IMG/VR virus record: IMGVR_UViG_3300042465_002072
Coordinates: 1 to 36,811 of that record
Length of the DNA stretch: 36,811 nucleotides
Source of the DNA: a virus
Strand: one strand, 5' to 3'
Below, piece after piece: positions 1 to 36,811 of this stretch (the first letter of the stretch is position 1; each line of letters begins with the position of its first letter). Under the pieces are notes generated by a model. The model made no database searches, was not told where the DNA came from, and was given only the letters and a program-made list of their open reading frames with translations. Both the position numbers and the translations under genes were made by a program.

Positions 1-114
1 TGCCAGGATCAGCCATACTCGCCACTCTCCCGCCGGGGGCATCTGCTCGCGCCTGCGCCATGCGAGCCACGGCCTACGCTCTACGGCTCTGAGAGCTGCT
101 TCCTCAGTCACCAT
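1..114 (-). CDS. terL: Terminase large subunit, N-terminal fragment cut by the contig end
   Basis: This is the start (ATG at 114) and first 38 codons of the large terminase, identical in protein to the N-terminus of the complete gene at 34833-36074. The only base difference here (position 1) is a synonymous Ala codon change. It is an artefact of the overlapping contig ends, not a broken gene. Confidence 0.95.
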   Translation of the reverse strand, partial: MVTEEAALRAVERRPWLAWRRREQMPPAGEWRVWLILA

Positions 115-322
115 CCGTCAGCTGCCCGAGCCGCACGGCCAGATCAGCGATCTGCGGTGCCGAATAGGTAAGCGCCCTGTCATCAGCACTTCTGAGCCTC
201 CGCGCCAGGTGCCCGATCAGATCCTCGTCCATGAGGATATCCAGCATCTGCGAGTCCTTACCGGCTTGGAATGCTGCTCGTAGACGCTTGCCGGCGTCAG
301 ATAGCGATATCTCGGCTGCCAT
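104..322 (-). CDS. Hypothetical 72-aa protein between ssb and terL
   Basis: This is a short acidic/helical protein with no family I recognise. It begins with ATG at 322, which overlaps the TAA stop of ssb (TAATG), and its end overlaps the terL start by 11 nt, so it is translationally coupled to both. The position suggests a packaging or terminase accessory role, but nothing in the residues (MAAEISLSDAGKRLRAAF at the N-terminus) shows this. The complete second copy is at 36064-36282 with an identical protein. Confidence 0.75.
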   Translation of the reverse strand: MAAEISLSDAGKRLRAAFQAGKDSQMLDILMDEDLIGHLARRLRSADDRALTYSAPQIADLAVRLGQLTDGD

Positions 323-729
323 TAGAACGGAATGTCGTCTGTGACGCTCTCAGGGGCGTTCTGTGGGCCTTCAGTGCTGGATTGGCCCTCCTGCCTATCC
401 TTGCGCGGAGAGACACGCTGTACGGCCTGAGCGACGATCTCATGTGCCTGGCGAGTGCTGCCGTCCTGCGCCTGCCACTCGCGCCATGCCAACCTTCCGG
501 TGACAACCACCTGATCGCCCTTGTCCAGCGCACCGGCCAGCACCTCTGCCAGCCTGCCGAATACCGTCACATCCACATACTGCGGCTGATCCTCCCATGA
601 ATCCCCCACTTTCTTACTGTGCGAGAAGGCCAGGCGCAGCTTCGTAAGGGTCGTTGCCCCGGCCTCACGCGACTCAGGTGCCTTGGTCAGCCTGCCTACC
701 AGGGTGATGCTGTTGATATCGGTCGCCAC
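322..729 (-). CDS. ssb: Single-stranded DNA-binding protein
   Basis: This 135-aa protein has an N-terminal OB fold (about residues 1-110) that begins MATDINSITLVGRLTKAPE and contains the SSB-typical segments VDVTVFGRLAE and GDQVVVTGRLAWREW. A polar linker is followed by the acidic C-terminal tip DDIPF, the conserved peptide by which bacterial SSBs recruit partner proteins. It protects ssDNA during replication and recombination. The start is GTG at 729, preceded by AAAGGGG. It lies 11 nt downstream of the small terminase gene, so a replication protein sits inside the packaging operon. The right copy (36282-36689) differs by one residue (Leu to Met). Confidence 0.95.
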   Translation of the reverse strand: MATDINSITLVGRLTKAPESREAGATTLTKLRLAFSHSKKVGDSWEDQPQYVDVTVFGRLAEVLAGALDKGDQVVVTGRLAWREWQAQDGSTRQAHEIVAQAVQRVSPRKDRQEGQSSTEGPQNAPESVTDDIPF

Positions 730-740
730 TTGTGCCCCTT

Positions 741-1187
741 TCAGCCCTCGGCGGCTTTCTTCGCACGCCTCGCGGCCAGCTCGTCAATGATCTCGGTCAC
801 TCGCGCCCTGTCTTCGTCGCTTGTGACCACCTCGGATTGTATAGGTCCGCCGTTCGCCCCGGTGAGTTCCAGACCATCACGCCTGCGCCAGCGATCCGGC
901 TTGCTGCGCTCCAGATACCACGCTGCCGCTCGCCAGTCGGTACGCGCTGCCTGCTGCACGATGACCACGTTCCTGGCCTCTGCCTCGGCCCTCGCGCGTG
1001 TTGCACGCTCCCGGAACTCCTTGTAACGCTCTGGAGCATCCTCCTGAGCGCCAGTCTGCATCCAGCGGAAGTACGTCGTGCTGCCGATGCCGGCAAGCTC
1101 GCAGGCAGTCTCAATGTTGTTCCCCACGCTCAGATGCTTGATAAGCGCATCAGCCTTCTCGGAATCCAGCAGATCAGGACGGCCCAT
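741..1187 (-). CDS. terS: Terminase small subunit-like DNA-binding protein
   Basis: With the start at ATG 1187 the protein is 148 aa and begins MGRPDLLDSEKADALIKHL, followed by a helix-turn-helix (IETACELAGIGSTTYFRW, about residues 22-42). The later WYLERSKPDRWRRRDGLELT segment is typical of phage small terminases of this type. It should recognise phage DNA and load the large subunit. An in-frame ATG at 1235 also exists, but the 1187 start matches the family's usual N-terminus and overlaps the upstream FkbM stop (TGATG). The last 37 codons recur at 36701-36811. Confidence is high for the family and moderate for the exact start. Confidence 0.85.
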   Translation of the reverse strand: MGRPDLLDSEKADALIKHLSVGNNIETACELAGIGSTTYFRWMQTGAQEDAPERYKEFRERATRARAEAEARNVVIVQQAARTDWRAAAWYLERSKPDRWRRRDGLELTGANGGPIQSEVVTSDEDRARVTEIIDELAARRAKKAAEG

Positions 1188-1876
1188 CAGTCGCACCAGA
1201 CCGTTCTGCACGGAGGGAACCACTCGCCTGGCCATTCGTCGTGCCCCGGTGCGATCTTCCCGTAGCGAACTCGGTCGTACTTCTCCTGCAGACCGGCGAT
1301 CACCGCGTCGAATCTCTTGATTGAGGGATCAATGTCGAATGACCACTCGAAGACGAGTCTGACCGGCAGCGAGTCCATCATCTGCTCCAGAATCGGCATC
1401 TCAGCGCCCTCGGCGTCAAGCTTGATGTGCATGGCCTGATCCCACACATCCGAGACAGGAATGCACTGCACTTCTACCTCTGAGCCACCTCGCCAGGGCT
1501 TGTAGAGGCTGTTCCTCCAGACATTGCCCTTCGCCGTGTTGCGATGGAGCGTCATGGTGCTTGCCACTTCGCCGGGGACGAGAGCAGCTTCATGAACGGT
1601 CACGTAGTTCTCCATGCCGTTCAGAGCCACGTTATGCCTCGCCTGCTCGCATGAGTCTGGATCAGGCTCGTAGGCTTCTACTGTTGCCCCCCAGGATGCT
1701 GCCCAGATAGCGAACGCTCCGACGTTGCATCCGATATCCAGCCACCTGTCACCGGGACCTGGCAGGAAGTCGCGCCTGGCGTAACCCTTCCGCTCCACTA
1801 CCTCGCGGACTGCCTTCTCATCCGACGTATCAGGCCGGCAGTCGAAGATCAGTCCATCTACCTCTACCCGGTTCAT
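1187..1876 (-). CDS. FkbM-family SAM-dependent methyltransferase
   Basis: This 229-aa class I methyltransferase has a SAM-binding loop at about residues 45-60 (WLDIGCNVGAFAIWAASWG), the acidic motif II region YEPDPDSCEQARHNV, and the FkbM hallmark IKLDAEGAE near residues 150-160. FkbM enzymes O-methylate sugars and related hydroxyls. It starts with ATGA overlapping the dioxygenase stop, directly downstream of the TET/JBP gene. The inferred role is methylation of the sugar or hydroxyl placed on modified cytosine; methylation of another glycan is the alternative. The stop overlaps the terS start. Confidence 0.88.
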   Translation of the reverse strand: MNRVEVDGLIFDCRPDTSDEKAVREVVERKGYARRDFLPGPGDRWLDIGCNVGAFAIWAASWGATVEAYEPDPDSCEQARHNVALNGMENYVTVHEAALVPGEVASTMTLHRNTAKGNVWRNSLYKPWRGGSEVEVQCIPVSDVWDQAMHIKLDAEGAEMPILEQMMDSLPVRLVFEWSFDIDPSIKRFDAVIAGLQEKYDRVRYGKIAPGHDEWPGEWFPPCRTVWCD

Positions 1877-2715
1877 CCTTCGTCCTCGGAGATATTGATG
1901 GAGTCGTCCACCATATGGATCTCACGCTCTGAGCGAGTCGTCCGCGCCCTCTCTTGCTCTACAGCTACGGTGAAGCAGTCCTTCATGCCCTTCATCGCGT
2001 AATAGACGACCGAGTAGCGATAGGCATCGCGGCGGATCGGAACCATCGGTGTGACACCGTGCACAAGAGCCTGGCCGAGAAAGAACGTCACCCAGCCGTC
2101 ACGACAGGCGCAAGTCAGGTTGTACTCAGGGATATCGAGGTATCCGCCGCGCATATGACGCCTGATGACCGGCATGGCGGACCATGTGTCGAAGTTGGCT
2201 CTGTCGAGGTGATAGGGCAGAGCAGCTGAGCGATTGACGACTCCGCTCGTCCAGAGCGAATCGTCTGTCATTCGCCACTCCGGGAGAACCTGCTCTACGA
2301 CTGCATGATCGTGATCGGCTACCTCAGGCAGAAGATCGCGCATCATCTCCGTGAATACGTCCGCCAGGTCTACGAGAACCTGATGCGACTCTGGCTGCTC
2401 CACGCTCATGGTCGTGGCAGTGCATGCCTCGCGGCGCATCATCGGCTTGCGCGGTGCCATGCCGAAAGTCCGAGACACATTCGCCATGCCGTTCGCCCTT
2501 ACGGTGCTTGCCATCTTCAGATCCATGACAGCTCGGCGCAACTCAGGAACCATGCGAGGCATAGGGAGATAGATGAAGACCGGCTGATCTGTGTCTGCAT
2601 CTACGTAGATGCCGGGGGTGATGCAGTTGGCTTCCTTGTCTCCGACGCTATCGCCGATAAGACCCTTGGCCTCGTCGGTCGTCATCACGCGCTCTATGCG
2701 GTGGATATCAGTCAC
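1873..2715 (-). CDS. TET/JBP-family 2-oxoglutarate/Fe(II) dioxygenase (5mC oxidase candidate)
   Basis: This 280-aa protein carries the double-stranded beta-helix signature of phage TET/JBP enzymes. The Fe(II) ligands are visible as H169-x-D171 (in LPYHLDRANF) and H219 (GQALVHGVTP), and the 2-oxoglutarate-binding Arg is R233 (AYRYSVVYYAMKG). The intervening MRGGYLDIPEYNL and CRDGWVTFFLGQ strands also fit. Family members oxidise 5-methylpyrimidines in DNA to 5-hydroxymethyl. The start is GTG at 2715 with AGGAG 8 nt upstream; it overlaps the ParB-like gene by 8 nt and FkbM by 4 nt. The cytosine methyltransferase at 5487-6830 makes 5mC the likely substrate. The residues 1-160 are less conserved and unassigned. 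Confidence 0.88.
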   Translation of the reverse strand: MTDIHRIERVMTTDEAKGLIGDSVGDKEANCITPGIYVDADTDQPVFIYLPMPRMVPELRRAVMDLKMASTVRANGMANVSRTFGMAPRKPMMRREACTATTMSVEQPESHQVLVDLADVFTEMMRDLLPEVADHDHAVVEQVLPEWRMTDDSLWTSGVVNRSAALPYHLDRANFDTWSAMPVIRRHMRGGYLDIPEYNLTCACRDGWVTFFLGQALVHGVTPMVPIRRDAYRYSVVYYAMKGMKDCFTVAVEQERARTTRSEREIHMVDDSINISEDEG

Positions 2716-3358
2716 GCGGGCACTCCTGGCCTGTTGCCTCTTCGATCAGTCGCCTCACGGCCTCAGCGTTGTTCTCAACACCGTATTCCTCGCGCAGTTC
2801 TGAAAGGCGATCAACCATCCAGCGAAACCGCTCCAGCGAGTAATCCAGCATGATCGAGCGAGTGGCCGCGTTCTGATAGCGGTCATACCGATCGCCGGCA
2901 GTATCCTGGCTACCGACATTGGCATCGGGATTCGGCAGCGGAGCGGACTCCTGCAGGTCAGCGATGATGTCGTCAAGGTCTTCCAGCGAGTACCCGGTTC
3001 CGCTAATTGCATCGCCTGTCTCGGCAAGCTCACGCAGGATCTCCGCCAGGCCCTCGGTGTCATATGACGCGAGGTCGTTGGTGCGGTTGTCAGCGAGAAG
3101 GATGCGAAGGGCAGTCTCGTCGTCGCAGTCCACTTCGATTGCTGGAACCTTGTCCGCCCCGGCTTGGAGCGCCGCCATGAGGCGATGATTGCCCCCGATC
3201 ACGTGCCCGGTGGACTTCTGGAAGATGATCGCCCCGTAGAAGCCATTGGCCTCTATGGACTCATGAATAGCTCCCACATCTCCCTGACGGGGATTCGATG
3301 GGTGCGGCTTCAGCTTGCCGATCGGTGTGAGTGCGTACTTCTGCTGGTTGACCTTCAT
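2708..3358 (-). CDS. ParB/sulfiredoxin-fold domain protein
   Basis: This 216-aa protein has an N-terminal ParB-like domain (residues about 8-90) with LKPHPSNPRQ near residue 17 and the hallmark GNHRLMAALQAG at about 56-67. The C-terminal half is acidic/helical with a possible DNA- or protein-binding role. ParB-fold domains act as CTPases, kinases or nucleases, so the exact reaction is uncertain. It overlaps the TET/JBP gene and is likely co-translated with it; ParB-domain genes near TET/JBP genes have been described in phage modification loci. The start ATG at 3358 has AAGGGG 5 nt upstream. There is no ParA or centromere-like array, so plasmid-style partition is unlikely. Confidence 0.85.
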   Translation of the reverse strand: MKVNQQKYALTPIGKLKPHPSNPRQGDVGAIHESIEANGFYGAIIFQKSTGHVIGGNHRLMAALQAGADKVPAIEVDCDDETALRILLADNRTNDLASYDTEGLAEILRELAETGDAISGTGYSLEDLDDIIADLQESAPLPNPDANVGSQDTAGDRYDRYQNAATRSIMLDYSLERFRWMVDRLSELREEYGVENNAEAVRRLIEEATGQECPRD

Positions 3359-3366
3359 GGTGCCCC

Positions 3367-3858
3367 TTACCAGGTGATTTCGTCCTCCGACCGCCGGGTG
3401 ATCGGCACCTGATCCACTTCATGCCATTCGAGCCGGTGGCGGACTTCCTGCGCTGTGCGAGTGAATACCTGCACAAGATTACATCCATCGCAGTATATGA
3501 AGCGGTCCTGAGCCAAGAGCTTGACAGGCCCTTGGCACTTGCTGCAGTACCTCCCTGCGATCTCTGGAAGTCCTGACGGTCCCTCGGCTCGGGATTTGTT
3601 TGCTATGAGCCTCTGGCTTGATGCGTGAAGGATGCAACCGATCACCTCATGCGGACCTGGGGGCCACCCGGATGTTGGCGACTTCTCAATCACAGAGTCG
3701 AATCCATCAGAGATATCTGCTGCGCTTATCCTGCGCTCCTGACGGATGATCGCCTGGCGAATCTCATCCATCACTTCAGGCTTCTTCTTCAGCGTCGGCC
3801 AGAGATTCTGCAGACGTTCAAGCTGCTGATCTATGGCCTGTGTGAGCGTGCTCGTCAA
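3367..3858 (-). CDS. Zinc-ribbon protein, possible helicase loader-like
   Basis: This 163-aa protein has a helical N-terminal half containing NLWPTLKKKPEVMDEIRQAI and TSGWPPGPHEVIGCI, a pattern that resembles phage replicative-helicase loaders, and a C-terminal zinc ribbon (YCSKCQG with a second CDGC about 18 residues later). It follows the initiator-like gene, which fits a loader, but this is a weak inference. The TTG start at 3858 is backed by TAGGAG 7-8 nt upstream and overlaps the stop codon (TGA at 3857-3855) of the alternative-frame tail of the upstream gene. Confidence 0.7.
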   Translation of the reverse strand: MTSTLTQAIDQQLERLQNLWPTLKKKPEVMDEIRQAIIRQERRISAADISDGFDSVIEKSPTSGWPPGPHEVIGCILHASSQRLIANKSRAEGPSGLPEIAGRYCSKCQGPVKLLAQDRFIYCDGCNLVQVFTRTAQEVRHRLEWHEVDQVPITRRSEDEITW

Positions 3859-3985
3859 TGCCGGCTCCTAAAGACGGTAAGTGGTCTTAGTTCGTAAACC
3901 CCACACACTTCTCTCTCTTCCTCTACCTCTACCTCTACCTCTGTTGGCGACGTTCGCGCAACGCTCGCGCGACGTTCGCACGACG
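3855..3985 (-). other. Out-of-frame C-terminal tail of the replication protein
   Basis: Past the TAG stop of the upstream gene (3986-3988), the -1 frame reads ERRASVARTSPTEVEVEVEV and continues to a TGA at 3855-3857. The acidic EVEVEVE run is encoded by a tandem GAGGTA repeat at about 3914-3939. Basic segments followed by TSPTEVEVE-type runs are a usual ending of phage initiator-like proteins, so this tail appears to belong to the upstream gene. The switch must occur in the roughly 13 nt just before the TAG. It may be an indel in the assembly, a real mutation or programmed frameshifting. Confidence 0.6.
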
Positions 3986-4309
3986 CTACTGCGACGGACG
4001 CCTATCACGTCGCGCTCTTGCGTCGGCACGCTTCTTCTCCATCTGCGCTCTCGTCGCTTGCTTCCGGGTGAAGCCGTCAATGACGAGATCATCACCGTTC
4101 GCGACGATCAGACCGGCGCGGATCATCGCTTCTGCTTCCTTGACAGTGACTCCGCAGAGCGCAAGAGCTGGCCTCGGGATCACGCCATCAGTCTCGTATT
4201 CCTGTGCGTAGAGAATCAGCGAGAGATATCCCAACTGCTCAGGCTTCGTGAGTCTGCAGACCTGCGGATGACGAAGGAACCCTACGTCTATCTTGGCCCA
4301 GTCAGCCAT
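3986..4309 (-). CDS. Replication initiator-like winged-helix protein, apparently frameshifted at the 3' end
   Basis: Starting at ATG 4309 the 107-aa product begins MADWAKIDVGFLRHPQVCRL and continues through a winged-helix pattern (KPEQLGYLSLILYAQE, then LALCGVTVKEAEAMIRAGLI) to a basic tail KKRADARARRDRRPSQ. This resembles the N-terminal DNA-binding part of phage replication initiators. The start overlaps the upstream stop (ATGGCTGA); an in-frame ATG at 4345 is less likely. The product ends early in the basic region, and its expected acidic tail follows in the -1 frame (3855-3985). It should act at the phage origin, but no iterons were recognised. Confidence 0.72.
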   Translation of the reverse strand: MADWAKIDVGFLRHPQVCRLTKPEQLGYLSLILYAQEYETDGVIPRPALALCGVTVKEAEAMIRAGLIVANGDDLVIDGFTRKQATRAQMEKKRADARARRDRRPSQ

Positions 4310-4679
4310 TGTCGGCTTCTGAGATTGTCTCAGCGATGCTGTCAAGGATCAGCAGTAGCTGAACGGCGACCGCGATGCCGTGCTGCACTTGAAGTCTGAT
4401 CGGCGCATCGGCCAGGTGCTCGGCTTGCACCAGATATGCAGGAATATCCAGAACTTCCTGCCGCGCCTCAACCAGCGCATCCCATACCGGGCGATCCTCG
4501 AACGCCTGCCTATTGGGATCAACTTCGTACTGCCGGCGTCCTATCCCGAGACAACGCTTGTGCGAACCATCAGCGAGATCCTTGTAGGCCCATAGGACTC
4601 GTAGATCTTCCTCGCCGCTATCAGTCCGCGCTCGCAGGATGGTCTGCTTGACCATCTCCGCATACTCTTCACTCGTCAT
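4302..4679 (-). CDS. Hypothetical 125-aa protein
   Basis: This is an acidic helical protein with no firm family assignment. The segment FEDRPVWDALVEARQEVLDI followed by PAYLVQAEHL is reminiscent of MazG-like or nucleotide-hydrolase helices, in which acidic residues on paired helices bind metal, but the full motif set is not visible. It overlaps VRR-NUC by 11 nt upstream and the initiator-like gene by 8 nt downstream, so it belongs to the replication operon. Function is unassigned. Confidence 0.75.
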   Translation of the reverse strand: MTSEEYAEMVKQTILRARTDSGEEDLRVLWAYKDLADGSHKRCLGIGRRQYEVDPNRQAFEDRPVWDALVEARQEVLDIPAYLVQAEHLADAPIRLQVQHGIAVAVQLLLILDSIAETISEADNG

Positions 4680-4962
4680 TCCTGCCCCGTTTCATCAGTG
4701 TTGCGGCGACCTGGCCCATATCGCTCGGTCGCCATAGGTACGTTTCGACTCCTGCCTGCTGAAGCGCATTGAGCCACTTCCTCTGCGCCTCGGAAACTCT
4801 GCCCGTCTGAGTCTTCAGCTCTGCGATCACCATGCGTTCTCGCACGAGCACGAGATCTGGCCACCCCGGTTCAGAGCGTCGGCTGTCGTAGGTGTGGTAC
4901 GTCATCCACCCAAGACGCCTGGCGAGGCTCACAACCTGCGCCTGCCACTCCTTCTCTTTCAC
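4669..4962 (-). CDS. VRR-NUC domain nuclease
   Basis: This 97-aa protein consists almost entirely of a VRR-NUC (restriction-endonuclease-fold) domain. An early catalytic Glu/Gln helix (EKEWQAQVVSLARRLGW) precedes SEPGWPDLVLV with the metal-binding Asp and IAELKTQTGRVSEAQRKWL with the E-x-K pair. Such phage enzymes act as structure-specific nucleases, probably on replication or recombination intermediates. I chose the GTG start at 4962 because it overlaps the stop of the preceding micro-ORF (GTGA) and has a CGGAG just upstream; the open frame extends further to 5025, but those residues do not look like the family. Confidence 0.88.
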   Translation of the reverse strand: MKEKEWQAQVVSLARRLGWMTYHTYDSRRSEPGWPDLVLVRERMVIAELKTQTGRVSEAQRKWLNALQQAGVETYLWRPSDMGQVAATLMKRGRNDE

Positions 4963-5033
4963 CACCGGCTCCGCATGATCTCGCGGATGACGAGGATGAT
5001 CACAAGCACTACCCCCGATACCCAAAAGATCAT
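4959..5033 (-). CDS. 24-aa single-span membrane micropeptide
   Basis: This reading frame encodes MIFWVSGVVLVIILVIREIM plus four residues: one hydrophobic span followed by a basic end. Its ATG overlaps the stop of the upstream HTH/zinc protein (ATGA at 5033-5030), and its TGA overlaps the GTG start of the VRR-NUC gene (GTGA at 4962-4959). The two exact stop-start overlaps and the membrane-like composition argue that it is a real gene in the operon. Function is unknown. Confidence 0.6.
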   Translation of the reverse strand: MIFWVSGVVLVIILVIREIMRSRW

Positions 5034-5497
5034 GCTGCCCTCGCGATCACTCCCATGACCGTGGCGATATTCACCCGGTGCCTCTGAGCGGTGATGACTG
5101 CCCTGCTCTCAGGCGGCATAGTGGCAAGCTCTCGCCATGTCTGTGCGATGCGCTCAGTCTCGGTAAGGGGTGGCTTCTCTACTTGATCGGTCATCTTCGC
5201 TTGTGTGCGCGGCATTGTCTTAGGCTTATACGTAATCCGATGCTGCGCTACGCATCTTGGATGCCCGCACGTCGCGTGGCCTGCGCTCTTCGCTGGTTGA
5301 TCTCCGCAGATCCTGCACATATTCCTTCTACGCGCACGGTCCATAGCGACGATCTTGTATCGCCAGTAGTAGTTCGGCCTACCAGGTCCTCCGCGCTGGT
5401 GTAACGCATGCCGCGCAGTCTTCAGAACGTGGTTGTGCGACCTTCCGAGCATGCGAGCCGCCTCGGAGGTTGTGACGAAGCGTCCGTCATTCTCCAT
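5030..5497 (-). CDS. HTH and zinc-finger DNA-binding protein
   Basis: This 155-aa protein has an N-terminal helix-turn-helix of the MerR/excisionase kind (FVTTSEAARMLGRSHNHVLK, residues about 7-26), then a zinc-binding module CRICGDQPAKSAGHATCGHP with a further Cys, and a C-terminal helical segment ending AVITAQRHRVNIATVMGVIA that could be a second HTH. It overlaps the end of the DNA methyltransferase gene by 11 nt. It could be a transcriptional regulator or replication accessory factor; no target site is evident. Confidence 0.72.
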   Translation of the reverse strand: MENDGRFVTTSEAARMLGRSHNHVLKTARHALHQRGGPGRPNYYWRYKIVAMDRARRRNMCRICGDQPAKSAGHATCGHPRCVAQHRITYKPKTMPRTQAKMTDQVEKPPLTETERIAQTWRELATMPPESRAVITAQRHRVNIATVMGVIARAA

Positions 5498-6830
5498 TGA
5501 GCACCACCGCGAGTCGTGCGGCGATCCAGAAGGCCACAGTGCTGGTCACCCCATTACCGCATGCTGCATACCTGCGCGAATCCGGGCCGTGATCCTTCTT
5601 CCGCCACGGAATGTTCGTCCATCCATCTGGATAGCCCTGAAGTCGCTCGCACTCCAGAGGCGTCAACCTCCGCACTCGCGGCTGATCAATGATCGCGTGA
5701 GTCGTCCGTACATCGCCAACATCGAATGTGTTGAGCGTGTTCGAGATTCCGTCATCTACCCATGTCTCAGGTGAATCAGGTCCGCTGACTCTTGCGCTCT
5801 TGCGGAAGGCAATGAGATCGGTAGCGGACTTAGCCTGCCTCGCAACCTGAGTGGATGCGATCTCTTCCTCGTCGTAGGCCCCGGAAGCCTTCTGCTGGAA
5901 CGTCTGGACTACCAGGTGCCCGCTTGCAGCGGACTCGGCGTCCATCCTCCAGCCGCGCCCCTGCGCCGCCATGAGCGTCCCTGCGATATCCGCAGTGGTG
6001 ACGAGTTGACCTGCACGCACAAGTTCCTGATCCGCATACTTCAGATACCCCTGAGCCGAGAGAGCACCGACTACGCGCCGCTGCTCTTCTGGAGTGACGA
6101 GCTGAGTCATGTACGCCTGACCCGAATGCGGTCCGTCCTTCGCCGCTAGGGTTCCGACGACTCGTCCCTCGCTGCCACTTCCCTCAGTGCCTTGTCCAGA
6201 TCGGGCGGCAGCGAACGGCCACGACGGCCCGCCCTCCGCAAGATGCCCGCTGCTGCTTTCGGTGAGAGCGAGTACCTCTCCGATGCGTCTGGCTGCAGAA
6301 TGCTCACCAGCGATGGCGAGCACGAACACTCGTCTTCTCCGCTGTGGCACGCCGAAGTGCTGCGAGTCAAGAAGCCGGTAGGTCCACTCATACCCGCGCT
6401 CGGCCAACGCTTCCAAGACGACGGCAAAGTCCCTTCCGCCATTTGAGCTAAAGAGACCTTCCACGTTCTCCAAGAGGATTGCGCTGGGTCGAAGAGCGTC
6501 GGTGACTCGCATGAACTCGTGGAAGAGTCCTGATCGCTCGCCTGCGAGTCCTTTCCGCTTGCCTGCGACCGACAGATCTTGGCATGGGAATCCTCCTGCG
6601 AGCAGATCGAGGCTTCCTCGCTCGGGGAGTCCCCCAGGTTGTTCTTCACCGCCTCGTGCGACGGCTCGCACGTCGTCATAGACAGTGACACCTGGCCACC
6701 TGTGGTGCAGGACTGCTCTGCAGTACTCGTCAATCTCTGCGAAGAACTCATGTCGGAATCCTGCTGAGGTGATTCCGATATCCATGCCTCCGACTCCTGA
6801 GAAGAGCGATCCGCATGTGAGGTCATTCAT
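5487..6830 (-). CDS. DNA (cytosine-5) methyltransferase
   Basis: This 447-aa C5 methyltransferase has motif I GSLFSGVGGMDIG (7-19), motif IV GGFPCQDLS with catalytic C83, motif VI LLENVEGL (119-126), motif VIII QRRRRVFV (163-170), a long central target-recognition region, and motifs IX/X RLTPLECERLQGYPDGW and ACGNGVTSTVAFWIA near the C-terminus. It transfers a methyl group from SAM to cytosine C5. The start ATG at 6830 matches the family; the frame is open back to 7235 but overlaps the Rpf-like gene. GGAGG lies only 3 nt upstream, closer than ideal. No cognate restriction enzyme is adjacent, which fits self-modification and substrate supply for the TET/JBP enzyme. Confidence 0.93.
   Translation of the reverse strand: MNDLTCGSLFSGVGGMDIGITSAGFRHEFFAEIDEYCRAVLHHRWPGVTVYDDVRAVARGGEEQPGGLPERGSLDLLAGGFPCQDLSVAGKRKGLAGERSGLFHEFMRVTDALRPSAILLENVEGLFSSNGGRDFAVVLEALAERGYEWTYRLLDSQHFGVPQRRRRVFVLAIAGEHSAARRIGEVLALTESSSGHLAEGGPSWPFAAARSGQGTEGSGSEGRVVGTLAAKDGPHSGQAYMTQLVTPEEQRRVVGALSAQGYLKYADQELVRAGQLVTTADIAGTLMAAQGRGWRMDAESAASGHLVVQTFQQKASGAYDEEEIASTQVARQAKSATDLIAFRKSARVSGPDSPETWVDDGISNTLNTFDVGDVRTTHAIIDQPRVRRLTPLECERLQGYPDGWTNIPWRKKDHGPDSRRYAACGNGVTSTVAFWIAARLAVVLNGE
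6146..6826 (-). CDS. Overlapping 226-codon frame inside the DNA methyltransferase gene
   Basis: A second same-strand frame is open from ATG 6826, 4 nt into the methyltransferase gene, to 6146. The product is Ser-rich at first, then has SSWRTWKVSLAQMAEG, WPSAGMSGPTGFLTRSTSAC and a C-terminal YSLSPKAAAGILRRAGRRG. These are elements I recall from separately annotated phage proteins linked to cytosine methyltransferase genes. The GGAGG at 6834-6838 is 7 nt from this ATG, a better spacing than for the methyltransferase start. It may be a genuine overlapping gene or a by-product of the conserved methyltransferase codons; I cannot decide from one sequence. Confidence 0.35.
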   Translation of the reverse strand: MTSHADRSSQESEAWISESPQQDSDMSSSQRLTSTAEQSCTTGGQVSLSMTTCEPSHEAVKNNLGDSPSEEASICSQEDSHAKICRSQASGKDSQASDQDSSTSSCESPTLFDPAQSSWRTWKVSLAQMAEGTLPSSWKRWPSAGMSGPTGFLTRSTSACHSGEDECSCSPSLVSILQPDASERYSLSPKAAAGILRRAGRRGRSLPPDLDKALREVAARDESSEP

Positions 6831-6873
6831 GTTCCTCCAATCAAGTCCCGGACGGATGCGGAAGTATGCCTCA

Positions 6874-7308
6874 TTAGAAGCATCGCCAGGCTCCCCATGC
6901 CGTGATTCCGAAGCGGTCACGAATTGCGTCACCGACGAGGATCGTTTCCCACTTGTCGCCGCTCCAGAGCTTGTATGGGCTGCCGGCCGCATACCACGTT
7001 GATCTGTAGACGCCGAGTCCACCTCCCCATGTAGGGCCAGGGTGATCCCATCGAACTCCGTCGCCGTACTTGCTCGGCCCCGGCTGCTCGCAGCGCCCCA
7101 GACGGACGAATCCCTGCCAATCCGGTACCCGCCTCTCAACATCGCGCCTGGTAGGGCTAGGCGGGAAAGGCATCCTGTCTCGCTTGATCTGCTGCTTATG
7201 TGCCTTGACGCATGCTGCCTTCGCCGCGCCCTCATGCTTATCGCACGGCTTGGCAGTCGCTGTCGTCGGCACTACTACGAGTGCGGCGAGGATCAATGCT
7301 GTCTTCAT
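6874..7308 (-). CDS. Secreted Rpf/transglycosylase-like protein
   Basis: This 144-aa protein has a clear signal peptide (MKTALILAALVVVPTTATA, cleavage near residue 19) and a C-terminal domain resembling the actinobacterial resuscitation-promoting-factor/transglycosylase fold. The segment LGRCEQPG places a candidate catalytic Glu at residue 74, followed by WDHPGPTWGGGLGVYRSTWY and ending FGITAWGAWRCF. Such enzymes cleave peptidoglycan glycan strands. The ATG at 7308 overlaps the upstream stop (ATGA) and has GGGAG 7 nt upstream. It lies among early/replication genes, far from the lysis cassette, so its role may be different from final lysis. Its presence supports an actinobacterial host. Confidence 0.78.
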   Translation of the reverse strand: MKTALILAALVVVPTTATAKPCDKHEGAAKAACVKAHKQQIKRDRMPFPPSPTRRDVERRVPDWQGFVRLGRCEQPGPSKYGDGVRWDHPGPTWGGGLGVYRSTWYAAGSPYKLWSGDKWETILVGDAIRDRFGITAWGAWRCF

Positions 7309-7658
7309 GCTGATGCTCCCTGTCGTGATTCGTGCGTGCACCGGAACGATCTCCAGACCGTGACCGGCCTCAGATGGCACTCGGGACGCCTGCTGCGCTT
7401 GTAGTTGTCGGTGCTGGTGCAGATGCCCTGCTTCACTGCCCATCGCATGACTGCCCCGAGCGCACGCCCGTCATTCCTCAGCTCGATAGCCCACTCATCA
7501 AGCGTTGCCCATACGTCGTCAGTCGTGAACTCCTGCTTGCACTCCGCTACGTGGACTACGGCGCATCTGGCCTGCTCCAGCCATAGCGGGTGAGCGCCGC
7601 GCTCCACGCGATCCAGCGCCTCTTCCAGCCTCATCTGCCCCTCGTCATGGGCATTCAT
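7305..7658 (-). CDS. Hypothetical 117-aa protein, possible winged-helix
   Basis: Starting at ATG 7658 (AGGAG 5-6 nt upstream), the product begins MNAHDEGQMRLEEALDRVER. The middle EFTTDDVWATLDEWAIELRN and LGAVMRWAVKQGICTSTDN pattern looks like a winged-helix DNA-binding module common in small actinophage proteins, but I cannot name a family. The frame is open upstream to 7763, which I reject for lack of a binding site. It overlaps the Rpf-like gene by 4 nt. Confidence 0.7.
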   Translation of the reverse strand: MNAHDEGQMRLEEALDRVERGAHPLWLEQARCAVVHVAECKQEFTTDDVWATLDEWAIELRNDGRALGAVMRWAVKQGICTSTDNYKRSRRPECHLRPVTVWRSFRCTHESRQGASA

Positions 7659-7666
7659 TGCTGCTC

Positions 7667-7888
7667 CTATCTCGTCAGGTAGCCGACGCCTCTGCACCAT
7701 GTGCAGTAATCCGGGAACCATCGGCTCTGCTCGCCCCGGTTGGCATCGCCCACGATCAGCCACATCTGATGACCCTCTCCCTCACAGGCGGGGCATGGAC
7801 GGCGCATGTGTAGTGCTGCCGTATGCCGCCACGCCTGCCACGATGAAACCTGCAAGACAGATCCATCGCGCTTAGTGATGCGAAGCAT
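7667..7888 (-). CDS. Small zinc-finger protein (DnaJ-type CxxCxGxG repeats)
   Basis: This 73-aa protein starts MLRITKRDGSVLQVSSWQAW and carries two zinc-binding half-sites, CPACEGEGH and CTWCRGVG, similar to the CxxCxGxG repeats of the DnaJ zinc-finger region. It is probably a small nucleic-acid or protein-binding factor. The ATG at 7888 lies 4 nt after the Cas4-like gene and is preceded by TAGGG. The upstream extension to 8035 lies inside the nuclease gene and is not credible. Confidence 0.7.
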   Translation of the reverse strand: MLRITKRDGSVLQVSSWQAWRHTAALHMRRPCPACEGEGHQMWLIVGDANRGEQSRWFPDYCTWCRGVGYLTR

Positions 7889-7892
7889 CGCC

Positions 7893-8750
7893 CTACCAGG
7901 CCACTCCAGCCGCAGCGCGGCTCTCGTAAGCCTTGTCATCCAGAGTCGCATCATCCCTGCCTGCCATGCACCGTGAGTAATAGCCGCACCAGCGAGCCGA
8001 GCAGTGCCAACCCTGCTGATTCCTCGGCCAGACACCGAGCGCCATTCCTGCGGCTACTCCGACCACTGTGGAACTCGTGCGCTCCTGCTGAGAGTCAGGA
8101 TCGTCGTTCGGGATCAACGACTCCACAACCTCAGTCCCCGCCTTCTTGTCCACCAGGTGAACGTAACGGACAGGCATAGAGGTCATCGTCTGATAGATCT
8201 GCGTCTGGATTGAGCTGATGAGATCGGACTGAGAAGGACTGCGCGAGGCCGTCTTCCAGTCAATCACCGTGTCCTCGGTGATTACGTCCAGCCGCCCCGT
8301 AACGGGGATGCCGGCAAGGTCGGTGTTGATCGTTGCTTCCACATCCACAGGCATCACGTTAGGCGCTGCCTCTGACGCCCATGTGCGAGCGATACGCGCA
8401 GACTTGTCTGCCACCTCTCCGATCTGCTCGTCGTCGTTGAGGATCACCTCTTCTGCCTCCGCCGTCTTGGTGACGTATTCGTAGGCGATCGTTGCGCTCT
8501 CTTCCGGGTCAGGGTTGTTATGCGTGGCGAGCTTGTCCAGCATGCCCTGCTCTGCTGCCGCGTGAACTCCTGAGCCATTGACGAGAGCGCCATTGGGCGG
8601 GATCTTCACTCCGAGTACGTAACGGTAGGCCCACTGCCTTGGACACCGCTGGTACATTCCGATCTGTGACGCGCTGACATGGCGCAGTCCGATCAGATCC
8701 ATGCTTGCTCGGATGCGCTGCACTTTCTCGTCGGGGAATATCTCGCTCAT
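7893..8750 (-). CDS. PD-(D/E)XK nuclease, Cas4/RecB-like exonuclease
   Basis: This 285-aa protein shows the Cas4/RecB-nuclease arrangement: SASQIGMYQRCPRQWAYRYV with C36, a conserved His at about 63, the catalytic pair GRLDVI (D155) and VIDWKTA (D164-x-K166), then IQTQIYQ as motif QxxxY-like, and a C-terminal Cys cluster HCSARWCGYYSRC. The four cysteines (one N-terminal, three C-terminal) suggest an Fe-S cluster, as in Cas4/AddB. It probably resects DNA ends for the ERF-like annealing protein encoded upstream. The ATG overlaps the preceding stop (TGATG). Confidence 0.88.
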   Translation of the reverse strand: MSEIFPDEKVQRIRASMDLIGLRHVSASQIGMYQRCPRQWAYRYVLGVKIPPNGALVNGSGVHAAAEQGMLDKLATHNNPDPEESATIAYEYVTKTAEAEEVILNDDEQIGEVADKSARIARTWASEAAPNVMPVDVEATINTDLAGIPVTGRLDVITEDTVIDWKTASRSPSQSDLISSIQTQIYQTMTSMPVRYVHLVDKKAGTEVVESLIPNDDPDSQQERTSSTVVGVAAGMALGVWPRNQQGWHCSARWCGYYSRCMAGRDDATLDDKAYESRAAAGVAW

Positions 8751-9031
8751 CAGTTGCTCCTTGTGAGTGACTGCGCCGCTTGGACTGCGGCATCGCGTGT
8801 TGGGAACTCGTTGAAGTTGAAGCAGGTGCTGATCGTGCCGTCAGGCGCGGCCTCGCGTACTGACCACATACGCGGCAGACCTGGCCCTTGTTCGGAGGTC
8901 ACGAAGTAGCGACCGCCATAGATCGTCTTGCCGATGCGCGAGCCGAAGAATCTGAGCGTGCTCGGATCAAACCAATGCTGGCCGGTCCTCTCATTCGCCT
9001 CGCGGATCTGCTCCATGGATTCCCAGTTCAC
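8750..9031 (-). CDS. Hypothetical 93-aa protein
   Basis: The GTG start at 9031 overlaps the upstream stop (GTGA) and has a strong AGGAGG 5 nt upstream. The product begins VNWESMEQIREANERTG and has an alternating beta-strand pattern (KTIYGGRYFVTSEQG, MWSVREAAPDGTISTCFNF), ending in a helix. The layout is that of a small globular protein. No family is recognised; it sits between a zinc/HNH-repeat protein and the Cas4-like nuclease. Confidence 0.75.
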   Translation of the reverse strand: MNWESMEQIREANERTGQHWFDPSTLRFFGSRIGKTIYGGRYFVTSEQGPGLPRMWSVREAAPDGTISTCFNFNEFPTRDAAVQAAQSLTRSN

Positions 9032-9474
9032 TTCTTCCTCCTGCCGGGTGGATTGGGGATGAACCCTGCCCTTCTGATGGCCTCGGACCACTTGCCGAAC
9101 CTGTTCTGAACCATTGATGCGGTCGGATGATCTCCGCGACCATTGGTGCGCCACTCGGCAGAACCTGGTGGACTTCCATGCTCGCGATGCCAACGTCGGA
9201 TCGCTTCGATGATTGCTTCCTGAGTCCATCTGGCCTGCAGCTTCAGATGCGCTGTGGAGCACTGCTGGCACCGCTTGCGCTGATTCGCATAGCCACCGCT
9301 GCCGTCAGTCCTCCTACCGCAGTCGCGGCACTTGGCTCCGTAGCGAGCGCGACGCATCTTTTGGCTGAACCGCTTCCACTGCTTGCTGCATGCCTCGCAG
9401 CATGTGATCGCCTTGCCACCGCGTATAGAACGATCAATCTCGCCCTTACAGACGGCGCACTGCTCGACTCTCAT
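9028..9474 (-). CDS. Zinc-finger protein with homing-endonuclease-associated repeat
   Basis: This 148-aa basic protein has several zinc-binding pairs (CAVCKGE, CCEAC, CRDCGRR, CQQC in residues 6-75) followed by a helical repeat WTQEAIIEAIRRWHREHG... RFGKWSEAIRRAGF (about 83-138). The latter matches the homing-endonuclease-associated DNA-binding repeat seen in actinobacteria and their phages. No HNH catalytic core is visible, so it is likely a DNA-binding protein rather than an active endonuclease. Confidence 0.75.
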   Translation of the reverse strand: MRVEQCAVCKGEIDRSIRGGKAITCCEACSKQWKRFSQKMRRARYGAKCRDCGRRTDGSGGYANQRKRCQQCSTAHLKLQARWTQEAIIEAIRRWHREHGSPPGSAEWRTNGRGDHPTASMVQNRFGKWSEAIRRAGFIPNPPGRRKK

Positions 9475-9815
9475 GCCTCGCCTCCTGTCTCTGGATGCGG
9501 AGAGTGAAACTCTTGCGAGTCGTCCTCTGCCGGCATGACGAGATCGGGACCGCCGAAGACTGCCTCAATCTCACGATCATTCTCGTACCGGCTAGGGCAT
9601 GAGAAGTCGCACCCGCTCCCATCGTGACCTGCCCCGCAGTCTGGGCAAGCAGCGAAACGAATGTCCGTGTTCTCGTCCTCGCGCATGATGCTCATGGCTC
9701 GGCGGATTCCTTCCGCGATCCCCCGGTGATACGAGGCATCGTCTTGTATGTCCTGCGCTATCGCATCGTGATTGCGTGCGATATGCACCAGGTAGTCATC
9801 CAGCGGCTCAGGCAT
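9471..9815 (-). CDS. Hypothetical 114-aa protein with Cys-rich segment
   Basis: This is an acidic protein with a helical N-terminal half (LDDYLVHIARNHDAIAQDIQ) and a central ACPDCGAGHDGSGCDFSCPS segment that could bind one zinc ion. It overlaps both neighbours by 4-8 nt in the early operon. I recognise no family and no enzymatic motif. Confidence 0.72.
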   Translation of the reverse strand: MPEPLDDYLVHIARNHDAIAQDIQDDASYHRGIAEGIRRAMSIMREDENTDIRFAACPDCGAGHDGSGCDFSCPSRYENDREIEAVFGGPDLVMPAEDDSQEFHSPHPETGGEA

Positions 9816-10026
9816 CTTCTGCCTCCGAGCGTGAGAACAGATCGTGCGCGTGCTTCAGATGCACGGTTGCTGCCTCGGACATGGCGAGAGCCATGAAGAC
9901 CTTTCCCGAGGTAGTACCTGTGCGCTTCATGCTGACGATCTCCTGCAGAGCACGCTCGGTGTTGTCCTGAGCGATCTGAAGATGCTCGGCTGCCTTGTGT
10001 CGAAGACCAAGACTACGAGTGGTCAC
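9808..10026 (-). CDS. Hypothetical 72-aa helical protein
   Basis: This small, probably all-helical protein (KAAEHLQIAQDNTERALQEI ... AMSEAATVHLKHAHDLFSRS) has two predicted helices and could form a helical hairpin or bundle. It overlaps the ERF-like gene by 4 nt (ATGA) and the next gene by 8 nt. No function is apparent beyond its location in the recombination operon. Confidence 0.72.
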   Translation of the reverse strand: MTTRSLGLRHKAAEHLQIAQDNTERALQEIVSMKRTGTTSGKVFMALAMSEAATVHLKHAHDLFSRSEAEDA

Positions 10027-10616
10027 GACTGCGCCCCCTCTGTCAGAGACTTCTTGATCTCTGAGAGCTTGTCTTCGGTGAGATCGCCGTACTTCTTGAT
10101 GTCGTGCAGAGCGAAGATCGCCTTCACTACGTCATCGCCGTAGGTCTTCTTCAGCGAGTCAGTCTCTTTCTTCGCGTCGAATCCAGACTCAGGCTTCTGC
10201 TCTCCGTCCCACTCGCCCTTCGACCACAAGCCGCCCGCAACTCCGAAGCGCATCGCTCCGTTGCGGATAGCGTCACCGATCAGTTCCTTCACGGCATCGC
10301 GCTTGCCAGGTTCGCATGAGCCATAGGCGGGGCGCTCCACTCCGCAGACGGTGATCCAGATCCACATGCCGATCGGGTGGCCGTTGCTGTCCCTGTCGAG
10401 GATCGGGAGTCCGTTCTCATCGTGCGCCATCGGAGTCCATGTCCACTCAGGATCAGTCTCGGACATTGCGCGAGTGGTATCCGCGTGGCCGAGATACGAA
10501 AGCTTCGTACCGCCACGCGGCAGCGTCTGGATCAGGTGCTGCGGTGGGTCCCACCATTCGTGCATCAGATCCAGCAGCAGTTCCCGCTTCTTGGCCTGCT
10601 CAATCTCGTCAGTCAT
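10023..10616 (-). CDS. ERF-like single-strand annealing protein
   Basis: This 197-aa protein contains the pattern of actinophage ERF-family recombinases: TLPRGGTKLSYLGHADTTRA near residues 30-50, then DPEWTWTPM, a central strand segment ending GSCEPGKRDAVKELIGDAIR, and NGAMRFGVAGGLWSKGEW. Such proteins anneal complementary single strands during phage recombination or replication. Its C-terminal helix region is typical linker. The ATG at 10616 has AGGAGG 5 nt upstream, which itself overlaps the stop of the small membrane gene. With the Cas4-like nuclease it forms a recombination pair. Confidence 0.85.
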   Translation of the reverse strand: MTDEIEQAKKRELLLDLMHEWWDPPQHLIQTLPRGGTKLSYLGHADTTRAMSETDPEWTWTPMAHDENGLPILDRDSNGHPIGMWIWITVCGVERPAYGSCEPGKRDAVKELIGDAIRNGAMRFGVAGGLWSKGEWDGEQKPESGFDAKKETDSLKKTYGDDVVKAIFALHDIKKYGDLTEDKLSEIKKSLTEGAQS

Positions 10617-10625
10617 CTTCGCCTC

Positions 10626-10757
10626 CTAAACGAGTGCGTGTGCGGCTGCCCCGGTGAGGTAGCCGATAACGGTTGCTGTAATCCATGCGATCGTCAGGAC
10701 GATGACCGCATAGCCGATCCAGCGAGCGACCACCTGGCCGCTGCTCTCCTTCTTCAT
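10626..10757 (-). CDS. 43-aa single-span membrane protein
   Basis: The product begins MKKESSGQVVARWIGYAVIV and continues with a hydrophobic span (about residues 13-34) and a short Ala-rich end. The ATG at 10757 has AAAGGAG upstream at good spacing, and the TAG stop is part of the ribosome binding site of the ERF-like gene. The good initiation signal and tight fit support a real gene. It is possibly a membrane-acting early protein; no family is recognised. Confidence 0.62.
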   Translation of the reverse strand: MKKESSGQVVARWIGYAVIVLTIAWITATVIGYLTGAAAHALV

Positions 10758-10853
10758 GCCCACTCCTTTCGGACGTAGTAGGGCAGAGGAAGTATCCATC
10801 AGCGCAGCTGGAGATACTGCGCGTGCGTCTGGCGGAAAGCCGCTATTAGCGGA

Positions 10854-11879
10854 CTAATCCAGCCAGATCAGGTACTCGGCAGTGACCCTTCCCTTGCCGG
10901 GGTCAACGAAGTGGAGTCTCTGAGCTGGCCTGCCCCTCGCCGCTACGAACTCGCGTGCGTACTCGCTCCCTGACTCAGTAGAGGGAGTGACGAATACCCT
11001 TCCGCCATTCGCCAGGTTGAGGCTGAGAGGCTGGTGGAAGTGCCCCATGTATGCGTCAGTCCACGGCTCCGTCACGCCAGACGACCATGCGAGGCATTTC
11101 CGAACTATGCCATGTGCCGGGGTGTTCCCGCCGAATGAGCGGATCTGATCGCCGTGTGTGAGGAAGCACGCATACTCACCGATTCTGATTAGCTCGTACC
11201 ATGAATCCGGCACTCGCCACTCCAGCCGGTCCTGCTCCGCCAGGCGCTCGCGTGCGATCCTTCCGACTATGCGATCCCAGTTCGTCTCGCGTTCGTAGTC
11301 CACGGACTGCTGCCCCTTGCCCCGGCCGATGCGTCCGTGATTGCCGGCGACCTCATAGACGCGCACAGTCTGGAAGTTCTCCAGCAGTGAGAGCAGCATT
11401 GATTCGATCAGGGATGACGCTGCGAAGACCTGGGAGAACGTGGACGAATCCTCCTCCCAAGCCTGTTGAGAGAAGATCGCCGTGTTCTCTACGAGATCGC
11501 CTCCGAGCATCACCACGCACTCACTGACCGGATGCGCTGCTCGCTGTATCTCCGTGAGCTTGACGACCTTCTCAGTCATCTTCATCACGCGCTCTCGGCA
11601 GACTTCAGAGGAATACGACTCGCTGACCTTGCCGAGCTGCCAGTCAGTCGTGTGGAGCAGTGCTACTTCACCCGGCGGCTTCTTCTTGTCCTTCGCGATC
11701 TTGACCGGCTTCGGAGTGCCTACGATCACAGCCGCATCCTTCGCACCCTCGTAGACCGCATCTACAAGATCGGCAGTCTTCGCCTTCGCATTGGCAAGCT
11801 GCCTCTGAAGCCGAGTGCATAGCTTCTCCAGATCCTCTATCCGCCGCTGTTGCTCAATCTCGTCACCGAGCGCAGGCAC
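10854..11879 (-). CDS. Calcineurin-like metallophosphoesterase (SbcD/Mre11-like)
   Basis: With the GTG start at 11879 the protein is 341 aa: an N-terminal coiled coil (about 8-40), then a metallophosphoesterase domain with motif I HTTDWQLGK (Asp79), motif II MLGGDLVEN (Asp128), motif III GNHGR (Asn180-His181), and later LTHGDQ and GHFHQP. These form a two-metal site of the Mre11/SbcD type, implying DNA end processing or phosphodiester hydrolysis. Motif I reads D-W-Q where D-x-H is usual. The start has AAGGGG 4-5 nt upstream and overlaps the previous gene by 17 nt; the frame is open to 11924 without a good signal. Confidence 0.87.
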   Translation of the reverse strand: MPALGDEIEQQRRIEDLEKLCTRLQRQLANAKAKTADLVDAVYEGAKDAAVIVGTPKPVKIAKDKKKPPGEVALLHTTDWQLGKVSESYSSEVCRERVMKMTEKVVKLTEIQRAAHPVSECVVMLGGDLVENTAIFSQQAWEEDSSTFSQVFAASSLIESMLLSLLENFQTVRVYEVAGNHGRIGRGKGQQSVDYERETNWDRIVGRIARERLAEQDRLEWRVPDSWYELIRIGEYACFLTHGDQIRSFGGNTPAHGIVRKCLAWSSGVTEPWTDAYMGHFHQPLSLNLANGGRVFVTPSTESGSEYAREFVAARGRPAQRLHFVDPGKGRVTAEYLIWLD

Positions 11880-12093
11880 AGCGCCCCTTCCTGTGCAGAG
11901 CCAGGCGCTTGTCGTGCATGTCATAGCCGCGTGCGACGAGAACCCGAGTGATAGCCGTGTGCGGAATACCGGGATCAGCCATCGCCTGGCGAAGATCGTC
12001 GGCGTCCTTCTTCTCCATTGAATCCAGCAGTTCGGCTATTGAGCAGTGACGCACTACGACGCTCTCTGCTCTTATGTCGTCAAGCAGACCCAA
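11863..12093 (-). CDS. Small HTH-like protein, 76 aa
   Basis: This small protein has a helical pattern ADDLRQAMADPGIPHTAITR followed by VLVARGYDMHDKRLALHRKG and a Cys-containing tail RCACAR. Actinobacterial phages commonly encode such proteins, with an HTH that recognises repeats and a terminal RHRRG-C-C motif. It may be a DNA-binding regulator, but no target is seen. It lies immediately after the holin-like gene (1 nt between them) and overlaps the metallophosphoesterase gene. Confidence 0.72.
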   Translation of the reverse strand: MGLLDDIRAESVVVRHCSIAELLDSMEKKDADDLRQAMADPGIPHTAITRVLVARGYDMHDKRLALHRKGRCACAR

Positions 12094-12369
12094 TCAAGGT
12101 TCCATGTCAGTCGGCTCGTCAGGCAGCTCGTCCACGAACAGATCTGACTCGCTCGGTGCGCTCTTGACTACCTGAGCCACGGCCTGCGCCATGCGACCGA
12201 TCACCACAGCCACACCCAGGATCGCTCCCATGACAACCCAGACCTGCCCGGGCACTCCCAGAGGTGCTGCTGCATCGCTGAGTTCACCGATAAGTGGAAT
12301 CACCACGCCGGCAGCTGCTCCGATGGTGCCCAGCCAGGTTGCGAAGCCAATGCTGATCTTGGTGCCCAC
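12094..12369 (-). CDS. Holin-like membrane protein
   Basis: This 91-aa protein starts with GTG at 12369 (AGGAG 6-7 nt upstream) and has two hydrophobic segments, about residues 8-24 (ATWLGTIGAAAGVVIPLIG) and 39-56 (VWVVMGAILGVAVVIGRMA), followed by a charged C-terminal tail. Two membrane spans, small size and location directly downstream of the endolysin gene fit a holin that permeabilises the membrane at lysis. The frame extends back to 12588 inside the endolysin gene, which I reject. Confidence 0.7.
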   Translation of the reverse strand: MGTKISIGFATWLGTIGAAAGVVIPLIGELSDAAAPLGVPGQVWVVMGAILGVAVVIGRMAQAVAQVVKSAPSESDLFVDELPDEPTDMEP

Positions 12370-12377
12370 AGTCTCTC

Positions 12378-13145
12378 CTAGTCGGTCTTGCCGAACGCTT
12401 CTGCGCTCGCGTTGTCCAGCGGCCTCGGAGTCGCGTATGGACGCAGCTGCCGATTGACACGCTTCTTGATGATCGCCATTGCCCGGTTGCGACTCGGAGC
12501 GTCCTGCCAGGGTCCGTAGAGGGATCGTTGACCGATCAGTACGCCGAATCGGTCCTTGCCGACCCTCTTGACCCTTGGCTGCTCCCATGCAGGCCGCTTC
12601 TTCGCCACCCTGCGAGCGGTTGCCAGTCCGCGCTTACCTCGCCACGGACCAAGAAGGCGCTGAGTCCTCTTAGCGCCTGGGTCCTCGAACCAATAGAGCT
12701 TCGGACGAGGCTGAGTCTTGCGCAGAGCCTCGGGCACGATGATGGTAGCGCCACGAATGTCACGGATCGTCCGCCTGACTCCATCGCTGACGTTCCCACC
12801 GACGCAATGCCAGATGTTCGGATCAGAAGTCGGCGCGACTGCGATCTCAACATGTCTTGGTGCCCAGCAGACAGCCGCACCCGGCCTGCACGCCCCGGTA
12901 AGGCGCTCGCTGATCGCCCGAGCCGCGAACACCGCAGTAGATGGGCTGCAGATCGCGGTATCAATCCCGCCTACGCGCTTCCAGCACCATTCGACGAATG
13001 CCGAGCACCAGGGCCATCCAGTTCCACCAAGATCGGTCGCTGCCTGATACTGCCTGACGCGAGGGCCGGTATTCGATCCCATCGGCACCTCAGTAACGCC
13101 TACCTCGGCAAGTGCCACCTTGACAACAGCATCGCCCTTAGTCAC
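12378..13145 (-). CDS. CHAP-type cysteine peptidase endolysin
   Basis: The 255-aa protein has an N-terminal catalytic domain (about 1-135) of the CHAP/NlpC-like cysteine peptidase kind: catalytic Cys47 in GTGWPWCSAFVEWCWKRVGG, His98 in RHVEIAV, and Asn118 in VGGNVSDGV as the third residue. The remaining 120 residues are strongly basic with RSLYGPWQDAPSRNRAMAII and may bind cell-wall polymers. It should cut peptide bonds in host peptidoglycan. It is flanked by membrane proteins, forming a lysis cassette. Confidence 0.85.
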   Translation of the reverse strand: MTKGDAVVKVALAEVGVTEVPMGSNTGPRVRQYQAATDLGGTGWPWCSAFVEWCWKRVGGIDTAICSPSTAVFAARAISERLTGACRPGAAVCWAPRHVEIAVAPTSDPNIWHCVGGNVSDGVRRTIRDIRGATIIVPEALRKTQPRPKLYWFEDPGAKRTQRLLGPWRGKRGLATARRVAKKRPAWEQPRVKRVGKDRFGVLIGQRSLYGPWQDAPSRNRAMAIIKKRVNRQLRPYATPRPLDNASAEAFGKTD

Positions 13146-13438
13146 TTGGACTCCTTGGCTTTCTTATGCCGCTCCAGCATCCTCTGACCCTTCTCGTAGA
13201 GCTTGGCTCGGTCCTTGTCGTTCTTCGGAACCGGCTCACCCCACCTGGCCGCCGCCTCAGCTCTTGGAGTCGGATCGCCGTTCTTCTGCAGCGCACCGGG
13301 CGCATTCGGAGAGTAGTGCCTTACGAGGAATGCGCCCTTACGCGCCCATGCTGTGGATGAAGGGTCGCTGCCGGCGCTCAGGACGGTCTTCTTGCCGCCA
13401 GGTGCGCGAGTGCTTGCCCCGTAGCGTGGTTTCGCCAT
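13142..13438 (-). CDS. Small basic protein, DUF6321-like
   Basis: This 98-aa basic protein has the conserved-looking core STAWARKGAFLVRHYSPNAP followed by RAEAAARWGEPVPKNDKDRA and a Lys-rich helix at the end. I recall this WARK-AFLVRHY / WGEPVP pattern from a phage family of unknown function (DUF6321); the family name is from memory. It overlaps the endolysin gene by 4 nt. A role in DNA binding or in lysis timing is possible but not shown. Confidence 0.75.
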   Translation of the reverse strand: MAKPRYGASTRAPGGKKTVLSAGSDPSSTAWARKGAFLVRHYSPNAPGALQKNGDPTPRAEAAARWGEPVPKNDKDRAKLYEKGQRMLERHKKAKESK

Positions 13439-13441
13439 GCG

Positions 13442-13672
13442 CTACAGGATAGCCACCAAAGCACCACAGACGCTACCCACGGCTGCTGCAACGGCTGCAA
13501 CGCCCATGATCATCTTGCCAATGCTGCCCTTGCCATGGTCGCGCCCGTTGCGGTGCGCCTCGGCTTCCTCCAGCTTCCGCAAGCGTCCGTTGAGTTCAGC
13601 GCGGTAGTTACGCACCTCCTGCGCGACCTCGGCCAGTCCGTTATACAGGCGGTCTACGTCGCTGGTGGTCAT
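13442..13672 (-). CDS. Coiled-coil membrane protein, XhlA/holin-accessory-like
   Basis: This 76-aa protein has an N-terminal coiled coil (VDRLYNGLAEVAQEVRNYRA ... LRKLEEAE), a short polar linker and one C-terminal transmembrane span (IGKMIMGVAAVAAAVGSVCG, about 51-75). This topology matches XhlA-type lysis accessory proteins. Located at the head of the lysis cassette, between the tail-fibre-like gene and the small basic gene, it may act with the two-span holin-like protein. Confidence 0.7.
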   Translation of the reverse strand: MTTSDVDRLYNGLAEVAQEVRNYRAELNGRLRKLEEAEAHRNGRDHGKGSIGKMIMGVAAVAAAVGSVCGALVAIL

Positions 13673-14187
13673 GCCGTCGCCTCAAAGACGTACTGACCGT
13701 CAATCACATCACCCGTCGTCCATGTAAAGGGAACCGTTGCCGAAGCGGTTGACATTGACAAGTACGTTCCTGCTGCGCTTAGTGAGAACATGCGCACTCG
13801 TGTTGCTACCGAAGTGGATTGCGTAATAAGGGCAACATATGATGCCGTGCCAACGTCGGCAAACTGCGCGTAGCCAAGCGGTGTGCCATCGGTGTAGTTG
13901 CTTGCAAGTGTCGCTGAGTTGGGCAACGTCATTTCCGGCTGCCCAGAAATTGACGTTGTTGAGCCAAACGCAACGCGAAAACGCACAACATACATGCGGC
14001 CAAGTTTTATGTATGCGGCGCTCTGCGTTGCATTGCCAATTGTTAGGCTTGTCCAAGTCGGTGTGTATGCAGTCCAAGCATCGGCACCGTATTGGGCAAG
14101 CGTTCGCAGGTTCTCGCTCACGATGTTCATGCTCGCAGCGGTAAGCGTCTGCCCTGCGGTAAAGGTCTCGGGGTTAGTCCACGGCAC
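13669..14187 (-). CDS. Tail tip or receptor-binding protein (short, beta-rich)
   Basis: From GTG 14187 (TAGTG overlap with the upstream gene, CAGG 7-8 nt upstream) the 172-aa product begins VPWTNPETFTAGQTLTAASM. This is a common N-terminus of small siphovirus tail appendage proteins, followed by a Ser/Thr-rich beta domain. An alternative TTG start at 14208 is less likely. The N-terminal layout resembles the next gene's TGDVYTATAHNNIVTN, so the two may attach to the same tail site. The C-terminal part probably contacts the host surface. Confidence 0.7.
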   Translation of the reverse strand: MPWTNPETFTAGQTLTAASMNIVSENLRTLAQYGADAWTAYTPTWTSLTIGNATQSAAYIKLGRMYVVRFRVAFGSTTSISGQPEMTLPNSATLASNYTDGTPLGYAQFADVGTASYVALITQSTSVATRVRMFSLSAAGTYLSMSTASATVPFTWTTGDVIDGQYVFEATA

Positions 14188-14708
14188 TAGGACACCTGCC
14201 CCAGCCAAACGGCGGAAAGCGTGCAGGCGGCATTAGGGGACGCGGCACCGGAAAGCGTAAACGACCCAGAGCCAGCACAGTTCAGGTCTGCGGTGATTGC
14301 ATTTGTAGCCGCAAGTGAAACGACGACCGACAATGACCACCCGGTAAAGGTGCCAAAAGCAGCACCCATCGCTGACGCGATGTTTGTGCCACCGACCTTT
14401 ATCCTCGGCTGAACGAGTGACCACGAAGTGCCCGCCTCGGCCGCGCCGGTAAACGTGAGAAGGTAGAGCCCCGCAGTATTGACCGTGACGGTCGTACCGC
14501 TTGCCCACATGTCATCTGTGTCGTAGTCCTCCGCAGTCCATGTGATGTTGGTTTGCGAAAGGTAAGACGTAACGTTGGACCCGATGCGAACACGGCACGC
14601 AGGCGGCACGCGGTAGTTGTTTACGTTGGTGACGATGTTGTTATGCGCGGTCGCCGTGTAAACGTCACCCGTGGCAACGCTTGGAATGCTGTTGTAAGTC
14701 TTAGCCAC
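14187..14708 (-). CDS. Tail appendage protein with C1q/TNF-like beta domain
   Basis: This 173-aa protein has a short N-terminal attachment segment (VYTATAHNNIVTNVNNYRVP) and then a jelly-roll-like series of beta strands: VTVNTAGLYLLTFTGAAEAG, WSLVQPRIKVGGTNIAS and a Gly/Ser/Ala-rich end. The pattern 'N-T-AGLYLLTFTG' is characteristic of C1q/TNF-like head domains on phage tail proteins, usually trimeric and receptor-binding. The start is GTG at 14708 with AGGAG 6 nt upstream. Confidence 0.72.
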   Translation of the reverse strand: MAKTYNSIPSVATGDVYTATAHNNIVTNVNNYRVPPACRVRIGSNVTSYLSQTNITWTAEDYDTDDMWASGTTVTVNTAGLYLLTFTGAAEAGTSWSLVQPRIKVGGTNIASAMGAAFGTFTGWSLSVVVSLAATNAITADLNCAGSGSFTLSGAASPNAACTLSAVWLGQVS

Positions 14709-14717
14709 GGGCTACTC

Positions 14718-16262
14718 CTAGTAGGTAAAGATGTCGGCGGCGGTGTCGGCAGTTGTGTACGGCGCGGTGGTAACTGTCGGTGACGAGAACTCGTTTACGA
14801 CTAGGCGCGTGGTGCCAAAGATTAGCGGAGCCGCTGGTGGAACCTTTGACAGCGTGAATGCGGTGCGATGGAGCTTGCCGCCGTTGCTGATCTGATGCTC
14901 GATGCCCTCGATAAAGAACTCACGCTGTGCAAGTCCTACAGCGGCATCCTTGAGAAACACCCTGTCACCAAGTTCACGCATGAATGCAATGAACATGAAC
15001 CCGTAGGACTGACTTGCAACGAAGTCCACTGCACGCACGGGTGGTGAGGCGTCCTTTGCCTGCGACACGATGTACTGCGCGAGCGCCAGGGCGTCTGCGG
15101 GGGTGTTGATGTAGGCGCTGTCAATCGGTGTGAAGTCGGACGGCCCGTAGTTGGCGACCGAGTTAGCGTCCTCGAACGACTGCGAGCCTGAGCCGGTCTT
15201 GGTGACAGTCGCTCGGTTCTTGATGTTGGTGAGGTCTGCGGCTGGCAGCGCACCGGCCACCGCCTCATCAAGCAGGAAGTCTGCGTTGCGGAGATACCGA
15301 GCGTGGCGAAAGAAGTACCGCACCACACCATCACGACCGTGAAAGAACTCGCCGCGCTCTGTCTGGATCAGGTCGCGGATGATCGCCAGCGCGGAGGTGT
15401 TCCCGGTGAACGGTCCAAAGCCTCCACCGAGGAAGTCACCAAACCCAAGTTGGCGCAGGCGGTCGTCCTGCCAGCCAATCGCGTCCAGCACCACGGCGAT
15501 GGCCTCGCCTGTCGTGATCGGCGGAGCCTGGTAGACGATCTCTGGCTTTGCTCGCTCTAGATACAGGAACAGGTCCTGGCAGTTGAGGCGAGTCTCCCGA
15601 GCTGTCTTCTCTGGGTTGTGTTCGATGCTGCGAACGAATCCTCGGAAGATGCCGTATCGCTCGCCGTTCAGCAGCGCCTCTATGATGATCGGCCTACCGG
15701 GGGTGACGTATGGATGCAGGTCGCTGTCGGGGTTCAGAGGGCTGTAGCGGGAGTTAGGATCGTGGAGCGTGACCGTCGCCTCGCCCGCTTGGAAGTCGGT
15801 GAGGTTGCCGTCGCGGCCTCGTCTGACGCTGATCTGCTTCACGTCCTCGCTCACGTCGGAGTACAGCGCGGAGAAGTCATCAGCGAACCCGTCAAGCCCA
15901 CCGAACTCAGAGATGCCGAACTGGATCAGATTGAGAAACGATGTGAACTGTGAGGTCAGAACCTTTGACGAGTCCAACTGTGAGGCGTCCAGCGTGAATG
16001 CGTTGGCGGGCGTCGCTTCCCATCCCACGCGCACGACGTACTGCACGGTAAACGGCTGATCCAACTCGTCGTCTGGGATTGACGAGCCTTCCTCGAAGAA
16101 CACAGACCGGACTGGCTCCTCTTGGACGACGGGCGCCCCAACCGGGTCAGTGGTGGCCTTGTCCACTGTCTCAGGTCCGAGTGCCTCGTCAATGGTAGGA
16201 GGAACCAGCGGCAGCGGAGCGCTGGCTCCCTTGTAGCGCAGTGTGAAGAAGATGCTGCTCAC
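14718..16262 (-). CDS. Minor tail protein (baseplate hub/tail-tip)
   Basis: This 514-aa protein follows the tape measure gene with an ATGA overlap, the usual place for distal-tail and hub proteins. It contains TDFQAGEATVTLHDPNSRYS and a hub-like segment VTPGRPIIIEALLNGERYGI, then SIEHNPEKTARETRLNCQDL, all typical of actinophage minor tail proteins. The Pro/Glu-rich N-terminal 60 residues are probably flexible. It should form part of the tail tip through which the DNA passes. Confidence 0.82.
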   Translation of the reverse strand: MSSIFFTLRYKGASAPLPLVPPTIDEALGPETVDKATTDPVGAPVVQEEPVRSVFFEEGSSIPDDELDQPFTVQYVVRVGWEATPANAFTLDASQLDSSKVLTSQFTSFLNLIQFGISEFGGLDGFADDFSALYSDVSEDVKQISVRRGRDGNLTDFQAGEATVTLHDPNSRYSPLNPDSDLHPYVTPGRPIIIEALLNGERYGIFRGFVRSIEHNPEKTARETRLNCQDLFLYLERAKPEIVYQAPPITTGEAIAVVLDAIGWQDDRLRQLGFGDFLGGGFGPFTGNTSALAIIRDLIQTERGEFFHGRDGVVRYFFRHARYLRNADFLLDEAVAGALPAADLTNIKNRATVTKTGSGSQSFEDANSVANYGPSDFTPIDSAYINTPADALALAQYIVSQAKDASPPVRAVDFVASQSYGFMFIAFMRELGDRVFLKDAAVGLAQREFFIEGIEHQISNGGKLHRTAFTLSKVPPAAPLIFGTTRLVVNEFSSPTVTTAPYTTADTAADIFTY

Positions 16263-19200
16263 AGTGCGAACGTCACCTGACGGTCAAGGGCTGCCTTGAT
16301 GTCACGAGCTACGCGGTCGGCCTGCTCTCGGCTCATGCCGGCGAATGTCTGATCACTCACATTGAGATTGATGGTCATTCCGCCCGATCCGACAGACGCC
16401 GAGATTGTGGGTGAGACTGTGGCGCTCGCGATAGCGCCCTCTAGTCCTCCTGTGTCTACTCCCTGAGCAAGCCCTGACGCCAGGCCGTCAAACCAATGAT
16501 GCAGGTCCGACATTGGCCCCTTCTTGGTAGGACTGCCAGTCTTTAGGTAGTCCTCCAGAATCTTCGCGATTGACTTACCTGCTGCTCCGATGCGCGGGAG
16601 TACCTGAGTCAGTCCGTTAGCGAAGTTCTCTCCGAGATTCTTTCCGCTGGACAGGAACGCGACTGCCAGGTTATTCAGTCTGGCAATGGTGCCCTTGGTC
16701 TTGCCGAGCGACATATTGCGAACGTTGTCGAAGAATCCGGTCATGCGAGCGAGAGCGCCCTCCAGCTTGGCTCGCTCGTTCTCGCGCTGCGCGTCGTAGA
16801 GAGCCTGCTGATTAGCAAGTGCTGCTTCTTCCTGAGCCTGGCGCTGCGCCTGCTGCGCCTGCAGCAGCATGATCTCGTTCTCCCCGGCAAGACGCTTCTG
16901 CTCCAGCTGAGTGTCAAGTGCGTCCTGCAGACCCTGACGACGGCCAGCCCATTCAGTGTCAAACGCATCCTGAGCGGCCTGACGATCTGCTTCACGCTGC
17001 GCCCGCTCCTGCTCGGCTGTCTTCTGAAGATCTGCGATGGTCTGCGCTCTTACAGCAGCGTCCATTTCCTTCTGAGCCGCAGCAATAGCCTTTGGATCTC
17101 CCCACTTCTGCGCCTCGGCGAACTTCGCCTGAGCGTCACCAAGAGCACCTGCCAGATCCTGCGATGCAGCGGCATCCTGCAATGAGCGGATCTGCGCCTC
17201 TGCTGGAGTCAGCTCGTCGTAGAACTTCGTCAGACTCTTCTGCGAATCACGCATCATGAGATCGAACTGACGGAACGAAACCTCGGTAGCCACCACGTTG
17301 CCAGCGGTGTCCTTCAGAGTTCCCTTAAAGTTGCGCTCGATGCTCTTAAGTTCTGTTGCCAGGCGCTGCTGCGCTGTCTCTACGCTCCCAGTAATGCGCG
17401 TCCATGTTCCGTTGATCTCAACGTATCCCCCTTGGAACTCGCGCCCGATATCGTCCATACGCGCCCTGCTGCCGTCTGCCATTCCGCGCAGAGTCTTCTG
17501 AGTGTCTGTGTCAAACCGCTTCAGCGCGACGGTTGAGATAGCCTGGCCAAGTGATCCTGCTGCGCTGCGAATACCCTCTGTGCGCTTCTCGCGAGCCGCC
17601 TTGATGCTCTCGGCGCTCGGCTTCTTGCTGCCGCCCTTCGCGCCCTTGCCCTTCGCGAAGGCTGCGCCGGTACGCCTCAGCGCATCGTCAATCCCCATGC
17701 CGCCATTGACCAGCTCCTGCTGACGCCGGTTGAGGACGACTTCGCCAGCAGTGAGCATCGCCGGCACGCGATCACGACCACCGGGGCCGCGTACAAGTCC
17801 GCCGCCTGCGAACTCGGTGACGTAGCCGCCTGCGAACTTGCCCTGCACCTTCGACTCTGTGACGTTGATGCGGACATTCGCCACCTTGCCGTCAAGGCTC
17901 TCAACCTTCTGGATGAGGTTGTCGAGCTTCGTGATCGCAGGCTGCACGTTCTTCCCCAGGTTCACATCCGAGAAAGCACGCGCCTTGCCCGCCGCATCAT
18001 TGAGAAGATCACCGGGTTTCGCATTCGCGATCTCGCGGAGTGGCTTCGCCAGGTCGCTTCTACCCATCGCATCGAACTGATCCGCAGCTGCGCGAGCGTT
18101 CTGCTGCAGCGACTTGAATCCCTGATCCTGCGAGAGCCGCTTATTGAGGGCGTCAATGGCCGAGTCGTAGTCTTTCGCGGCCTTTGAACCCTTGCCCCCG
18201 GCCTGCGCTGCCAGCCTCAGTCCGCTGATGCGCGTCATCTCAGCAGCAGATGCCTCACGCATCCTCGTCGTGACGTTCTGATACTCGGTCTTCAGCGTGC
18301 CGAGGGACTGCTTGACGCTACCCGCTGCCTGCGACTGATTGCCCATCGAACTCGCCAGGTTCGCCTGCGCTGCGGTCAGGCGCTGGACTGCGGAGGTGTA
18401 TTGCGGGCCGCTGGTGATTCCCTGCCTGCGTAGATCCTGCACCTGGCGCTCGGCAGCGGCGACCTCGTCTGCTGCCTGCTTGGTCGCCAACTGCGCCTGT
18501 GTGTAGTTGCCGACTGCGCCGAGCAGCGTTCCGACAGCACCGGCAGCGTTACGTGCAGCTGTATCGAGGCCCTGCAGCGCCTGCGCGTAGATCTGCGCTG
18601 GGGGAGTACCCCCGAAGAGTCCAGACGAGAGAGCAGCGATTCCACCGACCAGAAGACCAACGCCGGCAGCAGCGAGTGCCCACGGGTTGCCGCCCCCGGT
18701 AAGAGCAGTCCTCAGAGCGGTCATCGCCAGGCCAGCGCGGCTCATTCCCGCCTGCATAGCCGTAAGACCGGGGGCAAGTCCCACAGATGCCGCCGTAATG
18801 CCCGTGAAACCGCTCTGGAGGGCCTTAGAAGCGCCTGCGAGGGCCGTGACACCACTTACTGCCGCCTGCACTACCGCAAGCTGCCTAAGGCCCTGTACGA
18901 AGGCGATGACCTTATTCACCGCCATAGCGGTCAGCAGAGCGGCCACAGCGCCGGTCGCGACTGCGGCCAGGGGTCCGAATCCGGCGATAGCCGATGCTGC
19001 GGTGGAGAGCGCCCCGGCGAAGATCCCGAGAGGACCGATGGTTGCCGTGACCACATTCCCGAGCGTGGTGAATGCGGCCTGAGCAATCGTGCCAATGTCA
19101 GAGAGCAGATTCTTGAAGCCTTCGCTGCGAAGCAGTTGTGCTGCGAAGCTGCCGAACGCTGATGCGGCCTGAGTGAACGCTGGAACCGCTGCCTGCACTA

Positions 19201-20020
19201 CATCATTCAGAACAGGCATGAGAGAGGTCATCGCCGGCAGTAGTCCGACGCCGATCTGCGCCTTCGCATTGGCGACCTGAGCGGCGAAGATCCTCTGCTG
19301 GTTGGCCGCGCCGCCAGAAGTCCGGGCGAAGTCGCCCTGAGCATCGCTCGTCTGCTTGAGAATCTGCGCCTGAGCTGCCAGCACGCGCTGCTGCGGAGTC
19401 AGGCTGCCCTTCGTGGTCTTGATGATGCCCATCGCCAGCGCCTGCTGCTTCAGCGTGGCATCGTCCAGCAGCACTCCGTACCTGCGGATCGGCTCGCTCT
19501 CTCCCCGGAGCGCAGCGCCGATAGCGAGGATCGCCTCTTCGGGTGAGGTGTTGTAGAACGATGCGAGATCAGCAGAGAGAGTGACGAGCCTGGTGCTGAA
19601 TCCCGTCAGGCTCTTGCCCGAGAGTCCTGCGCTCTTGCCGAATACCGCGAATGTGGATGCGGCATCCAGAGCAGCAGTCTTGGAGAGGCCCATGCTCTTG
19701 GCTGCCTGATTCGCGAACTGCTCAATCGCCCCGGCGCTGCGACCGAAGATCACGCGAGTCTTGCTCATGGACTCGTTGAGATCGGACGCGGCCATAGTGA
19801 CCGTCTTGATGCCCTGTATCGCCTTTGTGACGATGAAGGCACCGGCTGCGGCCTTCATAGCGATACCAAGCCTGCCGAATCCTGCTGAGGCCCTGCCTAC
19901 CTGCTTATCCGACGTAGCAGCGAACGTCGTGATCTGAGAGTTGGCCTTCTTGAGCTGTCGCTCCAGGTTGCCGATGCGGGCACCGAGTTCGACGTATGCC
20001 GATGCGACCTCAGTTGCCAC
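16259..20020 (-). CDS. Tape measure protein
   Basis: At 1253 aa this is the longest gene and lies between the tail assembly chaperones and the minor tail protein. It begins with a coiled coil (ARIGNLERQLKKANSQITTF) and the SKTRVIFGRSAGAIEQFANQ segment common in tape measures. A long hydrophobic Ala/Gly-rich central section (about 300-480) is followed by helical repeats, and a Gln/Glu/Ala-rich coiled coil at about 960-1060. Tape measures set tail length and later form a channel in the host membrane. The GTG start at 20020 lies 3 nt after the chaperone stop. Confidence 0.93.
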   Translation of the reverse strand: MATEVASAYVELGARIGNLERQLKKANSQITTFAATSDKQVGRASAGFGRLGIAMKAAAGAFIVTKAIQGIKTVTMAASDLNESMSKTRVIFGRSAGAIEQFANQAAKSMGLSKTAALDAASTFAVFGKSAGLSGKSLTGFSTRLVTLSADLASFYNTSPEEAILAIGAALRGESEPIRRYGVLLDDATLKQQALAMGIIKTTKGSLTPQQRVLAAQAQILKQTSDAQGDFARTSGGAANQQRIFAAQVANAKAQIGVGLLPAMTSLMPVLNDVVQAAVPAFTQAASAFGSFAAQLLRSEGFKNLLSDIGTIAQAAFTTLGNVVTATIGPLGIFAGALSTAASAIAGFGPLAAVATGAVAALLTAMAVNKVIAFVQGLRQLAVVQAAVSGVTALAGASKALQSGFTGITAASVGLAPGLTAMQAGMSRAGLAMTALRTALTGGGNPWALAAAGVGLLVGGIAALSSGLFGGTPPAQIYAQALQGLDTAARNAAGAVGTLLGAVGNYTQAQLATKQAADEVAAAERQVQDLRRQGITSGPQYTSAVQRLTAAQANLASSMGNQSQAAGSVKQSLGTLKTEYQNVTTRMREASAAEMTRISGLRLAAQAGGKGSKAAKDYDSAIDALNKRLSQDQGFKSLQQNARAAADQFDAMGRSDLAKPLREIANAKPGDLLNDAAGKARAFSDVNLGKNVQPAITKLDNLIQKVESLDGKVANVRINVTESKVQGKFAGGYVTEFAGGGLVRGPGGRDRVPAMLTAGEVVLNRRQQELVNGGMGIDDALRRTGAAFAKGKGAKGGSKKPSAESIKAAREKRTEGIRSAAGSLGQAISTVALKRFDTDTQKTLRGMADGSRARMDDIGREFQGGYVEINGTWTRITGSVETAQQRLATELKSIERNFKGTLKDTAGNVVATEVSFRQFDLMMRDSQKSLTKFYDELTPAEAQIRSLQDAAASQDLAGALGDAQAKFAEAQKWGDPKAIAAAQKEMDAAVRAQTIADLQKTAEQERAQREADRQAAQDAFDTEWAGRRQGLQDALDTQLEQKRLAGENEIMLLQAQQAQRQAQEEAALANQQALYDAQRENERAKLEGALARMTGFFDNVRNMSLGKTKGTIARLNNLAVAFLSSGKNLGENFANGLTQVLPRIGAAGKSIAKILEDYLKTGSPTKKGPMSDLHHWFDGLASGLAQGVDTGGLEGAIASATVSPTISASVGSGGMTINLNVSDQTFAGMSREQADRVARDIKAALDRQVTFAL

Positions 20021-20023
20021 TCG

Positions 20024-20248
20024 CTAACCCTTTCGCTGCTTCTCCGCTTCGCGAGCCGCCCTCTCGCGCTCTCTCATCTCGTAACGATAATAGGCGATCC
20101 ATTGCGTCATTTCGGCTCGCGTCATTCTCTGATCAAGCTCAGAGACTGTCATTCCGAGATCACGCGCTATACGGAACCGCCAGGTTGTCTCAGGTCTCTT
20201 CCAGAAACGTGGCCTCGGCGTCCTCCAGAGCGGAGATGCCGATGCCGC
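20024..20248 (-). CDS. Tail assembly chaperone, second frame (gpT-like extension)
   Basis: This frame is open from 20248 to TAG at 20024-20026 and encodes a C-terminal segment with TTWRFRIARDLGMTVSELDQ, RMTRAEMTQWIAYYRYEM and a charged tail. This is the expected second part of a lambda gpG/gpT-type chaperone. It lacks a convincing start upstream of the conserved part (an ATG within LGMTV has no binding site), so it is likely reached by frameshifting from the gene above. The frame is +1 (equivalently -2) relative to the first part, and the switch must fall between 20248 and 20190, possibly at the ACC-TGA stop. Confidence 0.72.
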   Translation of the reverse strand, partial: AASASPLWRTPRPRFWKRPETTWRFRIARDLGMTVSELDQRMTRAEMTQWIAYYRYEMRERERAAREAEKQRKG

Positions 20249-20585
20249 TCAGAGCCATAACTCGGTCAAGAACCCGGTTGATCGCTCGCATGGACTGACT
20301 CCGCACCCACTCATAGCCGTCATCGCCCAGCTCAGGCTCCACGATGCCGGCGATCACCAGGTAGGTCTGCAGCTTGGTTTCGTCCAAGTTGCCGCGAGCG
20401 TCCGTGGCCTTCTGCTGAACCTCCTGATATGCCGCCATGGAGAGTTCACGCACCTTCACGCGAGAGTCCCACTCGGGCACATCAATCCACTCTTCGCGGA
20501 GAGTCTGCTTCTGGAGCAGATCCTCCACCGAAAGAACGGGCAGCGGCTGCCCCTCAGCCGCGCCCTTGGCCCCGGGCTCAGTCAT
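20190..20585 (-). CDS. Tail assembly chaperone, first frame (gpG-like)
   Basis: This 131-aa protein starts at ATG 20585, overlapping the tail tube stop (ATGA). It contains LREEWIDVPEWDSRVKVREL and AAYQEVQQKATDARGN, then an acidic C-terminal half, the usual composition of the first tail assembly chaperone. It binds the tape measure protein during tail assembly. It ends with TGA at 20190-20192, and a frameshifted product including the downstream frame is expected. Confidence 0.85.
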   Translation of the reverse strand: MTEPGAKGAAEGQPLPVLSVEDLLQKQTLREEWIDVPEWDSRVKVRELSMAAYQEVQQKATDARGNLDETKLQTYLVIAGIVEPELGDDGYEWVRSQSMRAINRVLDRVMALSGIGISALEDAEATFLEET

Positions 20586-20995
20586 CAGACCGTGCCCCGC
20601 GTGACAGCACCTGAGTTCTGGAACTCGGCGCTGAACCCGACCGCATCGCCCACATCGGCGCTGACCTCGAACGAGGTGAGGATTGCCGAGCCGCTGTAGT
20701 ACGGACGGCCCGAAGCCGATCCAGCCGGAAAGACCTTCCAGGCGCGAGGCGTACCGCCAAGCAGACCCGAGAGGTAGCCGTCCACCGTGCCATCCCACTT
20801 CCCCTCAATGGAGATCGTGCGGTCACGAAGGCCGGTGACGTACACCTTGTCGTCGTCGCCGAGAGTCGAAACCTCGGCAGTCTCCACCTCGGCCGGAATG
20901 CCGACTGAAGTGGCGTAAGTGGTCAGGTTGCGCTCGGTGTTGCCAGAATCGGCAACGTAGACCTCGGCATCCTTACCGTGAAAGAAAGTTGGCAA
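20585..20995 (-). CDS. Tail tube (major tail) protein, paralogue 1
   Basis: This 136-aa protein begins MPTFFHGKDAEVYVADSGN and has the antiparallel beta pattern of siphovirus tail tube proteins: TTYATSVGIPAEVETAEVST, then GLRDRTISIEGKWDGTVDG and a C-terminal VGDAVGFSAEFQNSG. It resembles the next gene, so one of the two is probably the main tube subunit. It lies directly upstream of the tail assembly chaperones, the usual position of the major tail protein. Confidence 0.82.
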   Translation of the reverse strand: MPTFFHGKDAEVYVADSGNTERNLTTYATSVGIPAEVETAEVSTLGDDDKVYVTGLRDRTISIEGKWDGTVDGYLSGLLGGTPRAWKVFPAGSASGRPYYSGSAILTSFEVSADVGDAVGFSAEFQNSGAVTRGTV

Positions 20996-21003
20996 CGTAA
21001 CTC

Positions 21004-21705
21004 CTAACCGCGACCGAAGCCACAGACGAACGTGGCCGTGCCGCTGGTGATCGTATAGGTGAGCCTGGTGTAGCGGTTCACGGTTCCGGTCCCGGTAGTG
21101 CGGAAGGACTTATTGGATGCCGTGATGGTGCCGACCGTCAGATAGTCAGTGTATGTGACGTTATCCGAAGACGACTGAATCGTTATGACGACGCTGCCCG
21201 CAGCTGCGGTGGCATGCGCGTAGGCATAGCCGCCATTCGCGGACGAAGCACCGTTGTCATAGACCGCAGCGGTTCCGCTGGTGCTGCGCTCTGCGAGAGC
21301 GTGGTGAGAGATCAGCTGCTCGGTGCCGACTGAGGACTGACCCTCAATGCTCACCATGACCACATCACCCACATCAGCCGTGCGCTCGGCGGAAGTCACG
21401 TCCAGGTTGTATCCCCGACCGCTACTGCCTGCCGCATCGCCTGACGGATAGATGCTCCAGATGCTCTTCGTGCCAGATCCCGTGATGGAGTGAACATCAC
21501 CATCGAACGTGGCATCGAACAGACCCTCGGCGCTGATCGTCGCGTCCTGCATTCCGACAACGTAGGTCTTGTCATCGTCAGAGAACGTGGTGCTCTCTGC
21601 CGTATCAACCTCTGCGCTGCTGGATACTGAGCGGAGGTAGCCGGTCAGATCGTTGTCGTCCTGATAGACAACAGCGTTCTTCCCATGCGTGAATGTAGGG
21701 CTCAC
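21004..21705 (-). CDS. Tail tube protein, paralogue 2, with C-terminal extension
   Basis: This 233-aa protein shares its first ~125 residues with paralogue 1 (SPTFTHGKNAVVYQDDNDL, AEVDTAESTTFSDDDKTYVV, GMQDATISAEGLFDATFDG, DVGDVVMVSIEGQ). It then adds ~100 residues rich in Ser, Thr, Ala and Gly. The extension looks like a surface beta domain of the kind displayed on tail tubes. The GTG start at 21705 overlaps the stop of the small upstream gene (GTGA). Confidence 0.82.
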   Translation of the reverse strand: MSPTFTHGKNAVVYQDDNDLTGYLRSVSSSAEVDTAESTTFSDDDKTYVVGMQDATISAEGLFDATFDGDVHSITGSGTKSIWSIYPSGDAAGSSGRGYNLDVTSAERTADVGDVVMVSIEGQSSVGTEQLISHHALAERSTSGTAAVYDNGASSANGGYAYAHATAAAGSVVITIQSSSDNVTYTDYLTVGTITASNKSFRTTGTGTVNRYTRLTYTITSGTATFVCGFGRG

Positions 21706-21878
21706 TTGGACTTACCTCCGGTGGGCTTCTCCGGCTTCTGCGCTCCGACCTCTTCAATGAGGCCGTCCTTCAGAAGCCACTTGACGCTCTTATCCGGGAG
21801 ATCGTCCACAACATCACCCGGCTCGGCTCGCTTCCCGGGTGGGTAGTCGAGTCCGACGAGCGCACGATACTTACTCAT
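21702..21878 (-). CDS. 58-aa protein between tail terminator and tail tube genes
   Basis: This short gene reads MSKYRALVGLDYPPGKRAEP, then GDVVDDLPDKSVKWLLKDGL and a Lys/Gly-rich end. This pattern is common for small actinophage proteins of unknown function in the head-tail region. The ATG at 21878 overlaps the upstream stop (ATGA) and its TGA overlaps the GTG of the next gene, so expression is coupled to the tail genes. Confidence 0.75.
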   Translation of the reverse strand: MSKYRALVGLDYPPGKRAEPGDVVDDLPDKSVKWLLKDGLIEEVGAQKPEKPTGGKSK

Positions 21879-22285
21879 GCTGCTCGTACCTCCAGTTCGA
21901 AGCGACTGCCTGCCTGACGATAGACGACACCGTTATCGTCCTCTACCAGGTCAGGAAGCTGTGCAATGCGCCGGCATGCCATGACGGTGCCCCCACCGAC
22001 CACAAGATCGTATTCATCAAGCAGGGCGTCACACCTATCTGCCATCTGCTTGGCGACCTTGTGTGAGTTGCCGGTTGTCCACCCCTTCACTACCCATCGC
22101 TCGCGGATCGTTGCCCGCGCTCCGAATACTCGCGTGTCGTCACCATCGAATAGCTGGATGGTGACGAACGGCGCTACTGCCGTCTGCGGAGCGATGCCGT
22201 AGTAGATCCCTGTGCATCCGAGGCTTGTCAGCGTGGCGTCGCCGTTGAGCCGCGAGTAGATCGCGCTACCAGAGGCCGCACTCAC
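21875..22285 (-). CDS. Tail terminator-like protein
   Basis: This 136-aa protein has the order and size of tail terminators (DUF3168-like): an N-terminal helix (SAIYSRLNGDATLTSLG), then YYGIAPQTAVAPFVTIQLFD and strands VRFG-type ERWVVKGWTTGN, followed by the helix SHKVAKQMADRCDALLDEYD. It caps the tail tube and joins it to the head. The gene lies between the HK97 gp10-like gene and the tail tube genes, as in most siphoviruses. Confidence 0.78.
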   Translation of the reverse strand: MSAASGSAIYSRLNGDATLTSLGCTGIYYGIAPQTAVAPFVTIQLFDGDDTRVFGARATIRERWVVKGWTTGNSHKVAKQMADRCDALLDEYDLVVGGGTVMACRRIAQLPDLVEDDNGVVYRQAGSRFELEVRAA

Positions 22286-22596
22286 GAAGTAAGCCTGTCA
22301 AACGCACGGACAGCGTTAGGCCACGCCTCGCCTAGAGCCAGCTGCAGGAAAGGCTTAGCGGTCTGACGCCGAGTGCCCATCTCCACGTAGATCGCGTAGT
22401 CCGCGTTAGCCGTGACGCGCCAGGTGAGCTTCCTGACCGGCTCTGCAGCGATGCTATTCATGAGATTGCCGGTATCCACCGGGGCGTATGCCTTCGCCAG
22501 CGCCTCGGTATCGAATGCCGTCTTCTTCAGAATCTTCTCTGCGAGATCATCTGCCTGAGAAGCGATCTCGGGGATTCGGTTGTAGACGATCGGCAC
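22282..22596 (-). CDS. HK97 gp10-like head-tail joining protein
   Basis: This 104-aa protein contains AYAPVDTGNLMNSIAAEPVR and ADYAIYVEMGTRRQTAKPFL, the two signature segments of the HK97 gp10-like family (APVDTG-L-SI ... YA-yVE-GT..-pA-PFL). It is a neck or tail-completion component. The GTG start at 22596 follows the Gly/Lys micro-gene. The stop overlaps the tail terminator start. Confidence 0.88.
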   Translation of the reverse strand: MPIVYNRIPEIASQADDLAEKILKKTAFDTEALAKAYAPVDTGNLMNSIAAEPVRKLTWRVTANADYAIYVEMGTRRQTAKPFLQLALGEAWPNAVRAFDRLTS

Positions 22597-22598
22597 GG

Positions 22599-22667
22599 CT
22601 ACTTGCCCTTCCCGCCCTTGCGTCCGCCCTTACCCTTGCCCTTGCCGTAACCCATACCCTTTGGCAT
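22599..22667 (-). CDS. 22-aa Gly/Lys-rich peptide
   Basis: The frame reads MPKGMGYGKGKGKGGRKGGK plus two residues. Its ATG at 22667 overlaps the upstream stop (TGATG), and its TAG is 2 nt before the next gene's GTG. Very basic glycine-lysine peptides of similar composition occur among neck genes of other phages, so it may be real. It could bind DNA or RNA non-specifically, or it may be a spacer with chance coding. Confidence 0.5.
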   Translation of the reverse strand: MPKGMGYGKGKGKGGRKGGKGK

Positions 22668-23026
22668 CAGTCCACCTCATTGCAGAATAGGCGTGTGCAT
22701 GTGTCGTAAGACCTGGGAGAACTCGTCCTGATGATCTCGTAGGTGTTCCCAGAGTGGAGCACTCGGTCGCGCTCGGTGACGCTAGTTCCCTGCGGGACCG
22801 TGATAACCCATCCGGTCGCTGCGACGAACTCACCACCCACAATGTCTTCCAAGCCTGCGCCCTGCGGAGAAACCCTGCAGGCGACTGTGCCGACATTGGC
22901 CCAGGTGTCAATCACTCCACCCATTCCGTCTGAGGACTGAGTAGAGCGGCTGATGACAGCCGTACCGGGGAGCGTATCGGCAATAGCCGAGCGCATGCAG
23001 GCAAGATCGGCAGTCGTGAGCGTCAC
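22667..23026 (-). CDS. Head completion (stopper-like) protein
   Basis: This 119-aa protein is placed between the connector and the gp10-like gene, with the beta-rich pattern of head-closure proteins: TAVISRSTQSSDGMGGVIDT, WANVGTVACRVSPQG, then VITVPQGTSVTERDRVLHSG and NTYEIIRTSSPRSYDT. It seals the portal after packaging and provides the tail attachment site. It overlaps both neighbours. Confidence 0.8.
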   Translation of the reverse strand: MTLTTADLACMRSAIADTLPGTAVISRSTQSSDGMGGVIDTWANVGTVACRVSPQGAGLEDIVGGEFVAATGWVITVPQGTSVTERDRVLHSGNTYEIIRTSSPRSYDTCTRLFCNEVD

Positions 23027-23595
23027 GATTCTGTCCTGAGATTCCTTCGCTGCACGCGGGCACGCTTACGCAGCTCCCGAGCCTGATCGCGCATGTTCTT
23101 GACCTTCTGCGACAAGCTGAACGACTGCCCGTCCGTAGAGAAGTCGAAGCAGCGAGACTCATGCGCGGCCCATGAATCCAGAATCTCGGCAGCAGCGCCG
23201 TAGATGTCGTATGACCTGGCGCTCAGATAGAGAGCGGTTCCCCCAGTGTCAGCGGAGAAGTCGAAGATGCCCAGCTGGTAGTCAGCCGTATAGGTCGCCG
23301 TTCCTCGGTCGTCGCCTACTGAGTCTTCGATGAAGAAGACCGCTGTACCACTCGCAGCAGTCTCCAGGAAGCCGTATGCGGAGCGAAGACGGGTATAGAC
23401 GACTGATCCCCCTCCAATGTACGAAGGCTCGCGCAAGAGCTTGTGGCGAACGAGATCCTGCCGGTGGCGATCCAGAACCTGCTCGATCTGGTTGTCGTCC
23501 CAGTAGTTCGCCGTGCCGACGTTGTATTCGGCGGTGCCGGCGTAGGTCAGTCCTCGCACCCTGGCGATGTTGTCGGCCATACCGCTTCTGCTCAT
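23023..23595 (-). CDS. Head-tail connector/adaptor protein
   Basis: This 190-aa protein follows the sugar-modification cluster in the position of the gp6-like adaptor. It has a helical N-terminal portion (YWDDNQIEQVLDRHRQDLVR), a beta-rich middle (TYTADYQLGIFDFSADTGG) and a C-terminal helix (AAAEILDSWAAHESRCFDFS) with a basic tail. The arrangement resembles connectors that insert between portal and stopper. It overlaps the epimerase gene (4 nt). Confidence 0.75.
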   Translation of the reverse strand: MSRSGMADNIARVRGLTYAGTAEYNVGTANYWDDNQIEQVLDRHRQDLVRHKLLREPSYIGGGSVVYTRLRSAYGFLETAASGTAVFFIEDSVGDDRGTATYTADYQLGIFDFSADTGGTALYLSARSYDIYGAAAEILDSWAAHESRCFDFSTDGQSFSLSQKVKNMRDQARELRKRARVQRRNLRTES

Positions 23596-24554
23596 GCTGT
23601 CAGTGCTTCCTCCGGGGACAGAATCTCAGCCGCAGTCCAAGCCACGATCTGTCGCATGGTGTTCTCAGGCGACCATCCTAGTGATCTTGCAAGCGCCGCA
23701 TCTGGCAGCTTCGTCCCAGCACTCGCTTCCTCGTAGCGATGACCGAAGATCCTCTTGCCTGATGTGTGAACGATCTCAGACTTTGAGTTAGTAACCTCTC
23801 GGACAACCCTGGCGAGATCGTTGATCGTTGTGCGGTTCTCTTCGTTGCCGACGTTGTACGCCTGCCCGGTCCAATCCTCCACAGTTGGCAGGTGATCCGT
23901 GATGAATCGGCACACATCCCATACCCCGGTGAACGCCCGCTCCTGCTCGCCACCCTCGAATACCGTGATCGGGTCGTTTACGAGCGCCTGATAGACCATG
24001 CGAGGCACAACGAATCCTTTGCTCTGCGCCTCGCGGGGACCAGCCATATTCCACGGCCTGATCTGTACGGCTCGAAGTCCTCTGGCGATAGAAGCTCCGA
24101 CGATTTGCTCTGCGGCGATCTTGCCCGCCTGATATTCGCCTCTGGCAGAGAACTTCTGCTGGATCGTGCATGGATCGCTCTCTGAAGCCTGGCCGGTGAT
24201 GCCGTAGATCTCTGAAGTAGAGATATTGACGAGAGGAACGTCCGCAACCACGCAGGCATCCACGACTTTCTGCGTTGCCCAGACCACATCGCCGGCAATC
24301 GTGCCCTGAGCCGGAAGAATCGCCGCAGCGCCTACCGGGGAGGCTGCATGCACCACAAGATCGGCAGACGCGACGTACTTCGGGAGGATCTGCTTCGCAT
24401 CAGCGATCATCATGTGCGAGATCGTCGGATGAGTGACGCTCACGACATTCGCGGTCATGTTGTCAAGTCCGATGACTTCCCAACCGAGCTTCGCGTAGCG
24501 ATCCGCCAGGTGAGAACCCATGAAGCCGAGCGCCCCGGTAATCATCACCCTCAT
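23592..24554 (-). CDS. NAD-dependent sugar-nucleotide epimerase/dehydratase
   Basis: This 320-aa extended short-chain dehydrogenase has the Rossmann motif ITGALGFMG (residues 5-13), a Ser/Thr active-site segment STSEIYG (112-118) and the catalytic Y141-x-x-x-K145 in YQAGK. Family members epimerise or dehydrate nucleotide sugars. It overlaps GT2 by 4 nt and so probably supplies or modifies the sugar used by the two glycosyltransferases. The substrate cannot be read from the sequence. It sits inside the structural operon, between decoration and connector genes. Confidence 0.88.
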   Translation of the reverse strand: MRVMITGALGFMGSHLADRYAKLGWEVIGLDNMTANVVSVTHPTISHMMIADAKQILPKYVASADLVVHAASPVGAAAILPAQGTIAGDVVWATQKVVDACVVADVPLVNISTSEIYGITGQASESDPCTIQQKFSARGEYQAGKIAAEQIVGASIARGLRAVQIRPWNMAGPREAQSKGFVVPRMVYQALVNDPITVFEGGEQERAFTGVWDVCRFITDHLPTVEDWTGQAYNVGNEENRTTINDLARVVREVTNSKSEIVHTSGKRIFGHRYEEASAGTKLPDAALARSLGWSPENTMRQIVAWTAAEILSPEEALTA

Positions 24555-25168
24555 ACGGCCACTCCGATCCAGTAGTCGGGATTCGCCAGAGATTGCTCGA
24601 ACTGAAGCCGGTCAGTCATGGATCGCCTCACCATGTCATCCCTGCCCGCGACTCCCTCTAGATGCGTGATCCTGTACGGCTCACGATAGACCACGTTCAT
24701 ACCGAGCGAACGCGCTCTGGCCGCCAGGTAGTCATCGGCGAAGTAGTGGATATCGAGGCACGGACCCATTTCCTGCCACACATACTGCGAGAAGAATGGG
24801 AACTGACTGCTGACTACAGGTGCCCAGTCGGCGCAGTCAGTCAGTAGCCAGCCGCCGCCCATTGAGCCAGTCGCCAGAACCGATCCATCCAGCTTCTGAA
24901 GCCTTGGAGCCGGGTAGAGCGACCGATCGGCTGCCTCCATCGCCGCTTCTGCCCAGCCAGGATGCACGATCACATCATCTGCAGCGAGCATCAGGTATTC
25001 GCCCTCTGCTGCCTCTGCGCCGTCGTTCCATGCGGTGCCTATTGCCCTGCGATCCTTCACGATGATGATCTGCAGCTCGTCTGCCGGCACGGTGGCGCGG
25101 AAAGAGGCGATCGTCTTCTGACATAGATCCTCGCGCCCCTTGATCGTCGGGACTACGACAGAGATCAC
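24551..25168 (-). CDS. Glycosyltransferase family 2-like (GT-A fold)
   Basis: This 205-aa enzyme has the GT-A pattern: SVVVPTIKGREDLCQKTIAS at the N-terminus, a nucleotide-binding Lys/Arg segment (IIIVKDRRAIGTAWNDG) and the metal-binding LAADDVIVHPGW (Asp64-Asp65), then a C-terminal acceptor half. It overlaps GT4 and the epimerase by 4 nt each. Possible acceptors are 5-hydroxymethylcytosine in phage DNA, a sugar already added by the GT4 enzyme, or a capsid protein. Confidence 0.85.
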   Translation of the reverse strand: MISVVVPTIKGREDLCQKTIASFRATVPADELQIIIVKDRRAIGTAWNDGAEAAEGEYLMLAADDVIVHPGWAEAAMEAADRSLYPAPRLQKLDGSVLATGSMGGGWLLTDCADWAPVVSSQFPFFSQYVWQEMGPCLDIHYFADDYLAARARSLGMNVVYREPYRITHLEGVAGRDDMVRRSMTDRLQFEQSLANPDYWIGVAV

Positions 25169-26340
25169 TGCACAACCTCAACCGGGGGAGGTTCTGCGTC
25201 AGATGATTCCAGCCGGTCAGAGAGTTCGTCCAGAAGAGGCTTCCAATAGTGCTGAGTGACCTCGTCTGCGTCATATCGCATCGCGAACGCTCGGGCATCT
25301 TCCGCCAGGCGCTTATCCCCGCGTGCCTCGTATGCGGCCTCATAAGCCTCTAGGACGCCCTCAACGGTCGCTAGGTGCTGGTAGTCCAGCATTGGCGTAA
25401 GGATGCGTTCTGAGGCCGTTACAGTCCATCCTGCGCCTACTAGCTCGGGCATCGCAGTCCAACCGCCCACGATGACCGGCGTTCCGCACGCCTGAGCCTC
25501 AATGATGGGTACTCCGAATCCCTCGCCCATTGTCGGACTGCTGAGTACGTCCATGGAGCTATAGAGAGCGGCCATTACTTCGTCGTCATAGCCGAGAAGG
25601 TTGCGGTACTGATCCGCCAGGCGAACAGAATCCTCTGGCACCCCGGTAGCCTGCAGCACGCCGGGTATGTCCAGACCCTCCATTTCTGTACCGATATGCG
25701 TGTGGAGGTAGAGGATCGCATCGCTATGACGCTCTCGGAGCCTGGCGAACGCCTCAAACTGAGTCGGTAGCGCCTTGCGAGAGGGGATGCCCTTATTCGC
25801 GGCCACGATGCCGACGATGAAGGCATCTTCTGGCAGTCCGAGCTTGACGCGAGCCTCGCGCTCATCTATCGGCGCATAGACGTTCGTATCCACTCCATGC
25901 GGGACGTAGCGTGGATCTAGCCCCGCATCACGCGCTGCCTGATCTGCGTGCTTGGCATAGACGACCGGCTGCCACGAATGCTTGACTGCCTCTCGGACCA
26001 TATGCGGCACGCCTTCGTGATCCACTGGGAACCACGGCACCCACCTGGCGCCAGTAGATGTGATCTTGTCGTGCTTCATCACCCATCCGTCAATGAGGGT
26101 GATGACAATGTCTGCCCTGTGATCCTTCACATGCGGGCCGATCACATCCATTCCATATGGATGAAATGCCTTGGGATAGACCTTCATCCCGTTCCAGCCG
26201 ATGGTTGCGCCCTCCAGCCCATAGAAGGCGCTCATAGCTACGTCATGGCCCAGGTCACGAATGCGCGGCGCGAAGATGCGCGTCTGCACTCCGTAACCAG
26301 TTGCAGTCCATGGTGCGTTGGAATGCCAGAGAATCCTCAA
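25165..26340 (-). CDS. Glycosyltransferase family 4-like (GT-B fold)
   Basis: This 391-aa GT-B enzyme begins MRILWHSNAPWTATGYGVQT (a glycine-rich acceptor-side loop) and includes VPHGVDTNVYAP. The donor-site signature is GEGFGVPIIEAQACGTPVIV, with the two Glu of the E-x7-E motif. It would transfer a sugar from a nucleotide donor with retention of configuration. The start is TTG at 26340, preceded by AAGGGGG; the TTG and the structured leader upstream suggest limited or controlled translation. It is the first gene of the sugar cluster. Confidence 0.9.
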   Translation of the reverse strand: MRILWHSNAPWTATGYGVQTRIFAPRIRDLGHDVAMSAFYGLEGATIGWNGMKVYPKAFHPYGMDVIGPHVKDHRADIVITLIDGWVMKHDKITSTGARWVPWFPVDHEGVPHMVREAVKHSWQPVVYAKHADQAARDAGLDPRYVPHGVDTNVYAPIDEREARVKLGLPEDAFIVGIVAANKGIPSRKALPTQFEAFARLRERHSDAILYLHTHIGTEMEGLDIPGVLQATGVPEDSVRLADQYRNLLGYDDEVMAALYSSMDVLSSPTMGEGFGVPIIEAQACGTPVIVGGWTAMPELVGAGWTVTASERILTPMLDYQHLATVEGVLEAYEAAYEARGDKRLAEDARAFAMRYDADEVTQHYWKPLLDELSDRLESSDAEPPPVEVVQ

Positions 26341-26357
26341 CCTCGCCCCCTTCTCAT

Positions 26358-26448
26358 GCCCCGGTAGAAGCGACTAGGGAAAGACACCGGGGCGGGATGC
26401 CCTTTCAGCAGACGGTGCGACCGCTGCCTATCCCATGTCGCCTAGTCG
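26358..26448 (-). promoter_or_regulatory. Candidate structured RNA leader with a pseudoknot upstream of the glycosyltransferase genes
   Basis: The gap between the decoration gene and GT4 can fold on almost its whole length. Helix B pairs 26358-26365 (GCCCCGGT) with 26386-26393 (ACCGGGGC). Bases 26371-26378 (CGACTAGG), in the loop of B, are perfectly complementary to 26441-26448 (CCTAGTCG), giving an interleaved pairing. Between them GGGAT (26394-26398) pairs with ATCCC (26430-26434) and encloses an 8-bp hairpin with one bulge (26408-26427, GCAG-A-CGGT / ACCG-CTGC). No U-run follows, so it is not an ordinary terminator. The minus-strand transcript carries it 17 nt before the GT4 TTG start. A riboswitch-like or other cis-regulatory role is inferred. 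Confidence 0.55.
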
Positions 26449-26841
26449 TTACGCCTTGCCGCCCACGTAGTGGACGATCACCTTCCCGAATGTGGCCGTG
26501 CCGTTGTTCTGGCTGGTCTGACGAACGGCGAGCCACTCATGCCTGTTCAGCACGTCGTGCTCGTCGCTAATCGTCATCTGCTTCGGAACATTGGTTACCC
26601 AGTGGTCAGAAGTGCCACCGACCGAGAGTCCTGCCGTCCCGAGGACTGCCGGCGTGCCCGCATTGGAGTACCGGATCAGCTGTACGGTGAAAGACGTATT
26701 GCTGCTGGTGTTCGCATGGTTCACAACCCACGCCTCAGTGATAGTCACTGCTCCACCGATATCCGATGCTCTGAAGATCAGCACGTCGGATGTGTGCCCT
26801 CCGAGAGGGAGAACAAGAGTATTCGCGTCTAGCTGCGCCAT
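26449..26841 (-). CDS. Head decoration-like protein, paralogue 1
   Basis: This 130-aa beta-rich protein begins MAQLDANTLVLPLGGHTSDV and shares motifs with the next gene: AWVVNHANTSSNTSFTVQLI, GGTSDHWVTNVPKQMTI and the terminal IVHYVGGKA. Its place between the capsid and sugar genes suggests a capsid decoration or head-fibre protein. The ATG at 26841 has no clear ribosome binding site; a strong hairpin lies just upstream. It could be an acceptor for glycosylation, but no direct evidence exists. Confidence 0.75.
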   Translation of the reverse strand: MAQLDANTLVLPLGGHTSDVLIFRASDIGGAVTITEAWVVNHANTSSNTSFTVQLIRYSNAGTPAVLGTAGLSVGGTSDHWVTNVPKQMTISDEHDVLNRHEWLAVRQTSQNNGTATFGKVIVHYVGGKA

Positions 26842-26855
26842 GACGATGACGGCCT

Positions 26856-26890
26856 GGTGGCCGACCCCCTATCCGAGAAGGTCGGCCACC
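26856..26890 (-). other. Perfect 10-bp hairpin between decoration paralogues
   Basis: GGTGGCCGAC (26856-26865) and GTCGGCCACC (26881-26890) are exact inverted repeats with a 15-nt loop. In the minus-strand transcript the hairpin lies 13 nt after the upstream stop and 14 nt before the downstream ATG. No U-run follows, so an intrinsic terminator is unlikely. It may reduce translation or transcript flow, or stabilise the mRNA end. Confidence 0.6.
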
Positions 26891-26903
26891 GATGCCGTGA
26901 TTC

Positions 26904-27290
26904 CTACGCCTTTCCCTGCACGTAGTGAATCGTGACCATTCCGCGAGTCTGCGAGCCGCCGTCCACCGTCGCGTAAGCGAGGCTCAGGCACTCGCCCTCG
27001 TCCAGCGTGATGTAATTGCTGTCGAGGGTGTAGCTCTTCGGAACCAGGTCGGTCCAGTGGTCGGAGGTGCCGCCCAGAGTGCCGACCGTGCCTGCGATGA
27101 CCGTCCCTGCGCTAGTGCGCTTGTGCAGCGCCAGAGTGTAGGTAGCCGTACCAGAGGTAGTAGCGTGGTTCACCGCGTAGGCGTCAAGAAGCGTGATCTT
27201 GCCGCCGGTACCGCTGTGCTTGTAGATGATCACGTCGTCAGCCGCTGCCGGCATCGGAACCGTGATGCTGTTCACGTCGAACTGTGCCAT
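26904..27290 (-). CDS. Head decoration-like protein, paralogue 2
   Basis: This 128-aa protein begins MAQFDVNSITVPMPAAADDV and matches paralogue 1 in length and motifs: YAVNHATTSGTATYTLALHK, GGTSDHWTDLVPKSYTL and VTIHYVQGKA. It lies 13 nt downstream of the major capsid gene with AAAGGA 7-8 nt before its ATG. The strong start signal fits an abundant virion protein, probably a capsid decoration protein. Confidence 0.78.
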   Translation of the reverse strand: MAQFDVNSITVPMPAAADDVIIYKHSGTGGKITLLDAYAVNHATTSGTATYTLALHKRTSAGTVIAGTVGTLGGTSDHWTDLVPKSYTLDSNYITLDEGECLSLAYATVDGGSQTRGMVTIHYVQGKA

Positions 27291-27303
27291 TCGGTAGTCC
27301 TTT

Positions 27304-28161
27304 CTACTCAGTCGGCACGGAGGCGTCGGAGATCAGCTTGACGCCGAACTTCGGTCGCCACGTTCCGTGGGCGTAGACAGCGGAGAGGTTGATCTCGTCG
27401 GCGCGGCGGCTCGCGTCACGCTCGCGCTCGATACGCGGAGCGCGGCGAATGTCGAGAGCCAGGGCCATCGGAGAGAAGATGCCAGCAGTGCAGTCGTCGC
27501 TCCCGTTGATGCTCAGGTTCGACGAGATGAAGATGTTGGTGTCGTAGGCACGGCCAACGATCCGGTTCTGCATGACAGCGTCACCGAACTGCGGGGTGTT
27601 CTGCATCCCTGAGACAGCGGCCTCCTTCGACAGATCGAACCACTGATACGGGTGAAGCACAGCGTGGTACGGGCCGGGGGCGTTCTGAGCGCGAAGCTGC
27701 GACACAGCCGCGAAGAAGCGTCCCCAGGTGAGGGTCGAACCGGCGGTGCCAGCCGTGCCCCCGGTGAACGAGGCGAAGTTGCTGAGAAGGTCAGTCTCGA
27801 TCTTCTGAGCGATCGCGAAGCCAAGCTCCTGAGCCGCGTTCTGCATGACAGCGAACGGGTCAGACTCCATGCGCTGGTCGGTGACGAGGTACTGAGCACC
27901 GACCTCAGACGGAGTAAGCGTGGAAAGCACGGTCGGCTTGAAAGACTGCGACGTGAGATCGTCGTCGTCGTTGATCGAGCTGATCGAAGCCGACGAGTAC
28001 TCGGAAGCAACGCGGGGAGCGATGCCCTGTCCCGAGAGGGTGGTGACGAGGTTCGACATAAGCTCGTTGTCACGAGCGACGAACATCGCATCCTCGTAGA
28101 TCTTCTGGATGTAGTCGGTCGGCGCCTGAATGTCGCTGACCTGGGTGAAAGCTGCCGGCAC
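27304..28161 (-). CDS. Major capsid protein (HK97 fold)
   Basis: This 285-aa protein is directly downstream of the scaffold gene and has the usual composition of an HK97-fold capsid protein. It has an N-terminal arm, TSQSFKPTVLSTLTPSEVGA, the long helix DPFAVMQNAAQELGFAIAQK, the loop ASFTGGTAGTAGSTLTWGRF, the central PGPYHAVLHPYQWFDLSKEA and the C-terminal VYAHGTWRPKFGVKLISDAS. The start is GTG at 28161 with AAAGGA upstream. It assembles the icosahedral shell. Confidence 0.9.
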   Translation of the reverse strand: MPAAFTQVSDIQAPTDYIQKIYEDAMFVARDNELMSNLVTTLSGQGIAPRVASEYSSASISSINDDDDLTSQSFKPTVLSTLTPSEVGAQYLVTDQRMESDPFAVMQNAAQELGFAIAQKIETDLLSNFASFTGGTAGTAGSTLTWGRFFAAVSQLRAQNAPGPYHAVLHPYQWFDLSKEAAVSGMQNTPQFGDAVMQNRIVGRAYDTNIFISSNLSINGSDDCTAGIFSPMALALDIRRAPRIERERDASRRADEINLSAVYAHGTWRPKFGVKLISDASVPTE

Positions 28162-28175
28162 GGCAGATCCTTTCT

Positions 28176-28829
28176 CTAGTCGGAGCCGATGACGCCCCCG
28201 CCCATCCTGCTTGCCGCACCGGGATCGAAGATGCCGCTATTGCCACCGTAGAGTCGGGACCGGCGCTGCGCGTCGGTTTCCCCCATTGGCTCACTGCGTG
28301 CCGGGTTGGCAGGCGATGATGCGGGCGGCTGCGTCTTCAGATACGGCTTGGCCTTCAGCAGTCGGCGTAGAGCGTTGTCAAGACTCTCGGGTTCCGGTCG
28401 GCCTGCGTCGTCATAGTCCAGCGAAGCCTCGTCCAGAAGCGCGACCGCCACCTCTGCATCCACGATGCCGAGAGAGTTACTGCGAACAGCCACGGCGCTT
28501 TCCAACGCCAGGCGACGAGTAGTGACTTCACGCTCTTCAAGAGCCTGCTCCAACTGCTGCATACGACGAGCCTGCTTCTCCGATTCAGAAAGCTCTGCTT
28601 CCTCTCGGGCCTGCTGTACCGCCTCCAGCTCCCTGAGCCTCTTGCGGTACTTCGCGGCCTCTGAGCGTGCTTCTTTCAGAGCCTTCTCTGAGTTGAGAGC
28701 CTGCTGGTTGTCCTGCTCGTCCTGTGCGTCCTGCGCGTCAGGAATGGGCTCCTGGCCCTGTGTGTCGCCCTCCGGGGGCGTCTGAACGTCCTCGGGCACC
28801 TGGCCCTCAGCGCTCTCGTTGATCTCCAC
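28176..28829 (-). CDS. Capsid scaffolding protein
   Basis: This 217-aa protein has the typical scaffold layout: an acidic, Gln/Glu/Pro-rich N-terminus (PEGDTQGQEPIPDAQDAQDE), a long coiled coil (SEAAKYRKRLRELEAVQQAR, LEQALEEREVTTRRLALESA), and a C-terminal region with a Gly-rich end. It lies between the plus-strand island and the capsid gene. The start is GTG at 28829 with AAGGGG about 10 nt upstream. It directs capsid assembly and is then lost. Confidence 0.85.
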   Translation of the reverse strand: MEINESAEGQVPEDVQTPPEGDTQGQEPIPDAQDAQDEQDNQQALNSEKALKEARSEAAKYRKRLRELEAVQQAREEAELSESEKQARRMQQLEQALEEREVTTRRLALESAVAVRSNSLGIVDAEVAVALLDEASLDYDDAGRPEPESLDNALRRLLKAKPYLKTQPPASSPANPARSEPMGETDAQRRSRLYGGNSGIFDPGAASRMGGGVIGSD

Positions 28830-28996
28830 GGTAGCACTTGCCCCTTACTGGATTACATATGTGCCGGCAGGGATAGAAGCACATCGGCTATGCGGAATGC
28901 ACTCCCCGGTACTGTTGTGGAAAGTCCACTTGCCAACATGAGCAAGATGTATCAGCATTCCGTTCAGTTGGAAACCACATGACGAGAGGAATCAAC
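28830..28996. promoter_or_regulatory. Divergent intergenic region with several inverted repeats
   Basis: This 167-bp region separates the minus-strand scaffold gene from the plus-strand island, so promoters for both should lie here. Visible elements: CGGAATGC (28893-28900) with GCATTCCG (28955-28962), a perfect inverted repeat; between them the hairpin GTGGA-AAG-TCCAC (28917-28929); a shorter pair ATGTGC / GCACAT near 28858-28883; and the direct repeat CACTTGCC at 28835 and 28927. A minus-strand TATGTA near 28855 is only a weak -10 candidate. No convincing -35/-10 pair was found by eye. Confidence 0.5.
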
Positions 28997-29434
28997 ATGG
29001 CACGTCAGCTTCTGAAGGATATTCACCCGATCTGCGACGAGATCCTTAACGGTGAGTACGACGATATCCTCCACGCTATCGAGCAGTCCATCAGCGCACG
29101 TCGCAAGCGTTCGCAGGCCGAGTCTGGCATCCGACCTGGCGCGATTGTGCGAGTGGACTACCCGAGCGATCCTCAGATTGACGGTGTGTACGCATACGTC
29201 AAGAAGGTCAACAAGAAGTCCGTGGGCATCGTGGTTCTGCTTGACAGCACCGAGCGCACCGACGATGAGGGCCTTCGCCCCCTCCCGATGGAGTACCGCG
29301 TGTCACCGAACCTCCTGCGGGTTGTGGGCACGTTTGACGAGGATATGACTCGGGAGAACCTGACCGAGCGCAACCGCTGGACTCGCGAGTGCATGCTGTA
29401 TTGGGAGCAGGCCGCGTCGGACGAGAGGTGGTAG
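28997..29434 (+). CDS. Hypothetical 145-aa protein, plus-strand island gene 1
   Basis: The start ATG at 28997 has AGAGGA 6 nt upstream and gives MARQLLKDIHPICDEILNGE; an ATG at 28979 is less well placed. The middle has a small beta-barrel-like stretch (RPGAIVRVDYPSDPQIDGVY, then AYVKKVNKKSVGIVVLLDS) resembling SH3/KOW-type folds; the C-terminus is helical. No family is recognised. It is the first of five co-directional genes opposite to the rest of the genome, which may be expressed separately, for example early in infection. Confidence 0.72.
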   Translation: MARQLLKDIHPICDEILNGEYDDILHAIEQSISARRKRSQAESGIRPGAIVRVDYPSDPQIDGVYAYVKKVNKKSVGIVVLLDSTERTDDEGLRPLPMEYRVSPNLLRVVGTFDEDMTRENLTERNRWTRECMLYWEQAASDERW

Positions 29435-29438
29435 TCCG

Positions 29439-29786
29439 ATGAACGAGCCGACGATCTCAGGATTCATCTTCGACGCTCTGGAGCGCCGCAGCGACTACAA
29501 CGGATGGGGGTACATCCGTGGTCGGTATCAGATTCTGCGGCAGCGCAGCATGGATGCCGTGGCTCGCGCAGATGCCGATCTTCTGCACTTCGCAGCGATG
29601 AACGGATGGAGCACCGAGGATCTGTTCGTCTTCTGCAACAGCAAGGACGGCAGGCACTACGCAGACGCGCATGAGGACGGCAGGACGCGGCAGGCGATCG
29701 CTTGCCTGCAGGACTTCAATGACAATTGGATGCTCGTCGCTCGTAAGGATCGCGGCATTCCCTACTCGCATGAGGTGGCCGCATGA
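29439..29786 (+). CDS. Hypothetical 115-aa protein, plus-strand island gene 2
   Basis: This protein begins MNEPTISGFIFDALERRSDY and is rich in aromatic and acidic residues (ADLLHFAAMNGWSTEDLFVF and CLQDFNDNWMLVARKDRG). It follows gene 1 by 4 nt and overlaps gene 3 by 4 nt. GAGAGG lies a little upstream of the ATG. No motif of a known enzyme or DNA-binding fold is visible. Confidence 0.7.
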   Translation: MNEPTISGFIFDALERRSDYNGWGYIRGRYQILRQRSMDAVARADADLLHFAAMNGWSTEDLFVFCNSKDGRHYADAHEDGRTRQAIACLQDFNDNWMLVARKDRGIPYSHEVAA

Positions 29787-30058
29787 TCGCCACGTTCTCC
29801 GACAACAGCACTGTGACGATCCCTGACGACTTCTCATTCGACCATGTGACGATCATCGGTCGTGACTCAGAGGGTGACCTGGTAGTAGAAAGCGACGGCA
29901 TGCTCTACCCACTCACACACTGCTGCCTCGCAAGCGGCAAGGGTGCTGAGGTCAGCACAGGGGTAGTGTGCAGGTCGTGCTACGAGGAAGTGGATTCGAT
30001 CTACGGAGCGGTGTACGAGGACGCGGACGTTCGCTCGCGCCTTATCAGCATCGCTTAG
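29783..30058 (+). CDS. Hypothetical 91-aa protein with possible zinc site, plus-strand island gene 3
   Basis: Beta-rich N-terminus (MIATFSDNSTVTIPDDFSFD, GRDSEGDLVVESDGMLYPL) followed by a Cys/His segment THCCLASGKGAEVSTGVVCR with SCYEEVD. The cysteines could hold a single zinc ion. The ATG overlaps gene 2 (ATGA). It is followed by a long hairpin at 30064-30099. No family is recognised. Confidence 0.7.
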   Translation: MIATFSDNSTVTIPDDFSFDHVTIIGRDSEGDLVVESDGMLYPLTHCCLASGKGAEVSTGVVCRSCYEEVDSIYGAVYEDADVRSRLISIA

Positions 30059-30063
30059 TCCCC

Positions 30064-30099
30064 TACGCCCTCGGATGCTCTAGCGGCTCCGAGGGCGTA
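30064..30099 (+). terminator. Perfect 11-bp hairpin after island gene 3, terminator-like without a U-run
   Basis: TACGCCCTCGG (30064-30074) is exactly complementary to CCGAGGGCGTA (30089-30099) with a 14-nt loop. It begins 5 nt after the stop of gene 3 and ends 22 nt before gene 4. The following bases (TCAGTTCTGG) are not a U-run, so it may be a factor-dependent terminator, an attenuator between the two halves of the island or an mRNA-stabilising element. Confidence 0.5.
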
Positions 30100-30121
30100 T
30101 CAGTTCTGGAATGGAGCATTC

Positions 30122-30397
30122 ATGAGTGACGAGGGCATGACAGAGGACGAACTTCGCAAGATGGAGAGCGAAGACCGCATAGACCGCATGACGCCTGTGA
30201 CGTATGTGGTGCTGATCCCGTATCAGACGGAAGACAGTCACATATGCGTCGGTCACTTCGGATCACGCATAGACGCTGCCAGTTTCATCGGAGAGTTCAC
30301 GAGCCGGGTGGATATCAAGCCGGAACACCTCATGGTTGGGCCGGTCTATTCGCACGCAGACATAATGGAACTCATTGACGAGAAGGGAGGTGAGTGA
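30122..30397 (+). CDS. Hypothetical 91-aa protein, plus-strand island gene 4
   Basis: This is a small acidic protein (MSDEGMTEDELRKMESEDRI) with an alpha/beta pattern (TPVTYVVLIPYQTEDSHICV, GSRIDAASFIGEFTSRVDI, EHLMVGPVYSHADIMELIDE). TGGAATGGAG lies just upstream of the ATG. It ends in GGGAGG, which serves as binding site for the next gene. No function is recognised; small acidic phage proteins of this kind often inhibit host factors, but nothing here shows that. Confidence 0.7.
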   Translation: MSDEGMTEDELRKMESEDRIDRMTPVTYVVLIPYQTEDSHICVGHFGSRIDAASFIGEFTSRVDIKPEHLMVGPVYSHADIMELIDEKGGE

Positions 30398-30600
30398 TGA
30401 CGACTGAGATCACACGCGATCGCGTGCTTGACGAGCTTCGCGATCTGAAGAAGATGCGCGAGAGCGTTGAGTCAGAGTTCGTCCACGCGATCATGACGGC
30501 TGCGAATGCCGGAATCTCGCAGCGTGCTATCGGTGAGGCTGCCGGCCTCTCGCATGCACGAATCGGTCAGATCGTGCGACAGCAGACCACGGGCGTCTAG
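30397..30600 (+). CDS. Small HTH protein, plus-strand island gene 5
   Basis: This 67-aa protein is helical throughout and ends in a sigma-like/Homeodomain-like HTH: AANAGISQRAIGEAAGLSHA then RIGQIVRQQ (about 38-64). This pattern is frequent in actinobacterial and actinophage small proteins. The ATG at 30397 overlaps the upstream stop (TGATG) and has GGGAGG 6 nt upstream; a GTG at 30394 is the alternative. It may regulate the island or the divergent region at 28830-28996. Its end overlaps the minus-strand gene by 4 nt, converging. Confidence 0.75.
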   Translation: MTTEITRDRVLDELRDLKKMRESVESEFVHAIMTAANAGISQRAIGEAAGLSHARIGQIVRQQTTGV

Positions 30601-30893
30601 GCGACAGCACCTGGCGGAAGGCTCAGGTCTTCTTCCTTGACGCCCTCTATAGAGATCGGCTGACCTGAGTACGAGAAGTCCGTGAGGACTGATCTTGCGA
30701 GCAGCATCGCCTGACCCGGCTTACGAACGCTGCACGGAATGTCTGGGCCGGTGGGCGTCACCGGGCATCGCTCCCCAGAAAGAAGCGTTAGTTCTGCGAT
30801 GAGGTTTTCATCGCCCTCCAGAGCTGACGTTTCTTCATTCCACCAGGTTCTTACTTGCCTGCCCTCGAATATGCCTGTGATCTCGTATCTCAT
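30597..30893 (-). CDS. Hypothetical 98-aa protein
   Basis: This is the last gene of the minus-strand packaging/head segment, following the MuF fusion with a 4-nt overlap. It begins MRYEITGIFEGRQVRTWWNE, with beta-like strands and an acidic end (ISIEGVKEEDLSLPPG). No family is recognised. Given the toxin-like domain just upstream, an immunity or chaperone role for that domain is possible but unsupported by residues. Confidence 0.68.
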   Translation of the reverse strand: MRYEITGIFEGRQVRTWWNEETSALEGDENLIAELTLLSGERCPVTPTGPDIPCSVRKPGQAMLLARSVLTDFSYSGQPISIEGVKEEDLSLPPGAVA

Positions 30894-33061
30894 AGCACTG
30901 CGAGGATACCGAGAACGAAGTTGGCTGTCTTTGGATCGCTCTCTAGCGTTCTGCGCCAGTCTGGGTCTGTAGCGAATAGGGCCTCTACAGTCATAGTCAT
31001 GATCTCGTAGAAGCTGGACGGACTATTCCCGTAGTCCTTACCGATATACGGATTAGCGAAGTCGTCTTCGCGAGTGACTTCCCATGAGTCGTAACTGTTG
31101 TTGCCGGTTACCTCGCTCATGCGTCGTGGCTCTTCGCCGAATGTACGCATGCGATACCAGGCTGCTTCCAGCGAGCGCATCCCGGGCACTCTCCACTCTG
31201 CCCAGTGCGTCAGTTCGTGAAGTGCAGTACTGAAGCCATCTCTCTCTCCAGCAGAGCGCCTGAGAGATACCCACAACTCACGACTGATCTCATCGAAGCG
31301 TCCTCGCTTGGCCTTCCTCAACTTGATGCCTGCATTGCCCATCAGATCTGTCCACTTCTTAGGCAATAGCTTCGATGCGTCACGGACTAGCGGAGCGACC
31401 TGGGAAGTAGTCCTGCCAAGTGAAACGACCTGTCCAGATTCTCCGCGCACCTCTTCGATCATCTCATTCAAGATGCGCCGCCGAGCTATGGCATCTGCAT
31501 CAAGCGCCCCTTGAAGAGCCTCGCGAGCATCTAGCCACTCTGCGCGAAACCGAAGAGCCTCTTCTCCCCTTGCGCTTGAGTAGCGATCTCTGGCGACGTT
31601 TATGCGCTCTCGTATTGCCAAGATTTCGTCGCTTGAAGGCAGAACTGCAAGCGACAGCCTTCTCTGCAGTTCTTCTTCGAAGATTCGCCCAGTGAGTTCA
31701 AGTTCTGCAAGCTGTCCAGAGAGACTGTCAAGCGCCTCAGATTCAAGTCTGGCTTGCAATTCGTTCTTCATAGTGAAGGGCGACTTGCCAGCGGCTAGGT
31801 CTTCCAGACTCGGCGTAAAGTCGCGCACTTGACGATTGATCTCTTCGATTCTCTTGTCGCTAATGCCATATGTCTTGTTCTGAGATATAGACCTGATGCG
31901 ATCAATCCATGAGGACTGACCAACAGTCTCAACCTCAATCGGCTTAGGTCGTGGCTGCCTCACCGGGCGAGAAGCCTTCCTCGCCTCTGCATTCGCAAGC
32001 GCCTGGCGAAGGCTCGCCTCACTCGTAGATGGTCCCCATACCGGGGACTGCCGGCGTGCGATGAGATCAGACAGGCCGATCTTCTTCCCCCGGTAGGCCG
32101 TGAACTTGCTCGGTCCGAGGATCTTCCGCTGCTGCTCAACAGGCAGCTTGGCGAAGAGCGACGATCCGGCGGTAATCTGCACTGCCTCTGGAGTCCTGCC
32201 GAATCCCAACTGCTCCCAGGTCTTGGTCTTGGGGACCATTGAGCACCGGCACCGGGGGTGAGTAGCCATTACCTCGTCTAGTGGATGCTCTGAGCCGTGC
32301 TGCGCCCAGCAGGACGCGCAGGTGCGCTCCGAGGCTGCGGATACCCATATCCATCCATCCACAACGTCCTGATTCGCCAGGTACTCGGCGCGGCTCGCCT
32401 CTCGGTATGCCCGCAGAGTCTCTGTGCGTGCGATGGTGAGCGCCCGCGTAAGATTGCCTCCGAGCGAGGCACGCATCATGGCTGCGATCTCTCGCGGGTT
32501 CTTGCCCAGAGCAAGACCTGAGATCAGTGAGTCTGTGACGTTCTGCGCGGCCTCTGGACCGAGAGCCTGAAACAGAGATCCGACAGGCTGCCCAGGCTGA
32601 ACTACTCCTGTCAACTGCTCCAGCGCCCCGGTGCGAAGACTGACCTCATCAGGTGAGAATCCGCTAACCGGCTCGCCGTCAATCGTTGCCGGGGCAACGG
32701 CTATGCCCTCTGGGATCGCAGTCTGCATGAGGCGTTGCGCGTCACGGCTGCCAGAGATCACAGCATCACCGACAGATCCCACGACGATCAGATCGGCTCT
32801 GGAAGCGAACTTGCTGATCTCTGCCAGGGTCTTATCCCTGAGAGCCTGTACGCGCTTCTCCTGATAGAGCAGAGGGGCAAAGCGTGCCTTATCTACTCCC
32901 TCCTGCCTGAGATCGAAGATCCTGATACGGATGCGATCAATCTCACGATCTATAGCCTCGTAAGCTGTGCCATACGAGCGGACCATGACGCCGGCAGTGC
33001 GCCTGTCCCCTGACAGCAGTTGCTCGCGGAACTGCTGCGCCTGCTCGTACAGATCAGCCAT
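30890..33061 (-). CDS. MuF-type minor head protein fused to a zincin metallopeptidase-like domain
   Basis: The 723-aa protein has an N-terminal MuF/head morphogenesis region ending in the diagnostic RTETLRAYREASRAEYLAN, then TCASCWAQHG (247-256) and HPRCRCSMVPKTKTW (268-282). A basic/coiled linker (about 300-560) leads to a C-terminal domain with the zinc motif HELTH (H615-E616-x-x-H619) and a downstream SSFYEIMTMTVEALF containing Glu686 and Glu693 as candidate third ligands. MuF proteins are injected or sit at the portal; C-terminal enzymatic fusions are known as phage-delivered effectors. The linker is less GC-rich by eye than the MuF part. Peptidase activity is inferred from the motif only. 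Confidence 0.85.
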   Translation of the reverse strand: MADLYEQAQQFREQLLSGDRRTAGVMVRSYGTAYEAIDREIDRIRIRIFDLRQEGVDKARFAPLLYQEKRVQALRDKTLAEISKFASRADLIVVGSVGDAVISGSRDAQRLMQTAIPEGIAVAPATIDGEPVSGFSPDEVSLRTGALEQLTGVVQPGQPVGSLFQALGPEAAQNVTDSLISGLALGKNPREIAAMMRASLGGNLTRALTIARTETLRAYREASRAEYLANQDVVDGWIWVSAASERTCASCWAQHGSEHPLDEVMATHPRCRCSMVPKTKTWEQLGFGRTPEAVQITAGSSLFAKLPVEQQRKILGPSKFTAYRGKKIGLSDLIARRQSPVWGPSTSEASLRQALANAEARKASRPVRQPRPKPIEVETVGQSSWIDRIRSISQNKTYGISDKRIEEINRQVRDFTPSLEDLAAGKSPFTMKNELQARLESEALDSLSGQLAELELTGRIFEEELQRRLSLAVLPSSDEILAIRERINVARDRYSSARGEEALRFRAEWLDAREALQGALDADAIARRRILNEMIEEVRGESGQVVSLGRTTSQVAPLVRDASKLLPKKWTDLMGNAGIKLRKAKRGRFDEISRELWVSLRRSAGERDGFSTALHELTHWAEWRVPGMRSLEAAWYRMRTFGEEPRRMSEVTGNNSYDSWEVTREDDFANPYIGKDYGNSPSSFYEIMTMTVEALFATDPDWRRTLESDPKTANFVLGILAVL

Positions 33062-33353
33062 TGCGCGACCCGGTGAGCCGGTTCATGGCTCGCACAATGC
33101 CCAGGTGCTCAACTGCCGCTGCCTGCTCGTCGTAGTTGAGATAGGGCAGTAGATCGAGCCGCCTGGCGTCGTAGAGCTGATGACACGACGGGCAGAGCGG
33201 CACGATATCCCTCGCACGGACCTTCCCATCTGCGGGATCGTGGATGCGGCCAATCGTATGAGCGGCCTGCAGAGAGTCGCCGGTCCTGCACACACGGCAC
33301 TCCATTTCGCGGTCAACCTTCGCCCGCGCCTGCTTCCAGTCTCGTCTAGGCAT
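33054..33353 (-). CDS. HNH endonuclease
   Basis: This 99-aa protein has the HNH layout: CRVCRTG as the first zinc pair, AAHTIGRIHDPADGKV with the catalytic His, and VPLCPSCHQLYDARR with the second Cys pair and last His. HNH proteins next to terminase and portal genes commonly assist terminase cleavage during packaging. It overlaps the MuF gene by 8 nt and follows portal by 19 nt. Confidence 0.88.
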   Translation of the reverse strand: MPRRDWKQARAKVDREMECRVCRTGDSLQAAHTIGRIHDPADGKVRARDIVPLCPSCHQLYDARRLDLLPYLNYDEQAAAVEHLGIVRAMNRLTGSRNG

Positions 33354-33372
33354 GCGGTGATACTACCGCTGC

Positions 33373-34704
33373 CTATTCGTTCCCTCGGTCGAATGCCGTG
33401 AGCAGTGCTTCTCCAATGTTCGTGCGCTCCTGCGCTCGGCGCTCGGCCTCAGTCTCTGGGTCGTAACCCATCTCAGAGAGAGCCGTCGCCTGGCTTACGC
33501 CTGCACGCTGCAGCGCCTCGGAAGCAGTCGCCTCCATCATCGGATCATCAGGAACGATCTCAGGCCACTGAATGTTGATGCTGCTGCTCGGACCATAACC
33601 GCCTAGCTCCAGCATGTATGCAGAGGTGCGACGGACCATATCCCCGTAGAGCCTGCGCTTCACCTCGGTCTTCCTTACAAGCGGGCCATAGAGGATCTTC
33701 AGAGCCAACCCGGACAGTTGGCCGATGTTGTCCAGCTTGCCAGCCGTTACCTCGGGCACACGACTGATCTCGTGCAGGGCGCTCTTGACCGTCTTGAACA
33801 GATCAATGTGATCTGTGACCTTCGCACTCGGCTCTAGCAGGCTGATCTCGGAGTCTACGTCTGGAAGAACGATCGCCTCGTCGGGGCCAACGTCTAGATC
33901 TCCCTCACCTACGCCCTTCGCTACGACCTTAGGATGACCGTGGATGCGCTGCACCCTGGCTGCGTTGGACATGACCCGGTTGATAGCCAGCTGAGTCTCC
34001 AGCACGTCGGAGGTCAGATCTGGCCTTCCCCAGTATGAGTTCGGCTCCGGGAGATTCTGGACAGCGACGATAGGTGCCCATGAGAAACGCCACGGTGTCT
34101 GAGCGACCGTCTCCCACGAAGAGGGATTAGCGATACGAGCGACCTGATCCTCGATCACCCACTCGTTGCCGTCTCGGTACATCACCTGGCGCTTGCCGAA
34201 CTCTCTACCGAGAATGTCTCGGGCGATCCACTGCAGGACATACGCCTCCACCACTCCCACATCATCAGGCGACCAGATCACACGCAGCATCTCTGGATCA
34301 ACGACGATCACCCGGGGATACGAGCCTGCCGGCGATCCCTCTGGAGCAGGAATGATCCTGACTGCGGACTGACCGGCTACAGCTCCGTTGATAGCTGCGG
34401 ACTGCCAGAGCAGCATGTCGTGGTTGTACCGATAAGCGTCATACAGCCACGACGTAGAGTCTTCCTTGATGCCGCCGTCTTCGTCCTCGCACTGGATGAT
34501 GATGTCCTGCCCGAAGAGCGCATCTACTCCGGTATCTACGACGAGTCCCGCCAGGTTCAGACGGATGTTGTCGTCAGGCTCGCCGGGGAGTACGCGCAGC
34601 GGCTTGGGCTGGTTGCCGTGGTAGATCTGCAGGGCATGATGAATCTGCTGATGCCGCTGCCGGTCAGCATCTTCCATCGCCATAAGCAGGTCTTCGAGCG
34701 CCAC
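33373..34704 (-). CDS. Portal protein
   Basis: The 443-aa protein has the SPP1 gp6-type portal pattern. Its N-terminus has QRHQQIHHALQIYHGNQPKP and IRLNLAGLVVDTGVDALFGQ. The wing has PRVIVVDPEMLRVIWSPDDV. The stem-like helix LFKTVKSALHEISRVPEVTA is followed by GQLSGLALKILYGPLVRKTE. Twelve copies would form the DNA channel at one capsid vertex. The start GTG at 34704 lacks a clear binding site; an ATG seven codons on is the alternative. A 128-nt structured gap separates it from terL. Confidence 0.9.
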   Translation of the reverse strand: MALEDLLMAMEDADRQRHQQIHHALQIYHGNQPKPLRVLPGEPDDNIRLNLAGLVVDTGVDALFGQDIIIQCEDEDGGIKEDSTSWLYDAYRYNHDMLLWQSAAINGAVAGQSAVRIIPAPEGSPAGSYPRVIVVDPEMLRVIWSPDDVGVVEAYVLQWIARDILGREFGKRQVMYRDGNEWVIEDQVARIANPSSWETVAQTPWRFSWAPIVAVQNLPEPNSYWGRPDLTSDVLETQLAINRVMSNAARVQRIHGHPKVVAKGVGEGDLDVGPDEAIVLPDVDSEISLLEPSAKVTDHIDLFKTVKSALHEISRVPEVTAGKLDNIGQLSGLALKILYGPLVRKTEVKRRLYGDMVRRTSAYMLELGGYGPSSSINIQWPEIVPDDPMMEATASEALQRAGVSQATALSEMGYDPETEAERRAQERTNIGEALLTAFDRGNE

Positions 34705-34712
34705 GATGCGGG

Positions 34713-34832
34713 AGTCTAGCGATACGGCCTGCGGATTACATAGACTGCCTGCCAGCGAGCGACCGGACGCGCTCGTTAGGCCCGAGGTGCGGGACCGGCA
34801 CTGTCCTCGTCAGCGGTGCCGGTTCCCCTCGG
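34713..34832 (-). other. Structured non-coding spacer between terL and portal
   Basis: This gap holds no gene I can support but has three nested or adjacent inverted repeats. Immediately after the terL stop, CCTCGG (34827-34832) pairs with CCGAGG (34782-34787) and encloses an 8-bp helix, ACCGGCAC (34794-34801) with GTGCCGGT (34816-34823). Then CGAGCG (34756-34761) pairs with CGCTCG (34770-34775), and AGTCTA (34713-34718) with TAGACT (34741-34746). There is no U-run. It may be a structured RNA, a processing or attenuation site, or a DNA site for packaging. Confidence 0.5.
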
Positions 34833-36074
34833 TCAGAACCTGGGGGCACGCACTCCACGCACCTTACCCGGTGAAGCAAGGTCAATCTCTGTAAGCGCCC
34901 ATACCAGCGCATCAAGCCGATCTGGTGATTTCGGGCTATCGGGCGTCCAGGTCACCAACTGATCTTCCAACTCAGGGAAGACGCCGGCATGGAACACCCT
35001 GCCCTGCTCGTAGAGCGCAGCGACCGGCTCCGCACGCACTCTCTTGCCTCTTGTTGCATGTACGAGTTTGACGGGCACACGCGGATCAACGGTCTTCAAG
35101 ACCGTCTTGACCATATCCCCGCCCTGATTCGCCTCGGCAACGATCCTGTCAGCGCCGTATTCGTGGTATGCGGCGATAGCGTGCCTGGCCCATCCATCGG
35201 GCGTCATCCTGCAGGTGAGATCAGCGAGCACATACCCCGCCCCGGTATCCCTCCCGGCGACGATGATGCCAGTCTCGTCCGAGTCCTCCCCGGAAGTGAT
35301 CGCAGGGTCTATCGCTACTACGAGCTTGGTCATCTCAGGGTCTTCCTTCGGATAACCGGCTATCGCGTGATCCAGCATCTCCCTTGTCCAGAGCGCACCT
35401 GGCACATCATCCAGAATCTCGGCGTATAGCTCCTGCCTGCCGAGCCGCGTGCCCTCGTACCGCTGCATCACGCGCTCTAGGAACGCCGGCGCCAGGTTAT
35501 CCGCGTTGTCGAAGGTGCTTCCCCTCGTAACCACGGTCTTCTCAGCGAGGATCAGATCCCTGACTTCCTTCGTCGGCCGGGGAGTCGTCGTGACGATGCA
35601 CCGGGGGTCAAGCCCTAGTCGCAAGCCGAACTGCAACTGATCCCACGCCTCCGGGTAGCGCCAGGCTGCCAGCTCGTCGCACCAGGCCGCGTCATGCTGC
35701 GGTCCTCTGAGGCGATCAGGCTCGTCAGCGGAGTACGTGGTGCATATCGCGCCATTGGCGAAGGTGATCCTGCGCTTGGAAGGCTCATAGTTGGCTTCCA
35801 TGTCCTCGGGAGCGATAGCCATGAGGCCGCTCTCTCCCTCCACCATCACATCACGCACATCTGCTGCGGTAGGGCCGACGAGGGCGATGCGCTCTGCGCC
35901 ATCCTCTACCCGGTCAATGACCCACTCGGCCCCGGTGCGCGTCTTGCCCCATCCACGACCCGCCAGGATCAGCCATACTCGCCACTCTCCCGCCGGGGGC
36001 ATCTGCTCGCGCCTGCGCCATGCGAGCCACGGCCTACGCTCTACGGCTCTGAGAGCTGCTTCCTCAGTCACCAT
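34833..36074 (-). CDS. terL: Terminase large subunit
   Basis: The 413-aa protein has an N-terminal ATPase domain with Walker A GRGWGKT (39-45) and Walker B AAWCDE (D132-E133), a coupling motif TTTPRPTK, and a C-terminal RNase H-like nuclease with VVAIDPAITS (D255), a central conserved Glu in IVAEANQGGD and DRLDALVWAL. It cuts and pumps phage DNA into the capsid. The ATG at 36074 overlaps the 72-aa gene by 11 nt. This is the complete copy; its N-terminus recurs at the left end. Confidence 0.95.
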   Translation of the reverse strand: MVTEEAALRAVERRPWLAWRRREQMPPAGEWRVWLILAGRGWGKTRTGAEWVIDRVEDGAERIALVGPTAADVRDVMVEGESGLMAIAPEDMEANYEPSKRRITFANGAICTTYSADEPDRLRGPQHDAAWCDELAAWRYPEAWDQLQFGLRLGLDPRCIVTTTPRPTKEVRDLILAEKTVVTRGSTFDNADNLAPAFLERVMQRYEGTRLGRQELYAEILDDVPGALWTREMLDHAIAGYPKEDPEMTKLVVAIDPAITSGEDSDETGIIVAGRDTGAGYVLADLTCRMTPDGWARHAIAAYHEYGADRIVAEANQGGDMVKTVLKTVDPRVPVKLVHATRGKRVRAEPVAALYEQGRVFHAGVFPELEDQLVTWTPDSPKSPDRLDALVWALTEIDLASPGKVRGVRAPRF

Positions 36075-36282
36075 CCGTCAGCTGCCCGAGCCGCACGGCC
36101 AGATCAGCGATCTGCGGTGCCGAATAGGTAAGCGCCCTGTCATCAGCACTTCTGAGCCTCCGCGCCAGGTGCCCGATCAGATCCTCGTCCATGAGGATAT
36201 CCAGCATCTGCGAGTCCTTACCGGCTTGGAATGCTGCTCGTAGACGCTTGCCGGCGTCAGATAGCGATATCTCGGCTGCCAT
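36064..36282 (-). CDS. Hypothetical 72-aa protein (second copy)
   Basis: Same gene as 104-322, with identical sequence. In this copy its downstream neighbour, the large terminase, is complete, so the 11-nt overlap with terL can be seen directly. Confidence 0.75.
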   Translation of the reverse strand: MAAEISLSDAGKRLRAAFQAGKDSQMLDILMDEDLIGHLARRLRSADDRALTYSAPQIADLAVRLGQLTDGD

Positions 36283-36689
36283 TAGAACGGAATGTCGTCT
36301 GTGACGCTCTCAGGGGCGTTCTGTGGGCCTTCAGTGCTGGATTGGCCCTCCTGCCTATCCTTGCGCGGAGAGACACGCTGTACGGCCTGAGCGACGATCT
36401 CATGTGCCTGGCGAGTGCTGCCGTCCTGCGCCTGCCACTCGCGCCATGCCAACCTCCCGGTGACAACCACCTGATCGCCCTTGTCCAGCGCACCGGCCAG
36501 CACCTCTGCCAGCCTGCCGAATACCGTCACATCCACATACTGCGGCTGATCCTCCCATGAATCGCCCACCTTCTTGCTGTGCGAGAAGGCCATGCGCAGC
36601 TTCGTAAGAGTGGTTGCCCCAGCCTCGCGGGACTCTGGTGCCTTGGTCAGCCTGCCTACCAGGGTGATGCTGTTGATATCGGTCGCCAC
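36282..36689 (-). CDS. ssb: Single-stranded DNA-binding protein (second copy, strain variant)
   Basis: Same gene as 322-729. It carries 11 base differences, ten silent and one giving Met instead of Leu in the segment LRMAFSHSKK. Start codon GTG, OB-fold motifs and DDIPF tail are all preserved. Confidence 0.95.
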   Translation of the reverse strand: MATDINSITLVGRLTKAPESREAGATTLTKLRMAFSHSKKVGDSWEDQPQYVDVTVFGRLAEVLAGALDKGDQVVVTGRLAWREWQAQDGSTRQAHEIVAQAVQRVSPRKDRQEGQSSTEGPQNAPESVTDDIPF

Positions 36690-36700
36690 TTATGCCCCTT

Positions 36701-36811
36701 TCAGCCTTCGGCGGCTTTCTTCGCACGCCTCGCGGCCAGCTCGTCAATGATCTCGGTCACTCGCGCTCGGTCCTCGTCGCTTGTGACCACCTCGGATTGT
36801 ATAGGTCCGCC
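36701..36811 (-). CDS. terS: Terminase small subunit, C-terminal fragment cut by the contig end
   Basis: This holds the last 36 codons and stop of the small terminase gene whose full copy is at 741-1187. Four base differences from that copy are all silent. It is incomplete only because the contig ends. Confidence 0.93.
   Translation of the reverse strand, partial: GGPIQSEVVTSDEDRARVTEIIDELAARRAKKAAEG

Follow-up and report, generated by a model that had tools for sequence, protein, structure and literature searches.

A divergent int-alpA-like leader RNA with a putative anti-Shine-Dalgarno loop between capsid-region and glycosyltransferase genes of a phage

By comparing the leader of a phage glycosyltransferase gene with those of about 60 relatives in all, our work here points to an intercistronic RNA resembling int-alpA (Rfam RF02996) that probably controls translation of the gene behind it, through an anti-Shine-Dalgarno loop that would have two alternative partners, a neighbouring decoy or the ribosome-binding site (RBS). 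The leader lies in the window, by which we mean the whole 36,811-nt stretch of viral DNA that was analysed (IMG/VR record IMGVR_UViG_3300042465_002072), and we read it as a divergent relative of int-alpA whose score falls below the family model. The local genes run on the minus strand, and the leader is therefore read as the reverse complement of 26341-26448, a 108-nt gap that leads, in the minus-strand transcript, from a 130-aa capsid-region gene to the glycosyltransferase. Its parts and the two flanking genes are given below in the order of transcription, with the basis for each; P1 to P3 are helices, and A′ and A the two strands of the predicted pseudoknot.

26449-26841, minus: upstream gene, 130 aa, after the major capsid gene; without family match
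26441-26448, minus: alternative 5′ arm CGACUAGG (helix B); survives only in the closest relatives
26431-26441, minus: P1 5′ arm GGCGACAUGGGA; pairs, as in the family, with 26370-26380, though with two internal mismatches in the window
26429-26430, minus: UA of the invariant UAG after P1; U, A and G invariant in 33 aligned rows
26407-26428, minus: P2 hairpin; predicted fold, lower pairs kept in homologues
26402-26406, minus: GAAAG core strand after P2, GA(A/C)A in the family; comparison with the family rows
26401-26404, minus: P3 5′ arm, AAGG, which makes a weak helix with UCUU in the window; sequence and family P3
26386-26393, minus: A′, GCCCCGGU, in the P3 loop; putative pseudoknot and anti-RBS strand, from its pairing with A
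26381-26384, minus: P3 3′ arm; sequence and family P3
26370-26380, minus: P1 3′ arm UCCCUAGUCGC; includes the helix B strand 26371-26378
26358-26365, minus: A, ACCGGGGC, partner of A′; A′-A pairing over 53 lineages
26346-26354, minus: putative Shine-Dalgarno sequence AGAAGGGGG; 5 nt ahead of the TTG start
26344-26349, minus: GGGGCG, second A′ complement, overlapping the RBS; pairs with CGCCCC at 26389-26394, 6 bp
25165-26340, minus: glycosyltransferase, first downstream gene; Pfam Glyco_trans_1_4, TTG start

The glycosyltransferase opens a minus-strand block (23023-26340) of GT4, GT2-like, nucleotide-sugar epimerase and unmatched genes inside the head gene cluster; Microcystis phage Mae-JY09 has a comparable sugar-gene block in its head cluster, where the annotation names only a glycosyltransferase. 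On the other side of the leader, adjacent minus-strand genes of 130 and 128 aa (26449-26841 and 26904-27290) follow the major capsid gene; neither gave a Pfam or PHROG match, and their homologues in two related loci, L005 and L007, resemble tandem paralogues (MAQLDAN..., MAQFDVN...). Farther away, at 28979-30397 on the plus strand, a series of small ORFs lies between the scaffold and portal regions, antiparallel to the structural genes.

The earlier note had described two perfect 8-bp pairings that interleave, and both are exact: helix A joins 26386-26393 to 26358-26365, and helix B joins 26371-26378 to 26441-26448. Dinucleotide shuffling of the leader, done 20,000 times, produced such an interleaved pair in 0.075% of cases, and one of the 680 segments of 108 nt in this genome contains one, making it unusual at one site, with about 0.5 expected by chance per whole-genome scan. 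The fold energy of the leader is ordinary (z = +0.61) and uninformative. On the window sequence by itself the finding is suggestive, not compelling, and the case depends on the relatives. Chance pairings within a GC-rich gap would agree with this energy and with the number expected per scan at this genome size, but for the family they are contradicted by homologues in synteny, by covariation and by the permutation tests, and we regard chance as highly improbable. The 17-nt spacing to the TTG start is correct, as is the start itself (the homologous glycosyltransferases share this first residue, their start codon being ATG or TTG), and no U-run follows the leader, which rules out reading it as an intrinsic terminator. 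At a homologous glycosyltransferase in Pontimonas phage phiPsal1, a terminator-like hairpin and U-run stand in the leader's place.

Homologous loci were retrieved via the glycosyltransferase and the upstream gene, together with Mae-JY09. Many of the relatives' leaders share one layout, consisting of P1, UAG, P2, GA(A/C)A, P3 carrying A′ in the loop, and the P1 3′ arm, followed by a short linker, A, the RBS and the start; P1 is 8-10 bp long and almost entirely different in sequence from phage to phage. Among the related loci that were scanned, ten gave an int-alpA score over the cut-off at this same leader, and leaders over the cut-off at the same position include those of L025, L073, L090 and Mae-JY09. 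The RNA had been called unrecognised, which is right of the window, where Rfam searches, run both with the gathering cut-off and with E values as high as 10, returned nothing relevant and RF02996 was not reached, but wrong of the family, which is known. Int-alpA, reportedly from Weinberg 2017, has in common with these leaders a three-way junction, a UAG / GAAAA core and a pseudoknot strand 3′ of P1, and its satellite members also carry the RBS copy and the hairpin P4 discussed below; its Rfam model reaches no farther than A, and Rfam classes the family as an sRNA gene. In the window the RNA instead separates a capsid-region gene from a glycosyltransferase, a context other than that of integrase and alpA.

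An unpadded MAFFT alignment was structurally poor, and N-padded, structure-fitted rows were used instead. Across 33 such rows, with satellite int-alpA RNAs included and the window's clade excluded, 97.5% of cells are paired and 15 of 16 pairs are changed on both sides; these rows were fitted by hand, which biases them towards the structure, and Rfam's independent model gives the same fold. Sliding the rows by 1-3 columns lowers pairing to 40-46%. A covariance model, R1, which was built from rows other than the window and its closest relatives, recovers most leaders and then L020 (19.6 bits) and L017 (15.7 bits). Searched over the whole window, R1 gave no match; with filters off it scored 10.2 bits at 26356-26439, which is not significant alone. 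We therefore base the window's membership on synteny and on the chain that runs from the window through L017 to L018/L020. That these leaders form a real structured RNA family is very likely.

The window has the three-way junction of P1, P2 and P3, albeit with two mismatches in P1 and a weak P3; AUAGG and UGAAAG stand at the positions expected for the int-alpA core, and the P3 loop is perfectly complementary to A over 8 bp. The arms of P1 (26431-26441 with 26370-26380) match the layout of all relatives, and this helix is kept in L017, L018 and L020, with one mismatch against two in the window and a compensatory A-U to G-C change. Measured against these homologues, half of the exact fold first proposed was right. 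Helix A, the pseudoknot, is conserved in dozens of phages and is kept along the window's chain, the L018 version being longer by a C together with a G. Helix B retained its 3′ arm (26371-26378) but lost its 5′ arm, since three of the eight pairs made by 26441-26448 are broken in L018 and L020 and the conserved, covarying partner is 26431-26441. A proposed third helix (26394-26398 with 26430-26434) has to be given up, with two of five pairs broken in L018/L020 and survival elsewhere only as G-U, while the bulged hairpin placed at 26408-26427 corresponds to P2, whose lower part is mostly kept. The minus-strand segments 26441-26448 (CGACUAGG) and 26432-26440 (CGACAUGGG) are near-identical candidate 5′ arms for the same P1 3′ arm; such twin arms in the window's closest relatives are candidates for slippage or strand exchange. 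Taken together, the window's copy appears divergent and somewhat eroded, with an imperfect P1, a weak P3, a 6-bp RBS pairing and no P4.

Over 53 lineages, the pairing of A′ with its own A stands at 16.8, compared with 12.2 for permuted partners (0 of 5,000 permutations), in a test whose loops and regions were set by eye and in which a few A assignments are wrong (e.g. L110, L062). Most relatives carry a second A′ complement at the RBS of the gene that follows, frequently within a small hairpin, P4. For this second copy the same test gives 14.6 with the own partner and 11.9 (sd 0.33) with permuted ones, a mean showing that GC-rich A′ and Shine-Dalgarno sequences pair fairly well by chance; again 0 of 5,000 permutations matched the observed value. 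The Shine-Dalgarno consensus alone is insufficient to explain this excess, because the permuted partners carry it too. In L018, A′ (GUUGCCCCCG) is complementary to CGGGGGCAAC at the RBS over 10 bp, and the corresponding pairs at the next gene's RBS are AAGCCCCC with GGGGGCUU in L022 and UCUCCCUG with CAGGGAGG in Mae-JY09; the satellite RNA L115 sets UCCUUCA against UGAAGGG in both places, at A and at the RBS. Both copies match A′ in L176 and L194 too, although the duplicated sequence there departs from the Shine-Dalgarno consensus.

The second copy tends to sit in the P4 loop (10.9, against 7.9 when shuffled); P4 is absent from the window and likewise from some other members (L147, L173). At the R1 match L194:9241-9308, the second copy, GAAGUA, occupies a hairpin loop about 28 nt before the next start and, not being a Shine-Dalgarno sequence, may have a role beyond covering the RBS. 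Three loci with homologous glycosyltransferases (L071, L074 and L088) lack the int-alpA core and have instead a hairpin with a CCUCCU loop and then one with an AGGAGG loop before the start, a simpler leader in which loop-loop kissing is possible.

Comparison among the relatives shows the predicted family fold, the pseudoknot and the double complementarity of A′, and the complementarity to the RBS suggests that the RNA controls translation rather than sensing a ligand. In the mechanism we propose, P1 would enclose P2 and P3, and A′ in the P3 loop would pair with A just 3′ of P1. With A′ on A, the pseudoknot would form and the RBS would be free; with A′ on the RBS, translation of the glycosyltransferase would be blocked. 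By its choice between A and the RBS, A′ would thereby set or switch translation of the next gene and, in the window, of the gene block after the capsid genes. The switching, its trigger and action in cis or in trans are what we infer. A fixed intercistronic attenuator would do with less, lowering translation of the next gene without a trigger and perhaps protecting the 3′ end of a strongly expressed upstream message. The RNA does stand behind capsid-region genes here and tail-region genes elsewhere, often 0-16 nt past the stop codon, and the downstream genes differ among members; an attenuator would, however, leave unexplained both the strongly conserved core and the presence of two matching A′ complements rather than one, and we consider it unlikely.

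The family occurs in varied contexts. The same RNA lies ahead of satellite genes, after the integrase, and int-alpA in satellites is upstream of Icd-like genes. R1 matches also place it ahead of genes that follow tail-tube-like proteins (L144, L146, L164, L173), a capsid-like gene (L172) and primase-like genes (L180, L182), all names being read from sequence, and ahead of small ORFs that in L030, L043, L069 and L081 separate the RNA from the glycosyltransferase. Two of 301 Chloroflexota genomes match, a rarity in chromosomes that makes this look like a mobile-element RNA. By blastn, 216 of 5,426 E. coli genomes match the Rfam int-alpA consensus, an upper estimate since E values up to 10 were admitted; a search of plasmids with one leader as query gave no match, and phage P4 no significant R1 match.

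With downstream genes as varied as these, the nucleotide-sugar riboswitch suggested in the earlier note is unlikely. Conserved unpaired core nucleotides, a pseudoknot near the RBS and, in the window, sugar genes downstream would suit a metabolite riboswitch, but the genes behind this RNA, in phages and satellites, are unrelated and do not keep to a single pathway, and L027 retains the architecture without the conserved core; we give any such riboswitch very little credence. The general idea of a pseudoknotted cis-acting leader appears to have been a good one, and the pseudoknotted RNA itself is backed by homology, covariation and permutation. The manA and wcaG RNAs (RF01745, RF01761), riboswitch candidates, are likewise structured phage RNAs near sugar-related genes (PMC2864571); a scan of the window and 20 related loci with Rfam matched neither of them.

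The proposed choice between decoy and RBS has a parallel in the C4 antisense RNA of phages P1 and P7 (RF01695), which also has a three-way junction, a third-stem loop complementary to the next gene's RBS and a further target just after its P1 stem. In the C4 of phage P1, the icd RBS (b2) is the target of b′, in the loop of the third stem, and a2, three nucleotides past the RNA, is that of a′. A loop complementary to the next RBS is found here as well, over 6 bp in the window; peculiar to C4 are a very long P1 stem and, within the junction, another antisense strand, a′. RNase P processes C4, whose b′ loop occludes ribosome-binding sites in part; both this processing and the action of C4 in trans are established (PMC5320573). 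None of the leaders matched the C4 model, which the phage P1 control does match, and membership in C4 is ruled out on this ground; our claim is therefore that the leader works like C4, not that it is C4.

This comparison also raises the possibility, which we find rather doubtful, of an antisense RNA of the C4 kind acting in trans, in which the junction would be cut out between P1 and A and the freed A′ would repress other transcript copies at their RBS, in autoregulation or immunity. The order of junction, target beside the P1 3′ end and target at the next RBS resembles C4, for which RNase P processing and partial occlusion of ribosome-binding sites by b′ set a precedent (PMC5320573), and both the sRNA typing of int-alpA and the satellite copies upstream of Icd-like genes would fit. 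Against this, the C4 model does not match, a single loop serves both targets here rather than separate a′ and b′ strands, and A is so close that the cis pseudoknot should win.

The reading we favour, an intercistronic RNA whose loop chooses decoy or RBS, can be carried further, at somewhat less than even confidence, to a class of RNA switches spread throughout phages, one corner of which would be int-alpA. Its members would set an adjacent decoy against an RBS held in a hairpin loop, forming a plug-in device of phages and satellites, possibly with C4-like release in trans. Int-alpA is an orphan RNA; within the open literature searched, a single paper names it, and does so only within a table of predicted sRNAs. 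Our comparison offers it a concrete mechanism in which A′ would pair with decoy or RBS, carries it beyond satellites into the virion gene blocks of many phages and ties it to the layout of C4. If true, this would mean that a translational control device of phages has been overlooked between the genes of structural operons.
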